Assembly (NCBI GenBank): GCA_021463145.1
Contig: JAJTWZ010000022.1
Coordinates: 1-64,000 of the forward strand
Length of the DNA: 64,000 nucleotides
Direction of reading: 5' to 3'
Origin: Blastocatellia bacterium
Lineage (GTDB): Bacteria; Acidobacteriota; Blastocatellia; UBA7656; JADIYM01
The notes under the pieces were generated by a model, which was given only the letters and a program-made list of their open reading frames with translations, made no database searches and was not told where the DNA came from. Position 1 is the stretch's first letter. Each line of letters begins with the position of its first letter. This document shows, piece after piece, positions 1-64,000 of this stretch. Position numbers and translations under genes: made by a program.

Positions 1-66
1 GAAGCGCCTTGGAGTGCGGCGTGAAGCGCCTTGGAGTGCGGCGTGAAGCGCCTTGGAGTGCGGCGT
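1..66. repeat. 22-bp tandem repeat, three copies
   Basis: The unit GAAGCGCCTTGGAGTGCGGC followed by GT (22 bp) occurs three times head to tail with no mismatch and begins at the window edge, so more copies may lie to the left. A fourth, diverging unit starts at 67. The GAAGCGCC core recurs in other intergenic repeats of this window (about 11637, 11703 and 48751). No gene covers it. Confidence 0.95.
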
Positions 67-183
67 GAAGCGCCGCTTTGAGGGAGCGGGGAGAGGAAGG
101 GGTTCGAGGTCGCGCAACCGGTTGGATTCATCGGCTACCAAAGCGGCGCTCCACCCAGCTACCAAAGCAGCGCTTCACGCCGC
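60..183. repeat. Inverted repeat flanking a short spacer
   Basis: Positions 60-80 and 163-183 are 21-bp inverted copies with one mismatch (left arm begins GCGGCGTGAAGCGCC). The left arm continues the tandem repeat at 1-66, and a second shorter CAAAGCGGCGCT copy lies at 143-154. Together they occupy the leader of the next gene. The structure resembles a degenerate palindromic intergenic element; no coding signal is visible in 1-286. Confidence 0.8.
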
Positions 184-298
184 GCCGGCTTGAGCCACCT
201 CCCTCAGTGGCGTATGCTCGCGCCGTCTCCCCGATCCAACCGATCTACCGGGTTCGAGCGCCAATCGGCGTGGACGACGTTCGAGCAGGAGTTTCCCG

Positions 299-1081
299 AT
301 GAGCAGGAATGCGACCGCACTCGACGCTCGATGGCTTGAGTCCGTCGTGTCGCGTATCGGACCGTCCGCTCCGCTGTTTGCAGTCGTCAGCGGGGCCCAT
401 CTTTACGGATTCGCTTCTACGGAAAGCGACGTCGACATCCGCGGGTCGCACGTCCTGCCGCTCGAATCCGTTCTCGGCCTGCGTCCGCCGCGTGAAACGC
501 ACGAACGGAACGAACCGGTCGACGGCGCGCGAATCGACTTCGTTTCGCACGACATCGCCAAGCTGTTGCGGCTCCTTGTCGCGAAGAACGGTTACGTGCT
601 CGAGCAGATAACGTCGCCGCACGTCGTCGTCGCCGCACCCGGGTTCGAGCGTCTGCGCGATCTGGCCCGGGGGTTCGTGAACCGCACTCTCTACCACCAC
701 TATCGCGGCTTCGTGCGGGGACGCTGGAAGGCTTTCACGTCGGAAGAGCCCAAACGCGTGAAGACCCTGCTGTATGTCTACCGCGTGCTTCTGACGGGCA
801 CTCACCTCATGGCTACCGGCGACGTGGAGTGCAACCTCCTTCGCCTTGCAGCGGAACGCCACGTCGATTCGATCGGCGAACTCGTCGAACGGAAGCGGTC
901 CGGCGAGGGAACGACGATGGACCGGGACGAGGTCGAGCGCCACGCGCAGCGTATCTCGACGCTCGAGGCGGAAATGCTCCGCGCCTACGAGCATTCGCCG
1001 CTGCCCGAAACGGCGCCCAACATCGGCGACATCGACAGATTCCTGGTCGACGTGAGAGTGAACCGGACGAGCGGGAGTTGA
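299..1081 (+). CDS. RlaP-type nucleotidyltransferase
   Basis: Predicted DNA-polymerase-beta-superfamily nucleotidyltransferase of the RlaP/COG3541 type, 260 residues, which is the normal size. The N-terminus carries the family signature SGAHLYG (residues 31-37) followed by ESDVDIRG, giving the two metal-binding aspartates D44 and D46. Families of this kind transfer nucleotides to nucleic acid or other acceptors; RlaP members have been linked to RNA repair, but nothing beside this gene (no ligase, no phosphatase) supports that role here. An AGGAG at 287-291 sits 7 bases before the ATG and fixes the start. It stands alone between repeats and purL. The superfamily is clear, the substrate is unknown. 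Confidence 0.8.
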   Translation: MSRNATALDARWLESVVSRIGPSAPLFAVVSGAHLYGFASTESDVDIRGSHVLPLESVLGLRPPRETHERNEPVDGARIDFVSHDIAKLLRLLVAKNGYVLEQITSPHVVVAAPGFERLRDLARGFVNRTLYHHYRGFVRGRWKAFTSEEPKRVKTLLYVYRVLLTGTHLMATGDVECNLLRLAAERHVDSIGELVERKRSGEGTTMDRDEVERHAQRISTLEAEMLRAYEHSPLPETAPNIGDIDRFLVDVRVNRTSGS

Positions 1082-1238
1082 ACAGTAGTTGCGGGAATCG
1101 TCCGTGAATTTTTCGAGGCGACGAGTACCCGAGAATTCTCAGCAAACTCCGCGACTCCTGCCCTCCTTCCCATCGCCGAAGCCCATCTGCTACGCTGCGC
1201 GGTTCGAATCCCGATGAGATTCCCCGCTGGGAGACGCC

Positions 1239-3461
1239 ATGCAGCAGCCGTTTACGCCTGAAGTCATCGCCGAACACGGGCTGACGCCCTCGGAATACGA
1301 CCGGATCGTCGAGCTCCTAGAGCGACATCCGACAATCGTAGAACTGGGTATCTTCTCCGTGATGTGGAGCGAGCACTGCTCCTACAAGTCGTCGCGCGTT
1401 CATCTCAAGCGTCTTCCCACGACCGGCGAGTGCGTCGTGCAGGGACCTGGAGAGAACGCGGGCATAGTCGACATCGGCGAGGGCTACACCGTCGCGTTCA
1501 AGATCGAATCGCACAACCATCCGAGTTTCATCGAGCCCTTCCAGGGCGCCGCAACCGGCGTCGGGGGCATCCTGCGCGACATCTTCACGATGGGCGCCCG
1601 GCCCATAGCCGCGATGAACTCGCTGCATTTCGGCGATATCGACTCGCAGGGGACGCGTCGCGTCGCGGACGGCGTGGTCCGAGGAATCGGGCATTACGGC
1701 AACTGCTTCGGAGTGCCGACGATTGGTGGCGAAGTCCACTTTTCCGATCGCTACGAGAAGAACCCGCTAGTGAACGCGTTTGCGCTTGGCATCATGAAGC
1801 GCGACCAGATCTTCCTCGGCAAGGCAGAAGGCGTCGGCAATCCCGTGATCTACGTCGGGGCGAAGACGGGGCGGGACGGGATTCACGGCGCAACCATGGC
1901 GTCGGCCGAGTTCGACGACGAGGCGCTCGAGAAGCGCCCGACGGTTCAGGTTGGCGATCCGTTCCTCGAAAAGCTACTACTCGAAGCCTGCCTCGAGGCA
2001 ATGCGCTCCGGAGCTGTGGTCGGCATCCAGGACATGGGCGCCGCAGGGCTGACGTGTTCCACGTGCGAAATGGGTTTCCGCGGCGGCACCGGGGTCGAGA
2101 TCGAGCTGGATCTGGTGCCGCAACGCGAAACGGGAATGACGCCGTACGAGATAATGTTGAGCGAGTCGCAGGAGAGGATGCTGCTCGTCGCTTCGCACGG
2201 CCGCGCAAGGGAAGTGATCGAGATCTTCCACAAATGGGAACTCGATGCCGTCGTCGTGGGGCGCGTGACCGACGACGGCAAAATGCGCGTGCTCGAGCAC
2301 GGCGAAGTCGTGGCCGAGATCCCGAACGTGTTCCTGACCGACGAGGCGCCGGTTTACCACCGTCCACTCGCCAGGCCCGAGGGAGAGGTCGTTCTGGAAT
2401 TGCTGCACGACGCATTGGACGTGGATGCCGAAGGAGCGCTGCTGGAGCTTCTGGCCTCGCCGAACATCGCCTCGAAGGAATGGGTCTATGACCAGTACGA
2501 CCACATGGTCCGGACGAATACTGTCGTGCTGCCTGGCTCGGACGCCGCGGTGCTCCGAGTCAAGGAGACGCGGAAGGCGCTTGCGATGACGCTCGACAGC
2601 AACGCCCGATACTGCGAGATCGATCCCCGGCTTGGCGTAATGCACGCAGTGGCCGAGGCGGCACGCAATCTCTCGGTGACCGGGGCGCGGCCTCTCGCGG
2701 TGACGAACTGCATGAATTTCGCGTCGCCGGAACGACCGGAAACGATGTGGCAGTTCAGCGAGACGATCGACGGCATGTCGGAAGCGTGCCGTGCGTTCGA
2801 CACGCCGGTGACTGGCGGCAACGTGAGTTTTTACAACGAGACGGACGGACGTGGGATCTTTCCGACTCCAGTGATCGGGATGGTCGGACTGATCGACGAT
2901 CCGAAGCACGTCACCACTCAGTGGTTCGCGAAGGAAGGTCACGCCGTCGTGTTGATCGGCGACGAAACCCCCGCGCTCGGCGGCAGCGAATACCTTGCGA
3001 CAGTGCGCGGAGTGTTGACCGGGCCCCTGCCAGGTTTGGACCTCGATCGCGAAAAGGCGGTTCAGGAAGCGGTTCGCACCGCGATCACGGACGAGTTGAT
3101 CGTATCGGCGCACGACTGCTCGGACGGTGGGATCGCCGTGGCGCTCGCCGAGTGCTGCTTTTCGAGCTATCGGCTGCCGGCAGTCGGGGCCACCGTGGAC
3201 CTGGATTTCGGGCTCGATGCGATCACGACGCTGTTCGGCGAAGCACCCTCGCGAGTCATCGCTTCCGCGCCGGTAGGAGCTGTCGCGAAGATCGCGGAAA
3301 TCTGCCGCAGGATTGGTGTGCCGTGCCGTCAGGTCGGGATCGTGGGTGGAGACCGGCTCAGGATCGACGTGCGGGGCGCGACTTCCGTCGACGTCCGCGT
3401 TGCCGATCTCGAATCGGCCTGGCGCTCGCGAATCGCCGCGGCGATGGCCGTGGGGAGGTGA
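1239..3461 (+). CDS. purL: Phosphoribosylformylglycinamidine synthase subunit PurL
   Basis: Catalyses the ATP-dependent amidation of FGAR to FGAM, the fourth step of de novo purine synthesis, in the cytoplasm. At 740 residues it is the small PurL that needs separate PurQ (glutaminase) and PurS subunits; neither is in this window. Visible motifs include [11 protein letters not shown] (residues 42-52, active-site histidine H46), the glycine-rich [12 protein letters not shown] (71-82), ESHNHPS (90-96) and a second-half [10 protein letters not shown]. The ATG follows a weak GGGAG. The upstream 157 bases hold nothing recognisable, so the gene is probably monocistronic. Confidence 0.97.
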
Positions 3462-3799
3462 CCGCAGGTCCGGACGGATGACCACGGATCCGATCCGTGA
3501 TTCTCGGTGTGAACCTGTGGACGATCGAGCCAACCTCAGCGGAGGGCGGTGTTGCCAGGCCAGTTTGCCTCATCGCCGGCCAGCGCCATCCGCCGAAGCG
3601 GGCTGTCAAATCGGTCGCGATCGGGTTCGTGGCGGCGCCTCTCCGAGAGGCCGACAGTGGAGCGGCGCGGCCCGCACCCGGCGCGACAAGATGCTGGACA
3701 AATGTCCAAGGCGGAGAATACGGTCCCGCCGTGGATCCGTCAAGCGCCAAATCCGGCGGAGGCCGGTTGGCGCTCGCTCGCGGTGGTAGACTGACGTGG
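3462..3799. other. Intergenic region, no convincing gene
   Basis: This stretch follows purL. It starts with a small palindrome, CACGGAT CCG ATCCGTG (about 3484-3500), which could be a weak purL terminator but lacks a clear T-run. An open frame runs through from a GTG at 3497 into the next gene, but its translation is low-complexity Ala/Arg/Pro typical of non-coding GC-rich DNA, so I do not extend the next gene into it. Confidence 0.4.
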
Positions 3800-4081
3800 A
3801 TGACCGAATCGCTCACACGTGACGGCGCCGTTCGAATCGCGATGGAAGACGCTGCACGGCGCTCCTCATCCGATCCTTCGATTTCGACTGTCGACGACGA
3901 ATACTTTCCGAACTCGGCGCTAGGAGCGGCGCGTCCGGGAGAGATGAACGCGGCGGTGGTGACGCCAGGGTGGCGAATCCTCCTGAACGCCGGCGACCGG
4001 CAGTTCGTTTACCGAGCCAGCGCACGCCAGGTTCGCCACGTTGGCGACGACGGAACCGTGCATTTGATCCATCCGAAATGA
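3800..4081 (+). CDS. Hypothetical protein, 93 aa
   Basis: I do not recognise this small protein. It has no signal peptide or membrane segment. The N-terminal half contains TVDDEYFPNSALG, the C-terminal half TPGWRILLNAGDRQFVYRA, a pattern of alternating hydrophobic residues that suggests a short beta-hairpin domain. The ATG at 3800 was preferred over an in-frame GTG at 3497 because the extra 101 residues look non-coding. It ends 49 bases before the subtilase gene on the same strand, so the two may be co-transcribed. A role as partner or inhibitor of the protease would be conjecture. Confidence 0.5.
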   Translation: MTESLTRDGAVRIAMEDAARRSSSDPSISTVDDEYFPNSALGAARPGEMNAAVVTPGWRILLNAGDRQFVYRASARQVRHVGDDGTVHLIHPK

Positions 4082-4130
4082 CGCTCGCTCGACGGTCTGC
4101 TACCGCCTGGTCCGCGCCGCGGAGGTCCCG

Positions 4131-5585
4131 ATGACCCGAAATCCCTGGCCCCACATCGTTTTTGGGCTGATCGTAGTTCTGCTCGCCGGTCTCGCCGGAA
4201 GAATCGCCGATTTCACGCTTCGCAGACGCGCCGCCCGTCCCGAGACGCCGTGCGTGCTGTATCCGTCGTCCGTGCCCGTCACGCCGACCTGGAAAATGAC
4301 GGGCGCATCCGGTCCTGCTGCGCGCGTTCTCGTCAAGTACCGCGGCGAGTCGCTTCCTGAGCGGATACTGGGAGAGATAATGGCAGGCGCGACGATCTCA
4401 CAGGCGAAGCGCCCCGGCGACGGCGTCGGGCTCGAACGGTTCGCGTCGATTCCCGGTCTTGCAGTACTCGGCTTTGCGGATTCGGCTTCCGCGGAGAGGG
4501 CGCTAGTCGGCCTCCGTCGCGACAAGTCGGTCGCTTACGCGGAGCTCGACTCCGTGTGGCACGTCGAAGCGGTCGGTCCGCAGCCGAACGACGAGCGCTT
4601 CCGCGAACAATGGGGCCTTCGTAACACCGGTCAGCCGGTCAACGGTCATCCAGGAGGAAAGGCCGGCGTCGACATCGACGCAGGCGGAGCCTGGGCGCAC
4701 GGCCTTGGGAACACCGACGTCGTCGTCGCGGTCATCGACAGCGGTATCGATCTGACGCACGAGGATCTCGCCGGCAATCTCTGGGTGAACGAAGCGGAAG
4801 CGCCAGGCAATGGCATCGACGACGACGGAAACGGCGTTATCGACGACGTGCACGGATACGACGCGATCGCGAACTCCGGTAACCCCGCGGACGACCTTGG
4901 CCACGGCACGCATGTGGCGGGCATCATCGGCGCCGTGGGCGACAACGATCGCGGAATCACGGGCGTGAACTGGTCGACGAGGATCATGGCGCTCCGGTTC
5001 CTCGGCGAGACCGGCGGCGGCACGACTAGCGATGCGATCGCCTGCATCGACTACATCATGATGATGAACGAGCGCGGAGCGAACGTCCGCGTCGTCAACT
5101 GCAGCTGGGGAAGCACCGAGAAGTCCGCAGCGCTCGAGGAAGCCATCGACCGCGCGGTCCGCAGCGGCATCCTGTTCGTGTGCGCCGCGGGAAACGACGC
5201 AATCGACAGCGATGCGATGCCTCACTATCCGTCGTCATACGCGAACCAGGGAGTTCTTTCGGTCGCCGCGATGTCGTCGAACGAATCGCTTGCGCCGTTT
5301 TCGAATTACGGTGCGCGATCGGTGGACATTGCCGCGCCGGGTGTCGACATTCTAAGTACACTTCCGAACGGCGGATACGGCTATGCGTCGGGCACGTCGA
5401 TGGCGGCGCCATTCGTAACCGGGCTTGCGGCGCTTGTCGCGGGTTCGGAGCGTAAAGTTCCACTCGAGATCGTCCGGGCGCGCGTGCTCGACGGCCGGCA
5501 GACGGTTCCCGGCCTCGACTCTCGCATTGTTACCGGCGGACGGCTTAGCGGAGGCGGAGCGTTCGGCCCGGGAACCCAACGCTGA
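4131..5585 (+). CDS. S8 family serine protease (subtilase), membrane-tethered
   Basis: Extracytoplasmic subtilisin-like endopeptidase, 484 residues. An N-terminal hydrophobic helix (about residues 8-24) followed by arginines looks like a signal anchor. A propeptide-like region (about 60-145) precedes the catalytic domain. The triad is complete: D203 in VIDSGID, H258 in GHGTHVAGI and S423 in SGTSMAAPF. An insertion with NGIDDDGNGVIDD (about residues 225-240) resembles calcium-binding loops of other secreted subtilases. No C-terminal sorting or repeat domain is present. It is followed 53 bases later by pabB, an unrelated gene. The family is certain, the substrate is not known. Confidence 0.93.
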   Translation: MTRNPWPHIVFGLIVVLLAGLAGRIADFTLRRRAARPETPCVLYPSSVPVTPTWKMTGASGPAARVLVKYRGESLPERILGEIMAGATISQAKRPGDGVGLERFASIPGLAVLGFADSASAERALVGLRRDKSVAYAELDSVWHVEAVGPQPNDERFREQWGLRNTGQPVNGHPGGKAGVDIDAGGAWAHGLGNTDVVVAVIDSGIDLTHEDLAGNLWVNEAEAPGNGIDDDGNGVIDDVHGYDAIANSGNPADDLGHGTHVAGIIGAVGDNDRGITGVNWSTRIMALRFLGETGGGTTSDAIACIDYIMMMNERGANVRVVNCSWGSTEKSAALEEAIDRAVRSGILFVCAAGNDAIDSDAMPHYPSSYANQGVLSVAAMSSNESLAPFSNYGARSVDIAAPGVDILSTLPNGGYGYASGTSMAAPFVTGLAALVAGSERKVPLEIVRARVLDGRQTVPGLDSRIVTGGRLSGGGAFGPGTQR

Positions 5586-5638
5586 TCGTCGAACCCGTCG
5601 CCGTCTCCGCCGGCAGGATTGTCGAAGTCGTTGCCGCA

Positions 5639-6916
5639 ATGCCCGTCGAGCGCCGTCCGGCTATCCTCGACAGCTCAGGTTCGGATGACGCGGCGGCGCA
5701 ATGGCTGATCGCGGCGTGGGATCCGTTCGAGACGATTGGAGACAATGGCCGCGACCCGTTGTCGGCGATAGACGAGGAGCTACGACGCCATCCGTTGACC
5801 GGAATCGACGGCCACCTGCCGGGCGCGGCCATCGGGGCGCTTTCATACGATCTCGGACGCCGGTTCGAGCGATTGCCGGCGACGGCGGAAATCGATTCGC
5901 CTTGCGCCGATGTGTCGATTGGCCTCTACGATCGGCTGGTAGTGCACGATTACCGCAGGCAATCGACCTGGATCGTATCGACCGGATTGCCTCGCGAAGG
6001 GGAGGCGGCGACTGCGTACGCACGCGATCGGCTGCGCGAGGCGGCCGATGCGCTCGAAAGGGGCCCGGCCGTCGCGCGATCGCGGGCGTCTGCACTGGAT
6101 GTGGTTGCAACCCATACACTCTCGTCCTATTCGGAGGCCGTTTGCCGCGCGCAGGAGTTCATCGGGGCCGGTGACGTGTACCAGGTGAATCTCACGCAGC
6201 GATTCACGGCGAGGCTGGGCGAGCTGTCCGCAGCGGAGATCTTCCTGCGGCTGCGTGAGCGCAATCCAGCTCCCTTCGCGGCGTATCTTGCGGAACCCGG
6301 ACGCACGATCGTGAGCGCATCGCCAGAACGGTTCCTGCGCGTGTCAGGCCGCGAGGTGGAGATGTGCCCGATCAAGGGGACTCGCCCTCGCGGAGAAAAT
6401 GCCGAAGAAGACGAACGACTCGCCCTTGAACTTCTCGAAAGCGTCAAGGACCGCGCTGAGAACCTCATGATCGTCGACCTGATCCGCAACGACCTCGGCC
6501 GCATTGCCGAATTCGGAAGCGTCTCGGTCGACGAGATCTTCGGCCTCCGTCGTTTGCCCACCGTTCATCATCTCGTCTCGCGTGTCCGGGCGACCCTGCG
6601 CCCCGATGTCCGCGCAAGCGATGTGCTTCGCGCCGCGTTTCCGTGCGGATCGATAACGGGCGCACCGAAGATCCGGGCGATGGAGATCATCGAGGAAATC
6701 GAGAAGGTGCGGCGCGGCGTGTCGATGGGCGCGATCGGTTACTTCTCGTTCGACGGAAGCGCCGACTGGAGCGTAGCGATCCGCACGATGGAGGTCGTGG
6801 AAGGAACCGCGCGATTCAACGTCGGGGGAGGCGTGGTGGCGGATTCGTCGCCGGAAGCGGAGTACGAAGAGTCGATGTGGAAGGCGCGCGCGCTGCTCGA
6901 AGCGCTCGCCGGATAA
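5639..6916 (+). CDS. pabB: Aminodeoxychorismate synthase component I
   Basis: Converts chorismate plus ammonia to 4-amino-4-deoxychorismate for folate synthesis; normally receives ammonia from the PabA glutaminase, which is not in this window. The chorismate-binding domain shows DVYQVNLTQRF (about 178-189), PIKGTRPRG (about 244-252), DLIRNDLGR (about 281-289), GSITGAPK and GGGVVADSSPEAE in family order. The PIKGT lysine favours PabB over anthranilate synthase TrpE. No ATG/GTG/TTG lies upstream in frame after the subtilase stop, so the ATG at 5639 is the start. The pabC-type gene follows 56 bases downstream, which supports the assignment. Confidence 0.9.
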   Translation: MPVERRPAILDSSGSDDAAAQWLIAAWDPFETIGDNGRDPLSAIDEELRRHPLTGIDGHLPGAAIGALSYDLGRRFERLPATAEIDSPCADVSIGLYDRLVVHDYRRQSTWIVSTGLPREGEAATAYARDRLREAADALERGPAVARSRASALDVVATHTLSSYSEAVCRAQEFIGAGDVYQVNLTQRFTARLGELSAAEIFLRLRERNPAPFAAYLAEPGRTIVSASPERFLRVSGREVEMCPIKGTRPRGENAEEDERLALELLESVKDRAENLMIVDLIRNDLGRIAEFGSVSVDEIFGLRRLPTVHHLVSRVRATLRPDVRASDVLRAAFPCGSITGAPKIRAMEIIEEIEKVRRGVSMGAIGYFSFDGSADWSVAIRTMEVVEGTARFNVGGGVVADSSPEAEYEESMWKARALLEALAG

Positions 6917-6972
6917 GCGCCCTCCTGGCGGCCTGTGCCGCGGCGGTTCGTTGTGCGAAGCTGTCTGGCATC

Positions 6973-7833
6973 GTGATCACGAAGGTCTGGCACAACGGCT
7001 CGATCCGCGCAATCGGGGACGCTGGCGTTTCGCCGCTCTCGGCTGGATTGCTTTACGGGTGGGGAGTCTTCACTACGCTCGGAATCGTCGGCGGCTCGCC
7101 GCGCCACGTCGACCGCCACGTCGCCCGCCTCGCTGCCCACGCCGAACGTCTCGGAATTCCGCTCGAGTACGACGCCGCGGCGTTCGAGGCCGCGCTGGCT
7201 GATCTGATCGCGGCGGACTCCATCGGCGATGGCCGCGCGCGGATTACCGTCGTTCGTGGTTCCGCCGGACCCTGGCGCGACGAGCTGGCGTCGCCGTCCG
7301 ATGTCTGGGTGCTCGCCGCATCCATCGAGAGCGCGCCGCGGTCGCCTTTGAACCTGACGTTGTCGCCTCACCGGGTGAACTCGGCCTCGCCGCTCGTGGG
7401 CGTGAAGTCGACGGCTTACGTCGCGCAGTTGCTCGCGTTCGAAGAGGCGAGGCAGCGCGGATTCGACGAGGCGGTCATGCTCAACGAGAGAGGCGAAGTC
7501 GTCGAGTGTTCGTCCTCGAACATTTTCTGGGTTCGCGGAGGAGAGCTGTGGACGCCAGCTCTCGGGACCGGTTGTCTGGCTGGGATAACTCGGGCGCTCG
7601 TCCTCGAGGCGGCTTCGCGCCTGCGCATTCGGGCATACGAGAGCGCCGCCACGGCGCGCGATCTTTACGACGCCGACGAGGTGTTCTGCACGAGCAGCGT
7701 GCGTGGCATTCAGCCGGTCTCGGAGTTGAACATGCATCGATATCCGGCTCCTGGCCCGGTTTCGGGCCGGCTTGTTGCGTGGTTCGGCGAGGAGCCGGCG
7801 CCCCCCGCTCCTTTTTCTGGAAAGCGGCGGTGA
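6973..7833 (+). CDS. pabC: Class IV aminotransferase, probable 4-amino-4-deoxychorismate lyase
   Basis: PLP-dependent fold-type IV enzyme, 286 residues. With pabB immediately upstream the likely reaction is removal of pyruvate from aminodeoxychorismate to give p-aminobenzoate. The PLP lysine is K145 in VGVKSTAY; the later CSSSNIFW and GTGCLAGITR motifs are typical of PabC and branched-chain aminotransferases. The start was set at the GTG at 6973, where the conserved VWHNGSI opening begins; the open frame continues upstream but there overlaps pabB and has no homology-like character. A D-amino-acid or branched-chain aminotransferase is the alternative. Confidence 0.82.
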   Translation: MITKVWHNGSIRAIGDAGVSPLSAGLLYGWGVFTTLGIVGGSPRHVDRHVARLAAHAERLGIPLEYDAAAFEAALADLIAADSIGDGRARITVVRGSAGPWRDELASPSDVWVLAASIESAPRSPLNLTLSPHRVNSASPLVGVKSTAYVAQLLAFEEARQRGFDEAVMLNERGEVVECSSSNIFWVRGGELWTPALGTGCLAGITRALVLEAASRLRIRAYESAATARDLYDADEVFCTSSVRGIQPVSELNMHRYPAPGPVSGRLVAWFGEEPAPPAPFSGKRR

Positions 7834-7939
7834 AGCTGCCGCCCGCGGCGTCGGGCGGGGAGCGGTCGAAGTTGTCGCGGAATACCTGTGGTGAGTGAGA
7901 CGAGTCCCTGCGGGATGGTGCGGAGGGGTAAGGGACGTG

Positions 7940-8273
7940 CGATCGCTCCGCGGTCGGGATCGACTGGGCGGCGGATGCGGGAATTACGGCGGGTTCGGAA
8001 ATTACGGCGGATTCGGGAATTGCGGCGGATTCGGGAATTGCGGCGGATCGCTTCGAACACTGCCGTGCCCTCGGGCTATCGCGCTTGATCGCTCCGCGGT
8101 CCTGCGATCCGCACGGGTCCTGCCGATCGAGAGAGGCCCTGCCGATAGAGCGGATCGGAACGACCGCGGAGCGGTCGATGAAATAGCCGTGGGTCGCGTG
8201 CGGCGAGTGCAACGAGCCGCAACGCGACCCGCGGAACCACCGTCCTCAGCGCGCCGACCGCGGAGCGGTCGCA
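7940..8273. repeat. Cluster of GACCGC-GGA-GCGGTC palindromes
   Basis: Four copies of an imperfect palindrome, consensus CGACCGCGGAGCGGTCG (7-bp arms, 3-nt centre), lie at 7940-7956, 8087-8101 (both variants with GATCGCTCC), 8161-8177 and 8255-8271. The segment 8161-8273 is an inverted copy of 11831-11946. The region follows pabC and carries no credible gene: a long + frame across it translates to Arg-rich sequence only. Confidence 0.85.
7976..8047. repeat. 18-bp tandem repeat, four units
   Basis: The unit TTCGGGAATTGCGGCGGA occurs at 8012-8029 and 8030-8047 without mismatch, at 7994-8011 with two mismatches and as a degenerate copy at 7976-7993. Read in one frame it would encode Gly-Asn-(Tyr/Cys)-Gly-Gly-Phe repeats, but that frame has no ribosome site and is otherwise unlike a protein, so I treat it as intergenic DNA. 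Confidence 0.85.
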
Positions 8274-8720
8274 TTTCACCATCTCGATGGAGGCGAAGGA
8301 ACCGCGTCCTTATGTGTCAACTCGACCGCTCCGAGATCGCATTGTTGAACTCGAGCCGCCGCCACAGGCTCGTCGGCCGGCGTCGGCCAATCAATGACCT
8401 ACCGCTTGATCCCGGCTTGGAACCGCCGGACAGGCGGACGCTTCGCGGTTGCGTGAGGAAGGAGGCGCGGACCAGAAAGCCCGAGCCTGACGACTCGCTC
8501 TGGCCGGGCCATCGTCCGCCGCCTGTGGCATCGGCAGTAGAAGGCGAGCGCCCCGCGGAAGTCGCTTTTGCCTTTTTCGCGACCTTCGTTGTATCCTCGC
8601 CCGAGAGCCTCTCAGCTCGTTCTCATCCTGTAAGATACGACCGACCTGAATTCACGTGGAGTTGTATGTCCGCACGCTGATTTCGACCGCCGGGAAGGCC
8701 TACCTGAGGAGTCGCGAACG
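8274..8720. other. Leader region of the FHA gene, no gene seen
   Basis: About 450 bases between the palindrome cluster and the zinc-ribbon/FHA gene. No RNA gene, repeat or convincing open frame was recognised. The promoter of the downstream gene should lie here, but no confident -35/-10 pair stands out. Confidence 0.4.
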
Positions 8721-10022
8721 ATGATCACCTGTCCTCGATGTGGAGCGGAAAACAAGGACGACGCGCCCGTCTGCCGGATGTGCGCTACGCCCCTGGATGC
8801 CGCAGCCGCAGCGCCGGCCCGCCCGGCTGCTCCGGCGATGGCCGATATGCCAGCCACGGTGCTTATTCCATCTCCGGGCGCGCCAGGTCACGATGCGCCC
8901 GGTGGCCGCGCGCCGGCCGGGAAGTCTATATGTCCGGCGTGCGGCGCGACGAACGACTCGGACTGGGCGTTCTGTCAGCAATGCGGATCGCGACTGGCCG
9001 TGCCTGCACCTGCCGCACCGGCGCCGCAGTGGAGTCCCACCGTCGTGACGCCTCCTCCGCCTCTGCCCCCAACTGCGCCACCGCCGGCCGTGCCTCCGGC
9101 AGCGCAATGGGGTGCGCCTACCGTGATCAGTCCGACTCCGGATTTCGGGCAACCGCCCGTTCCTCCGCAGGCTCCGCCGCCGGCGGCTCCCTGGGGTGCG
9201 CCCACGGTCATCACTCCCGTTGCGGACCTCGGACAGTACGGTGTGCCACCACTGTCTCCCGCACCGCCGCCGGTCGCGCCTCCTCCGCCTGCGCCTCCGC
9301 CAGCTCCGGCCTGGGGAGCGGAGACGGTCGTGACGCCGAGCCCCGATTTCGGGCAGGTCGTTCCGCCGCCGGTGCCCGCGTGGGGCGCGGCCACTGTCGT
9401 GACGCCGCCACCACCGCCGCCGCCGATAGCGCCTCCGGCTATTTCCGAGATCCCGACGGTCGTGAGTCCTCCACAGGTGGAACCGCAGGCTTATCTCGAC
9501 ACGATAGTCGATCCGGACCTGCCTCCGGCTCAGTCTGGTGGAACCAGCGGATTCGCAACGGATGAAGTGCCGACCGCCGGCGTGCCTGTCGTTGCACCGG
9601 AACCATCGTACGTCACGACGCCGACGGCCACGCCGACTGCGGGAATCGGACAGCCGCCGCAGGCCGCCGCGGCTCCTCCGGCTGATCAGCACACGATAGT
9701 GATGTCGTCGACGCCGGTTGCATCGCCGCCGAAGTCGGGCAAGTTGTTGCTCATAATGGAAGGTGGCGACGTGGGTGAAACTTTCCAGCTTCGGCCCACG
9801 GAAACTGGGATCGGGCGTGTGGAAGGCGACATCAAGTTCCCGCACGACGGTTACATGTCGAGCCGGCACGCTCGAATACTCCAGCGAAACGGAAGGTTCT
9901 TCCTCATCGACAACAACTCGAGAAACGGTACTTTCGTGAAGATCCACCAGGAAGTGGAGCTCCACGCAGGCGATGTCGTCCTGATCGGCAAGCAGCTTTT
10001 TCGCTTCGAGGCGGACGAGTAG
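8721..10022 (+). CDS. Zinc-ribbon / proline-rich / FHA domain protein
   Basis: Cytoplasmic phospho-threonine-binding adaptor, 433 residues. Two zinc ribbons open the protein (CPRCG...CRMC, residues 4-20; CPACG...CQQCG, about 72-92). A long Pro/Ala linker carries repeated blocks of the form WGAPTVITP, WGAETVVTPSPDFGQ and WGAATVVTPP. The C-terminal ~95 residues form an FHA domain with the hallmark GRVEG, SSRHARI and NSRNGTF motifs. FHA domains bind phosphothreonine peptides made by Hanks-type kinases. AGGAG at 8707-8711 supports the ATG. The PP2C phosphatase gene follows 39 bases downstream, which implies a common signalling pathway; no kinase gene is in this window. Confidence 0.88.
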   Translation: MITCPRCGAENKDDAPVCRMCATPLDAAAAAPARPAAPAMADMPATVLIPSPGAPGHDAPGGRAPAGKSICPACGATNDSDWAFCQQCGSRLAVPAPAAPAPQWSPTVVTPPPPLPPTAPPPAVPPAAQWGAPTVISPTPDFGQPPVPPQAPPPAAPWGAPTVITPVADLGQYGVPPLSPAPPPVAPPPPAPPPAPAWGAETVVTPSPDFGQVVPPPVPAWGAATVVTPPPPPPPIAPPAISEIPTVVSPPQVEPQAYLDTIVDPDLPPAQSGGTSGFATDEVPTAGVPVVAPEPSYVTTPTATPTAGIGQPPQAAAAPPADQHTIVMSSTPVASPPKSGKLLLIMEGGDVGETFQLRPTETGIGRVEGDIKFPHDGYMSSRHARILQRNGRFFLIDNNSRNGTFVKIHQEVELHAGDVVLIGKQLFRFEADE

Positions 10023-10061
10023 GACTACTGGCGTGGACATCGGCCTCAAGGAGCTCATCGG

Positions 10062-11594
10062 GTGAGCGCGACACACAATGGCGATGTACAGGTGCGCGTC
10101 TCGGCGCGCACTGACGTCGGAATGATCCGGCGCGGGAACGAGGACTGCTTCCTCGTCGCGGACCTCACGACCGGAAACACGGGGCTTGGCCCCGAGGTCA
10201 GCCAGCACCGGCTCGGGTCGAACGGCAGCCTCATGGTCGTTTCCGACGGAATGGGTGGCGCCGTCGCGGGCGAGATTGCAAGCGACCTGGCTGTCAACGG
10301 CGTGCGTGACGAGATGCTCAAGCCGGGGTCGACACCGCTCGACGTGTCGCAGCGGCTGCAGCTCGCGGTCGAGAGGACGAATCGGACGGTCTGGCAGTAT
10401 GCCCAGGACAATCCGCACCTCGCCGGAATGGGCGCGACGCTTACGGCGGTGCTCTGTCACGGAAGCAAGGCCTACGTCGGGCAGGTCGGCGACTCGCGCG
10501 CATACCTCGTGCGCGATGGCCGAATCAAGCAGCTTACGAAGGACCAGTCACTCGTTCAGTTGCTGGTGGATGCCAAGGCGATCCAGCCCGATCAGGCAAA
10601 TCAAGTCCCTAACAACGTCATCCTCCAGGCGCTTGGCACGCGGCCCGACGTCGTCGTTGCCGTTACGTCGGTCGATCTTTGTGCCGGCGATGCGATGTTG
10701 CTCTGCTCGGACGGTCTGTCGAACAAGGTATCGGCAGAGGAGATGCGAGACGCGATCGTGCAGAACGTTCCGGATCTGGCCGCCGCCTGCCGCCGGCTGA
10801 TCGAACTGGCGAATGCACGTGGAGGCGAGGACAACATCACTGCATTGATCGCGCAGTTCGACGGCGCGTCGCTGCAGAGTTCGGCTGGGCAGTTCTCGAT
10901 TACGGGCAGCATGCACGCCCTGACGTCGAACGACCTGCTGCGGATCGGCGGTCAGCAGCTCGACTACTATCAGGACACGGCGGCCAACGCCGCGCAGGGG
11001 CCGCCAAGCGTCAACGGCGTGCTCGACAATCTCGGCATGCAGCTGATTGCGACGCAGCCGGGAACTAGTCCATCATCGGCCGACGCTTCCGTGACGCACG
11101 TTGCAATACCGCGCGTGCAGCAGACACACACCGCGCCCGACGATGCTCCCGATGTGGTAGTACCGGCCGGGATGGCAGGAGCGCCCGCGCCATTCGAACC
11201 GCCTCCAGCGCCAGTCGGAGCGCCTCCCGCGCCGGTTGCCGATCCTGCAGTCGAAAAGGCCACCATTCCACTTTCCTCGATGCCGGCATCAGGCGAGCCC
11301 GCGGTGTCCGCGCCGGTAGTTCCATCGGTTCCGCCGCCGGTTACGCCCTCGGTTCCGCCGCCTGCGGTGCAGCCGGCGCCTCCTCCGGCAGCTGCCCCCG
11401 CAGCGCCAGCGGCCCAGGCGAGTGTGCCGGCCGTTGCCCCGTTGTCGTCTGCCGACACGGCACAGGTACTGAAGCACGGCAAGTCGACGGGTTCCAAGAT
11501 GGCTATTGGCCTCGGCGTGATGCTTATACTTCTTGCGCTGTTGACCGTGGCTGCCTTCGCGGTCTGGTACTTTTTCTTCGCGAAGGGTGACTAG
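10062..11594 (+). CDS. PP2C-family serine/threonine phosphatase, membrane-anchored
   Basis: Metal-dependent protein phosphatase of the PPM/Stp type, 510 residues. The catalytic domain (about 1-270) has RTDVGMIRRGNED, SDGMGGAVAGE, GMGATLTA, GDSRAYLVR, SDGLSN and GGEDNITAL, covering the metal-binding aspartates D in GNED, SDG and GGEDN. It is followed by ~200 residues of Pro/Ala/Val-rich linker and a C-terminal membrane helix (about 482-507) with a very short tail, so the domain faces the cytoplasm on a long tether. The GTG start has AAGGAG at 10048-10053. It probably removes phosphates bound by the adjacent FHA protein. Confidence 0.92.
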   Translation: MSATHNGDVQVRVSARTDVGMIRRGNEDCFLVADLTTGNTGLGPEVSQHRLGSNGSLMVVSDGMGGAVAGEIASDLAVNGVRDEMLKPGSTPLDVSQRLQLAVERTNRTVWQYAQDNPHLAGMGATLTAVLCHGSKAYVGQVGDSRAYLVRDGRIKQLTKDQSLVQLLVDAKAIQPDQANQVPNNVILQALGTRPDVVVAVTSVDLCAGDAMLLCSDGLSNKVSAEEMRDAIVQNVPDLAAACRRLIELANARGGEDNITALIAQFDGASLQSSAGQFSITGSMHALTSNDLLRIGGQQLDYYQDTAANAAQGPPSVNGVLDNLGMQLIATQPGTSPSSADASVTHVAIPRVQQTHTAPDDAPDVVVPAGMAGAPAPFEPPPAPVGAPPAPVADPAVEKATIPLSSMPASGEPAVSAPVVPSVPPPVTPSVPPPAVQPAPPPAAAPAAPAAQASVPAVAPLSSADTAQVLKHGKSTGSKMAIGLGVMLILLALLTVAAFAVWYFFFAKGD

Positions 11595-11636
11595 GACGCG
11601 ACTGCGACCTTCGGCTGTTGGCACATGACGCCTTGA

Positions 11637-11717
11637 TGAAGCGCCGGAGCGCGAAGCGGCAGATGTTCGACGCGGGAACGAGGGGCGTGGGAGTGCTGCT
11701 CTTGAAGCGCCGGAGCG
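11637..11717. repeat. Two dispersed copies of TGAAGCGCCGGAGCG
   Basis: The 15-mer TGAAGCGCCGGAGCG occurs at 11637-11651 and again at 11703-11717, just after the PP2C gene. The same word heads the repeats at 48751-48764 and is related to the tandem repeat at the left window edge, so it is a family-wide intergenic word in this genome. Confidence 0.85.
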
Positions 11718-11830
11718 AAGCGAATCACCGTCACCCCCGGTTCGCACCCCAAATAGGATTCCGACCGCGGAGCGGTCGCACTGATTCTTGAAGGGCGCGA
11801 CTTCCGCCGTTCTGGTCGCGATAGTGTCGG

Positions 11831-11946
11831 TGCGACCGCTCCGCGGTCGGCGCGACGAGGGCGGCGTGTCCGCGGGTCGCGCGCCGAGGCTCGTTACACT
11901 CGCCTGCGCGCGACCCACGGCTATTTCATCGACCGCTCCGCGGTCG
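11831..11946. repeat. Element inverted relative to 8161-8273
   Basis: The reverse complement of 11831-11946 aligns along its whole length with 8161-8273. A 38-bp block (11909-11946 against 8161-8198) is identical; the rest is similar with small length differences. Both ends of each copy are the CGACCGC...GCGGTCG palindrome, so the palindromes bound the element. Confidence 0.85.
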
Positions 11947-12025
11947 CGGAGTCGCCGGCGCGCGACCCACGACTATTCTTGGGAGTTTCGGATCGGCATG
12001 ACCGCGAAGCGGTCACAGACGATAG

Positions 12026-12070
12026 CCGGGGGTCACGGCGGTGAGCGAAGCGATCCGCCGTCACCCCCGG
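12026..12070. repeat. Large hairpin element, copy 1
   Basis: Arms 12026-12041 and 12055-12070 pair over 16 bp with one mismatch around a 13-nt loop TGAGCGAAGCGAT. A second copy at 49177-49221 has the same loop and a perfect stem. It sits upstream of the MoxR gene but on the far side of further repeats. Confidence 0.85.
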
Positions 12071-12409
12071 TTCGCACCCCGAATAGGATCCCGACCGCAG
12101 AGCGGTCGCACCGATTCTTGAAGTACGCGACCTCCGCCGTTCTGGTCGCGACGGTGTCCGTGCGACCGCTCCGCGGTCGCGGGCCAATTGAGAATCCACG
12201 ACACGCTCCAGCGTCGATCAGGCACTGTCACTCGTGAACGTGTGGAGCATTGCAGGACCTGCGGCGGGGGCCAGCATCCGGATGCCAGCGCAACCGCGTA
12301 GAACCGAAATAATCGCCCGTAATTCCGGGAAACTTTTCAAGCAAGGGCGCGTGTCAGTGTGGTACTTTCGAGCCACCGGTCGCGGTCGTCGCAAGGAGCC
12401 AGATTCGGC

Positions 12410-13354
12410 GTGATCACGAGCGCAGCGAAACTCGAGCAGCTTCAGGACCGCATTGAATCCGTCATTCGCGGGAAGTCTGACGTCGTGCGGCTTTCTATCG
12501 CCGCGCTCATAGCCGGTGGCCATCTCCTGATCGAGGATGTTCCAGGCGTAGGGAAGACGACTCTTGCGCAGGCGCTGGCCCGTTCGTTCGACTGCTCGTT
12601 TCGTCGCGTTCAGTTCACGAGCGATCTTCTTCCGTCGGACGTCATCGGGCTGACCGTATTCAACCAGGTAGACGGAGTGTTCGAGTATCGGCGGGGGCCG
12701 ATCTTCGCGAATTTCATCCTGGCCGACGAGATCAATCGAACGACGCCGAAGACTCAGAGTTGTCTTCTCGAGGCCATGGCGGAAAGTCATGTCACCGTGG
12801 AGAACCAGACTTACGGCCTGCCGCTTCCGTTCATGGTCATTGCTACGCAGAACCCCGTCGAATACCACGGCACGTACCCGTTGCCGGAATCTCAACTCGA
12901 CCGCTTTCTGATGAGGCTGCGCATGGGCTATCCGGCGCTCGAGGACGAGCGAGACATCCTTCGCCGCCAGACGGCGCATGACAGGGTGGACGACCTCGAA
13001 CCGGTAATGACTTCCACGGACGTGCTGGAGATGCAGGCCGAGGCCCGAAAGATCAAGGTGGACGACTCTCTGGCGGACTACATCCTGCGGATAGTCAAAG
13101 CGACGCGCGAAGCCGAGATCCTGGATCTTGGCATCAGCCCGCGCGGATCGCTGGCGCTTTTCCATACAGCGCAGGCTATCGCCTACCTCGAGGGCCGCGA
13201 CTACTGCATCGCCGATGACATCAAGGGCGTGGCGGTACCGGTTCTTGCCCATCGGGTGGTCGTGAACTCCCGGTATTCGACAGGAATGCGGCGGACTGGC
13301 GAGAACGAGACGGCCCTGGCGGAGATCCTCCGCGGCGTCGACGTTCCGATCTGA
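12410..13354 (+). CDS. MoxR-family AAA+ ATPase
   Basis: AAA+ chaperone-like ATPase, 314 residues, the usual MoxR length. Walker A is VPGVGKTT (P45-T51), Walker B ILADEIN (D106 E107), followed by the sensor ATQNPVEYHGTYPLPESQLDRF. MoxR proteins act with DUF58/vWA proteins in maturation of envelope or metal-dependent complexes, and both a DUF58 gene and a transglutaminase gene follow directly, the classic trio. The GTG at 12410 with AAGGAG at 12393-12398 gives a family-length product; an in-frame GTG at 12359 would add 17 residues without similarity to MoxR. Confidence 0.92.
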   Translation: MITSAAKLEQLQDRIESVIRGKSDVVRLSIAALIAGGHLLIEDVPGVGKTTLAQALARSFDCSFRRVQFTSDLLPSDVIGLTVFNQVDGVFEYRRGPIFANFILADEINRTTPKTQSCLLEAMAESHVTVENQTYGLPLPFMVIATQNPVEYHGTYPLPESQLDRFLMRLRMGYPALEDERDILRRQTAHDRVDDLEPVMTSTDVLEMQAEARKIKVDDSLADYILRIVKATREAEILDLGISPRGSLALFHTAQAIAYLEGRDYCIADDIKGVAVPVLAHRVVVNSRYSTGMRRTGENETALAEILRGVDVPI

Positions 13355-13369
13355 CACGGGGGCGCAGCG

Positions 13370-14758
13370 GTGGCCCTGAACATTCGCATCGATCGGCGGG
13401 CCTGGATCGATTTTGGCCTCACGTCGTTGCTGCTCGGCTCGGCATTCGTGCTCGCGTTCGTCTCGTCGTCGATTTCGCGAACCGGAGACTGGGCGATGGG
13501 CGCCTTCTCGGCGTTCATGTCTCTGGTACTGGCGATTGCCGGCGGACTTTACATAGTTCCAAAACTCGCGAAACGAGTGAGGTGGGAGCTCTGGGGACTC
13601 GGGATCCGCACGTCGATCACGTCCGACGGAATGCTCTACGTCGTCATCGTGGTCGTAGTCGGCGTCGCAGCCCTGAACACGGCGAACAATCTCCTATACC
13701 TGATTCTTTCGACGCTGCTTGCGTTCGTCGTCGTTTCGGGCAACATCGCACGGCTGGTCCTGCACGACGTCGGTGTGCAGTTGCGCTTTCCGGATCACCT
13801 GAGGGCCGGCGAGCCGGCCAGGCTGTCGATCGCCCTCGTGAATCGGAAGGCGATTGCACCCTCGTGCTCCATTTCGGTCGAAGCCCTTCCGAAGCGCGTC
13901 GGGTCGGCCGATACGGTGTCGAGGCGTCGAGGGTTTTTCCGTTCGAAGGGCAGATTGAAAGAGTCGCCGTTGGCGCATTTCATCGTCGTGCCGCCGCGGT
14001 CGACCGTCAAACAGATCGTCGAGCACACATTCGAGCGCAGGGGCCGATATCGATTCGACACGCTTACGCTCGCGACCAGGTTTCCATCGGGATTTCTACG
14101 GAAATGGCGCGATGTGAAGTCGTCCGGTGAAATCGTCGTGTTTCCGAGGACCGAGCCAGTGGACGATTTCTTCCACACGTTGCCGATTCTGACGGGAACG
14201 GCGGCCAGTCACATGCGCGGCGACGGCGTCGATCTTTTCGCCTTTCGCGAATACAACCAGAATGATCCTATCCGGCTGATCGACTGGAAGGCCACGGCCC
14301 GTGCACGGCGCGTGATGGTGCGCGAGACCGTTCGCGAAGAGGACTTCAGGCTTTCGATCTACTTCGATCCGCGTCGTCCTGCCATCGAGACATCGGAAGG
14401 CTTCGATGAGCGGTTCGAGCGTGCGATCGTCGTGGCGGCATCGCTTGCGGAGCACTTCATCGGCGAAGGCGCCGAGGTCGAGCTCGTTGCGCCTGATGTT
14501 CGGGTGCAGCCAGGGCACGGCAACGGCCACCTCCACTCCATCCTGACCGAACTTGCAGTGATAGAACCTCAGAGACACGGTGACGAGTCGCCAGGCATCG
14601 TTTCGTGGGACATTGTCGACGCGCTGCAGGGAGTGTCCGATCCGCACCGCTTCAAGGTGCTCTTCACGGCAGCGCCGCGCGGCACCATTCCCGCGGCGAT
14701 CTGGCGTGCCGCGCATGTGATTTACACGGACGAGATGCCGCTCGAGCCGAGGCAATGA
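13370..14758 (+). CDS. DUF58 domain protein
   Basis: Membrane protein of 462 residues. Two or more hydrophobic helices in the first ~110 residues (two at about 16-60, another pair near 80-110) anchor it. The DUF58 core with DLFAFREYNQNDPIRLIDWKAT is near residues 285-310 and has a von Willebrand-like continuation with FDPRRP. It lies 15 bases after moxR and overlaps the next gene by ATGA. DUF58 proteins are partners of MoxR ATPases; the exact cellular job is unknown. The GTG start follows a GGGGGCG stretch, and no better start lies nearby. Confidence 0.88.
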   Translation: MALNIRIDRRAWIDFGLTSLLLGSAFVLAFVSSSISRTGDWAMGAFSAFMSLVLAIAGGLYIVPKLAKRVRWELWGLGIRTSITSDGMLYVVIVVVVGVAALNTANNLLYLILSTLLAFVVVSGNIARLVLHDVGVQLRFPDHLRAGEPARLSIALVNRKAIAPSCSISVEALPKRVGSADTVSRRRGFFRSKGRLKESPLAHFIVVPPRSTVKQIVEHTFERRGRYRFDTLTLATRFPSGFLRKWRDVKSSGEIVVFPRTEPVDDFFHTLPILTGTAASHMRGDGVDLFAFREYNQNDPIRLIDWKATARARRVMVRETVREEDFRLSIYFDPRRPAIETSEGFDERFERAIVVAASLAEHFIGEGAEVELVAPDVRVQPGHGNGHLHSILTELAVIEPQRHGDESPGIVSWDIVDALQGVSDPHRFKVLFTAAPRGTIPAAIWRAAHVIYTDEMPLEPRQ

Positions 14759-16983
14759 AGTTTCGCAACTATTTCCTGTTCACGTCCTTCTCGTTCATCG
14801 CGACGGGGTTCCTGGCGCTCGTTTTGACGGGGCGGCTGGACATCGGCACTCCCGTTCTCTATGTGGCGGCGCTCGGGGGAGCGTGGTGGATCGAGCGGAA
14901 CCGTACTGAATGGTTGATTCCCCGGAAGCGAGCCGCTCTGATTTCGGCAATGGCGATACCATTCACCGCGGTCGACATCTTTCTGCTGTCCAGAAATCCG
15001 TTTCTCGGCCTCGCCCGATTCGCGCTCTTGCTCGCGGCGATCAAGATGTTCCAGAAGAAGGAGGACAGCGACTGGGTGTGGCTCTACGGGCTCTCGTTCG
15101 GCCAGTTGCTGCTCGCCGCTTCGCTGACTATCGACGCAACGTTCCTGGTCTCGCTCGGGTTGTTCCTGTTCTTCCTTGTGACGACGCTCTCGGCGTTCGA
15201 GATCGAACGTACTCACCGGAAACTCGTTCGTGTCGAGGAGGAAACCCACGCCATACGGGCGGACAGGCCCAGGCCCCTGCGGCGTGGATGGTTCGTTTCG
15301 GGCGTGGGTGCCGGGCAGATCGCGCTGGTCGCACTTCTGGCAGTTCCTATCTTCTTCACGTTGCCGCGGTTTGGAGGCGGGTATATTGGCAGCGCATACA
15401 GCCAGACGCAGACACTGACCGGATTTTCGGAGACCGTCCGGCTCGGCGACATCGAGAACATCAAGCTGAATCAGACCGTGGTCATGTACGTTCGGCTCGA
15501 CCGTCGGCTGAATCGGCCATTGCGCTGGCGGGGCCTCGCGCTCGAGGAATTCGACGGCGCCAGGGGCGTGTGGCGCGCTGTCCGCCCGTTCAGGACAAGG
15601 TTGGTGGATCGAGTGCCCGGTGTGCCGGCGTCGTACTCGATCGAAGCACTCGCGCCGGGTACCGTCCCGTCGGATCTCGTCGAACAGACCGTTTACCTGG
15701 AGCCGATGAGCAACACCACCCTGTTCTCGGCGTCGCGAGCAAAGCGAATCGACAATGCGCCTCGGGAGGTAGGTGTCGATGGTGCGGGAGGCCTACGGGG
15801 GCCGCGCCACGACGGGGCGCGACTTTCGTACGTGGTTACCTCCGACGTCTCGGGCGTGCCGGAGTCGGATCTCGCCCTCGACAATTCGATCGATTACCCG
15901 GAAGACGTAAAGCGAATCGATCTGCAGCTGCCCGAAGTCGATCCTCGCGTAGCAGAGCTTGCGCGCCAGGTGGTGGGCGACGCCGCGACGCCTTACGAAA
16001 AGGCGCGGCGCATCGAGGCCTACCTCAAGAACGAGTTCGAATACTCTCTCTCTCTTCGGCGAGAGGATAGGTCGATCGACCCCGTGGCGGATTTCCTGGT
16101 CAACGTGCGGGCAGGGCATTGCGAATACTTCGCCACCTCGATGGCCGTGATGCTACGAAGCCTCGGTGTGCCGGCACGCGTGGTGAACGGATTCCAGACC
16201 GGTGAGTACAACGCGATCAGCGATACTTTTACGGTGCGTCAGGCCGATGCCCACAGTTGGGTTGAAGTGTATTTCGCCGGACCTGACGAGTGGGTCGAAT
16301 TCGATCCAACACCGGCGTCCGGCCTCAATACGTACACTTCGGATCTGGCGACGGACATGCGCCAGTCCATCGAGGCGCTCCAGTTGATGTGGATTCGGTA
16401 CGTCGTGGCTCTCGACACGCACGAGCAGCTATCCGTCGTCCGCTCGATACAGGTGCGGTTCGTAGAAGCGAAGGCCTGGATTGCTGCAAGGCTTTCGGCG
16501 CTTCGGCAATGGATGACCGGTCTCCTTGAAGGCCGCGCGGCCTCGATCTCGACGTCGAGTCTGCTTTCGGCGGTCGTGGTCGCAATGCTTGCTCTGGGCG
16601 CAACCGCAATCGCCGGAATGCTGATGCACGGCCGGGGCTGGCAACTCGGCGGCTTCGTCCTGCCAGTCTGGCGTTGGCGTCGTTTCTGGCGGCGTGGATC
16701 GCGCCAGTCGCCGGAATCGGCCGTGCGTTTCTACGAGCAGATGTCGTCTATGCTCGCGCTGCACGACATTCGGCGGTTGCCATCCCAGACACCGCGTGAG
16801 TTCGCCGAAGCGGTTGGAATCGACGATGTGCGCGAGATCACCGAGCAGTATCACCGCGTAAGATTCGGTGGCGTGTCGATCGGGAACGTGGAGCGCGAGG
16901 TCGCGGATGCACTGAACCGCCTCGCCGCCAGCTTGCGGAAGACGTCTCGACGTAAGAACCCGACGACAGAGCCGGAGAAGTGA
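14755..16983 (+). CDS. TgpA-type transmembrane transglutaminase-like protein
   Basis: Inner-membrane protein of 742 residues with about five or six N-terminal helices (1-200, DUF3488 type), a large periplasmic transglutaminase-like domain and one further helix near 605-625 leading to a cytoplasmic DUF4129-like tail. The papain-like triad is intact: C456 in AGHCEYFA, H500 in DAHSWVEV and D517 in EFDPTP. The ATG overlaps the DUF58 stop codon (ATGA), implying translational coupling with the MoxR-DUF58 operon. In Pseudomonas the homologue TgpA is essential; the substrate is not known. Confidence 0.9.
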   Translation: MKFRNYFLFTSFSFIATGFLALVLTGRLDIGTPVLYVAALGGAWWIERNRTEWLIPRKRAALISAMAIPFTAVDIFLLSRNPFLGLARFALLLAAIKMFQKKEDSDWVWLYGLSFGQLLLAASLTIDATFLVSLGLFLFFLVTTLSAFEIERTHRKLVRVEEETHAIRADRPRPLRRGWFVSGVGAGQIALVALLAVPIFFTLPRFGGGYIGSAYSQTQTLTGFSETVRLGDIENIKLNQTVVMYVRLDRRLNRPLRWRGLALEEFDGARGVWRAVRPFRTRLVDRVPGVPASYSIEALAPGTVPSDLVEQTVYLEPMSNTTLFSASRAKRIDNAPREVGVDGAGGLRGPRHDGARLSYVVTSDVSGVPESDLALDNSIDYPEDVKRIDLQLPEVDPRVAELARQVVGDAATPYEKARRIEAYLKNEFEYSLSLRREDRSIDPVADFLVNVRAGHCEYFATSMAVMLRSLGVPARVVNGFQTGEYNAISDTFTVRQADAHSWVEVYFAGPDEWVEFDPTPASGLNTYTSDLATDMRQSIEALQLMWIRYVVALDTHEQLSVVRSIQVRFVEAKAWIAARLSALRQWMTGLLEGRAASISTSSLLSAVVVAMLALGATAIAGMLMHGRGWQLGGFVLPVWRWRRFWRRGSRQSPESAVRFYEQMSSMLALHDIRRLPSQTPREFAEAVGIDDVREITEQYHRVRFGGVSIGNVEREVADALNRLAASLRKTSRRKNPTTEPEK

Positions 16984-17038
16984 CACTGCTGCCGAACGTG
17001 TACGCAGACTCGAGCCAGCAGACCCTCGGGCCAAACGA

Positions 17039-17066
17039 GTAAGGCGCCGCTCGCGCGGCGCCTTAC
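17039..17066. terminator. Bidirectional hairpin terminator
   Basis: A perfect 12-bp stem (GTAAGGCGCCGC / GCGGCGCCTTAC) closes on a TCGC loop. It lies between the convergent transglutaminase gene (+) and the FecR-like gene (-), the expected place for a shared terminator. There is no T-run, so termination may be weak or protein-dependent. Confidence 0.75.
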
Positions 17067-17092
17067 TGCGAATCGGGCTCGACTACAGAAAG

Positions 17093-17779
17093 TTACGGCC
17101 GAGGCGTCGAAACGATCACGAGATCGTCATCGCCGTCGACAACCGTCACTGGCACGACGATCGCCGCGGCACCGCCGAGGAGCAAAAGAAGCAGCAAAGT
17201 GGGGAACGCTGCAGCCACCGGCGGCAGAACAACCGGAGCCGCGCACAGGCACGAGCAGAGCAGCGACGATGCCTCGAACGACGCAGGTCCCGTCGTGGTA
17301 ATACGGACGCCTCCATTGAACGTCTGCGTTTGGTTCGCAATGAGTTCGACCGTCCTGCCCTCGGCCTCGACGCGAAGGATTCCACTCTGGCAGTAGACGC
17401 TGGTATCGCCGTGGGTGATGAGCTCGAACGGAGATCCGGCCGCAGGTACGCTCGAAATCGAGCCGCAGACGAGATCGGCGCGCATGAAGCTGCCCGCGTG
17501 CGTCACGATGGCGTCCGAATCGTTGTTGATTGTCAGACGCGTGCCGCCATTAGCGACGACGCCCTGGGCTCCGGAGGCAGTAGTGACCCGGCTTCCGGAG
17601 TAAACAGTCGTTCCTGTCGCAGCCTGGACACCGTCGATTCGAACCGACCCACTTCCAACTACGGTCATCTGCGCGCCGGTTGCCTGCGCGGCCACAGGCA
17701 CTGGCCGTGCCATTCCAAGACCGGCCAGCATAACGGCAACGACGAACGAGACTGGGCGAAGCATCTTGAGCGACCTCAT
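17093..17779 (-). CDS. Secreted FecR-like protein with CxCxC cluster and C-terminal membrane segment
   Basis: Unrecognised exported protein, 228 residues. A signal peptide (about 1-31, ending PVAAQA) is followed by a beta-rich FecR-like region with GSVRIDG (44-50), a cysteine-containing LVCGSI, and then the motif LLCSCLCAAP. A strongly hydrophobic segment (about 185-213) and a short acidic tail end the protein. GSVRIDG, L(V/I)CG(S/E)I and a CxCxC cluster are shared with the gene upstream on the same strand, so the two are paralogues; this copy has gained the C-terminal helix. GAGGA lies 7 bases before the ATG. Function unknown; FecR-like domains usually sense or scaffold in the envelope. Confidence 0.7.
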   Translation of the reverse strand: MRSLKMLRPVSFVVAVMLAGLGMARPVPVAAQATGAQMTVVGSGSVRIDGVQAATGTTVYSGSRVTTASGAQGVVANGGTRLTINNDSDAIVTHAGSFMRADLVCGSISSVPAAGSPFELITHGDTSVYCQSGILRVEAEGRTVELIANQTQTFNGGVRITTTGPASFEASSLLCSCLCAAPVVLPPVAAAFPTLLLLLLLGGAAAIVVPVTVVDGDDDLVIVSTPRP

Positions 17780-17794
17780 TTTATTGTCCTCAGA

Positions 17795-18319
17795 TTAGCA
17801 ATTGCAGTGGCAGTTAGCCTTGGAAGTAACTACTACGACGGACTCCGAAGTTGGAACCGTCACAGTGTCGGCATCGTCGAAATCTTTCGACTTGCCCTTC
17901 TTGACAGTTGAGGACTTCCCGGACCTGGTCACAGTCGCTTTGCCCAGTTCGGGTTCGACACGTCCTCCACCCTGCGAGACTACCGTCGCGGGCACGGTGC
18001 TGGTCACAGTGATTTCACCGCAAATGAGTTGAATGTGAGGGCCGGAGGCTCCAGGCGTGATGGCCATGTCAGCCTGTCCAGCAATCCTGATCTCACCGCC
18101 CTTAGCCAATTGAAGGGTGAGGGTAGAATCTTTTCCAGTTGAGATACGAGAGACCATACCGACCGGAACCGAGCCGGTCTTGACCTGACCGTCGATTCGC
18201 ACCGACCCGTTGATCACTGCCGTTCCAAGCGGTCCCTGAGCCGACGTCGAAGTGGGGACCATCGCAAATATTGCAGGTACGGCGAGCACGGCTATACAGC
18301 GTTTCCAATCGTAGGTCAT
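17795..18319 (-). CDS. Secreted FecR-like protein ending in CHCNC
   Basis: Exported protein of 174 residues, not matched to a named family. Signal peptide about 1-27 (ends STSAQ), then a FecR-like beta domain with GSVRIDG and LICGEI, a lysine-rich stretch near GKSKDF, and the last five residues CHCNC. The ATG at 18319 is chosen because AGGAG lies 5 bases upstream; an in-frame ATG 33 bases earlier has no such site. It is the first gene of a two-gene unit with its paralogue 15 bases downstream. The CxCxC end could bind a metal or be a modification site; both are guesses. Confidence 0.7.
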   Translation of the reverse strand: MTYDWKRCIAVLAVPAIFAMVPTSTSAQGPLGTAVINGSVRIDGQVKTGSVPVGMVSRISTGKDSTLTLQLAKGGEIRIAGQADMAITPGASGPHIQLICGEITVTSTVPATVVSQGGGRVEPELGKATVTRSGKSSTVKKGKSKDFDDADTVTVPTSESVVVVTSKANCHCNC

Positions 18320-18553
18320 GGTCACTCCTGTCTCCATCAGGCGACGAGTCATAGTTCAGGGCCCAGGGGAAGGCCTGGATTGATGGCACCGAGGGCGAAG
18401 GTAGCCGACGAGGCAAATGATGTCAAGGCCTTGGGGATCCATATGTTACGCTTGATCCGCGTCGCCACCTTGTGATACCAAATGCGTGTCCCGCTGGATT
18501 TCAAAAATCTGGTCCGAATGACTCGAGTCGCGTTCCACCTTCAGGAGGCCCCA

Positions 18554-19522
18554 ATGTTCACCAGGTTCAGTAAAGGCGTGTTGCCGCTGGCTCTTTTCGC
18601 CGCAATCTTCTTCTGCGTTACGGTCGCCTCGGCGCAGTCGAACTCCAACGCGGCAGAGACCGGCCTCGGCAGGAATTGCGACGACCCGAACACCGACAAG
18701 CCCAACGTGGCCTGCGATGCCGATTCTCTGGCCGTGCTCTCGGGAACCAAGGTCAAGCTGACGGCCTCGGGTCGCGGATCGAAGGGCGAACCGCTCGAGT
18801 ATATGTGGCGTGCCGATCGCGGGCGGATTTTCGGGAAGGGGTCTGCTGTCGAATTCGACACCGCGGGCCTCGCACCCGGCAAGTACGACGTGCTGTTGAT
18901 GGGACGCGGCGCCAAGTGCAATCCGATGACCGTCGTGAAGACCATCGAAGTCATCGGATGTCCGCCTGACCTGCGGCTCGTCGCGAGCAACGTTCGCGTG
19001 AATGCAGGCGATGTCGTTACGGTTTCTTCGACGGGTGTTCCAGCCGGCTTCGGGCTTCGCTGGTCGTCGACGGATGGCCGCGTGACCGAGGGCAACGGCT
19101 CGATTCGAATCGACACCGCGGGCGTGGCGGCCGACACGATCAGGGTCAGCGCATCTTCCTTCGACGTTCCGGATTGCTCGCGGGAGATCACGATCGCCGT
19201 CGTCAAGCCTCCGGTCATTCTTCCCGACATCATGAACTTCCCCATGACGGGCGGCCGTCTGAACAACGCGAACAAGGCCGTGCTCGATGACGTCACGCTT
19301 CGAGGAGAGCGCGACATCCAGGCGCGGATCGTCGTTACTGGCAAGTCCACGGCCACCGAGCGCAAGGGACTGGCGAAGGTGCGAGCCGAGAACGCCCGCA
19401 ATTACCTGGTCAGCGAGAAGGGAGTTGACGCTTCGCGTGTGGAGATCCGTACTCAGGAAGGTACAGCCGCCGAGGGCGGCATCGAGATAGCCATCATTCC
19501 GCCTGGCGCAAAGATGCCCTAG
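18554..19522 (+). CDS. Secreted protein with Ig-like repeats and OmpA-like C-terminus
   Basis: Exported or outer-membrane-associated protein, 322 residues. Signal peptide about 1-27 (MFTRFSKGV...ASAQ). The middle contains two Ig-like segments, each built around a turn such as YMWRADRGRIFG and LRWSSTDGRVTEG, typical of cell-surface beta-sandwich domains. The last ~90 residues resemble an OmpA/MotB-type peptidoglycan-binding fold: an NNANKAVLDDV helix, then KVRAENARNYLVSEKGVDASRV. AGGAGG at 18543-18548 marks the ATG at 18554. A cysteine pair near the N-terminus (NCDD...VACDAD) may form a disulfide. Cell-envelope role inferred. Confidence 0.78.
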   Translation: MFTRFSKGVLPLALFAAIFFCVTVASAQSNSNAAETGLGRNCDDPNTDKPNVACDADSLAVLSGTKVKLTASGRGSKGEPLEYMWRADRGRIFGKGSAVEFDTAGLAPGKYDVLLMGRGAKCNPMTVVKTIEVIGCPPDLRLVASNVRVNAGDVVTVSSTGVPAGFGLRWSSTDGRVTEGNGSIRIDTAGVAADTIRVSASSFDVPDCSREITIAVVKPPVILPDIMNFPMTGGRLNNANKAVLDDVTLRGERDIQARIVVTGKSTATERKGLAKVRAENARNYLVSEKGVDASRVEIRTQEGTAAEGGIEIAIIPPGAKMP

Positions 19523-19548
19523 CCTTCGTGTCAGCAGGCGCTTCCCAG

Positions 19549-19587
19549 GGAGCGCGGGCCGCACCGCGGCTCGCGCTCCTCGCCTTT
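19549..19587 (+). terminator. Rho-independent terminator
   Basis: A 14-bp stem with one mismatch (GGAGCGCGGGCCGC, 19549-19562, against 19566-19579) with a 3-nt loop is followed by CGCCTTTT. It lies after the OmpA-like gene and directly before xseA, so it isolates the xseA transcript from read-through. Confidence 0.7.
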
Positions 19588-19600
19588 TCCGTACAATTCA

Positions 19601-20989
19601 ATGACCCGCCAACCGTCCCTGCTAGACAACCTCTCCGGAGAACCCCCTCGCGCCGTCACGGTCTCGGAGCTCACCGGTCAGCTCAAGACGCTCGTGGAGC
19701 GCCGATTTGCCGATGTCTGGGTCGAGGGCGAGATTTCGAACTTCAAGCGGCACACGTCGGGTCACTGGTACTTCACTCTGAAGGACTCGGGAGCCCAGAT
19801 ACGCTGCGCGAGCTTCAAGGGGGCGAATCGATCGATCAGGTTTCGTCCCGAAGACGGCCTCGAGGTGCGGGTTCGTGGCCGGCTGTCGGTCTACGAACCG
19901 CGCGGCGACTACCAGATTCTCGTCACGGCGATGGAACCGGTCGGCCTCGGCGCTCTCCAACTGGCGTTCGATCAGTTGAAGGCCAGGCTGGCGGCCGAAG
20001 GCCTTTTTTCCGCGGATAGAAAGCGGCCGATTCCGGTCGTTCCAAGGCGCGTTGGTATCGTGACTTCGCGAACGGGAGCCGCGCTGCAGGACATGCTCCG
20101 AGTGTTGCGAAGGCGCAATGCCGCCATCTCGGTGCTGATAGCTCCCGCTCGTGTCCAGGGAGACTCGGCACCTGCGGAGATCGCGTCTGCCCTCGGACGA
20201 CTCGCGTCGACGGGTCTCGTCGACGTCGTCATCGTCGGTCGCGGCGGAGGCTCGCTCGAAGATCTCTGGGCCTTCAACGACGAGCGGGTTGCGCGCGCCA
20301 TCGCTTCGTGTCCGGTGCCCGTGATTTCCGCGGTCGGACACGAAACGGACGTCACGATTGCCGACTTCGTTGCCGATCTGCGCGCGCCGACGCCGTCGGC
20401 TGCGGCGGAACTCGTCGCGTCCGCATCGGTCGAACTTCGGGCTGGAATCGAGCGTCGACTGCGAGAGGCCGTGGCCGCCGTTCGCTTTCGGCTGCTCGAT
20501 TCCCGGTCCAGTCTTCGCGAATTGGCGGCCTCGCGCGTCATGACCGGAGTCGGTGCGCTCGTCGAGCGGCGGATGCAGTCTGTCGATGACGCGAGCGATA
20601 CGGTTCAGCGAATTGCCGCCGCGCGCATTGCGGCTTCGCGTTCGGAACACTTGTTGGCTTCCAGGACACTTGCGGCGCACGATCCGAGGCGGCGCGTGTT
20701 GGTCGAGCGAGAACGGCTTGCCAAGGTGCGGGCTTCGCTCCCGGCCGCGGCGCGACGGGCGTACGAGGCCCGCCGGCACGCCTTCGCGGACCTGCGTGGA
20801 CGGTTCGACTCGCTCGATCCTCTGGGCGTACTCGCGCGCGGGTTCGCCGTCGTCCGGACCGCCGGCGGTCGCGTGGTCAAGTCACCTTCCGACGTGGCCA
20901 TCGAAGAAGTCATCGAAGTGCGAGTAGTGGGCGGGACGTTCCACGCGATGCGATGCGAGTCGGATTCCGATCCGGAAAGGAGCGAGTAG
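19601..20989 (+). CDS. xseA: Exodeoxyribonuclease VII large subunit
   Basis: Catalytic subunit of exonuclease VII, which degrades single-stranded DNA to short acid-soluble oligonucleotides; cytoplasmic. Length 462 residues is normal. The N-terminal OB-fold shows VEGEISNFKRHTSGHWYFTLKD (read in two pieces, about residues 41-62), the central catalytic domain has GIVTSRTGAALQDM, VVIVGRGGGSLEDLWAFN and SAVGHETDVTIADFVADLR-type motifs, followed by a long Arg/Ala-rich coiled coil and a short C-terminal GFAVVR domain. It is separated from xseB by a methyltransferase gene. Confidence 0.96.
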   Translation: MTRQPSLLDNLSGEPPRAVTVSELTGQLKTLVERRFADVWVEGEISNFKRHTSGHWYFTLKDSGAQIRCASFKGANRSIRFRPEDGLEVRVRGRLSVYEPRGDYQILVTAMEPVGLGALQLAFDQLKARLAAEGLFSADRKRPIPVVPRRVGIVTSRTGAALQDMLRVLRRRNAAISVLIAPARVQGDSAPAEIASALGRLASTGLVDVVIVGRGGGSLEDLWAFNDERVARAIASCPVPVISAVGHETDVTIADFVADLRAPTPSAAAELVASASVELRAGIERRLREAVAAVRFRLLDSRSSLRELAASRVMTGVGALVERRMQSVDDASDTVQRIAAARIAASRSEHLLASRTLAAHDPRRRVLVERERLAKVRASLPAAARRAYEARRHAFADLRGRFDSLDPLGVLARGFAVVRTAGGRVVKSPSDVAIEEVIEVRVVGGTFHAMRCESDSDPERSE

Positions 20990-20991
20990 AG

Positions 20992-22023
20992 ATGAATCGA
21001 GCGAAGAAACCGTCAGAGTCCGCCCCGGACCTGAGCCTGATTGCAAGCCACCTCTGGGCGTATGCCAGAACCCGCGCTCTTCACGCCGGCGTCGAATTGG
21101 GGCTTTTCGACGTTCTCGCGGACGGGCCGAAGGCCTCGTCGGCAGTCGCCTCTGCCGTCAAGGCAAAGGAACGTGGAGTGCGGATGCTGTGCGACGCATT
21201 GTGCGCGCTCGAGTTGCTCACGAAATCCAAACGAGGCTACGACCTGACCGAGACGGCCAGGGTGTTCCTGGTGAGCGGCAGTCCGGCTTATATGGGTCCG
21301 ATGATTCTCCTCTCTAACCTCCACGTTCAAGCGTGGGAGAAGCTCGCCGATGTAGTGCGGACGGGAAAACCGGCGCAGCAGGTCGATGTCGAGTCGTCGG
21401 CTCGCGAATTTTTCCCGAAGCTCGTCTCGGCAATCTTCGCGCCGAGCTTCGGCGCCTCGACGATGGCGCGTGCCCTTCTCGGGCCGAAGACCGCCAACTC
21501 GATCGTCGACGTTCTGGATGTTGCCGGTGGGTCCGGCGCCTGGTCCCTGCCCTGGGCGATCGCGAATCCGGCCGTGCGGGTGACGCTGCTCGACTTCGAG
21601 GAAGTATTTCCGGTCGCGCGAGAGTACGCGTCGAAGTTCGGCGTGGCGGATCGTGTTTCCTGCAGGCCGGGTAATCTTCGTAAAGTGGCGTTCGGGCGCG
21701 AGGCCTTCGACCTCGTGATCCTCGGGCACATCTGCCACAGCGAGGGTGCGAAGTGGTCCGGAAAGCTCATCCAGAAGGCCGCCACGGCATTGCGGCCCGG
21801 CGGAATTCTGTTGATCGGCGAGTTCATTCCCAATGACGAACGAACCGGGCCGATCAACCAGATGTTGTTCGGACTGAACATGTTGTTGAACACGGGCGAC
21901 GGCGACGTCTTCACGATGCCCGAATATCGCGGCTGGATGCGCGATGCAGGGCTTACGCGAATTCGCAAACTGGACTTTGGGGATCGGGGACCGGATATCG
22001 TGGTCGGGGTGAAGCCGAAATGA
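20992..22023 (+). CDS. SAM-dependent methyltransferase (O-methyltransferase family 2 type)
   Basis: Probable small-molecule O-methyltransferase, 343 residues. The N-terminal ~95 residues are the winged-helix dimerisation module (RTRALHAGVELGLFDVLADGP). The Rossmann domain has VLDVAGGSGAW as SAM-binding loop (about 177-187), TLLDFEEVFP as the acidic second strand, and LRPGGILLIGEF near 265-276. The start at 20992 is given by AAAGGAG at 20976-20982. It begins 2 bases after the xseA stop and overlaps xseB by ATGA, so it is embedded in the xse operon. The substrate cannot be told from sequence. Confidence 0.85.
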   Translation: MNRAKKPSESAPDLSLIASHLWAYARTRALHAGVELGLFDVLADGPKASSAVASAVKAKERGVRMLCDALCALELLTKSKRGYDLTETARVFLVSGSPAYMGPMILLSNLHVQAWEKLADVVRTGKPAQQVDVESSAREFFPKLVSAIFAPSFGASTMARALLGPKTANSIVDVLDVAGGSGAWSLPWAIANPAVRVTLLDFEEVFPVAREYASKFGVADRVSCRPGNLRKVAFGREAFDLVILGHICHSEGAKWSGKLIQKAATALRPGGILLIGEFIPNDERTGPINQMLFGLNMLLNTGDGDVFTMPEYRGWMRDAGLTRIRKLDFGDRGPDIVVGVKPK

Positions 22024-22262
22024 CCAAGAAGAATCAGGATCGTACCTACGAGCAGTCGTTCGCCGAGCTGACGGCAGTCGTCGAGCGGCTGCAGAGCGGT
22101 GAACTGCCGCTGGAGGAGACCATAACGCTCTTCGAGCGCGGAGTGGCGCTTTCGAAAGAGTGCGAGAGCTATCTCGAGAACGCAGGAAGACGGGTCGAGG
22201 TGCTGCTCGAAGATCGTGACGGCAATTCCGGGATCGAAGAGTTCGACGATCTGGAGGACTGA
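22020..22262 (+). CDS. xseB: Exodeoxyribonuclease VII small subunit
   Basis: Small regulatory/structural subunit that binds XseA through its helices, 80 residues. It shows the family pattern SFAELTAVVERLQSGELP-LEE and LFERGVALSKECE. Its ATG overlaps the stop of the methyltransferase gene by four bases. The split by an intervening gene is unusual, because xseA and xseB normally adjoin. Confidence 0.95.
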   Translation: MTKKNQDRTYEQSFAELTAVVERLQSGELPLEETITLFERGVALSKECESYLENAGRRVEVLLEDRDGNSGIEEFDDLED

Positions 22263-22272
22263 CTGCTTCGCG

Positions 22273-23013
22273 ATGCGAGTCGTCGTTTCCCACATGTCGG
22301 GGGCCTTTCGGGGCAAGCGGGAACTGTTCGAGGGCGACCGGCTCACGATCGGGCGCGCGCGAGTGAACGTCGTCAGACTAGGTCCGCACGATACGGTGTC
22401 CTCGTCCAGACACGCCGCGCTCGTTGCCGAGCGGGGCCACTACGTGCTTCATGACTTGGGATCCACGAATGGCACTTTTTCACGCGGGAAACGTGTGGAA
22501 CGGGTGAAGATGGCCAGCGGAGACGCCGCTACATTCGGATTTGGCGGTCCGGAGTTGCGGTTCGACTTCTTCGAGGAACTTCCCGACGTCCGGCCATCGC
22601 TCGACGAACCTCACGAATTCAGCTTCAAGGCGCGGTTCGCCTGGATGATGCTGGCGACTGCGGGATTGTTCGCGGTCCTGACAGTTCTCTTCATATCGAT
22701 GGAGTCGTTCCTGCCGGTACTGCCTCTCGGTCTCGGTGCGGCGGCGCTTGCGCTGCTCGGCATCTCGGCGCTTCGCAAGAACATCACGCTCGGACCTGAC
22801 GGAATCGAGTACCAGGGAATGCTCCGATCCCGCCGGATTCCGTGGCCCGACGTCGCCGCGCTGGAGTCAGGCCGCCGGACGGGGGTGCTCGCCGGGCAGG
22901 TCTGCCGCGTGAAGGGTTGGAAGGGAACCATCGTGTTCGCCCCCGACTCGTACCGCGACGGCTTTCTGCTTGCGCGCATGATTGCGGAGGCATCGGGAAA
23001 GGAATGGTCCTGA
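22273..23013 (+). CDS. FHA-domain membrane protein with PH-like C-terminus
   Basis: Protein of 246 residues with an N-terminal cytoplasmic FHA domain (about 1-95; IGRARVN, SSSRHAAL, LGSTNGTF), two membrane helices (about 118-140 and 145-167) and a C-terminal region beginning ITLGPDGIEYQG and RRIPWPDVAAL, which resembles bacterial PH-like domains. FHA implies recruitment to a phosphothreonine partner at the membrane. The ATG at 22273, 10 bases after xseB, was preferred to an in-frame upstream start inside xseB because conserved-looking FHA sequence begins here. murB follows after 58 bases. Confidence 0.8.
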   Translation: MRVVVSHMSGAFRGKRELFEGDRLTIGRARVNVVRLGPHDTVSSSRHAALVAERGHYVLHDLGSTNGTFSRGKRVERVKMASGDAATFGFGGPELRFDFFEELPDVRPSLDEPHEFSFKARFAWMMLATAGLFAVLTVLFISMESFLPVLPLGLGAAALALLGISALRKNITLGPDGIEYQGMLRSRRIPWPDVAALESGRRTGVLAGQVCRVKGWKGTIVFAPDSYRDGFLLARMIAEASGKEWS

Positions 23014-23071
23014 TCAACCTGGCGGATCGGCGGCCTGGCGGCACGCAAGTAGAGCCGTTCCTGGAGGGCGC

Positions 23072-24121
23072 GTGACGCCCCGGCTCGTCGTGCTCGAAGG
23101 GGTGCCGCTTGCGCCTCTGACCACGCTTGGAGTTGGAGGCGCTGCGCGTCACTACGTGCGCATCGGCAAGCCGGAACAACTCGTCGCCGCCCTCGGGTGG
23201 GCCGCTGATCGCGGGCAGGAGTTGCTCGTCCTCGGGGGCGGGAGCAACGTGCTCGTTTCGGACGCTGGATTTGCCGGACTCGTGGTTCACCTTGCCATTG
23301 GCGGAATCGAATTCGAATCGTCGTGCGAATCGACCGATGTCACCGTCGGCGCCGGCGAAGTATTCGATCGGTTCGTCGCCAGTGCTGCCGCCCGCAACCT
23401 GGCCGGGGTCGAATGCCTGTCAGGGATTCCTGGCCTGACCGGAGCGACGCCCATCCAGAATGTTGGCGCATACGGTCAGGACGTCTCCGAGTCGATTGTC
23501 CGTGTCAGTGCGGTTGATCGCGCGACGGCCGAAGCCATTTCATTCGAGAACGCCGAATGTGAGTTCGGCTACCGCGACAGCCGGTTCAAGCGCGACGATC
23601 GCGACAGATATGTGGTCACGACGGTGACGTTCCGGCTCTCGAACGGCGGCCGCCCGGCGATTCGATATCCGGAGCTCGCCGCGTATTTCGAGTCGGCTGC
23701 TATCGCCAGCCCGAGCTTGTCTGACGTGCGCGACGCCGTCATTTCCATCCGCCGGCGGAAGGCGATGGTCATCGACGAATCGGATCCGGATTCGAGATCC
23801 GCCGGTTCTTTTTTCACGAATCCGATCCTTACGCTCGAAGAAGCGGCGCTGGCCGAGTTGACTGGCGCGCCCCGCTTTCCGGCCGGCGACATGGTCAAGA
23901 TCTCGGCGGCGTGGCTGATCGAGCACGCCGGGTTTGCGAAAGGGCACGTCGCAGGCAACGTCGGTATATCGACGAAGCACGCTCTCGCAATCGTCAATCG
24001 GGGCGGCGGCACGGCTCGCGAGATCGTAGCGCTCGCCGCCGAGATCCAGGGCGCGGTGCGCGATCGATTCGGCGTGGAGCTGGTTCCCGAACCGGTCTAC
24101 GTGGGTGAGCACGAGCGGTAG
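23072..24121 (+). CDS. murB: UDP-N-acetylenolpyruvoylglucosamine reductase
   Basis: Flavoenzyme that reduces UDP-GlcNAc-enolpyruvate to UDP-MurNAc with NADPH in peptidoglycan synthesis; cytoplasmic. The 349-residue length matches the longer, E. coli-like type. FAD-binding motifs TTLGVGGAARHYV, VLGGGSNVLVSD and IPGLTGATPIQNVGAYGQ are visible; SAGSFFTNPI holds the catalytic serine and FGVELVPEPVYVG ends the protein with the conserved glutamate. The GTG start has GGAGG at 23063-23067. Confidence 0.95.
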   Translation: MTPRLVVLEGVPLAPLTTLGVGGAARHYVRIGKPEQLVAALGWAADRGQELLVLGGGSNVLVSDAGFAGLVVHLAIGGIEFESSCESTDVTVGAGEVFDRFVASAAARNLAGVECLSGIPGLTGATPIQNVGAYGQDVSESIVRVSAVDRATAEAISFENAECEFGYRDSRFKRDDRDRYVVTTVTFRLSNGGRPAIRYPELAAYFESAAIASPSLSDVRDAVISIRRRKAMVIDESDPDSRSAGSFFTNPILTLEEAALAELTGAPRFPAGDMVKISAAWLIEHAGFAKGHVAGNVGISTKHALAIVNRGGGTAREIVALAAEIQGAVRDRFGVELVPEPVYVGEHER

Positions 24122-24156
24122 TGGGTGCGTGTGCGACCTCGATCAGGCCACGCCAG

Positions 24157-26559
24157 TCAGCGGTTCCCGCTCTGCCTGGCCGGTGAGCGCTTCTTGAGAA
24201 GCGCGAGGTCGAGAACTTCGCGCACCTTCGAAACGAGCACGATCTCGAGGTCCTGGCGAATTTCCTCCGGGATTTCCTCGACGTCGCGACCGTTGTCTAC
24301 AGGCAACAGTACCGTCCGGCAACGCGCGCGATGAGCGGCGAGAACCTTCTCCTTCACGCCGCCGATCGGCAGGACGTGTCCGCGAAGGGTGATCTCTCCG
24401 GTCATTGCAATGTCCTTGCGAATCGGCCGCTGAGAGAGCGCCGAGATCATAGCCGTCGCCATTGTGATTCCCGCCGACGGGCCGTCCTTCGGAATCGCTC
24501 CTTCGGGAACGTGCACGTGAAGGTCGGATCTGTCGAAATGGTCGGCTTCGATACCGAAATCGGCGGCACGCGCGCGCGCATAGCTGAACGCCGCGTGCGC
24601 AGACTCCTTCATTACGTCGCCCAGTTGTCCCGTAAGCTGAAGTCCACCCTTGCCGCGCATCAGCAGCGCCTCGACGTGCAGCACCTCGCCGCCAACGGCA
24701 GTCCACGCGAGACCGGTAGCCACGCCTATTTCATTCTTGTCCAGAGCTTCGTCGTGCCGCGTCTTGGGCGGGCCGACGAACTCTCGCAGGTTGGCGGCGG
24801 TTACCGTCAGCCTCTTGAACTTAGTCCTCGACTCCTGCGACTCAGCAACACGCCGCGCGACCTTGCGACAGATCGTCCCGATCTCCCGCTCGAGTTGCCG
24901 AAGCCCGGCCTCTGCCGTGTAGTCGGTGACGAGCGATTTCAAGGCGCTCGTGGAGAACGACAGGAGCCTGTCCGAGATTCCGTTCGCTTCGAGTTGACGG
25001 GGGATGAGGTGGCGCCGCGCGATCTCGCGCTTTTCTACTTCGGTATACCCGGCGAGGCGAATGATCTCCATTCGATCGCGGAGCGCCGGTTGGATCGTAT
25101 CCAGCACGTTGGCGGTAGTCATGAACCAGACCGACGACAGGTCGAACGGAACGTTCAGGTAGTTGTCACGGAACGAGAAGTTCTGCTCCGGATCGAGCAC
25201 CTCGAGCAATGCCGATGAAGGGTCGCCCCGGAAGTCTGCGCCGACCTTGTCGATCTCGTCGAGAATGATGAGCGGGTTGCGCGTCCCGGCCTGTTGAATC
25301 GCCTGGATGATGCGGCCGGGCATGGCTCCAATGTAGGTTCGGCGGTGGCCGCGAATCTCGGATTCGTCGTGCAGGCCGCCGAGCGAGAGCCGTTGGAACT
25401 GCCGGTTCGTCGCACGTGCTATGGAGCGTCCGAGGCTCGTCTTGCCTACTCCAGGAGGGCCGACCAGGCAGAGGATCGGTCCCTTCGTTTCCTTCTTGAG
25501 CTTTCGGACGGCAAGCGCCTCGACGATCCGTTCCTTGATCTTAGGGAGACCGTAGTGGTCTTCGTCGAGTACCTGCTGCGCGCGATCGAGGTCGAGCGAT
25601 TCCTCGGAGAGTTTCGACCAGGGCAGTCCCGTTATGACGTCGAGGTAATTGCGCATCGTCGTTGCCTCGGCCGCGTCCGGGTGCATCCTCTCGAGCTTCC
25701 TGATCTGCTTTTCGACCTCTTCCCGCACATCGTCGGGCATTTGCGCTTGGTCGACGCGCTCGCGGTAGGCCGCAATCTCTTCGGCGAGCTCGTTGCCTTC
25801 GCCGAGCTCCATCTGGATGGCTTTGAGCTGCTGCCGCAGGTAGAACTCGCGCTGCGAGCGGTCGATCTCGCCGCGCGCCTGCGTGTCGATCTGGTGCTGG
25901 ACCGTGAGCAGTTCGATTTCCTGACGTAGCAGGTCGTGAACGCGCGTGATGCGCTCGAGCGGATCGATCCGTTCGAGTACCGACTGCGCTTCGTCCACCC
26001 TGAGTTCGAGGTTCGAGGCCGACAGATCGGCGAGCCGTCCGAGGTCGTCCATGTTCACGGCGATCGTCATGACTTCCGGTGAGATCGGCTTACCAAGCGC
26101 GACCACGTGCTCGATGTCCGACCTAACGCTGCGAATGAGGGCCTCGGTCTCGACGCTCTTTGCCATTTCAGGCTCTGCGATGGGTTCAACGGCGCCAATC
26201 AGGTATTCGCCGGCATCTTCGTAGCGCGTGACCCGGACACGCGAGACACCCTGGACCAGCACGCGGATCCGGCTGTCGGGCAACTTCAGCATCCGCATGA
26301 TCATTGCGGCCGTGCCGATGGAATGGAGTTCCGAGCCGGTCGGCTCCTCGGCCCGCGGATCATTTTGCGCCACTAGCAGGATCATCCGGTGGTCCGATAG
26401 CGCATTGTCGACCGCGCGCATAGACCGGTCGCGGCTCACGAACAGGGGAACGATCATGTACGGGAAGATGACGATGTCGCGAAGGGGCAGGACGGGCAGC
26501 GTGTCGGGGATCCTGATCGGACCCGAAGAGAGGTCGCTGTCGTTATCGTCGTTCGTCAT
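24157..26559 (-). CDS. lon: ATP-dependent Lon protease
   Basis: Cytoplasmic AAA+ serine protease for misfolded and regulatory proteins, 800 residues. Order: N-terminal LonN substrate domain (about 20-215, LPVLPLRDIVIFPYMIVPL), coiled coil, AAA+ module with GPPGVGKTSLG, LIILDEIDKVG, and C-terminal protease domain with the Ser-Lys dyad in PKDGPSAGITM and GGVKEKVLAAHRA. The ATG at 26559 has an AAGG upstream; a GTG at 26577 would add six residues. It is the last gene of a three-gene minus-strand unit, 33 bases after nrdR. Confidence 0.96.
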   Translation of the reverse strand: MTNDDNDSDLSSGPIRIPDTLPVLPLRDIVIFPYMIVPLFVSRDRSMRAVDNALSDHRMILLVAQNDPRAEEPTGSELHSIGTAAMIMRMLKLPDSRIRVLVQGVSRVRVTRYEDAGEYLIGAVEPIAEPEMAKSVETEALIRSVRSDIEHVVALGKPISPEVMTIAVNMDDLGRLADLSASNLELRVDEAQSVLERIDPLERITRVHDLLRQEIELLTVQHQIDTQARGEIDRSQREFYLRQQLKAIQMELGEGNELAEEIAAYRERVDQAQMPDDVREEVEKQIRKLERMHPDAAEATTMRNYLDVITGLPWSKLSEESLDLDRAQQVLDEDHYGLPKIKERIVEALAVRKLKKETKGPILCLVGPPGVGKTSLGRSIARATNRQFQRLSLGGLHDESEIRGHRRTYIGAMPGRIIQAIQQAGTRNPLIILDEIDKVGADFRGDPSSALLEVLDPEQNFSFRDNYLNVPFDLSSVWFMTTANVLDTIQPALRDRMEIIRLAGYTEVEKREIARRHLIPRQLEANGISDRLLSFSTSALKSLVTDYTAEAGLRQLEREIGTICRKVARRVAESQESRTKFKRLTVTAANLREFVGPPKTRHDEALDKNEIGVATGLAWTAVGGEVLHVEALLMRGKGGLQLTGQLGDVMKESAHAAFSYARARAADFGIEADHFDRSDLHVHVPEGAIPKDGPSAGITMATAMISALSQRPIRKDIAMTGEITLRGHVLPIGGVKEKVLAAHRARCRTVLLPVDNGRDVEEIPEEIRQDLEIVLVSKVREVLDLALLKKRSPARQSGNR

Positions 26560-26592
26560 TGACATACCTTGCGGCACGGTCCGCCAAGTGGT

Positions 26593-27066
26593 TCAGCTTC
26601 GTTTCACGCGGCCCGTTGCGCGGACGAGAGTGCGGAGTTCGCTCATGAACTCGGAGACGTCCTTGAACTCGAGGTAGACGCTCGCGAAGCGCACGTACGC
26701 GACCTTGTCGATCTCCTTCAGGCGCCGCATGATGAACTCGCCGACTCGCTGGGTCGGCCGCTCACGGTCTTTGCTGTCCTGCACGAACTTTTCGACGGCA
26801 TTTACGATCGACTCGAGCTTGGCGGTCGGGATCGGGCGCTTCTCACAGGCGCGCAGCAGTCCGGCCATGACCTTGTTCCGATCGAAGGGTTCCCTGCGCC
26901 CGTCCTTCTTGACGACCATGTAGGGCACTTCGTCGATGCGTTCGTAACTTGTGAAACGACGCTCACATTTCAGGCACTCGCGACGGCGGCGGATCACGTC
27001 GCCCTCCCGGCTCTCGCGAGAATCGACCACTTTATCTTCGATATGGGAGCAAAACGGACATTTCAT
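26593..27066 (-). CDS. nrdR: Transcriptional repressor NrdR
   Basis: ATP/dATP-sensing repressor of ribonucleotide reductase genes, 157 residues (normal length). The N-terminal zinc ribbon uses CPFC (3-6) and CLKCERRFTSYE; the ATP-cone follows with VVKKDGRREPFDRNKVMAGL and RPTQRVGEFIM. It lies 18 bases after the flippase-like gene and directly before lon. No nrd gene or obvious NrdR box is visible in the window. Confidence 0.97.
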   Translation of the reverse strand: MKCPFCSHIEDKVVDSRESREGDVIRRRRECLKCERRFTSYERIDEVPYMVVKKDGRREPFDRNKVMAGLLRACEKRPIPTAKLESIVNAVEKFVQDSKDRERPTQRVGEFIMRRLKEIDKVAYVRFASVYLEFKDVSEFMSELRTLVRATGRVKRS

Positions 27067-27084
27067 GACGTTTCTTCCGGCTGT

Positions 27085-28179
27085 TCAGGGATCGAGCTTT
27101 GCTCCTTCGCCCGTCACGATGGGCGTGAGTTGTGGTTCAAAGTCGACCGGGGTGGAAAAGTCGTGAATGGAGTTGAGGTCCTCGCTCAGGACGGCGCGAA
27201 GCCTGGAGAGCGAGTATCCGCCGCGAAGAAGTGTGAGGACGCCGAGAGGTAGTGCCGCCCCGAAAACGATCAGGTGCAGGACTATCGCAATGCTCTTGGC
27301 ATCGTTTTCGAGCACCCCGAGCAGGATCAGGCCGCCGGCAGTCGCGACGTGGAATGCTCCGGCCGCACCGCCTGGAGTTGGCACCAGCGACCCAACGAGC
27401 CCGAAGCCGAGCACGAACACGGCGGCCCCCAGGGTCAAATCAAGACCGAAAGCCTTGAAAATAAACAGGTTGGTGACCGCGCAAACGGCCCATAGCAACA
27501 CGCTCCAGGCGCTGACGACGAGAAGTTCCTTCTTGTCGTGAAGGATGGAAAGCGCTTCGGCGAAATGCGTGACAAGGCTCGTGACGCCTTTCCTCACCCT
27601 CCGGCCGAACGGCCGCAGGGCTCCGTCGAGGAAATCCACCGCGCCGACGCGGTGACGGTGAAGCATAAGGAGGCCAAAGATGCTGCCTACGGCGACGCAC
27701 ATGAGGATCACGCCGGCCGTGCGGATCTGGGAGATCGTCTCGGCGTCCGCAAGAGGCGGCTTGAATACGAGTAGAACCACGCCGAAGAACGCTACGACCG
27801 TCACCATGTCGAAAACGCGCTCCATGAGAATAGTGGCAAGGCTCGCGGACGGCCGGACATGCTCCTTGGAACTCAGCGCGACGGGACGGACGATTTCGCC
27901 CGTCCTGCCTACCAGGAACACTGCGAGAAACCCCAATGTCGTGACGTTGAAAAGGTTGATCAGGTGAACGCCCGGGCTGACGGGTTCGAGCAGAGCTCTC
28001 CAGCGAATCGCCCTGATGAGATAGGTGGACATTGTCAGGAGCGTGGCGGCCCCGAGAAGCCACCAGTTTGCTCCCCGGATCGTCTGAAGCGCCGCCTGTC
28101 CGTCGAGGTCACGAAGGAACAGCCAGATGAGGCCGATTCCGAGGAGTGCCCCGACCACGATCTGGAGGCGCTTACGCAC
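27085..28179 (-). CDS. Flippase-like / LPG-synthase-TM family membrane protein
   Basis: Polytopic inner-membrane protein of 364 residues with roughly eight hydrophobic segments, of the UPF0104/AglD-like group (lysylphosphatidylglycerol-synthase transmembrane domain). Characteristic elements are ANWWLLGAATLLTMSTYLIRA, RWRALLEP, LVGRTGEIVRP near 90-105 and the late VPTPGGAAGAFHVA motif. Related proteins move lipid-linked intermediates or synthesise lipid derivatives. No synthetase domain is attached. The GTG start has AAAGG six bases upstream. It heads the transcript to nrdR and lon. Confidence 0.85.
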   Translation of the reverse strand: MRKRLQIVVGALLGIGLIWLFLRDLDGQAALQTIRGANWWLLGAATLLTMSTYLIRAIRWRALLEPVSPGVHLINLFNVTTLGFLAVFLVGRTGEIVRPVALSSKEHVRPSASLATILMERVFDMVTVVAFFGVVLLVFKPPLADAETISQIRTAGVILMCVAVGSIFGLLMLHRHRVGAVDFLDGALRPFGRRVRKGVTSLVTHFAEALSILHDKKELLVVSAWSVLLWAVCAVTNLFIFKAFGLDLTLGAAVFVLGFGLVGSLVPTPGGAAGAFHVATAGGLILLGVLENDAKSIAIVLHLIVFGAALPLGVLTLLRGGYSLSRLRAVLSEDLNSIHDFSTPVDFEPQLTPIVTGEGAKLDP

Positions 28180-28370
28180 AATAAACCTTTACGTTCACAA
28201 GGGTTTTGGATTATGAAAGCGACCGGACTCTACATCACTCGACGAATAGGGGTCAAGAAACGGCCCCTTCGTGGGTGGCCCTGCCACCGGCTGGTATCGA
28301 CCCGAATCCACCGGTTCGGGCACACCTTGTTTTTCGGTCTGAACTTTCGCTGAAAGTGCTTCGTTAAGGC

Positions 28371-28391
28371 CAGGTGTCGGAAACCTGACAC
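28371..28391. promoter_or_regulatory. Short inverted repeat upstream of the ECF sigma gene
   Basis: The 21-mer beginning CAGGTGTCGGAAACCTGAC contains two interleaved inverted repeats, CAGGT/ACCTG and GTGTC/GACAC, and a GGAAAC core like ECF -35 elements. It lies 24 bases before the sigma gene start. It may be an operator or part of an autoregulated promoter; this is a weak sequence-only call. Confidence 0.3.
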
Positions 28392-28414
28392 ATTCAATAA
28401 CGGAGCATGGCGCC

Positions 28415-29008
28415 GTGGGAGCATTGGCCGCACCAGTTACCGAGGACAGCGCACTCGTCCAGCGATGCATCGCTGGAGACGTTGCGGCGTGGGAGCAGAT
28501 CGTTCGCGAGTACTCCCGCCGCATTTACAACCTTGCGTATCGGTTCACAAGCAACAACGAAGGCGCGGAGGATCTGACGCAGGACGTATTCATCAGGGTC
28601 TATCGCGCTCTCGGCCAGTACGATGCCGGTCAGGGCAACCTCAGCAACTGGCTGATGAGGCTCGCGAGGAATCTGGTCATCGACGATTATCGTAGGCGTC
28701 AGAGAACGCCGACGGACGGCGGCGATGCGCTCGATGATCACGAATACCATCTGCACGGCAGTTCCGACGGCCCCGAGCGGGCCTTGCAGCGCGAGGAGCG
28801 ACGAATGCAGGTTCACCGGGCGATACAGAAACTCACCCCGGACTTGCGTGAGTGCGTGATACTTCGAGACATCGAGGAACTCACGTACGCGGACATCGTC
28901 GACCTGTTGAAAATACCCGAGGGAACGGTGAAGTCGCGGATCAACCGCGGCCGAATCGAGTTGGCGAAGATTCTGAAGAGAATGCACGTCGCCGTTGACG
29001 ACCTGTAA
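28415..29008 (+). CDS. ECF-type RNA polymerase sigma factor
   Basis: Extracytoplasmic-function sigma factor, 197 residues, with sigma region 2 (about 25-90; EDLTQDVFIRVYRAL, then LMRLARNLVIDDYRRR) and region 4 (about 130-185; LRDIEELTYADI, then IPEGTVKSRINRGR). It directs RNA polymerase to a small regulon. The gene for a tandem zinc-finger anti-sigma factor starts 18 bases downstream, the usual partnership. GTG start, GGAG at 28402-28405. The regulon probably includes the following membrane genes. Confidence 0.93.
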   Translation: MGALAAPVTEDSALVQRCIAGDVAAWEQIVREYSRRIYNLAYRFTSNNEGAEDLTQDVFIRVYRALGQYDAGQGNLSNWLMRLARNLVIDDYRRRQRTPTDGGDALDDHEYHLHGSSDGPERALQREERRMQVHRAIQKLTPDLRECVILRDIEELTYADIVDLLKIPEGTVKSRINRGRIELAKILKRMHVAVDDL

Positions 29009-29026
29009 TCGAAGTGACGGAAGACT

Positions 29027-29863
29027 ATGTATTGCCAGGAATTTGAAGAACGAATCACGGAGCACCTCGACGGTGAGCTCAAGGGCAGCGGGGCCGCGGC
29101 CTTTCGCGCCCACCAGATGAGCTGCCCGTCGTGCCGGTCGTTGCTCGACGAAGTGTCGAAGGCGGTCGGGGCGTGCGTGGAGCTTCAGGAGGCCGAGCCG
29201 CCGCTCGAGTTGTTGTCGCGGGCGCTCGTCATCCCGGCTCTCCACCCGCCCATCGATTGCGACCGGTTTGCTGCGCTGGTGACGGAGTTCCTCGACGGTT
29301 TTCTCGAGGCGAGCGTCTACCACGCGTTCGAAGACCATGCGAAACAGTGCGACGGGTGCTCCGAGACACTTGCGGGCGTTGCGCTTGCGGTGTCGGCGTG
29401 TCACAGCGTTCATTTCAGCGAAGACGTCGAGGTTCCCGAGTCGCTTGTCGCCAGCATACTCGCGGAAACGAGTGGAACTTCACTGCTCTCCAAGGCGGCC
29501 GCGAAGTCTGGTCTCGCGGCGCGCGTAGTGTCTATTCTCAGGTCGTTTGCCGGTCCTGCGCTCGCGCCGCGTGTCGCGACTGCCGCGGTGATCATCGCGG
29601 CCTTCTCGATGCTGGTTTTCAGAGGGGGATTGGCCCCGTCCGAGATTTATGGGAGCGCCGCGCGCGTTACCTCCAGGGTTTACAGCCGATCGGCGGATCT
29701 GGCAGCGAAAACGGATGACGTGATCTCCGAGGTCGAGCGCCTGCGATCGGACGTAAACGAGATACTTGACGAGGAGTCAGCCGCGCCGGCGGCCGAACCG
29801 TCTAGTGACGAGAGTTCGCAGAATCGATCGAATCCGGGCTCGCCTGAAAGTGTTGGTGCATAG
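29027..29863 (+). CDS. Anti-sigma factor with two zinc-finger (zf-HC2) domains
   Basis: Membrane-bound regulator of 278 residues. Two successive ZAS-type fingers are seen: HQMSCPSC (H29, C33, C36) and HAKQCDGC (about 105-112), each the HxxxCxxC signature, so the cytoplasmic part is duplicated. A single membrane helix lies near 184-200 (VATAAVIIAAFSMLVF), followed by an extracytoplasmic tail with a short coiled-coil-like region and a Ser/Glu-rich end. It would hold the adjacent sigma factor until an envelope signal releases it. Two fingers in one anti-sigma factor are uncommon. Confidence 0.87.
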   Translation: MYCQEFEERITEHLDGELKGSGAAAFRAHQMSCPSCRSLLDEVSKAVGACVELQEAEPPLELLSRALVIPALHPPIDCDRFAALVTEFLDGFLEASVYHAFEDHAKQCDGCSETLAGVALAVSACHSVHFSEDVEVPESLVASILAETSGTSLLSKAAAKSGLAARVVSILRSFAGPALAPRVATAAVIIAAFSMLVFRGGLAPSEIYGSAARVTSRVYSRSADLAAKTDDVISEVERLRSDVNEILDEESAAPAAEPSSDESSQNRSNPGSPESVGA

Positions 29864-29895
29864 CCGGAACTGCCGGCGATATTGCGAGAGGTCCA

Positions 29896-30666
29896 ATGTA
29901 CTGTGTTTTCCACCCAACGAATGCCGCCGCCACTCGTTGCACTGGTTGTGGTCAGGCTCTGTGCGCGGCGTGTGACCATCGCATCAAGGCGCTTCCTTAT
30001 TGCGAGGACTGCATTGTCAGGGGTGTGGACGCGCTTCGGCGTCCGGTCGCTCCGGTGATAGTCCAGTCTCCCGCGTATCCGCCGATGGATTCGCGGGGGC
30101 CGAGTTCGGTGAAGGCTACCCTTCTGGCGCTCGTTCCAGGCCTCGGCGCGGTTTACAACCGTCAGAACCTGAAAGCGGTACTTCATTTCGTCGGCGTCGT
30201 GGGTCTGATCGAGCTTGGCGACGTAACGAACATAGGAATGTTCGTATTCGGGGGCCTGGTCTTTTTCCTTTTCACCGTGATCGACGCGAATCGTTCGGCC
30301 AAGGCCATCGCTTCTGGCGTGGACGTTCGCGAGGACGAACGGCGAATCCAGTGGCTTTTTGCCAGATATCGACCGGTTTGGGGTGTTGCGCTGCTTGTGA
30401 CGGCGCTCATTGCGGCGCTTTCGTCACTGTCGGTACTTCCATTCGGACTCTCGATCGTGCAGGTCTGGGCAATCATGCTGTTCATTGCCGGGACGTACCT
30501 TGTCGTCTCCTACTTCAGAAGTCTGAAGAACACGGACGAAGTGAACCCATATGCGGGCGGCCCGCCCCCGCGATCGGTCGTTTCGTCGATGCTGCCGGGC
30601 GATGTCTCCGGCATGACCACGAACTACTCGGAGTCGCGGTCGACGTCGACGTTCGTCGACCGGTAG
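29896..30666 (+). CDS. B-box zinc-finger membrane protein
   Basis: Protein of 256 residues. The N-terminus is a B-box-like zinc module with cysteine/histidine pairs (YCVFHP, RCTGCG, LCAACDH, YCEDC). A linker leads to about four membrane helices between residues 75 and 215 (for example HFVGVVGLIELGDVTNIGM and VWAIMLFIAGTYLVVSYF). The C-terminus is polar. Function unknown. It is inside the ECF operon, 32 bases after the anti-sigma gene and 25 before the DUF4097 gene, so it is probably part of the same envelope response. Confidence 0.72.
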   Translation: MYCVFHPTNAAATRCTGCGQALCAACDHRIKALPYCEDCIVRGVDALRRPVAPVIVQSPAYPPMDSRGPSSVKATLLALVPGLGAVYNRQNLKAVLHFVGVVGLIELGDVTNIGMFVFGGLVFFLFTVIDANRSAKAIASGVDVREDERRIQWLFARYRPVWGVALLVTALIAALSSLSVLPFGLSIVQVWAIMLFIAGTYLVVSYFRSLKNTDEVNPYAGGPPPRSVVSSMLPGDVSGMTTNYSESRSTSTFVDR

Positions 30667-30691
30667 TCGATCAGGGAGAGGGAACAACGAC

Positions 30692-32419
30692 ATGAAGCGA
30701 AGCGGTACGCTCGGAATCGGCCTCGCCCTGTGTGTGGTTGCGGGCGCAATTGCGCTGGCACCCAGTTCGGGCGCCCTCGTCGCGTGGTTGGTCCGGCTCT
30801 GGCCGGTCCTCCTGATATTGATTGGCCTGGCCAGCTTGATCGGTTTCGCCTTGAAGCGTCAGCCGCGACGTCCGTGGATCGGAGCCGTGCTCATAACGAT
30901 CGGTGCGCTGGCCCTTCCGGTCACCCTTCAGGCGACTTCGAATCCGCTCGTGCTTTTCGGGCGCTACTGGCCCGTGATGGTCGTAGTTCTCGCGCTCGTC
31001 GAAGTGATCCGTCAGTACTCTCATCGGCCGGAGATGGGAGAGCGCCCACCGTTGTTCAGCGCCGGCAAGGTGGCCTTGCTGGGCCTGATCACGGTCGCCG
31101 GTCTTGGCGCGAACCGCCTCGCGGAAACAAATCCTAACGTGTTTGCAAATACTGCGATGCCAAAGTGGATTGGCAATGTTCGCGACGATATCTTCGGAGA
31201 AGAATTCACGTTCGATACTGTGACGCAGTCGACTCCGCTTCCTGCCTCGGGCGTGGTAGCAGTCTCGAACCGGTTTGGAACACTTGCGGTCGAGGCATAC
31301 GACGGCACGATGGTGGAGGTGCAACTCACGCCGACGATTCGTGCATACGATCGAGAGACGGCGCTCGCCGTTCTGCAGCAGCTTGCGTTGAACGTGACGA
31401 CCGATGGACAGGTGGTTTCAGTCGGCACCAACCGCGAATCCGTCGAGCACCGTTTCACGACGAATCTCAAGGTTCGCGTGCCCAAGGCCGCCGCGCTGCG
31501 AATCGAGCAGTCGCACGGCAGTGTCAGCATCGCCGGCGTCGATGCAGGGACGGCAGGGGTGACCGTAAGCGGGAGCTACTCCGACATCGAAATTCACGAT
31601 GTCCGCGCCGACGTTTCGCTGACGAACGCCAACCAGGCCGTCAATGTGCAGCGCTGCACGGGACCGGTCAGCGTTGACGGCCGCAGCGATGTCGTCATCG
31701 GATCGCACACGGGAACGATTCTCCTGGTTGATTCCGATAGCGTGAACATCAGCGGCGTCGTTTCCCAGAAAGTTGAGTTGCGCAGCGTGGATCGCGCGCG
31801 TGTGACGATCGAGAACGTCGGCCCTGCCCCGGTCGAGGCCGCCGTCGACCCGGCAATCGGGTTGTCGGAAATTCTCATTGCCGGGGAACGCACGAGAGTA
31901 ACGCTGAAGTCGCTTCGGGCGAACGTCAGAGTGCAGACGACGCACGAAGACGTGCGAGCCACAGGCATCACCGGCAGGCTGGAGGTCGACGCCACGCGCA
32001 GCGGCGTCGACGTCGTGGGTGCTGGTTCGCTCACGGTCAAGACGGATCACGAGAACGTGAAGGTAAAGGACGTCGCTGGACCCGTCGTCATCGACGCAGA
32101 GAACTGCGAAGTCGCCGTGACGGACTTTCGCGGCGCGGTGACGGTTCGGTCTACTTCGGAACGAGTTCGAATTGCGGCTGCACGCGATCAGTCCGGCGAC
32201 GTAATTGTCGAGAACGAGCGCGGCCCAGTCGACGTACGGTTACCGGCGGACCGGTTGTACCGCTTTGAAACGACCGGCGACGTCCGGATCGATCCCAGCT
32301 TTGGAAGGGTAGCCGATGGAACGGCGCCCCCGTACCGGGTATCGATCACGACGTCTGAAAACGAGAACATCACCATTCGGCCGGTCGCGAATTCGACGAA
32401 CGGCGGGGATCCGGCCTGA
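30692..32419 (+). CDS. LiaF-like membrane protein with DUF4097 beta-helix domain
   Basis: Protein of 575 residues. Four hydrophobic segments in the first ~150 residues (LiaI/LiaF, DUF5668-like) are followed by a long repetitive beta-strand region (about 185-560) with DUF4097-type turns such as VEQSHGSVSIAG, RADVSLTNANQAVNV and SLTVKTDHENVKVKDV. DUF4097 regions form putative adhesin-like beta helices outside the membrane. Homologues associate with PspC/LiaF envelope-stress systems. A GGGAGAGGGAACAACG leader precedes the ATG. Its place after an ECF/anti-sigma pair fits that role. Confidence 0.83.
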   Translation: MKRSGTLGIGLALCVVAGAIALAPSSGALVAWLVRLWPVLLILIGLASLIGFALKRQPRRPWIGAVLITIGALALPVTLQATSNPLVLFGRYWPVMVVVLALVEVIRQYSHRPEMGERPPLFSAGKVALLGLITVAGLGANRLAETNPNVFANTAMPKWIGNVRDDIFGEEFTFDTVTQSTPLPASGVVAVSNRFGTLAVEAYDGTMVEVQLTPTIRAYDRETALAVLQQLALNVTTDGQVVSVGTNRESVEHRFTTNLKVRVPKAAALRIEQSHGSVSIAGVDAGTAGVTVSGSYSDIEIHDVRADVSLTNANQAVNVQRCTGPVSVDGRSDVVIGSHTGTILLVDSDSVNISGVVSQKVELRSVDRARVTIENVGPAPVEAAVDPAIGLSEILIAGERTRVTLKSLRANVRVQTTHEDVRATGITGRLEVDATRSGVDVVGAGSLTVKTDHENVKVKDVAGPVVIDAENCEVAVTDFRGAVTVRSTSERVRIAAARDQSGDVIVENERGPVDVRLPADRLYRFETTGDVRIDPSFGRVADGTAPPYRVSITTSENENITIRPVANSTNGGDPA

Positions 32420-32442
32420 AAGTCCGAGAAGGAAGAGGAACC

Positions 32443-32658
32443 ATGAAGATACTAAAGTTCATCGTCGGCACCATCGTTTCGATCATCGCGCTGGCGGTCG
32501 CTACGAAGATCGCGGCCTTCATCCTGGGCATAGTCGGCTTCACGGTGGCCCTCGTCGTCGTATTGCTCAAGCTGGCTCTCGTGCTGGGTATCGTGGCCCT
32601 CATAGTCTGGGGAGTGACGCGCCTTCTGTCTTCGAAGAGCCAGTCCGAGTCGGTCTGA
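32443..32658 (+). CDS. Small hydrophobic membrane protein, 71 aa
   Basis: Nearly all of this 71-residue protein is hydrophobic: one helix about 5-38 rich in Ile/Val/Ala and a second about 39-62, ending in a short polar SSKSQSESV. A good GGAAGAGG ribosome site precedes the ATG. It closes the ECF operon, 23 bases after the DUF4097 gene and just before a strong terminator. No family recognised; a small LiaI-like stress peptide is a possibility. Confidence 0.72.
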   Translation: MKILKFIVGTIVSIIALAVATKIAAFILGIVGFTVALVVVLLKLALVLGIVALIVWGVTRLLSSKSQSESV

Positions 32659-32687
32659 ACCAGGCTACGCCACGTGAAGTTCGTCTT

Positions 32688-32721
32688 CGCCCCCTCGCTT
32701 TCGAACGAACGCGAGGGGGCG
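32688..32721 (+). terminator. Terminator hairpin after the ECF operon
   Basis: An 11-bp perfect stem CGCCCCCTCGC / GCGAGGGGGCG encloses a 12-nt loop and is followed by ATTTCGT. It lies 29 bases after the small membrane protein gene and marks the end of the sigma-factor operon. Confidence 0.75.
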
Positions 32722-32875
32722 ATTTCGTACGGTATCCGTGCTGCACGAGGGCTTTCGGTACCCATCCATCCTGTTGACCCACATGGGGTTGCAATGCGCC
32801 CTGCCGTCGTGGTAGCTTGCGGCCCTCGTAGCATACAGATTTGATCGGCCTCCCCTCTGTTGGGAAGTCGTGTGC

Positions 32876-32903
32876 TTGATCGGAATCGGTTACGGAGTAT
32901 TGT
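32876..32903 (+). promoter_or_regulatory. Possible sigma-70-type promoter of the M23 gene
   Basis: TTGATC (32876-32881) and TATTGT (32898-32903) are spaced by 16 bases, each matching four of six consensus positions. It lies 120 bases before the M23 peptidase ATG in a 365-base gene-free gap. Nothing else is seen in the gap. Pattern only. Confidence 0.3.
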
Positions 32904-33023
32904 GCGCCCGCACGCCGGGCAGTTCTTTGATGTGTTATCGACGCAGAACTGAGGTCGGTTCCATCTGAAGGCACAAGTCGCGTATCCCCATACTCTGCCA
33001 AGAGCCAAGGAGAAGAAGACTGA

Positions 33024-33875
33024 ATGGCCCAAGATCAGGAGTTTTACGCTCTTATTGTAGCTCCCTCGGCGAAGTCAAAGCTGCGCAAGGTTCGAATCTC
33101 ACTCACGTTCATTCGCTCTTCGCTCATCGTTCTTGCAGCAATCACCCTCGTGAGCCTGTACGGGCTCTTCCGTTTCGTCGAACATTCCGCGCTCCAGTTG
33201 CAGTTGGCGAGCATGTCGTCAGAAAACGAGCAACTGAGGCGTGAGAACGACGCATTCCGGGCAAATTACGATCGCTTGAACAACCGCGTGGCGGTTGTAG
33301 AGGACATGTCGCAGAACCTCGCGCGGGAATTGCGCACCGACGGCCCCGAGGGCATCGGCGACGAAGGGCAGGGCGGTCCTGATTCCCGGGACAATATGCC
33401 CGAGTTCGAGAAGCGCACCGAGGAACTAGAGCGCGAGATCCGGCAGATGGCGGATCTGTATCGCGACGAGCAGTTGAAGCTATCGAGCGTTCCATCCGGC
33501 TGGCCCGTTAGCGGGCACCTTACCGACAATTTCGGCATCCGCAGCAATCCTTTCGGCGGCGGCGGTATCGAGGGCCACGAGGGCCAGGACATTGCGGCGG
33601 CATTCGGTTCACCCGTGAAGGCCACGGCCGACGGACTTGTGGTCTATGCGGCGTCCCGCAGTGGTTACGGGAACATCGTCGTCATCTACCACGGAGACGG
33701 AATCTCGACCCGCTTTGGCCATCTTTCCCAGATCGACGTGCAGTCCGGACAGCGAGTCCGCCGTGGCGACGAGATTGGGAAGGTGGGCTCCACGGGCCGC
33801 TCCACTGGTCCGCACTGTCATTACGAAGTGCGCCTGAACAATGAGCCTGTCGATCCCGTAACGTACGCCCAGTAG
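33024..33875 (+). CDS. M23 family peptidoglycan endopeptidase, membrane-anchored
   Basis: Murein hydrolase or LytM-like activator, 283 residues. One membrane helix near 32-52, a coiled coil (about 56-150) and a C-terminal LytM domain. The zinc ligands are intact: H185 and D189 in GHEGQDIA and H264-C-H266 in PHCHYEV, so this is probably an active enzyme, unlike degenerate EnvC/NlpD types. AAGGAG at 33007-33012 marks the start. It is separated from secA by a possible terminator. Likely acts in the periplasm in cell-wall turnover or division. Confidence 0.93.
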   Translation: MAQDQEFYALIVAPSAKSKLRKVRISLTFIRSSLIVLAAITLVSLYGLFRFVEHSALQLQLASMSSENEQLRRENDAFRANYDRLNNRVAVVEDMSQNLARELRTDGPEGIGDEGQGGPDSRDNMPEFEKRTEELEREIRQMADLYRDEQLKLSSVPSGWPVSGHLTDNFGIRSNPFGGGGIEGHEGQDIAAAFGSPVKATADGLVVYAASRSGYGNIVVIYHGDGISTRFGHLSQIDVQSGQRVRRGDEIGKVGSTGRSTGPHCHYEVRLNNEPVDPVTYAQ

Positions 33876-33903
33876 GGCCTAGTTCGAGGACGTTTCCGGA
33901 CAA

Positions 33904-33953
33904 GGGGGTCCGAACCGGTTGAAGCTCGCAGCTTCGTCCAGTTCGGCCCCTTT
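33904..33953 (+). terminator. Probable terminator between M23 gene and secA
   Basis: GGGGTCCGAAC near 33905-33915 pairs with GTTCGGCCCC at 33941-33950, with an inner GAAGCT/AGCTTC stem, and is followed by TTT. It stands 30 bases after the M23 stop. The outer stem has a bulge, so the call is moderate. Confidence 0.45.
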
Positions 33954-34028
33954 CCGAGTTATTCCGAACGCGCTACACTCGTCGTTTCGAATTTCGTGGA
34001 GGTTTTTTGCGACGGCGCATCGAGCGAT

Positions 34029-36905
<2,877 letters not shown>

Positions 36906-37003
36906 TCCGGCGAGTTCGTCTTTCCTGTTGCCCGACGATGAGCTAGAACCTAACGCAGCAGTTCAACGTCGGGCGTCATCTGGCAGCACGGAGGATTCCG
37001 CCC

Positions 37004-38209
37004 CTGTCTACGAATCCGATCCTTCAGGCAATCGAATCAGGCCAGGCTCCGAAGGTTGCAAAGCTGGCCGCGGCAAAGGGCATGTTGCCGCTCGGACCCG
37101 AGGAGATGCTCGAGGCGCTTCGGCTGCTGAGCGCTGACGACGACCCTGAGATCGCGACAGCGGTCGGGGACACCGTCGCCACATTCGACGCCGGAAGGCT
37201 GAGGCCGATCGTCGAGGATTCGGGCACATCGGCCGCGATTCTCGGATTCGTCGCGTCGTGGAAGACGATTCCTCGCGACATATACCAACCGCTCATCCTG
37301 CACAAGAACACGCCTGACGAAGCTCTCGCCGCTATCGCGACGGCGACCGAGCAGGGCGAGGTGCTGGAACTGTTGTCGGTCAAGCAGCAGTCGTTGATCA
37401 ACCACCCGGCGATCATCGATGCAATCCTCGCGAATCCGCGGCGCACGCCGGAAGCCGAGCGGCGCGCGAGGGAAGTCCGCGAGGAATTCTTCGAGAAGCA
37501 GTACGGCGCCCAGATCATCGAGGCCGAGCAGCGCGCCCAGTCCGATGAGGCGGTGGTGGTCGAGGCTCCGCCGGCCGAACCAGAGAAGGTCGTTCGGATC
37601 GAGGATCTATTCGCGGAGTTCATCGAGTCGGACCTCATCGATACGGGCGACGAACTGCTCGCCGAATTCGAAGAGCAGTACGGACTCCTCGACGAGATTC
37701 CCGAGGGCCCCGAAGAGCCCATGGGGTTCGACATTGACCAGTTCCTTGCCGGCGAGGAGTTTGCCGATGTCGTCGACCGGGAGGCGTTCGAGGAACGCGT
37801 CAACGTGCTGGCCAGGATCGCGCGAATGAGCGTCAAGGACCGTATCAGATTCGCCATCAAGGGGACGCGCGAAGTGCGCATGATCCTCATTCGCGATCCG
37901 AACCGGCCGGTCTGCGCGGCCGTGGTCATGAACCCGCGAATCACGGATCAGGAGATCGAGACGATCGCGGCGCTCAAGTCGGTGAACGAGGAAGTACTCC
38001 GCCTGATTGCGATCAACCGGGCCTGGACTCGAAGCTATGCCGTGATTCACAACCTCGTCCGGAACCCGAAGACGCCCGTTGCCCACACGCTCAACTTCCT
38101 GAATCGGATTCAGTCGAAGGATCTGCGGGCGCTCGGGCAGAACAAGAACATTCCCGAGGTCGTCCGCACGATGTCGAATCGGATGTACATGAAGCGGCAG
38201 GCGGGATGA
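37004..38209 (+). CDS. Uncharacterised helical-repeat protein, probable CTG start
   Basis: All-helical protein of about 401 residues with no signal or membrane segment. Sequence such as LLSADDDPEIATAVGDTVA, ILGFVASWKTIPRDIY and LIRDPNRPVCAAVVMNP looks like HEAT/ARM-type (DUF2336-like) repeats, split by an acidic linker near 190-260. The first ATG (37082) is preceded by 26 clearly protein-like residues (PILQAIESGQAPKVAKL), but that stretch contains no ATG/GTG/TTG. CTG at 37004 follows GGAGG (36990-36994) with a 9-base gap, so I place the start there. Function unknown; it follows secA by about 100 bases. Confidence 0.7.
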   Translation: MSTNPILQAIESGQAPKVAKLAAAKGMLPLGPEEMLEALRLLSADDDPEIATAVGDTVATFDAGRLRPIVEDSGTSAAILGFVASWKTIPRDIYQPLILHKNTPDEALAAIATATEQGEVLELLSVKQQSLINHPAIIDAILANPRRTPEAERRAREVREEFFEKQYGAQIIEAEQRAQSDEAVVVEAPPAEPEKVVRIEDLFAEFIESDLIDTGDELLAEFEEQYGLLDEIPEGPEEPMGFDIDQFLAGEEFADVVDREAFEERVNVLARIARMSVKDRIRFAIKGTREVRMILIRDPNRPVCAAVVMNPRITDQEIETIAALKSVNEEVLRLIAINRAWTRSYAVIHNLVRNPKTPVAHTLNFLNRIQSKDLRALGQNKNIPEVVRTMSNRMYMKRQAG

Positions 38210-38261
38210 TCTCGGGCTTTTCGGAGGTTGGCGCCGATCCGGCGTCCGCGGGAGGAATCCT

Positions 38262-39284
38262 GTGGTGGTGACCTCGCAGAATCGCGTTCTCGTCGCGCTT
38301 TTCCTCGTCGCTGGCCTGCTCGTCGTTGGAACTGTCGGGTTCCGGCTCGTGGAGGGTTGGGCCTGGTTCGAGTGCCTCTACTTCACAGTCATAACGCTAG
38401 CCACCATCGGCTACGGCGAACCGTCCAGAATGACGGATGCGGGCCGGGCCTTTGCGATCGTGCTCGTCCTCAGTGGCGTCGGCACGCTCGGGTATTCGTT
38501 GACGCTGCTCGTCCAGGTACTCATCCAGGGCGAACTTCGCGCTACGTGGGAGAATCGGAGAATGCTTCGAAAGCTCGAGTCGCTTCGGGATCACTTCATC
38601 ATCTGCGGAGCAGGCCGCGTCGGCTCGCTCGTGGCTCGCGGACTTGCAGCGACGGGCGCGTCGTTCGTCTCGGTGGAGCGAGACCGCGACGTCGTGGAAT
38701 CCGTTGCGGAGGACGGGTTCATCGTCGTTCACGGCGATGCAACCAGGGAAGAAGTACTGGAACGCGCAGGAATTGGCAGGGCGCGCGGGCTCGTATGCGC
38801 ACTGCCGTCCGACTCCGACAACGTCTACGCCACGCTCACGGCGCGGGGGCTTGCTCCCGATCTGCTCATCGTCGCCCGCGCCAACGATGACGCTACCGTG
38901 TCGAAGCTCCACCGGGCCGGCGCCAACAAGGTCATTTCGCCACTTCACACTGGCGCCCAGCAGATGGTCCAGGCGCTCACGCAGCCCTCGGTACTGCAGT
39001 TCCTCGAACTGACAAACCCCGACGAAGCCGTCGATCTCGCACTCGAGGAAGTGGTAATTCAGCCGGGGTCGGACATCGACGGGACGAAGATCCGCGATTC
39101 GGAAGTGCGATCCCGATTCGACGTGATCATTGTCGCTATCGTGCGGCCGGACGGGGAGATGCTCTTCAATCCGACGGCGGATTCGCAGCTGAGGGGCGGA
39201 GACAAGATCGTGGCAGTCGGCCGTCGTCCTGGCCTCAGTGGCCTGGCCCAGTTGTCGCATACGCGAAGCGCTGCCGGCGGCTGA
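38262..39284 (+). CDS. Two-helix potassium channel with RCK (TrkA-N) domain
   Basis: Tetrameric K+ channel or channel-like protein, 340 residues. Two membrane helices (about 8-30 and 63-85) flank a pore loop with filter T48-I-G-Y-G52. The cytoplasmic RCK domain starts HFIICGAGRVGSLVARGL (about 107-124), a Rossmann loop for NAD(H) or similar, followed by a TrkA-C-like end (DIDGTKIRDSEVRSRF). Three GTG codons in a row follow GGAGG (38251-38255); either 38262 or 38265 could be the start. Similar in layout to MthK/Kch. Confidence 0.92.
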   Translation: MVVTSQNRVLVALFLVAGLLVVGTVGFRLVEGWAWFECLYFTVITLATIGYGEPSRMTDAGRAFAIVLVLSGVGTLGYSLTLLVQVLIQGELRATWENRRMLRKLESLRDHFIICGAGRVGSLVARGLAATGASFVSVERDRDVVESVAEDGFIVVHGDATREEVLERAGIGRARGLVCALPSDSDNVYATLTARGLAPDLLIVARANDDATVSKLHRAGANKVISPLHTGAQQMVQALTQPSVLQFLELTNPDEAVDLALEEVVIQPGSDIDGTKIRDSEVRSRFDVIIVAIVRPDGEMLFNPTADSQLRGGDKIVAVGRRPGLSGLAQLSHTRSAAGG

Positions 39285-39291
39285 GGGTTGC

Positions 39292-40251
39292 TTGGACGTC
39301 AGCATCGTCATTCCAACGTGGAACGGACGCAGGTTGCTCGAAGCATTCCTGCCGTCGGTACTCGCCGCGGCTGAGCGCTACAGAGTCGAATCGGGCTTCA
39401 AAGTCGAGGTAATCGTCGTCGACGATGGCGGCACGGACGATACTGCGTTCTGGCTGGCAGAAAATCACCCGGGCGCCGTCGAGTTGCTGATGAAGCGCAC
39501 GAACGAGGGATTCTCGCACGCCTGCAACACGGGTTTTCGGCACGCACGCTATCCGGTCGTTTTTCTTCTCAACAACGACGTCGAGGTCGATGCGGGTTGC
39601 ATCGGGCCGCTCGTGCGCCATTTCAGCCAACCGGACGTCTTCGCAGTCGCGTGCGAGACCACGAATCTCGAGACCGGCGACGTCTCCGGAGTCGGCAAGC
39701 TGGGTTCTTTCTCGAGGGGATTCCTCCGAGTGCACGCGGGATATCGCCCGGCCGGGGACGGCGAGTTCCCGTCGATATTCGCGTCCGGAGGCGCATCGGC
39801 GTTCGCCCGTGAAAAGCTGCTGGAGCTGGATGGATTCGACCCACTGTTTGCGCCGTTCTACTGGGAGGACGTCGAACTGTGTTACCGCGCCTGGAAGCGC
39901 GGCTGGCGTGTGCTTTTCGAGCCCGGGAGCCGTGTGCGTCACAAGGTCTCGTCGACCATTGGCGCGAGGTTCCGCCGGTACGAAGTAAGGGCGATTGAGC
40001 ACCGGAATCGCCTTCTTGCCCATTGGATTCACATTCACGACCGCTCGATGTGGCGAAGCCATTTGGTGCGTATGGTCTTCCTTGCACTCACCGCGCCGCT
40101 CCGAGCCGATCTCGCATTCGTCGAGGGCCTGATGGAAGCACTGCTTCGCCAGTCTGCAGTTCGCACTCGCCGGACAGCCGAGCGGGCTGCGGCGGAACGT
40201 TCGGATCGTGAGGTTCTCGCCGTTTTCGAGCCGTGGATCGGGTATCGCTGA
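39292..40251 (+). CDS. Family 2 glycosyltransferase
   Basis: Inverting GT-A glycosyltransferase of 319 residues. It opens with VSIVIPTWNGRRLLEAF, then VVDDGGTDDTAFWL (nucleotide sugar), NNDVEVDAG as the DxD motif, and FYWEDVELCYRAWKRGW as acceptor motif, close to rhamnosyl- and GlcNAc-transferases of surface polysaccharides. TTG at 39292 with GAGGG upstream gives a start immediately before the first strand; an earlier frame start overlaps the channel gene. A C-terminal hydrophobic stretch near 250-265 may touch the membrane. Acceptor unknown. Confidence 0.87.
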   Translation: MDVSIVIPTWNGRRLLEAFLPSVLAAAERYRVESGFKVEVIVVDDGGTDDTAFWLAENHPGAVELLMKRTNEGFSHACNTGFRHARYPVVFLLNNDVEVDAGCIGPLVRHFSQPDVFAVACETTNLETGDVSGVGKLGSFSRGFLRVHAGYRPAGDGEFPSIFASGGASAFAREKLLELDGFDPLFAPFYWEDVELCYRAWKRGWRVLFEPGSRVRHKVSSTIGARFRRYEVRAIEHRNRLLAHWIHIHDRSMWRSHLVRMVFLALTAPLRADLAFVEGLMEALLRQSAVRTRRTAERAAAERSDREVLAVFEPWIGYR

Positions 40252-40366
40252 AGAGCGCCGGCCGCCTGGACCGAATACCACCGCGCGCCGAGCCCGATTG
40301 GGAGATTGGCCTGAACTCGTGATACAAACCGTCGTTCGTTCCGAACGTTTTCCAACGGAGGCACAA

Positions 40367-42124
40367 ATGGGTCCGACTCGGGGGAAACAGGTTGTTCTCA
40401 CCGCTCCGCTGACGGAGAGCATCGACCACGCAGGGTTCTTCATCCAGATGTCGCTCGCTTCTATCCCTGGCTGGATGGAATGGGTGATCGACAAGAAGTA
40501 CCCGATGTGGCGAAACGTCCCTCACGAGGCGGACGGAAGCGCCGGAACGGCGCCCGCGGGACTGCGAGTCGTAGAGGATGTGCTCGCCCGCGAGTTCGGA
40601 GCCGAGAACGTGGTCGTGTGCTATCCGGACGACCTCGAAAAGTTCCTGGGCCCTGACACCCGCGTCGTCGGTGTCTCGACTCACAATCCGCTCGGAACGA
40701 CGTTCGCAGCTGGCGTGTACGCGTCGATTTTCGGAAGTTCCAAGGAACCGGTGAATTCGATCTACGCCCGGAAGATGTTCAAGATCATCAAGGAACACCC
40801 GAACCGTTCGAACTTCAAGGTGATCCTGGGTGGCTCCGGCGCCTGGCAGATCGACGAGACCGACTCCCACGAGGAGTTCGGCATCGACTGCGTGGTCAAC
40901 GGCCGCGCCGAGTCTGCCGGCACCATCGCGGTGTTCCGGCAGGCAGTGGATGGCGAGCCGATTCCCAAGCACATCGAGCCCCATCATCCGTCACGGATCG
41001 ACGAAATGATCATCCCCGAGTCGCGCACATCGTTCGGCGTCATCGAAATGACGACGGGGTGCGGGCGAAGATGCTCCTTTTGTCTCCCGGACCTCAATCC
41101 ACGTATCTCGTTCCCGAAGGAAGGCATTCTCAAGGCCGTCGAGGCGAACGTCGCTGCCGGCAACACACAGGTTTCGCTTGCGACCGAGGATATGTTCGTC
41201 TGGCAGACCGACGAAGCGAACCTGCCGTTTTTCGTTCCAAATCGAGATGAGTTGATAGACCTGTACCGTTCCATCGTCGCCGTTCCTGGTGTCGAGCACG
41301 TGACGCTCTCTCACGCGACAATGGCCCCGGCTCTCGTAGATCCGGAACTCATTGCCGAACTTAGCGAGATCCTGCTCGACAAGAGTCCGATCAAGCTCGG
41401 CGCCGTCAGCACGCATCCCGAGGGCCGCGCGCTGGCGCCGCTCATCGGGATCGAGACCGGGTCGGTACGGATCGCGAAGAAGATCATGGCTGGCAAGTCG
41501 CTTCCGTTCGACGTCAAGAGCTGGCCCGACGTCGTGCTCGAAGGACTGGCCGTGCTCAACAGAAACAACTGGTTCCCGGTCTGCACGCTCATCGTCGGTT
41601 CGCCGGACGAGACGGACGAAGACTCGATGGCTACGCTCGACATGCTCTACGAAGCCGAGCGGCGCGGGCTCTACTGCATGTGGGTTCCGTCCATCTTCAC
41701 GCCGCTCCTGAAGACCAGGATGGAGAAGGCGGACGGAATTCGCGAGACGCAGCAGCTGTCGAAGCTGCAGTGGCAGGTCATCATGAAGGCGTGGCGGCTT
41801 GCGTCGTCCATCGGCCTTCAGTCGACATGGGGCAAGGTATCGTTCGGGCTCGGTTCGCTCGTCGTCTGGGCCACGCGGTTGCGTCGCGTCAACGGTCCGA
41901 ACTTCACGTGGCCACTGGTTCAGTTCAGCAAGACGGTGCCCGAATCGTGGTTGCACAGGAGCGGCCGGCTCTATGGCGGCAAACCGCTGCCGCGTGTGAC
42001 GCGAGAAGAGCTGCTTGCCAAGGTTCGCCCTGACTGGCTGGCGAAAATGGAGATGGCGAAGTCGGGCATTCTCGTCGGAGCACAGGTTCCGTCGCCGGAG
42101 GTCGCAACGTCTCAACCGGCCTGA
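40367..42124 (+). CDS. B12-binding-type radical SAM protein
   Basis: Protein of 585 residues with an N-terminal cobalamin-binding-like Rossmann region (about 40-200; VVGVSTHNPLG, FKVILGGSGAWQ) followed by a radical SAM barrel with the [4Fe-4S] ligands C232, C236 and C239 (CGRRCSFC). GIETGSVRIAKKIM, followed by WFPVCTLIVGSPDETDEDS, are typical of class B methylase-like enzymes. No canonical DxHxxG cobalamin-ligand motif is obvious, so it may bind B12 base-off-less or not at all. GGAGG at 40357-40361 fixes the ATG. Substrate unknown; it might act on hopanoids or other lipids, but nothing in the context proves it. Confidence 0.82.
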   Translation: MGPTRGKQVVLTAPLTESIDHAGFFIQMSLASIPGWMEWVIDKKYPMWRNVPHEADGSAGTAPAGLRVVEDVLAREFGAENVVVCYPDDLEKFLGPDTRVVGVSTHNPLGTTFAAGVYASIFGSSKEPVNSIYARKMFKIIKEHPNRSNFKVILGGSGAWQIDETDSHEEFGIDCVVNGRAESAGTIAVFRQAVDGEPIPKHIEPHHPSRIDEMIIPESRTSFGVIEMTTGCGRRCSFCLPDLNPRISFPKEGILKAVEANVAAGNTQVSLATEDMFVWQTDEANLPFFVPNRDELIDLYRSIVAVPGVEHVTLSHATMAPALVDPELIAELSEILLDKSPIKLGAVSTHPEGRALAPLIGIETGSVRIAKKIMAGKSLPFDVKSWPDVVLEGLAVLNRNNWFPVCTLIVGSPDETDEDSMATLDMLYEAERRGLYCMWVPSIFTPLLKTRMEKADGIRETQQLSKLQWQVIMKAWRLASSIGLQSTWGKVSFGLGSLVVWATRLRRVNGPNFTWPLVQFSKTVPESWLHRSGRLYGGKPLPRVTREELLAKVRPDWLAKMEMAKSGILVGAQVPSPEVATSQPA

Positions 42125-42224
42125 ATTGTCAACGAATCGCCGTGACGCCGCCGGCCTGTCGGGCTGGCGGTCGCGGACCAACAGGAGCGTCGGACTCGAC
42201 GCCGCGCACGAGAGGAGTTTTTCG

Positions 42225-43409
42225 ATGAGTCATCCGGCACCCGAATTCGAGATCGTTCCAGGCTCACCCCTGACAGTCCTCACCGAGGAGGAGGATCTGT
42301 TCCGCGAGACCGTCGCGAGTTTCGCAAACGAGCAGGTCCGGCCGCTCGTCGCCGAAATGGATCGCGATCAGAAGATCAACGCCGATCTGGTGAAGCAGTG
42401 CTTCGAGCTTGGACTGATGGGGATCGAGATTCCTGAGGAGTATGGCGGATCGGGAGGGTCGTTCTTCATGGCCTGCCTCGCGGTTGAAGAGCTCTCGCGC
42501 GTGGATCCTTCGGTTGGAGTCATAGTCGACGTTCAGAACACGCTGGTTGCGAATGCGTTCCTGAACTTTGCAACCGACGAGCAGAAGAAGACGTATCTGC
42601 CGCGCCTCGCCACCGAATGGGTAGGCGCTTACGCGCTGTCTGAGGCCGCGTCGGGTTCGGATGCTTTCGCTTTGACCACTCGCGCCGAAGACGCGGGCGA
42701 CCACTGGGTGCTGAACGGCCGGAAGATGTGGATCACGAACGCGCTCGAGGCGAGCGTTTTCATCGTGTTCGCTACCGTCGATCCGGGCGCGGGGTACAAG
42801 GGCATCACGGCATTCATCGTCGAGAAGGATTTCCCCGGTTTTTCGGTCGGCAAGAAGGAGCACAAGCTAGGTATTCGGGCGAGCTCGACGTGCGAGTTGC
42901 TCCTCGACAGCTGCGAAGTGCCGAAAACGAACGTTCTCGGCGAGATCGGCAAGGGCTACAAGATCGCGATGATGACTCTCAACGAGGGCCGCATCGGGAT
43001 TGGCGCGCAGATGGTCGGACTTTCGCGAGGTTCCCTGGATTGCGGAGTCGCGTACACGAGGGAGCGCATCCAGTTCGGCAAGCCGATATCCAGTTTTCAG
43101 GGCGTTCAATTCCAGATCGCCAGGTGTGCGGCCGATGTGGAGAGCGCCAGACTGCTCGTCTACAACGCCGCGCGTCTTCGCGATGCACGGAAGCCGTTCC
43201 TTACGGAAGCTGCGATCGCGAAGCTGCTGAGCTCGGAGGTCGCCGAAAGGGTGAGCTCCCAGGTCGTCGAGTTTTACGGCGGCTACGGTTACACGAGCGA
43301 CTATCCGGCCGAGAAGTTCTTCCGGGATTCGAAGATCGGAAAGATCTACGAGGGAACTTCGAATATGCAGCTGAGCACGATTGCGAAGCAGGTGATTGGA
43401 GATAGCTAG
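42225..43409 (+). CDS. Acyl-CoA dehydrogenase
   Basis: FAD-dependent acyl-CoA dehydrogenase of 394 residues, first step of fatty or branched acyl-CoA oxidation. Typical motifs are YALSEAASGSDAF, WITNA, IQFGKPISSFQGVQFQIA and the C-terminal GGYGYTSDYPAEKFFRDSK. The catalytic base is E376 in YEGTSN, the position used in short-chain and butyryl-CoA enzymes. AGGAG at 42213-42217 precedes the ATG. No electron-transfer flavoprotein gene is nearby; it is 100 bases after the radical SAM gene. Confidence 0.95.
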   Translation: MSHPAPEFEIVPGSPLTVLTEEEDLFRETVASFANEQVRPLVAEMDRDQKINADLVKQCFELGLMGIEIPEEYGGSGGSFFMACLAVEELSRVDPSVGVIVDVQNTLVANAFLNFATDEQKKTYLPRLATEWVGAYALSEAASGSDAFALTTRAEDAGDHWVLNGRKMWITNALEASVFIVFATVDPGAGYKGITAFIVEKDFPGFSVGKKEHKLGIRASSTCELLLDSCEVPKTNVLGEIGKGYKIAMMTLNEGRIGIGAQMVGLSRGSLDCGVAYTRERIQFGKPISSFQGVQFQIARCAADVESARLLVYNAARLRDARKPFLTEAAIAKLLSSEVAERVSSQVVEFYGGYGYTSDYPAEKFFRDSKIGKIYEGTSNMQLSTIAKQVIGDS

Positions 43410-43935
43410 GCGGGATCTCCGGGAAGATCTGTAGTCGCAATGGCTACCGGGTTCACGGCGCCGGGACCGGGTTGGCCGCACGAACGCAGCTGGCTGGGTG
43501 TCTGGGGTGGGGGCGGTAGCGTGGAGCGGTCCGGCCGCACGGCGGTCGGCGCTGAGAGTCTGGCGTTTTCGCGGGATGAGCGGGGGCTCGCTGCAATCGC
43601 CGCGCGAGGCCAACTGCAGTTCCATTGACCTCGCTACAGTCCAAAGCTCCACTGAGGCGCCGACCGCTCCACGGGCTCTGGCGCGCAGTGCGACGCGAAT
43701 CTGCCGTCGACCCAGCCGGGGCCCGAACGCGTACTTGCTTGAAAACCACGGCCCGCACCTCGGGTTCCGGCGCCTTCGCGCCTGTGGCGCCTTTCGCGCC
43801 GCCGCTGCGATTCGCGCAACGGATAACGCGCCGACATCCGCGACTCCTTTGCGAAATCCGCCCGTCTTTGGCAGAAAGTAGGCTTGCGAGAACGATTCCA
43901 TTGCGACATCCGGAAACAGAGCCGATGAGACGCGG
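43410..43935. other. Intergenic region, no gene seen
   Basis: 526 bases between the acyl-CoA dehydrogenase and the propeller-NTPase gene. Open frames here are short, Arg/Pro-rich and lack ribosome sites. The promoter of the large gene should lie in the 3' part; no confident promoter, RNA or repeat was identified. Confidence 0.4.
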
Positions 43936-46900
43936 ATGAAACTGCACGCACGCATTGCAGCGATCGTCGTCGTCACGGCGTCGCTCGCACCGTTCGTCCT
44001 TGCTGTCCACTCGCAGGACATTCGGCCCGCCGACGATGCTGGAGGCACGATTCGAGGGCGCGTCATCGGCGGCGGAGATCGCCCCGTCGGCGGCGTGCGC
44101 GTTGTAGTGAGCGGCCGCGGCATCTTTACCGAGACCGCACTCACTCGCGAAGACGGCTCGTTCGAAGTAAAGGTGCCGAGCCTCGGCGCCTACACCATCA
44201 GACTCGATGCTCCGGGATACAGACCTGCACGGGCCACGGCTCGAATCGACCAGCCTCTCCAGACCGTCGATCCGGTAATCCGGCTCGTTCCGGCCTCGTT
44301 GCGAGTTCGGGTCTTCAGCACTGGAGGTAACCAGGGACTGCCCGGAGTGTCCATCGTCGTCACGGCACACGAAGGCGGCGAGCCGTTAAACGGCGTTACC
44401 GACGCGAGCGGAGACTGCTACTTCGGAGCAATGCGTGCCGGTTGGTACTCGATCAAGGCTACTCTCGTCGGGTACGAGCCCGGCTCCGACGACGTCCTGA
44501 TTGCCTCGAGTTCCGAGATGGCAATGTCGTCCATCGCCCTGTCGAAGGGATCGTCGATTCCCGTTGCCCGATCGCGCCAGCGCTATGGAACGCCGAAGTT
44601 GCCATCGGATGAAGTACGACAGATTGCCCAGGACGATCTCGGGCTCATGTGGTTCGCGACGAATCGCGGCGTTGCGCGATTCGATGGCGCCGACTTCGAG
44701 TCGAGCAGCGCACAGGGATCCGAGCTTTCGTCACTCGACAACGTCGATGTGCGCTCCGTAGCTCTCGCCGGCGGGTCCTTGCTCTTCGGGACGGTCGATG
44801 GCCTCTCGATGTTGCGCAATGGCGCGATGGAACACGTGCCCGAGTTCGACGGTCTCACAGTGAACGACATCTACGAGGACGCGCCCGGCTCGGTGTGGGT
44901 GGCATCGTCGGAGGGACTGTTCAGAAAAGGGCAGGAAGCCTATTCGCGAGTGCTCCCCGGTTCATTCGCGTCGATTTCGGTGGACCCGCTGGATGGCTCA
45001 CTCTGGTTTGCGGGTGGCGAGATCGGTGGCGCCACGAGGTACGCCGGTGGAGAGCTCGAGCCGATCGAGTTCGCTACTCCGGCTCTGCTGGATGGGCACT
45101 CGGTGACTACGGTTCACCGGCTCGGGAAGGGCGACTTGCTGCTCGGTACGACAGGTGGCGTCTATCGCCTTGTGGATGGCCGGCCTACGCCGTTTCTGCG
45201 TGAGCTGGTGGTTGGAGCCGTCACGTCCATCGTGAGCGATGCGCAAGGCAACATCTGGTTCGGCACCGACAAGGGAGCACTGCTCTACGACATTCGCCTT
45301 CAGGCGTCGAGTCTCGACTTCGCCGGCGAGCACATCAACGACCTTACCCTGGATCGCGAGGGTAACCTGTGGTTTGCGACTGACAAGGGCGCGATACGCC
45401 GCGATCTTTACAGCTTCGTTCCCATACGAACGAGCGACGGCCTGCTCAACAACAACGTGAGCTGGATCTACCCGGATCGCGCCGGCGACGGCAGCCCTCG
45501 AGTGTGGCTGGTCACCTCCGGCGGTGTCCAGATTTACAGCTCGTCCTCGACGTTTCAGGAGTTCACGTTTCCCGATCCGGAGGCCCGAGTCCACCACGTG
45601 ATTCGCGACCGTGCCGGCGCCCTCTGGTTCGCGACGTCAAAAGGTATTTTCAGGATTGTTGGCGCGATCAGCGACCGGGTGAGTGAGACGGCGGCAACTT
45701 GGGTCGCCGAGGCAGGCAATGGTCAGCTGTATGCGGCCACGCAGTCAGGCGCCGCAGTGTTCAACGGCTCGGCATTCGAGAGCGTCACTGACCTCGCCGG
45801 CTTTGCCCCTTCCCGGCTCTTTGCGATCGGTGAAGACATCTGGCTCGCAACCGACGACGGCGCCGTTCGGTACTTGCCGTCGCGGCACCTTGTCGAGTCT
45901 ATCGACGTCAGTCGTGGAGTACAGGGAGAAACCGTGCGCTGGGTCGAGTCGGACTCCATTGGCCGCGTGTGGTTGGCGACCGACTTTGGCATCGAGATTC
46001 TGGACGGAAAGTCGCTCACGAAACTCGAGGGAAACGCCGGCGTCAGCGCCGGATCCGATGCGAGGACGCTTTCCCTGGATTCGGATGGATTCATGTGGGT
46101 CGGGTCGGCCGAGGGGACCGTCCGAAAGATCGCGTCCTACGAAGGCGGCGTCATCGAGACGACGTTCTCCGCAGACCAGGGTATTCCCGGGTCACTCGTC
46201 AGCGCGATCGCGCAGGACGGGAACGGTACGATCTGGTTTGCGACCGACGGTGGCGCTTCGAAGCATCGGCCGGGCAGGATGCTGCCGACGCTCCTTCCGC
46301 GTATCGAGGTCGACGGACGCACATTCCAGGCTGGCGGCACCGTGCCGGCCGGACAGCACACGATCCGCTTCCTGTTTCGCGGGATCACGATGCTCGGCGA
46401 TGCGCGTTACCTTTACCGTCTGGATGAGGACGGCCCGTGGCAGCAGTTGCCACCGCGGCAGGAGGCGGAACGGGAGGTAGTCTTCACGGATCTCGCCGCC
46501 GGCGAACACTCTTTTCAGCTACGGGTCCTGAATAGGGATCTGTTCGGGCTTGAGACCGAACCAGTCGTGCTCAGGCTTCGCATAGACGTGCCAATGTGGC
46601 GAAAGTGGTGGTTCTGGTCGCTGCTCGCGGTTGCGGCCTTGGGGGCAGGCGTGGGAGCTACGGTGTTCGTGCGTGTGCGCTCCCGAGAGTACGTGCTCCC
46701 GCCCGAACTTCAGAGTTACGTTCCGATCGAGCCGAATCCGTTCATCGTTGGAAATCCGATTCGCAACGAGGCGATGTTTTTTGGCCGCGAGGACGATTTC
46801 CGCTATGTGCGCACGAAGCTGGAAGGAGCGGCGCAAGGGTGCGTCGTCGTTCTGTGTGGCGAACGGCGCACGGGGAAGAGCTCCATTCTCTATCAGATTC

Positions 46901-47880
46901 TCAACAAGCGCCTGGGGGATCGGTTCATCCCGGTCTTCGTCGACCTTCAGGAAATGGTCGTATCGAACGACCGAGAGTTCTTCCGCCGCGTTGCGCGACT
47001 GACAGCTGAAGCGGTTCGGCTCGATCGGGCCTTCGTGGACGGGTTTCGAATCGATGACGAGTCGCTGAACCCGTACCACCAGTTCGTCGATTTTCTCGAT
47101 GAAGTGCTCTCGAGAATCGACGATCGTGTCCTGTTGCTTCTGATGGACGAGTATGAACTGCTGGAGACGAAGGCAGACGAGGGAAGGCTCAACCCCGAAA
47201 TCTTCCTGTTTCTCGCGGGCCTGATGGACAACAAGGAGCGGCTCTCGTTCGTTTTCACCGGATCGCGCCGTCTGGAGGAACGGGACAGGCGCTACTGGCG
47301 CGAGATGCTGCGCCGCTCACAGTTTCGAAAGATCGCCTTCCTCAGCGAGAACGACGCCCGCCGGCTGATCACCGAGCCGGTCGAGGGCAGGGTAGTTTAT
47401 GGACGCAACGTGATCGATCGCATCGTCAGGCTGACGGCAGGGCAACCCTTCTACACGCAGGTCATCTGCCAGAACGTCGTCGACTACCTGAACGAGCACG
47501 AGAAGAATGCAATCACGATGCGTGAGCTCAACGGCGTCGTCGACGAAATCATCGACCACCCGTTGCCACAGATGATCTACTTCTGGGACGCCCTTTCGGC
47601 CGACGAGAAGGTCGTTCTTTCGCTCCTGGCTCACACGCTTGACGCGCCGCGTGAGCGCAGTTGGGCGACTGCCGCCGACATCGGCGACGTCGCTGCACGC
47701 GAGCGCGCTCCGGTCGACCTATCGGAGAACACCATTCATCTGACCCTCGAGGAACTGTTCAGGACGGATGTGCTCGAGAAGAATCCGTTCGAAGCCTACC
47801 GCTTCCGCATCGATCTGTTGAGGCTCTGGATCCGTCGCAGTCACTCAATCTGGGAAGTCATCAAGGGAAATCTCCAGTGA
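43936..47880 (+). CDS. Transmembrane two-propeller sensor fused to STAND/AAA-like NTPase
   Basis: 1314-residue protein. Signal peptide (1-27); two carboxypeptidase-regulatory-like beta domains (about 36-110 and 120-200); 14 Reg_prop motifs such as GLMWFATNRGVARF, GNIWFGTDKGALLY and GTIWFATDGGASKH (about 210-780), enough for two seven-bladed propellers; a Y_Y_Y-like domain (about 800-885); one membrane helix (about 890-912). The cytoplasmic part holds, instead of a histidine kinase, a P-loop NTPase: Walker A G975-ERRT-GKSS, Walker B LLLLMDE (D1071 E1072), sensor-like FVFTGSRR and a winged-helix-like end. The periplasmic half matches hybrid two-component sensors for polysaccharides. The downstream gene overlaps by GTGA. 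Function unknown; ligand-gated NTPase signalling is inferred. Confidence 0.87.
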   Translation: MKLHARIAAIVVVTASLAPFVLAVHSQDIRPADDAGGTIRGRVIGGGDRPVGGVRVVVSGRGIFTETALTREDGSFEVKVPSLGAYTIRLDAPGYRPARATARIDQPLQTVDPVIRLVPASLRVRVFSTGGNQGLPGVSIVVTAHEGGEPLNGVTDASGDCYFGAMRAGWYSIKATLVGYEPGSDDVLIASSSEMAMSSIALSKGSSIPVARSRQRYGTPKLPSDEVRQIAQDDLGLMWFATNRGVARFDGADFESSSAQGSELSSLDNVDVRSVALAGGSLLFGTVDGLSMLRNGAMEHVPEFDGLTVNDIYEDAPGSVWVASSEGLFRKGQEAYSRVLPGSFASISVDPLDGSLWFAGGEIGGATRYAGGELEPIEFATPALLDGHSVTTVHRLGKGDLLLGTTGGVYRLVDGRPTPFLRELVVGAVTSIVSDAQGNIWFGTDKGALLYDIRLQASSLDFAGEHINDLTLDREGNLWFATDKGAIRRDLYSFVPIRTSDGLLNNNVSWIYPDRAGDGSPRVWLVTSGGVQIYSSSSTFQEFTFPDPEARVHHVIRDRAGALWFATSKGIFRIVGAISDRVSETAATWVAEAGNGQLYAATQSGAAVFNGSAFESVTDLAGFAPSRLFAIGEDIWLATDDGAVRYLPSRHLVESIDVSRGVQGETVRWVESDSIGRVWLATDFGIEILDGKSLTKLEGNAGVSAGSDARTLSLDSDGFMWVGSAEGTVRKIASYEGGVIETTFSADQGIPGSLVSAIAQDGNGTIWFATDGGASKHRPGRMLPTLLPRIEVDGRTFQAGGTVPAGQHTIRFLFRGITMLGDARYLYRLDEDGPWQQLPPRQEAEREVVFTDLAAGEHSFQLRVLNRDLFGLETEPVVLRLRIDVPMWRKWWFWSLLAVAALGAGVGATVFVRVRSREYVLPPELQSYVPIEPNPFIVGNPIRNEAMFFGREDDFRYVRTKLEGAAQGCVVVLCGERRTGKSSILYQILNKRLGDRFIPVFVDLQEMVVSNDREFFRRVARLTAEAVRLDRAFVDGFRIDDESLNPYHQFVDFLDEVLSRIDDRVLLLLMDEYELLETKADEGRLNPEIFLFLAGLMDNKERLSFVFTGSRRLEERDRRYWREMLRRSQFRKIAFLSENDARRLITEPVEGRVVYGRNVIDRIVRLTAGQPFYTQVICQNVVDYLNEHEKNAITMRELNGVVDEIIDHPLPQMIYFWDALSADEKVVLSLLAHTLDAPRERSWATAADIGDVAARERAPVDLSENTIHLTLEELFRTDVLEKNPFEAYRFRIDLLRLWIRRSHSIWEVIKGNLQ

Positions 47881-48578
47881 ACAAGCTCGAACTGAAGAAT
47901 CAGACGCTCATCGCTTCGCATTCGGTGCTGGCCGGAATGACGCGATTCATCCCGGTGCCGTTCGTAGACGACATGGTGCAGAGCTACGTGCTGCGCCGGA
48001 TGATCCGGCGCCTCGCGGAGAGCTACGGCGTCACGCTGGCCGAAGACGATGCCGAGACGCTGGGCACCGAGCCCGGCGGGGGGTGCGGCGGGTGCCTGTT
48101 GTCCGCGGTGTTCTATCCATTGAAGTGGGTGCTTCGAAAGGTGTTCTTCTTCCTCGAGATGAAGCGCTCCGTGGACCTGCTCAGCCGCGTCTACCATCGC
48201 GGCGTTCTCGTGGAGTACGCGATGCAGCAGAAGTGGATCGGGCTGGATGCCGGGCGGTCAGCCCCGGACGTCCGGCGTGCGATCGATCAGGTTCTTCGCG
48301 AGTCGCCGATTCGTCCCGTTGAAGAGGCGGCGAAGTTGACCTTCCGGCAGTTCAGCGGACCCTTCAGAGCTGCCATTCGACTGCTGCGATCGGCGACTAG
48401 CGGGCTTACGAAGCAATCGTCCGCGGACGATGTCGAGAACGTCCTGGAAGCGGTGCCGGCCGAGGAGAAGAAGCAGTTCGATGGTCTCGTGGCCTCGCTG
48501 GTAGGGCGCATCAATTCCATTCCGTCCGAGCACTTCGACGCAATGAAAAAGGGGCTCGACAAGCTCATGAAGGAGTAG
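47877..48578 (+). CDS. DUF697-like protein, partner of the propeller-NTPase
   Basis: 233 residues. The N-terminal segment SVLAGMTRFIPVPFVDD (about 14-30), then RRMIRRLAESYGV, strongly resembles DUF697/YcjF-type domains that accompany GTPases and insert into membranes. A glycine/cysteine-rich GGGCGGC (71-77) precedes a hydrophobic stretch with basic ends (LKWVLRKVFFFLEMK). The rest is helical and charged. GTG overlaps the stop of the propeller-NTPase gene by four bases, so the two are translationally coupled and almost certainly act together. Product and mechanism unknown. Confidence 0.75.
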   Translation: MNKLELKNQTLIASHSVLAGMTRFIPVPFVDDMVQSYVLRRMIRRLAESYGVTLAEDDAETLGTEPGGGCGGCLLSAVFYPLKWVLRKVFFFLEMKRSVDLLSRVYHRGVLVEYAMQQKWIGLDAGRSAPDVRRAIDQVLRESPIRPVEEAAKLTFRQFSGPFRAAIRLLRSATSGLTKQSSADDVENVLEAVPAEEKKQFDGLVASLVGRINSIPSEHFDAMKKGLDKLMKE

Positions 48579-48694
48579 GCGGAGCTGCCCGGCCTCCCCG
48601 TCGGAGCAGGAATCGGCGGCGGCCAGGATGAGATCGGATTCGTTGCAGTTCCCCGCGCGCCTGCGGCGCACATACTCGGACGAAACGAACAGCG

Positions 48695-48800
48695 TTTCGG
48701 GTCTGCGGGTCATATTGAAGCCCGGAGCGCTTCGGGTCCGCGGGCCATTCTGAAGCGCCGGAGCTTCCGGGTCCGCGGGCAATTCTGAAGCGCCGTAGGC
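48695..48800. repeat. 34-36-bp tandem repeat, three units
   Basis: Units at 48695-48730, 48731-48764 and 48765-48800 share TTCGGGTCCGCGGGC and TGAAGCGCCGGAGC with a few substitutions. The third unit runs into the left arm of the large inverted repeat described next. Non-coding. Confidence 0.85.
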
Positions 48801-48999
48801 GCGAAAGAGCCAGAGCCCACGGCGTAAGCCGTGGGTATTGTGGCGGAGTTCGGTCAAGCCCCGGAGGGGCGAAAGAAGAACCCGAACGCGCGACGGCCGT
48901 GGCCCTCTTTCGCCCCTTGCAGGGCTTCGATCGATTTCTGCCTGCTGACCCACAGCTTACGCCGTGGGCACTGGTGCTTTCGCGCCTACGGCGCTCCAG
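48785..48999. repeat. Nested 215-bp inverted repeat
   Basis: Outer arms 48785-48836 and 48948-48999 (52 bp, about five mismatches) contain CCCACGGCGTAAGCCGTGGG, itself a palindrome. Inside lie a second pair of arms, 48857-48876 and 48906-48926 (GGGGCGAAAGA / TCTTTCGCCCC). The DNA or its transcript could form a long two-level hairpin. No protein frame is convincing. Confidence 0.85.
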
Positions 49000-49064
49000 A
49001 AGAATGCGATGACGACTCGCTCAAGCGGCATTGCGACTCGAGGAATACGGAGAGGTTTCGTAAC

Positions 49065-49112
49065 AACCCGCGTCACCCCCAACCCGCGTCACCCCCAACC
49101 TGCGTCACCGCC
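49065..49112. repeat. 16-bp tandem repeat, three units
   Basis: AACCCGCGTCACCCCC occurs at 49065-49080 and 49081-49096 without change and at 49097-49112 with two substitutions. It lies 38 bases before the next palindrome element. Confidence 0.9.
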
Positions 49113-49149
49113 GCTCCGTTACAACGGCCATTTCGAGCACCGGAGGCCT

Positions 49150-49258
49150 TGACCGCGAAGCGGTCACAGACGATAGCCTGGGGTGACGGCGGTGAGCGAA
49201 GCGATCCGCCGTCACCCCAGGGTCGCCCACCCAGATCGCCCCGACCGCGGAGCGGTCG
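49150..49258. repeat. Composite palindrome element, hairpin copy 2
   Basis: This unit repeats the arrangement at 11999-12108: TGACCGCGAAGCGGTCA (49150-49166), ACAGACGATAGCC, a 16-bp perfect-stem hairpin (arms 49177-49192 and 49206-49221, loop TGAGCGAAGCGAT), then CGACCGCGGAGCGGTCG (49242-49258). One base pair of the stem differs from copy 1 in both arms (T-A in place of G-C), keeping the pairing. Confidence 0.9.
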
Positions 49259-49680
49259 CACAGACCTCCGAATCCGTAACAGGTCGAGACCCACTCTAAT
49301 CATCTGGGTCCGTCGCGTGATGAGTGGACTCAAGTTTGCCCGGTCGCGACTGACCGGTCGTTGTCTCTCTGGAGCGTCGACGCGTCGGCGCGCGTCGCCG
49401 CCGTTTGCCGTACAAGACAGCCGGCCGTCATAAGACGATTGACTCTTACCCGTCCCGGGCGTATAAGCGGCGTGATCCCCGTTGAAAGACTGAACCTCGC
49501 GATTCGCGCGCCCGAGCTCGTCAAGACGGCGAAGTCCGTTGGCTCACGGGTGGCCTGACTGTATCTCCCAGGGTTCGGCAGCGGCAGACAGTTTGGGCGG
49601 ATCGAACACGGATCCGTCGCTTCGCGAGGTTTGGCACGGGGGCAACCACCATCCACAGATAGATCGGAGCCGTGAACTCG
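49259..49680. other. Intergenic region, no gene seen
   Basis: About 420 bases after the last palindrome and before the stop of the minus-strand ABC gene. Short frames only; no RNA or repeat recognised. A permease gene that would complete the ABC transporter is not here. Confidence 0.4.
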
Positions 49681-50781
49681 CTATCGTTCGTGACTCCGAT
49701 CCGTCTCTGGAACGGCGTGAAGTACGGTCGCCGGTAACTCTACGAAGCACCGTCCCGATGCCGGACGCTCCCGGATGTCGACACGGAGCGGCTCCGCAAG
49801 TCCTTCGACACGCACCGAAACGCGGTGACAGTCACCAAGGAACACGTCGTCCGCTACCTCGCCGCCGATCCGGTTGACGCCAGGCTCGGCCTGAAGCCGC
49901 AAATCGCACGGACGGCCGACGAGCAGCATCGGCGCGCCCGCTTCCCCCCCTCGCACGCCTTCCGACCACGATCCGACTTCCAGCCGATAGGAGGCGCCAT
50001 TGGATTCGACGGTCGCATGTTTCCCATCGCCCTCCGACCGCGCACGCAGCAGATTCGCCGCGCCGAGAAACTCTGCCGCGAAGCGTGTGCGTGGAGTCCG
50101 GTAGAGTACCGCCGGAGGTCCGGTCTCGACGATGCGCCCGCCGCGCATCAGCACGATCCGATTCGAGAACGCCAGTGCTTCCGACTGGTCGTGCGTCACG
50201 AACACCGTCGTTACCCGCAGTTCCCTCAACAGTGCGCGCAACGCTTCGCGCGTCGATTCGCGCAGGCCTGCGTCCAGGTTCGAGAGCGGTTCGTCGAGCA
50301 GCAGGACTCGCGGACGAATTGCGATCGCCCGTGCGAGCGCGACGCGCTGCTGCTGGCCCCCCGACAACTGGTCGGGCCTGCGATCGTCGAGTCCCGAGAG
50401 CTGAACAAGTTCGAGCGACTCGGCGATGGCCGTTGCGATCTCCGATTTGGACGCTCGACGCATCTGGAGACCGAACGCGACGTTCTCGGCGACCGTCATG
50501 TGCGGGAACAGCGCGTAATTCTGAAAAACCAGGCCCATCTGTCGTCGCTCTGGCGGCCATCGCGTGATGTCGTCCCCTTCGAGTCGCACGGCGCCGGCTG
50601 TCGGACGCTCGAGCCCCGCGATCATCCTAAGCGCGGAAGTCTTGCCGCATCCGGACGGTCCCAGGAACGTGACTATCTCGCCAGCGGCCATGTTTATCGA
50701 CATGTCCGACACGGCGTCGTCAGGGGCGCCTGGATAACGCAGGCAGAGCCCGTCGAGCGACAGGAACGGCGAATCGCTCAC
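49681..50781 (-). CDS. ABC transporter ATP-binding protein (FbpC/PotA type)
   Basis: ATPase of an importer for iron, phosphonate, polyamine or a similar small solute, 366 residues. Walker A GPSGCGKTS, Q-loop VFQNYALFPHMTV, signature LSGGQQQR, Walker B LLLDEPLSNLD and H-loop VTHDQSEA are all present. The ~130-residue C-terminus is TOBE-like (regulatory). The GTG at 50781 overlaps the stop of the binding-protein gene (GTGA) and was chosen over a longer frame running inside that gene. No membrane permease is encoded beside it. Confidence 0.92.
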   Translation of the reverse strand: MSDSPFLSLDGLCLRYPGAPDDAVSDMSINMAAGEIVTFLGPSGCGKTSALRMIAGLERPTAGAVRLEGDDITRWPPERRQMGLVFQNYALFPHMTVAENVAFGLQMRRASKSEIATAIAESLELVQLSGLDDRRPDQLSGGQQQRVALARAIAIRPRVLLLDEPLSNLDAGLRESTREALRALLRELRVTTVFVTHDQSEALAFSNRIVLMRGGRIVETGPPAVLYRTPRTRFAAEFLGAANLLRARSEGDGKHATVESNGASYRLEVGSWSEGVRGGEAGAPMLLVGRPCDLRLQAEPGVNRIGGEVADDVFLGDCHRVSVRVEGLAEPLRVDIRERPASGRCFVELPATVLHAVPETDRSHER

Positions 50782-51833
50782 TTTGCGCTTTCCGATCTGA
50801 TGTCGCTGGCCCACGTCGACATCCACGACTTGATGTTCATCCTGTACAGGTTCCAATCCATCGGGAGTTTCTTGTACTGAAGGTCTCTGGCCCACTCGGG
50901 AAGCGTCGATCGGTCCAGGTCGCTGCGCGCCGGAATACGGTAGAACGCATCCGCCGCGAAAGCGAGATTGTCGGGCCGTCCACAGAACTCGTAAAAGAGC
51001 CGGGCGCCTTCGGCACGAGGCGCGCCCCGGACGATTGCGATCGCATCCGTCACCACGGGCGAGCCCGATTTCGGATAGACGATGGCGAGCGCGTAGCCTC
51101 GCTCACGTATGACCCGGCTCACGTCGGGCAGGTTCCAGGCGGTGATGTCGGCTTCCTGGCGGTTGATCCGCAGGAGCAGGCTGTCCCAGCTGGTCGGATA
51201 GTCCTTCGTGTTGCGCGCGAGGCCTCGCAGCCATTCGAAGCCGGCTTCTGGCCCGTTCGTCTCCGGCCACCTGCGCATGATCATTGCGCCAAAGATAGTC
51301 CGCATCGTGTCCGACGGGTTTGGGTCGCGAATGAGAATCCGTTGGTGCCACTTCGGATCGAGCAGATCGTCCCAATCGCGCGGTGCCTCGGATTCGGGAA
51401 TGACGGCCGTGCTGTAGGCGATGATCTCGGGCGTTTCGTATAGGCCCGCCCACCGCCATTCGGCATCGTGAGCGTCGTCGGCGATGGCGCGTGAATAACT
51501 TGGCTCGTATGGTTCGAGCAGTCCTTCGTTTGCGGCGTCCGAAAACGTGACCGCGCTCGCACCGAACCAGACATCGGCCTGCGGATTCATTCGTTCGGCT
51601 CGAAGCCGGTCCGGAATGTTCTGAGACGGCAGGTCGAAAGTCTGAACGTCGAACTGCGGGTACTCGGCCTCGAATCGCATCTCGAATGCATCGAGCAGCG
51701 CCTGACCGTGCGGAGAGTAGACGACGAGCGGCGTACGCCCATCGCCCGAGCAGGCCAGGGTGGCGAAGCCGACTGCGAACAGCAGCACTAACGCCGTGCG
51801 GCGAGTCGCAGGGAGTCTGCGCCTTCGAGTCAT
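50778..51833 (-). CDS. Extracellular solute-binding lipoprotein, Fe3+/FbpA type
   Basis: Substrate-binding protein of the family-1 ABC group, 351 residues. An Arg-rich start, a hydrophobic helix and the lipobox LACS (C28) point to a lipoprotein. LVVYSPHGQALLDAFEMRFE, followed by the DVWFGASAVTF segment, matches iron- and thiamine/phosphonate-type binding proteins; a C-terminal RIPARSDL is also family-like. The ATG at 51833 starts just before the lipobox region. First gene of a two-gene unit with the ATPase. The ligand is not decided by sequence. Confidence 0.85.
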   Translation of the reverse strand: MTRRRRLPATRRTALVLLFAVGFATLACSGDGRTPLVVYSPHGQALLDAFEMRFEAEYPQFDVQTFDLPSQNIPDRLRAERMNPQADVWFGASAVTFSDAANEGLLEPYEPSYSRAIADDAHDAEWRWAGLYETPEIIAYSTAVIPESEAPRDWDDLLDPKWHQRILIRDPNPSDTMRTIFGAMIMRRWPETNGPEAGFEWLRGLARNTKDYPTSWDSLLLRINRQEADITAWNLPDVSRVIRERGYALAIVYPKSGSPVVTDAIAIVRGAPRAEGARLFYEFCGRPDNLAFAADAFYRIPARSDLDRSTLPEWARDLQYKKLPMDWNLYRMNIKSWMSTWASDIRSESAK

Positions 51834-52086
51834 CGAAGCAGCGTCACCGGACAGGCTTGCACGCCGAAGACGAATGGCCTGCCCGCTCGATGAAGAGACT
51901 TTCATTCCAGGTCGCGCTCGAACCACCATTGGGGTTCGGGCGAACGGCGCCCGAGGTTTCGAGAAAGAATTTCCGGTACGGATCGCAGTAGCGATTCCAT
52001 CCTATCGCGTTCATACGGTACAAGGTATCGGCGCTGCGGGCCACGTGGGCGCCTTGCAGCAAGGAACACGTGTCAGGAGCCAGCCA

Positions 52087-53340
52087 ATGCCGCCGACGAA
52101 GGTCTCGTTGATAGTCCAGCCAGGGGACAGCTTCTTTCCGATCGTCAATGCCCTGGACAAGGCCCAGACGTCGGTGAACATTACGGTCTTCCGGATGGAC
52201 GACCCGATCATCCAGCAGGCCATGGTCGAAGCGGTGCGCCGGGGCGTTCGCGTCAGGGCACTCATCGCCACGAGCGCCCGGGGATGGGGAGAGGCGAACA
52301 AGCGGCTCCTGAAGGAAGCTCGCAAGGCCGGGATCGAGATCAAGGAGCCAGCGGGCGACAGCAAGAAGACGCGTTTCCATTACAAGATAATGATGGTGGA
52401 CGGCAGGCAATCGCTCGTCTTCACCTTCAACCCGACTCGCGAGAACCTCCACTACACGCGCGACTTCGGAGTGATCGTCTTCGACGACGCAACGACAGCG
52501 GAGTTGAACAGGCTGTTCGATGCGGACTGGAACGACGCGGTCTTCGAGCCGAGGAAGGCTTCGGATCTCCTCGTTAGTCCCTACACCAGCCGCGCGGGCA
52601 TGGAAGCCCTGCTTGGCGGTGCGAAGAAGTCGATTCATCTGTGGGATGCGAAGGTTGAAGACCCGGCGATTCTAGAGATCCTTCGCGGCAAGGTCGCGCA
52701 GGGTCTGGACGTGCGAGTCCTCGGGGACGAGAAGTCGCCGTTTGGAACCGGCGCCGGGGAGCCGGGATTTCGCGCCATTACCCGTTTCAAGCTGCACGCG
52801 AAGTGCGTTGTCGTCGACGGCGAGCGAGCCGCGCTTGGCAGCATGAATCTGCGCACGCAGAGCTTCGACCGTCGCCGCGAGGTCGCAATCGTTGTGAAGG
52901 ACGAAGCGGTCGTAAAGAAGCTATCCGGCATTTTCGATTCGGACTGGGAACAGAAGGCGCCGGCCTCGGGGTCGGCGAAGACGCTCGTGCGGGCGAACAT
53001 TACGGCCTCCGACGTCGCGGCGGCAGTTGCGTCTGCCGGAGCCACGGTCAAAGGACTCGTGCTCATCTCGCGCACCGATGCCCTGCGCAGGCACGAACTT
53101 GGCGCGGGCGTCACGACCGTCGGAAGATCGGACGAGAACGACATCGTAATCGGCGAAGCCTCGGTTAGCCGTCATCACGCTCGATTTTTCGTCGACGGCT
53201 CCAAGTGCGACGTCTCGGATCTGGAAAGCGCGAATGGAACTTTCATCAATGGCGAGCCGCTCAAAGGGTCTCGCCGTCTCGTTCCTGGCGACGTCATCGG
53301 GATCGCCGACGAAGAGGAGTTCCGGCTTGTCGAGTTATAG
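52087..53340 (+). CDS. Phospholipase-D-like enzyme fused to FHA domain
   Basis: 417 residues. Two HKD motifs are present: HYKIMMVD (H98, K100) and HAKCVVVD (H237, K239) with GSMN following, so a complete PLD/transphosphatidylase-type active site could form. The C-terminal ~90 residues are an FHA domain (TTVGRSDENDIVIG, SVSRHHARF, ESANGTFING). No signal peptide is seen, so it is probably cytoplasmic. The ATG at 52087 has AGGAG (52075-52079). It could be a lipid-, nucleic-acid- or cardiolipin-synthase-type enzyme steered by protein phosphorylation; the fusion is unusual. Confidence 0.85.
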   Translation: MPPTKVSLIVQPGDSFFPIVNALDKAQTSVNITVFRMDDPIIQQAMVEAVRRGVRVRALIATSARGWGEANKRLLKEARKAGIEIKEPAGDSKKTRFHYKIMMVDGRQSLVFTFNPTRENLHYTRDFGVIVFDDATTAELNRLFDADWNDAVFEPRKASDLLVSPYTSRAGMEALLGGAKKSIHLWDAKVEDPAILEILRGKVAQGLDVRVLGDEKSPFGTGAGEPGFRAITRFKLHAKCVVVDGERAALGSMNLRTQSFDRRREVAIVVKDEAVVKKLSGIFDSDWEQKAPASGSAKTLVRANITASDVAAAVASAGATVKGLVLISRTDALRRHELGAGVTTVGRSDENDIVIGEASVSRHHARFFVDGSKCDVSDLESANGTFINGEPLKGSRRLVPGDVIGIADEEEFRLVEL

Positions 53341-53364
53341 CCGGCGCGTGGGGTTCTTGACGGA

Positions 53365-54258
53365 GTGAATACGGAGACGATCGGTTCCGGGCGCCGGTCC
53401 GGATGGTGGCTCTGGATGGTTCGGGTTGTCCGGCTGTTGTTGCTGGCATACGTTTGCGTGCTCGGATTCCTTTACTTCGCACAGACCTGGCTCATCTTTC
53501 CCGGCAGATGGTGGCAGGGAAGCGAAAGCGCGCAAGTAGAAGTACCGGCGGGCGCGGAGTTGTTGCGGTTCGATACGGCGAGCGGGGTGCGGGTCGTGGC
53601 GTTGTTCGGGCCGGCGCTGGAGCGGCTCGGAAAGCCGATGGCGGACGCGTCCTCGCGGCCGACGATGCTGTTCTTCTATGGAAATGGCGATTGCCTCGCG
53701 CAGACTGTCGACCTTTTTGAGCAGTTTCGAAGGACGGGTGTGAATGTGGCCGTTGCCGACTACGCCGGCTACGGAATGAGCGAGGGCTCGCCGTCCGAGT
53801 CCGGCTGCCGCGAGACCGCTCTTGCGCTCTACGACCACGTCGCATCTCGAAGCGACGTCGATGCGTCGCGACTGTTCGTTGTGGGCTGGTCGCTTGGATC
53901 CGGAGTCGCAATTGACCTGGCGACTCTGCGGCCGGTCGCTGGCATCGCGGCTATAAGTCCGTTCACGAGCCTTGTAGACATGGCGAGGCGGACCTATCCG
54001 TTCGTTCCCGCGTCCTGGCTCGTGTCACACCGGTTCGACAGCGAGGTAAAGCTGAGGACTCTGCATTGCCCCTTGTTCCTGGCTCACGGGCGCCGGGACG
54101 GGACGATTCCCTTCGATATGTCGGAGCGGCTGGCCGCTGTGGCGGCCGGACCCGTCACGTTCTACGCCATCGACGATGCGCGGCACAACGACGTGTTCTC
54201 AGTGGGCGGCCCCGGGTTGCTGGAGGCGCTCGGAGCCTTTCTCGAGCAGAAAGTGTAG
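53365..54258 (+). CDS. Alpha/beta hydrolase, membrane-anchored
   Basis: Serine hydrolase of 297 residues with one N-terminal membrane helix (about 19-40), of the ABHD13/Bem46-like group. The catalytic triad is S176 in GWSLGSG, D245 in HGRRDGTIP and H274 in DARHND. FFYGNGDCLAQT provides the oxyanion region. GTG at 53365 follows GACGGA. The gene starts 24 bases after the PLD-FHA gene. Substrate unknown. Confidence 0.87.
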   Translation: MNTETIGSGRRSGWWLWMVRVVRLLLLAYVCVLGFLYFAQTWLIFPGRWWQGSESAQVEVPAGAELLRFDTASGVRVVALFGPALERLGKPMADASSRPTMLFFYGNGDCLAQTVDLFEQFRRTGVNVAVADYAGYGMSEGSPSESGCRETALALYDHVASRSDVDASRLFVVGWSLGSGVAIDLATLRPVAGIAAISPFTSLVDMARRTYPFVPASWLVSHRFDSEVKLRTLHCPLFLAHGRRDGTIPFDMSERLAAVAAGPVTFYAIDDARHNDVFSVGGPGLLEALGAFLEQKV

Positions 54259-54321
54259 GCGGAATGGCCTGAATGGACGCCTGTTGCGGCCCCGTCAGTC
54301 CCGGCGATCCTGAAATCCTGC

Positions 54322-54735
54322 CTACTTCTTTCTGGCAACCTCGAGGCGCGCCGCTGCGCGGGCGAGCGCATCGGTTGCGGCGCCCGAGTCGACGCCGGAG
54401 TCGGTCATCGACTGCGTCACGAGTTTCTCGGCACGCTCGCGCGCCTTGATGGCGCGATCGATGTCAATCTCGTCCGGTTTCTCGGCTACCTCGGCAAGCA
54501 CACGAACCTTGTCGGGCAGCACTTCCACGAAACCTTCCGCGATAACTACCTGGTGGGTCGTCCCGCCTTCCACGTAACTGAGCAGACCAGCCGCCTTCAA
54601 CTGGGAGATGAGCGGGCTGTGCCCCGGCAGGATTCCGAGTTCGCCGTCCAGTCCGGGAACCTGCACGGAATCGACTCGAGCGTCCACGAGGTGGCGCTCC
54701 GGCGTGACGATCTCGAGGTGAATGGTATCGGCCAT
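54322..54735 (-). CDS. atpC: F1Fo ATP synthase epsilon subunit
   Basis: Rotor-stalk subunit of the F1 sector, 137 residues. The N-terminal beta-sandwich has LEIVTPERHLVDARVDSV, VPGLDGELGILPGHSPLI; the C-terminal two-helix domain ends AARLEVARKK. It follows atpD by 79 bases on the same strand. No other ATP synthase gene is in the window. Confidence 0.95.
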   Translation of the reverse strand: MADTIHLEIVTPERHLVDARVDSVQVPGLDGELGILPGHSPLISQLKAAGLLSYVEGGTTHQVVIAEGFVEVLPDKVRVLAEVAEKPDEIDIDRAIKARERAEKLVTQSMTDSGVDSGAATDALARAAARLEVARKK

Positions 54736-54814
54736 AAACGAAATTGGTGTCCGGTGCGTGGCCGAAACGGCGGAGTCCGGTCATCGGACGCCGCCGCTGT
54801 GGCCGGGTTCGCGT

Positions 54815-56398
<1,584 letters not shown>

Positions 56399-56514
56399 TT
56401 ATGGCCGTTTGAGCGCACAGTTGCCATCACCGCGCCAATGGCGGAAGTCATTGCGGAAGGACGACGTTATCCCACGGGCGCCCCGGCGGAAGCTCGAATG
56501 AGGTTGAGGTCGAG

Positions 56515-56793
56515 TCAGGCCTCGCGAGCCTTGGTGTAGGACATCAGATCGTGGCGGCGCACCGCGTGCAGCACTGCAACCTTTGTAATACCGAGCAGTC
56601 GGCTGGCGGCCGCCATGTTGCCACGCGATCGGGTAAGTGCTTCGACGAGCATCCACCGTTCGAGACTGGCCTTTGCTTCACGCCAATTGGGAATCGGATC
56701 GGCAACGATGGCGAATCGTCCGTGGTTGGGACCAGCGAATCCGCTTCCATCGCGGTTCGAGGTGCTTCGAGGCGAGAGCGCTTGCTTTGACAT
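56515..56793 (-). CDS. Small Fis-type helix-turn-helix protein, 92 aa
   Basis: Likely DNA-binding protein. The last ~50 residues hold a Fis-like HTH (VEALTRSRGNMAAASRLLGI, then TKVAVLHAVRRHDL). The first ~40 residues are low-complexity and polar, with no receiver or ATPase domain, so it is a stand-alone HTH module. It lies 245 bases before atpD on the same strand, which makes co-transcription unlikely but regulation of atpD possible. Confidence 0.7.
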   Translation of the reverse strand: MSKQALSPRSTSNRDGSGFAGPNHGRFAIVADPIPNWREAKASLERWMLVEALTRSRGNMAAASRLLGITKVAVLHAVRRHDLMSYTKAREA

Positions 56794-56943
56794 CGTGGCG
56801 GCAGTCTAGCCACAACATAGTTCGCGCACAAGCAAAAACTCGAGACTGGCCCTGAGGCGAACTGTTATTGTCCTGACCCGCGAGACAAAGCCGCTTCTGT
56901 TGCTCAACCATGAATACGGCACGCCGCGAGGGACTCAGGCTCG

Positions 56944-57687
56944 TCAAAATGGGAAAAGTATCCCCTTTTCCTTGAGTAGCATGAACTTCGCGTCGGAAAA
57001 CCTGTAAAGACGAGCCGGACGATGCACGCCGTCCATCTTCGTCTCTCCGGTTTCCTGGATGATCGCCAGCGAGAGAATTTTCTTTCTGAAGTTTCGCTTG
57101 TCGAGTTGCTTACCGAGAATGATCTCGTAGACGTTCTGTAACTCGGTGAGCGTGAACTGTTCTGGCAGGAGCTGGAACCCGACGGTCGTGTACTCGAGCT
57201 TGTTCCGGAGGCGCTCGATGGCGTAATCGACGATCCTTTCGTGGTCGAAGGCGAGCCTGGGCAGGCCGGTCACACTGAACCATCTCGCATCGGTCGCGTC
57301 CGCCGACGCGTGCAGGACCTGGCGATCCGAGGCAATGATCGCGAAGTAGGCGACGGTGATGACGCGTGTTCGAGGATCCCGGCCGGGGTCGCCGAAGGTG
57401 TACAGCTGTTCGAGATAGATGTCTCGAACCCCTGTCTCCTCCAGCAGTTCCCGGCGAGCGGAGTCTTCGAGCGACTCGTCCTTGCGCACGAACCCGCCGG
57501 GGAGAGCCCAGCTGCCCTGATATGGCGGCTCGCCGCGCTCGATGAGCAGGAGTTTCAGCGTCCGATCACGCACGGTGAAGATCACGAGATCGACGGTGAC
57601 GTTCTGCCGTTCGAACCTCACGGGGTCGTATCTGTCGGGCGAGGCTCCTTCACCCGGAGCCAGTCCATCGAATCGCCGTTTCGTCAT
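56944..57687 (-). CDS. NrtR-like Nudix/winged-helix regulator
   Basis: Nudix-related regulator of 247 residues. The Nudix box is intact: GGFVRKDESLEDSARREL followed by LEETGV. The C-terminal ~85 residues (ILGKQLDKRNFRKKIL, RLYRFSD) form the winged-helix DNA-binding part seen in NrtR, the ADP-ribose-sensing repressor of NAD salvage genes. A nicotinamidase gene ends 20 bases upstream on the same strand, which fits. Because the Nudix box is complete it may also hydrolyse ADP-ribose. No confident NrtR palindrome was found. Confidence 0.86.
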   Translation of the reverse strand: MTKRRFDGLAPGEGASPDRYDPVRFERQNVTVDLVIFTVRDRTLKLLLIERGEPPYQGSWALPGGFVRKDESLEDSARRELLEETGVRDIYLEQLYTFGDPGRDPRTRVITVAYFAIIASDRQVLHASADATDARWFSVTGLPRLAFDHERIVDYAIERLRNKLEYTTVGFQLLPEQFTLTELQNVYEIILGKQLDKRNFRKKILSLAIIQETGETKMDGVHRPARLYRFSDAKFMLLKEKGILFPF

Positions 57688-57707
57688 AGCTGAGGCGTCC
57701 GCTTCCT

Positions 57708-58310
57708 TCAGGCCGGCAAGTGCCCGGTGACTATCTGTTCCGTCGTCGCAAATGTGACACCACTGGCCTCGAACCGCTCCAGAGCCGAGCGACTCCCCTC
57801 AGCCGTGACGCCGGCGATCGCGTCCGCGACGACAATTACGGGGATTCCGCGCTCGATGAGGCCTTCGACCGCCCGGCTGACACAGTAATCGGTTGCGACA
57901 CCATACACGACCGCCCGATCCGGAGTGAACCGCTCGAGATAATGGCCGACTGCCGGATTGCTGAACATCGAGAAAGTCACTTTCTCCAGGATGGTCTGCG
58001 CCGGCTGCTCTTGCGGAAGTCCTACGCCGGCAGCAGTTACTACGACCGGTGCTTCGGTCAATGTGACTGCGATCTTGCATTGACCGGCGGTTCCCGCGAG
58101 GCAATGCGAGGGAAACTGGGCGAACTCGGGATCGTCGGGAAGGTGAGCGTCGGCTGAACTCAATATCGGAATGCCGTTCGCCACGGCGTGGGCAGTGAGA
58201 GCCCCGAGCGCATCGACCAGTTCGACGGCTCCAGGCACGGAAAGCCGGCCGTCGGCGTCGATGAAGTCGTGCTGCGTGTCTATGTCGACGAAAAGCAGTG
58301 ATTCGCTCAT
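57708..58310 (-). CDS. pncA: Nicotinamidase / isochorismatase-family hydrolase
   Basis: Probable deamidase of nicotinamide to nicotinate (200 residues), in NAD salvage. The catalytic residues are visible: D in FVDIDTQHDF (about 7-16), K in LEKVTFSMF and the nucleophile C in VATDYCVSRAV. The ATG at 58310 is favoured because AAGGA stands at proper distance; a second ATG three codons earlier sits too close. The following NrtR-like gene supports a role in NAD metabolism. Isochorismatase or other amidase activity cannot be excluded. Confidence 0.83.
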   Translation of the reverse strand: MSESLLFVDIDTQHDFIDADGRLSVPGAVELVDALGALTAHAVANGIPILSSADAHLPDDPEFAQFPSHCLAGTAGQCKIAVTLTEAPVVVTAAGVGLPQEQPAQTILEKVTFSMFSNPAVGHYLERFTPDRAVVYGVATDYCVSRAVEGLIERGIPVIVVADAIAGVTAEGSRSALERFEASGVTFATTEQIVTGHLPA

Positions 58311-58425
58311 TCCGTTCATTCCTTCCGGTTACGTCTGACCGCTGGACGTACCGCGCCGCGGCGCCGCAATCTTGCACCGGCGCGTCTCTCTTGTCGAGTT
58401 TCGATCCGCCAATGCACCCGTCACT

Positions 58426-60045
58426 TCAGGCGTCGCTGCGACGCGCGAGATCGCCGGCCGGCCGGACTGCAATCGTCTTGAAGCGATGAAGCCTGACGAG
58501 TCCGGGTGCCGCGCCGCGCGGCTTGCTGACAAACTTGCGTTGGACGTAACGCACGTCGACGAGCGCTTCGTCCTTCGCCTGGCTGTAAAAGGCGGCCAAC
58601 TGAGCCGCTTCCAGCAAGGTGCGATGCGGCACGTCGCCGCGCCGCGCCAATCGAACGATGACGTGCGAGCCCGGATAGTCGGCGGCGTGCAGCCAGATGT
58701 CCGAAGGACGAGCGACCTTGAAGGTGATCTCGTCGTTTGCGGAGCTGGTTCGTCCCACCAGAATTTCGTAGCCGTCCGAGGAAACGAAACGACGGGCGCC
58801 GCTTACCGGTCGCGCCGCGCCCGATCCGCGCGACGCCGGGCCGGCCGGCACGCGGCGAATCCCGAGAAGGCCGTCGAGCCGGGAGGCGATCTCGTCGATC
58901 TCGGCTGTTGTCGCCGCGGCATCGAGGGCTGATTCGAGCTCGTGCAGCGCAGTCGCCCGAGACTCCACGACTGGTCTGCGACTGTCAACGGCCTCGCGAG
59001 TGCGCCGCATTCGACGATGCCGTGCAAAGTACTGCTCAGCCAGCGCCGCAGGCGTTACGCCGGGGCCAGCCTCGATGAAGATCGATTCCTGGCCGTCCGA
59101 GTAGTAGTCGACGATCTTGTAGCCACCTTCGATCGGTATGGCGGTCGACTGTTGAGCCAGAAGACACTCCGCGATTTCGCGCAGCCGCCCGGCGCCTTCG
59201 GCGGATCGAACGTCATCGTCCATTGCGCGCAGTGCGCGGCGCTCGCGGTCCAGCGCCGCGCGAATCCGATGGCCCAGGACGCGCACGCGCGACCGGCTTC
59301 TTTCGAAAACGCCGAGGCCGAGCCACCACGAGGTTGCGGCATTGGATGGATCGTCGAATTTCTCGATAAGACCGTTGGTGAGCGAGTGCAACTCGATCGT
59401 CGAAAGTACGAATCGGCCGGATGGCTCGCGGTAAAGACGAAACGTCTCGCAAGGTGACAGCAGTTCGCTATCGATCGGCACCGTTCCGCGGCCGTGGCTT
59501 GCCAGAGTGTCGCGGAAGGCGGCCTCGCGTTCGAGCGTGCGCGACCGTGCCGGCGCCGCCGCGGCCGGTGCAGCGTAAGGCCGGCCGATTCTCGACGCCG
59601 AAGATTCGGAGTCACGCATGCTCGCGCGTACGCGGCCGTCTCCGTCGACGAGCAACACGTTGGACGATCTGCCCGTGAGCTCGGCGACGACTTCGAAGCG
59701 CGAGACCTCGCCGGACGCGGCGAATCCACGAAATTCCAGAGTAACGAGGCGGTCGCCGGACGGCTTTCGAATGGCCTCGATTCGGGCGCCGCGCAGGTGT
59801 TTGCGCAGGAGGGAACCGAACGCCAGTTCGCCGGCGGCCGGGGGGTCCGCTTCGGCCGCTGCCCGGTTGGCGAGAAACATCGCCGGCGCGTCCGGCCGCG
59901 CAGAGATGAACAGCACGCGATCGTCGTCGAGCCGCGCATCGATCGCGAGACAGAGCGGCGACGGCTGCCAGACTCGGGCGACTGGCATTCCGGTCAGGCG
60001 CGGACGCACCGCATCGACGACAGCCTGGAGGAACGTGTTGTCCAT
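58426..60045 (-). CDS. rqcH: NFACT / RqcH-family ribosome-associated quality control factor
   Basis: Homologue of bacterial RqcH/Rqc2, 539 residues, which binds 50S-peptidyl-tRNA complexes from stalled ribosomes and adds alanine tails. NFACT-N contains the diagnostic D98-R99 pair (SGDRLVTLEF). A coiled-coil middle (about 255-395) and the NFACT-R domain with FKVARPSDIWLHAADYPG, then SHVIVRL, follow. FbpA-type fibronectin-binding homologues share this architecture. No mutS2 or rqcP gene is adjacent. Confidence 0.88.
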   Translation of the reverse strand: MDNTFLQAVVDAVRPRLTGMPVARVWQPSPLCLAIDARLDDDRVLFISARPDAPAMFLANRAAAEADPPAAGELAFGSLLRKHLRGARIEAIRKPSGDRLVTLEFRGFAASGEVSRFEVVAELTGRSSNVLLVDGDGRVRASMRDSESSASRIGRPYAAPAAAAPARSRTLEREAAFRDTLASHGRGTVPIDSELLSPCETFRLYREPSGRFVLSTIELHSLTNGLIEKFDDPSNAATSWWLGLGVFERSRSRVRVLGHRIRAALDRERRALRAMDDDVRSAEGAGRLREIAECLLAQQSTAIPIEGGYKIVDYYSDGQESIFIEAGPGVTPAALAEQYFARHRRMRRTREAVDSRRPVVESRATALHELESALDAAATTAEIDEIASRLDGLLGIRRVPAGPASRGSGAARPVSGARRFVSSDGYEILVGRTSSANDEITFKVARPSDIWLHAADYPGSHVIVRLARRGDVPHRTLLEAAQLAAFYSQAKDEALVDVRYVQRKFVSKPRGAAPGLVRLHRFKTIAVRPAGDLARRSDA

Positions 60046-60072
60046 CGCCCGACCGCCAGACGGCGGATGCGC

Positions 60073-61128
60073 CTACTCCCGGACGACGCGAGTGCCAGAG
60101 ATCAGGTCGTGCACACCGCAACCGTTGCGGTTCACGAACGCCCACGCGAATCCAAGGCCAACCGGCAACGCCGCCGCCAGGTATCCAGTGGCCCGCAGGA
60201 AGAGAGCCCTCGACGTGGGATCGCAGCCGTCCGAATCGACGACGCGCAATCCACCTATCATCATTCCAATGGTCCGTCCGCCGATCGTCAGCATCGCGAG
60301 CACGTAATAGGCCGCGAGCAGGACGAGCGTACCCGCCAGCAGGAGACGAACGGGCAACTTTCCGAGATCGCCACCGATCGCCCAGGCGGTGGCGACGAAC
60401 GGGACCGACACCAAGGCGAAAATGCCGACGTCGATTGCTCCCGCCATTGCGCGGGCCAGGAGCGGCGCATTCTGGACTTCGAACGTGGCAGGGAGCTCCG
60501 CAGTGGCCGCGATGGCGAGCGGATCGAAATCTTCGTCGTCGAGCCCTTCGAGCAACTCCGCAGGATCGAAGAGTTCCTCGCGATCGGGAGCCGCCTGGAC
60601 GATGGCCGGAGTGAATGGCTCGACCGCCGCGAGCGCCGAGGTCTGTGGAGCCGCGATGGAGCGCGCCGCGGGCTGTTGCGACGGCACCGGGGCGACGCGG
60701 GCCGCTGCCGCCGAGCCGCGGCGCCCGATTGGCGTCGGTTGGGAAACCGCGTTGGCGGATGCTCGCCGCAATCTGTCGAGGGCGGCGGCAACGATCGGAT
60801 TCGCGTGATCTTCGGGAACGGAGATCGAAGACTCTTCCGGCCTCTCGCCAACCGGTTCGGTCTCGGCTGCGACGCTCGTTGCCCGTCGAGCGGCGTTGGC
60901 TTCGCCAACCATTGCCTCCATCGAACGACGGGCCTTGATGGCGCGCACCTTCTCGTTGAGTTCGAGCCGCCAGTCGGGCAACGATGCTCTCGTCTGGCGT
61001 TGAGAAGGAAACTCGATCAGCGTCGATGAGGTCTCGGTCGTGGACGCTCGCTCGGGCGCCACGCGACCGCACCGGCTGCATCGACTGAGCGCGTCCGGGA
61101 AGACGTGACTGCAGACGGGACACTTCAT
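60073..61128 (-). CDS. Zinc-ribbon RDD-family membrane protein
   Basis: 351 residues. A CPVCSHVFPDALSRCSRC zinc ribbon (3-20) opens the protein. A long low-complexity, Ala/Glu-rich linker (about 45-210) leads to an RDD domain with three or four membrane helices (about 226-335): ARAMAGAIDVGIFALVSVPF, then GGRTIGMMIGGLRVVD and the closing CGVHDLISGTRVV. RDD proteins are of unknown function, sometimes ion exchangers. It starts 28 bases before the rqcH gene on the same strand. Confidence 0.82.
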   Translation of the reverse strand: MKCPVCSHVFPDALSRCSRCGRVAPERASTTETSSTLIEFPSQRQTRASLPDWRLELNEKVRAIKARRSMEAMVGEANAARRATSVAAETEPVGERPEESSISVPEDHANPIVAAALDRLRRASANAVSQPTPIGRRGSAAAARVAPVPSQQPAARSIAAPQTSALAAVEPFTPAIVQAAPDREELFDPAELLEGLDDEDFDPLAIAATAELPATFEVQNAPLLARAMAGAIDVGIFALVSVPFVATAWAIGGDLGKLPVRLLLAGTLVLLAAYYVLAMLTIGGRTIGMMIGGLRVVDSDGCDPTSRALFLRATGYLAAALPVGLGFAWAFVNRNGCGVHDLISGTRVVRE

Positions 61129-61334
61129 AGAGGTGGTTCCTCGACCGACGGCGCCATACTTTGACTGTCGCTTGAAGCTTGGGGACCTAAAGAGGCCCCG
61201 ATCCTACCAAAATGACCCATGACGGTCAAGAATTGTGTTCGGGACGCTTCGAATAGAACCGGATGGGTCGACGAGTCCGAGATCGGCAGATGGAGTCGGA
61301 GGTCCGATCGAGCGACCCGTGGCGGTCCTCTCCC

Positions 61335-61508
61335 GCGGCGGGCAAGACACTCGCAGCTCGTGGCCGTGAGATCGGCGAAACGCTGCTCCCGTACCTCGCG
61401 CCGATTGGCTGGAGGCACACCAACCCGACGGGCGACTATTTCTGGAAACGGGGCCGGAAGGCCACCAATGGCCGATTCCGGCTCTTCCGGCCGATCAGAA
61501 CTCCTTAG
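61335..61508 (+). pseudogene. Tn3-family transposase C-terminal relic
   Basis: The last ~57 residues of a + frame end in LLPYLAPIGWRHTNPTGDYFW and RFRLFRPIRTP. This parallels the C-terminus of Tn3-family transposases (LLxHLSPLGWEHINLTGDYxW, GxFRPLR). The DDE catalytic part is missing upstream, so only a 3' fragment remains. A 38-bp repeat of Tn3 type begins at the stop codon. Function lost. Confidence 0.72.
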
Positions 61509-61541
61509 CGTGAGACTATTTCCGTTTCCTGAGGGAGCCCC
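61504..61541. mobile_element. 38-bp Tn3-type terminal inverted repeat
   Basis: The sequence starts CTTAGCGTGAGACTATTTCC and ends GAGGGAGCCCC. Its length of exactly 38 bp, reverse-strand GGGG start and TAAG end match Tn3-family termini, and it directly follows the transposase relic, as in intact elements. The opposite end was not found in the window. A 5-bp target duplication cannot be checked. Confidence 0.7.
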
Positions 61542-61687
61542 CTATCCGAAAGGGATCGACCGGTTAAGGCAGCCGGCGTGCCGGCCGCCCGAAAACCGAA
61601 CGATTGACGGTTGCCCCCCGGCATCGTGTTGACCGTCCGTGTTAGCATCGCCGAACCCCCCGTACCTCCTGATTCCCGGAGACACCG

Positions 61688-63544
61688 ATGCCCCGACTTC
61701 GATTCCACACGGGCCGTCTGGCTGCGGCCGCGATGCTGCTCGTTCTCTCATTCGTGCCGTCTTTCGCACAGAAGACCGCGAAGCCGCCACTGCACGGTAG
61801 AAAGTGGATGGCAATTACCGGAAAGCCGCTCGCTGCAACATCCGGGGCACTGATCTTCCAGAGGGGAGGAAACGCAGTCGACGCTGCGTGCGCGATGATC
61901 GCAACGACGTCGACGATGTGGGACACTCTGAGCTGGGGCGGAGAAACGCAGGCGCTCGTCTATGATCCACGCACCCGGAAGGTCGTTGGCATCAACGCGC
62001 TTGGCGTCGCGCCGACCGGTGCTACGGCAGAGTTCTACCGCTCGAAGTCGATGAAGCATCCGCCGGCGTACGGTCCGCTTGCGGCCGTGACGCCAGGCAC
62101 GCCCGGCGGCCTTCTGGTGATGCTCGCCGAGTACGGCCGGCTGTCGCTCGCCGAGGTGCTCGCTCCGGCTATCGAACTCGCCGACGGTTACCCGATCGAC
62201 GCGGAAACCGCGAATGTCATTGAGCGCGAGAAGGCTCGGATAAAGCAGTGGCCCGACTCGAAGCGAGTGATGCTGCCCCACCTGGGGGAATCGCGTGAGG
62301 CGCCTTACGCCGGCGAGATCTTCCGCCAGCCCGAGCTTGCCGCGACTCTCCGAAAACTAGTGGAGGCCGAACAGAAGGCGCTAGCCGCCGGGAAGTCTCG
62401 CCGCGAAGCGATCATGGCCGCCTACGACCGCTTCTACCGTGGCGACGTCGGCGCCGCGTTCGTCGACGGGCTCGCGGCCAACGGTGGACTGGTTACTCGC
62501 GAGGATCTCGCAAACTGGTCCGTGAAGATCGAAGAGCCCCTGATGACGACCTACAAGGGCATTGAAGTTTACAAGCTCACGACGTGGGTACAGGGTCCGG
62601 TGATGCTCCAGGCGTTGAACATTCTCGAGCCATTCGACCTGAAGGGAATGGGGTACAACAGCGCACGCTACCTGCACACGGTGTACCAGGCGATGAACCT
62701 CGCGTTCGCCGATCGTGACTTCTACTATGGAGACCCCGCCTTTCCGCCCGTCGAACCGGTCCGCGGACTTCTGTCGAAGGAATATGCACGCGAGCGTGCC
62801 AAGCTGATTCGGCCCGACCGCAACGATCCCGACATTCGGCCGGGCGATCCATATCCTTTTCAGTCTGGTACGAATCCGTATCGAGAGGCCCTCGAGCGTT
62901 GGCACACCGTCGATGTTCCCGGCGCGGCGGCGCGCGGTTCCGACGGCGATCGTAGCTTCTATTCGGGGACTACTACCGTCGAGACGGCCGACGCCGAAGG
63001 CTGGGTGGTGTCCGTTACGCCGAGCGGCGCCTGGGTGCCGGCCGTCATCGCCGGCAACACGGGTATCGGGGTGAGCCAGCGCGCTCAGAGTTTCGTTCTC
63101 GATGCCGCCGAGAACCCGTTCAACGTGATCGAGCCTGGAAAACGCCCGCGCGCCACGCTGACGCCAACGATTGCCCTCCGCGATGGCGTCCCTTTTCTGG
63201 CGTTCGGCGTGCAAGGTGGAGACTCTCAGGACCAGAATCTGCTCCAGTTCTTTCTCAACGTTGTCGAGTTTGGAATGACGGTGCAGGAAGCCTGCGAGGC
63301 CGCAAACATCAACAGCTTCCAGTTGCGCGAGTCTTTCGGTGAGCACGAGTCGAGGCCGGGCCGAATGCTGGTAGCGGAATCGACATCGCCGTGGATCCGC
63401 AAGGAGCTGCGATCGATGGGCTACGATCTGACGTTTGCGCCGATTACCTCGGGCCCGATCAACGCGATAATGCTCGACCGCAAACACGGGACGATCTGGG
63501 GCGGATCGAGCAACCACGGTGAGGACTACGGGATAGGGTGGTGA
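61688..63544 (+). CDS. ggt: Gamma-glutamyltranspeptidase-family protein
   Basis: Periplasmic N-terminal-nucleophile hydrolase, 618 residues, acting on gamma-glutamyl peptides such as glutathione. A signal peptide (about 1-27, ending SFAQ) is followed by the large-subunit domain with ATSGALIFQRGGNAVDAA and YGPLAAVTPGTPGG. The autoprocessing point is TTTVETADAEG (T428-T430), the equivalent of the catalytic threonine in TTHYSV of E. coli; the third position is not histidine. TLTPTIALRDG and FGVQGGDSQDQNLLQFF also fit the family. Isolated gene. It might be a GGT-like acylase instead. Confidence 0.87.
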   Translation: MPRLRFHTGRLAAAAMLLVLSFVPSFAQKTAKPPLHGRKWMAITGKPLAATSGALIFQRGGNAVDAACAMIATTSTMWDTLSWGGETQALVYDPRTRKVVGINALGVAPTGATAEFYRSKSMKHPPAYGPLAAVTPGTPGGLLVMLAEYGRLSLAEVLAPAIELADGYPIDAETANVIEREKARIKQWPDSKRVMLPHLGESREAPYAGEIFRQPELAATLRKLVEAEQKALAAGKSRREAIMAAYDRFYRGDVGAAFVDGLAANGGLVTREDLANWSVKIEEPLMTTYKGIEVYKLTTWVQGPVMLQALNILEPFDLKGMGYNSARYLHTVYQAMNLAFADRDFYYGDPAFPPVEPVRGLLSKEYARERAKLIRPDRNDPDIRPGDPYPFQSGTNPYREALERWHTVDVPGAAARGSDGDRSFYSGTTTVETADAEGWVVSVTPSGAWVPAVIAGNTGIGVSQRAQSFVLDAAENPFNVIEPGKRPRATLTPTIALRDGVPFLAFGVQGGDSQDQNLLQFFLNVVEFGMTVQEACEAANINSFQLRESFGEHESRPGRMLVAESTSPWIRKELRSMGYDLTFAPITSGPINAIMLDRKHGTIWGGSSNHGEDYGIGW

Positions 63545-63580
63545 GGAGATGAGCCGCTTCAAATTCGGAGGCGAGCGCCG

Positions 63581-64000
63581 ATGTGTACGGTAACGTGGGT
63601 GCGGAGGCACGATGGCTACGACCTGCTCTGTAACAGGGACGAGCGCCTGACCCGTTTGCCGGCCACCGGTCCCGAAACGCGCGAGTTGCGCGGATTGCGT
63701 TATATATCCCCACTCGACGGCGACTACGGCGGAACCTGGATTACCGTCAACGAGCTCGGCGTGACGCTCTGCCTGTTGAACGCTTACGGCAGCGAATCGC
63801 AGGAGCCGCTCGAGGGGTGGACGAGCCGCGGTCTGTTGCTCGCCGATCTCGCCGACTCGGAAGACGCTCAGGATACGCGTCGGCGCATTCTTGACCGTGA
63901 CTTGTCGATGTTCCGGCCGTTCGTCCTGCTGATTGCGGCGCCGAACTGGACTCCGACGCAGGTGCGGTGGACCGGGCGGAGCCTCGAGATGGATGGGACG
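63581..64000 (+). CDS. NRDE/TANGO2-family protein, 3' end outside the window
   Basis: Open frame from ATG at 63581 to the window edge, 140 codons. It begins MCTVTWVRRHDGYDLLCNRD, the family signature with the N18-R19-D20-E21 tetrad that names NRDE proteins; DYGGTWITVNELGVTLCLLN follows with the usual spacing. Family members are NTN-hydrolase-like and of unclear function. GGAGG lies 10 bases before the start. Incomplete: the C-terminus is missing. Confidence 0.88.
   Translation, partial: MCTVTWVRRHDGYDLLCNRDERLTRLPATGPETRELRGLRYISPLDGDYGGTWITVNELGVTLCLLNAYGSESQEPLEGWTSRGLLLADLADSEDAQDTRRRILDRDLSMFRPFVLLIAAPNWTPTQVRWTGRSLEMDGT

Follow-up and report, generated by a model that had tools for sequence, protein, structure and literature searches.

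Results

In the present study, a stretch of 64,000 nucleotides from a member of the Blastocatellia, Acidobacteriota (the window) was analysed. Gene A lies at 43936-47880 on the plus strand, which carries all of its features given below, and its reading frame is open throughout its 1314 codons; the interruption by sequencing errors that the preliminary description had considered was not found. The encoded protein (1314 aa) consists of a periplasmic propeller sensor, a membrane helix and a STAND NTPase. It starts with a signal peptide (residues 1-25, 43936-44010; hydrophobic segment 7-25), followed by two CarboxypepD_reg-like domains at residues 38-105 (44047-44250; PF13620) and 126-194 (44311-44517; PF13715). 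A Reg_prop double beta-propeller occupies approximately residues 214-777 (44575-46266) and a Y_Y_Y-like beta-sandwich approximately residues 789-883 (46300-46584). The single membrane helix at residues 896-914 (46621-46677) has a position common to the orthologues. Only two helices, 7-25 and 896-914, were found by hydropathy, and the Pfam search gave Reg_prop with an E of 5.6e-33 and CarboxypepD_reg twice (best 2.6e-19), so that the signal peptide, the single membrane helix and the two CarboxypepD_reg-like domains read earlier from the letters are all borne out. No histidine kinase, receiver or HTH was found in the chain of protein A by Pfam.

The AlphaFold2 model of residues 26-894 (pLDDT 87) contains two small domains of beta structure, strands amounting to about 14 blades across some 560 residues, and a beta sandwich at its C-terminus. 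Its best Foldseek matches, which run almost from end to end with E of about 1e-32 to 1e-29, are the periplasmic domains of the HTCS sensors BT4673, BT4663 and BT3049. Pfam did not call a Y_Y_Y domain, but the end-to-end agreement with HTCS sensor domains supports the Y_Y_Y-like assignment made previously. Of the 14 Reg_prop motifs once counted, the number of blades agrees with the model, but the sequence motifs do not reach it: a strict pattern gives 8 matches and a looser one 11.

The cytoplasmic A-type STAND NTPase spans residues 931-1310 (46726-47865), as delimited by alignments, AlphaFold2 and Foldseek. Its motifs are Walker A GERRTGKSS (975-983), Walker B LLLLMDEYE (1066-1074) and GQPFY (1169-1173), with Arg1131 as a candidate trans-acting residue; G975, K981, D1071 and E1072 of the preliminary description are exact, and both Walker motifs are intact. 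In Pfam, AAA_22, ATPase_2 and nSTAND1 match weakly over residues 940-1170, and nSTAND2 (PF20702) reaches a sub-threshold E of 4.5e-4. Alignments of the A orthologues show that FGRE, GERRxGKSS, DEYE and GQPFY are kept; the STAND features GRE, Walker A, Walker B and GxP are thus present on an AAA+/Orc-like core with a winged helix. Since the profile of this domain had no match among PDB sequences, its fold was predicted instead. The AlphaFold2 model (pLDDT 90, pTM 0.86) resembles Cdc6/Orc1, archaeal ATPase_2 proteins and, lower down, a plant NLR in Foldseek, and it has the winged-helix-like end that had been proposed. The structure prediction suggested as a check on protein A yielded an HTCS-type outer part and a Cdc6-like NTPase inside. 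A periplasmic NTPase half, which would have spoken against the original reading, is argued against by hydropathy, as the NTPase is cytoplasmic in both domain orders found for A.

Gene B, at 47877-48578 on the plus strand, encodes a 233-aa DUF697-like protein that is probably no conserved part of a system. As described earlier, it starts inside the stop codon of A: its GTG at 47877 overlaps the TGA at 47878-47880, giving an overlap of 4 bp, and a ribosome-binding-like AAGGGA lies upstream. The match to DUF697 (PF05128) is weak (20.9 bits, E 3.2e-4, positions 32-77 of 162) and stays below the Pfam gathering cut-off of 27.7 bits. G69, C70, G72 and C73 of the GGGCGGC stretch are invariant across 11 homologues. 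A total of 12 among the 98 Blastocatellia genomes contain gene B, one of them being that of the window; of the 11 others, nine carry A on a separate contig, and A is absent from G080 and G094. Half of the 20 A-bearing genomes carry B and 10 do not. In the adjacency comparison, which covered genomes outside the window genome's own family, tblastn placed B beside A in none of the loci fetched around A orthologues. The overlap is real in the window genome, but the arrangement is not conserved, and in this lineage B most likely came to lie beside A in one operon by chance. B as a conserved partner of A was rejected on these co-occurrence and neighbourhood checks. Consequently the co-occurrence check attached to the coupled pair of A and B speaks against it, and membrane remodelling by that pair lacks comparative support; the rest of the earlier interpretation of A, namely an HTCS-type periplasmic sensor, one helix and a cytoplasmic STAND NTPase with no kinase, receiver or HTH, is retained. 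About 3.2 kb 3' of B, a gene at 51760-53340 (plus strand) encodes a protein that carries a pair of PLD-like domains and, at its C-terminus, an FHA domain, which is a phosphothreonine binder.

In families f2 and f8, a gene of about 650 aa encoding an NTPase and then a protein kinase (K) lies downstream of A on the same strand, either immediately or with one or two genes in between. The window genome has a single copy of K, unlinked to A, on contig C35 (NTPase part at 75.0-76.0 kb; L100:8532-10514), which matches nSTAND2 (PF20702) with an E of 2e-65 and Pkinase with 6e-51. Its PknB-like kinase domain keeps the HRD, DFG and SPE motifs and looks like an active Ser/Thr kinase. The statement that no kinase follows A is correct in the window but misleading, because the next gene in relatives is usually this nSTAND2 NTPase-Ser/Thr kinase and the window genome carries K elsewhere. 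The branch of the window genome's K measures 0.71, compared with about 0.06-0.2 for the linked K of the sister family, which may reflect faster evolution once it had been separated from A.

The NTPase profiles of A and K align over their full length (probability 100, E 5e-41), and in the tree they form the two sides of one supported branch (support 99). Their trees mirror each other with a Mantel r of 0.91, a value that includes shared species history. Judged by these alignments and trees, A and K are homologous sister clades, cleanly separated and with mirrored branching, and their inheritance looks vertical rather than mobile. Walker A is intact in both sets; Walker B has DE in A and an invariant D in K, and the motifs are whole in nearly all K. 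An Arg at the box VII-like position (1131 in the window's A) occurs in 36 of 50 A-type sequences and in no K, which has there a nearly invariant SPFFNIF without Arg. This contrast is a hint of asymmetry between A and K, in which Arg1131 would be only a candidate trans-acting finger.

Among the 98 Blastocatellia, strong A matches were found in 20 genomes, K in 21 and both in 20; the odd genome, with K and no A, is an assembly 85% complete (G051). In an evenly drawn sample of 247 Acidobacteriota, A was found in 17, K in 17 and both in 16, with one strong copy each, and the exceptions are assemblies in 1130 contigs (G253) or 82% complete (G246). The association in this sample has a Fisher p of about 5e-23, uncorrected for relatedness. 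As relatives do not count as independent events, both the Fisher and the Mantel value are overstated, and the co-occurrence counts are inflated by shared species history. The two genes are close together on one contig in 8 of the 16 genomes and not in the other 8, hence co-retention does not merely reflect linkage: the pair is retained together even where unlinked.

A scan of the genome collection for adjacency, seeded with A alone, is less exposed to this inflation than co-occurrence or the Mantel value. It gave 37 loci, 31 of them with at least 2 kb downstream, and in 25 of these 31 K follows within 2.5 kb on A's strand, some ends overlapping; one of the 25 (L153) has a weak K only. Four of the remaining six belong to Blastocatellia whose K sits elsewhere in the genome. 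Adjacency was observed in seven phyla: Acidobacteriota, Gemmatimonadota, Glassiibacteriota, Latescibacterota, Spirochaetota, Thermodesulfobacteriota and Poribacteria. The two genes are unlinked in family f4 and in the genome of the window, and in both cases the partnership rests on co-retention. Genes between A and K include a Dam-like methylase (judged by eye; L052), a ThuA protein (L131) and, in Spirochaetales, a protein of about 305 aa; none was common to groups, and they were therefore not counted as parts.

The two NTPases stay constant while sensors and outputs vary, which makes them a modular pair. On the A side, the sensor is Reg_prop in Blastocatellia and Desulfobacterales, TPR in Glassbacteria and Gemmatimonadales, Peripla_BP_6 in another Acidobacteriota lineage and an FG-GAP/PQQ propeller in Ktedonobacteria; in Latescibacterota and Spirochaetales, PEGA stands after the membrane helix (NTPase-helix-sensor order). 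On the K side, the kinase is C-terminal in Acidobacteriota and N-terminal in other groups, Spirochaetales have a class III nucleotide cyclase (Guanylate_cyc), and a standalone K with no output domain also occurs.

Several loci differ in their surroundings. A four-gene run is seen in Spirochaetales (L136:8983-14865, L137, L138, L141, L144-L146), in the order A-NTPase with helix and PEGA, the protein of about 305 aa (which has a membrane segment in L136, the only copy checked), a K-type NTPase standing alone and a cyclase to which another K-type NTPase is fused. A large FG-GAP protein with FlgD_ig follows K at L133:12422-17440, and a separate Reg_prop protein lies shortly upstream of A at L134:6014-8893; both are possible extra sensor parts. 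In Poribacteria, a gene with Peptidase_C14 (caspase-like) and PEGA lies directly 3' of the pair (L149:11492-13654). In Blastocatellia family f6 (L117:5198-10800), an A-type NTPase is fused to HsdM (N6_Mtase) and HsdS (Methylase_S) and is followed by a K-type NTPase gene, which may be a restriction or defence version of the pair. Together with a distant Blastocatellia pair with HEAT repeats (L108), it hints at a conflict-related branch, and function may thus differ between branches.

Discussion

The best-supported reading of these results is a conserved two-NTPase signalling module, in which gene A is probably the receptor half of a transmembrane system with K. HTCS sensors bind polysaccharide-type signals, and the CarboxypepD-propeller-Y_Y_Y part of A, which has their fold, would likewise bind an envelope or polysaccharide signal. 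The change would then cross the one membrane helix predicted from sequence to the cytoplasmic A-type STAND NTPase, and this NTPase would assemble with its paralogue K, the nSTAND2 NTPase-Ser/Thr kinase to which the genomic evidence points. An NTP-dependent mixed ring of A and K may cluster or free the kinase domains, which would phosphorylate their targets; in Spirochaetales, the output driven by the corresponding assembly would be a class III nucleotide cyclase. More tentatively, and with a slight leaning towards doubt, such pairs could form a general signalling class parallel to two-component systems, with paralogous STAND proteins, an exchangeable sensor, an exchangeable kinase or cyclase output and a mixed NTPase ring.

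Other explanations have to be weighed against this module. That A is coupled to the DUF697-like B, its NTPase driving membrane insertion or remodelling by B, would fit the 4-bp overlap with AAGGGA upstream and the presence of B in 10 of 20 A-bearing Blastocatellia, which is above expectation when relatedness is uncorrected. B stands beside A in no other genome searched, though, either gene occurs without the other (10 A-bearing genomes without B, two B-bearing ones without A) and no family known to remodel membranes matches B strongly, so we consider this coupling very improbable. It also seems quite improbable that the NTPase of A is a lone homo-oligomeric switch and K an independent kinase with a common evolutionary history: the complete Walker motifs of A and the lack of linkage in the window's genome and f4 agree with this, but what speaks against it is that the two are retained together almost without exception over eight families, that they are adjacent in seven phyla and that their trees mirror each other.

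A defence role is unlikely, rather than very improbable. The pair would then be an anti-phage or conflict system whose propeller detects invaders, like the nSTAND2 operon of Kaur et al, and nSTAND2/STAND pairs have indeed been predicted to be counter-invader systems (PMC8195603); some distant relatives also have HsdM-HsdS or lie beside a caspase-domain gene. On the other hand, A and K are single-copy with mirrored trees, unlike mobile defence islands, neither NTPase is eroded and a kinase or cyclase stands in place of GT4 or HEPN as the output. Furthermore, protein A had no significant PADLOC match, and the matches of K come through its generic kinase domain only.

Reg_prop sensors are known as drivers of histidine kinases. 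Here such a sensor reaches a different output, a STAND switch with a paralogous NTPase-kinase or NTPase-cyclase. If the two-NTPase module is correct, outside signals would be tied to Ser/Thr phosphorylation or cyclic nucleotides by an assembly resembling the apoptosome, in many phyla that have received little study. The pair also gives nSTAND2 proteins, treated by Kaur et al (2021, PMC8195603) as parts of conflict systems, a testable role in ordinary signalling, and it provides structural work with a defined heteromeric STAND pair. Overall, our findings point to a little-known transmembrane signalling system across bacteria.

Comparison with known systems

In the literature searched (mainly open-licence, with few subscription journals), no description of a sensor-NTPase/NTPase-kinase pair was found. 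Receptors of the PASTA/PknB type convert an outside signal into a Hanks-type Ser/Thr kinase output. The present system resembles them in leading from outside to a Ser/Thr kinase, that of K being PknB-like, but its sensor and its kinase belong to two different proteins, which would be joined via the two NTPases. With HTCS (BT4663, BT3049), protein A shares the Reg_prop double propeller, the Y_Y_Y-like domain and the one membrane helix in sequence and fold; inside, it has a STAND NTPase in place of histidine kinase, receiver and HTH, and extra CarboxypepD_reg-like domains stand in front. Its sensor is HTCS-like, yet protein A is no HTCS. FGRE, Walker A and B, GxP and the winged-helix-like end are common to A and the STAND NTPases Apaf-1, NLRs and MalT, with their Cdc6/Orc-like fold, but A is a membrane receptor sensing from outside, and its partner is a paralogous NTPase-kinase.

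The nearest precedent is the two-gene nSTAND2 system of Kaur et al (eLife 2021, PMC8195603, Fig. 6C), a mobile operon predicted to be counter-invader, with one NTPase eroded, GT4 or HEPN effectors, a predicted toroidal hetero-multimer and a variable output domain on one partner. As in that system, A and K both encode a STAND NTPase (the genes being adjacent in 25 of 31 loci and apart in the window genome and f4), a ring of the two NTPases is predicted and the variable output domain belongs to one partner, and K is strongly nSTAND2; the window's A is sub-threshold for this family, but its profile is homologous to that of K. The differences are that both A and K keep their NTP-binding motifs, in A the NTPase is joined to a membrane helix and an envelope sensor, the outputs are Pkinase, Guanylate_cyc or none, and the genes are single-copy and tree-congruent. 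As to an arginine finger in both partners, a candidate Arg is present in 36 of 50 A and in no K. Following the same plan without the eroded NTPase, the effectors and the mobility, the A-K pair is thus a variant of the nSTAND2 system and not a member of it.
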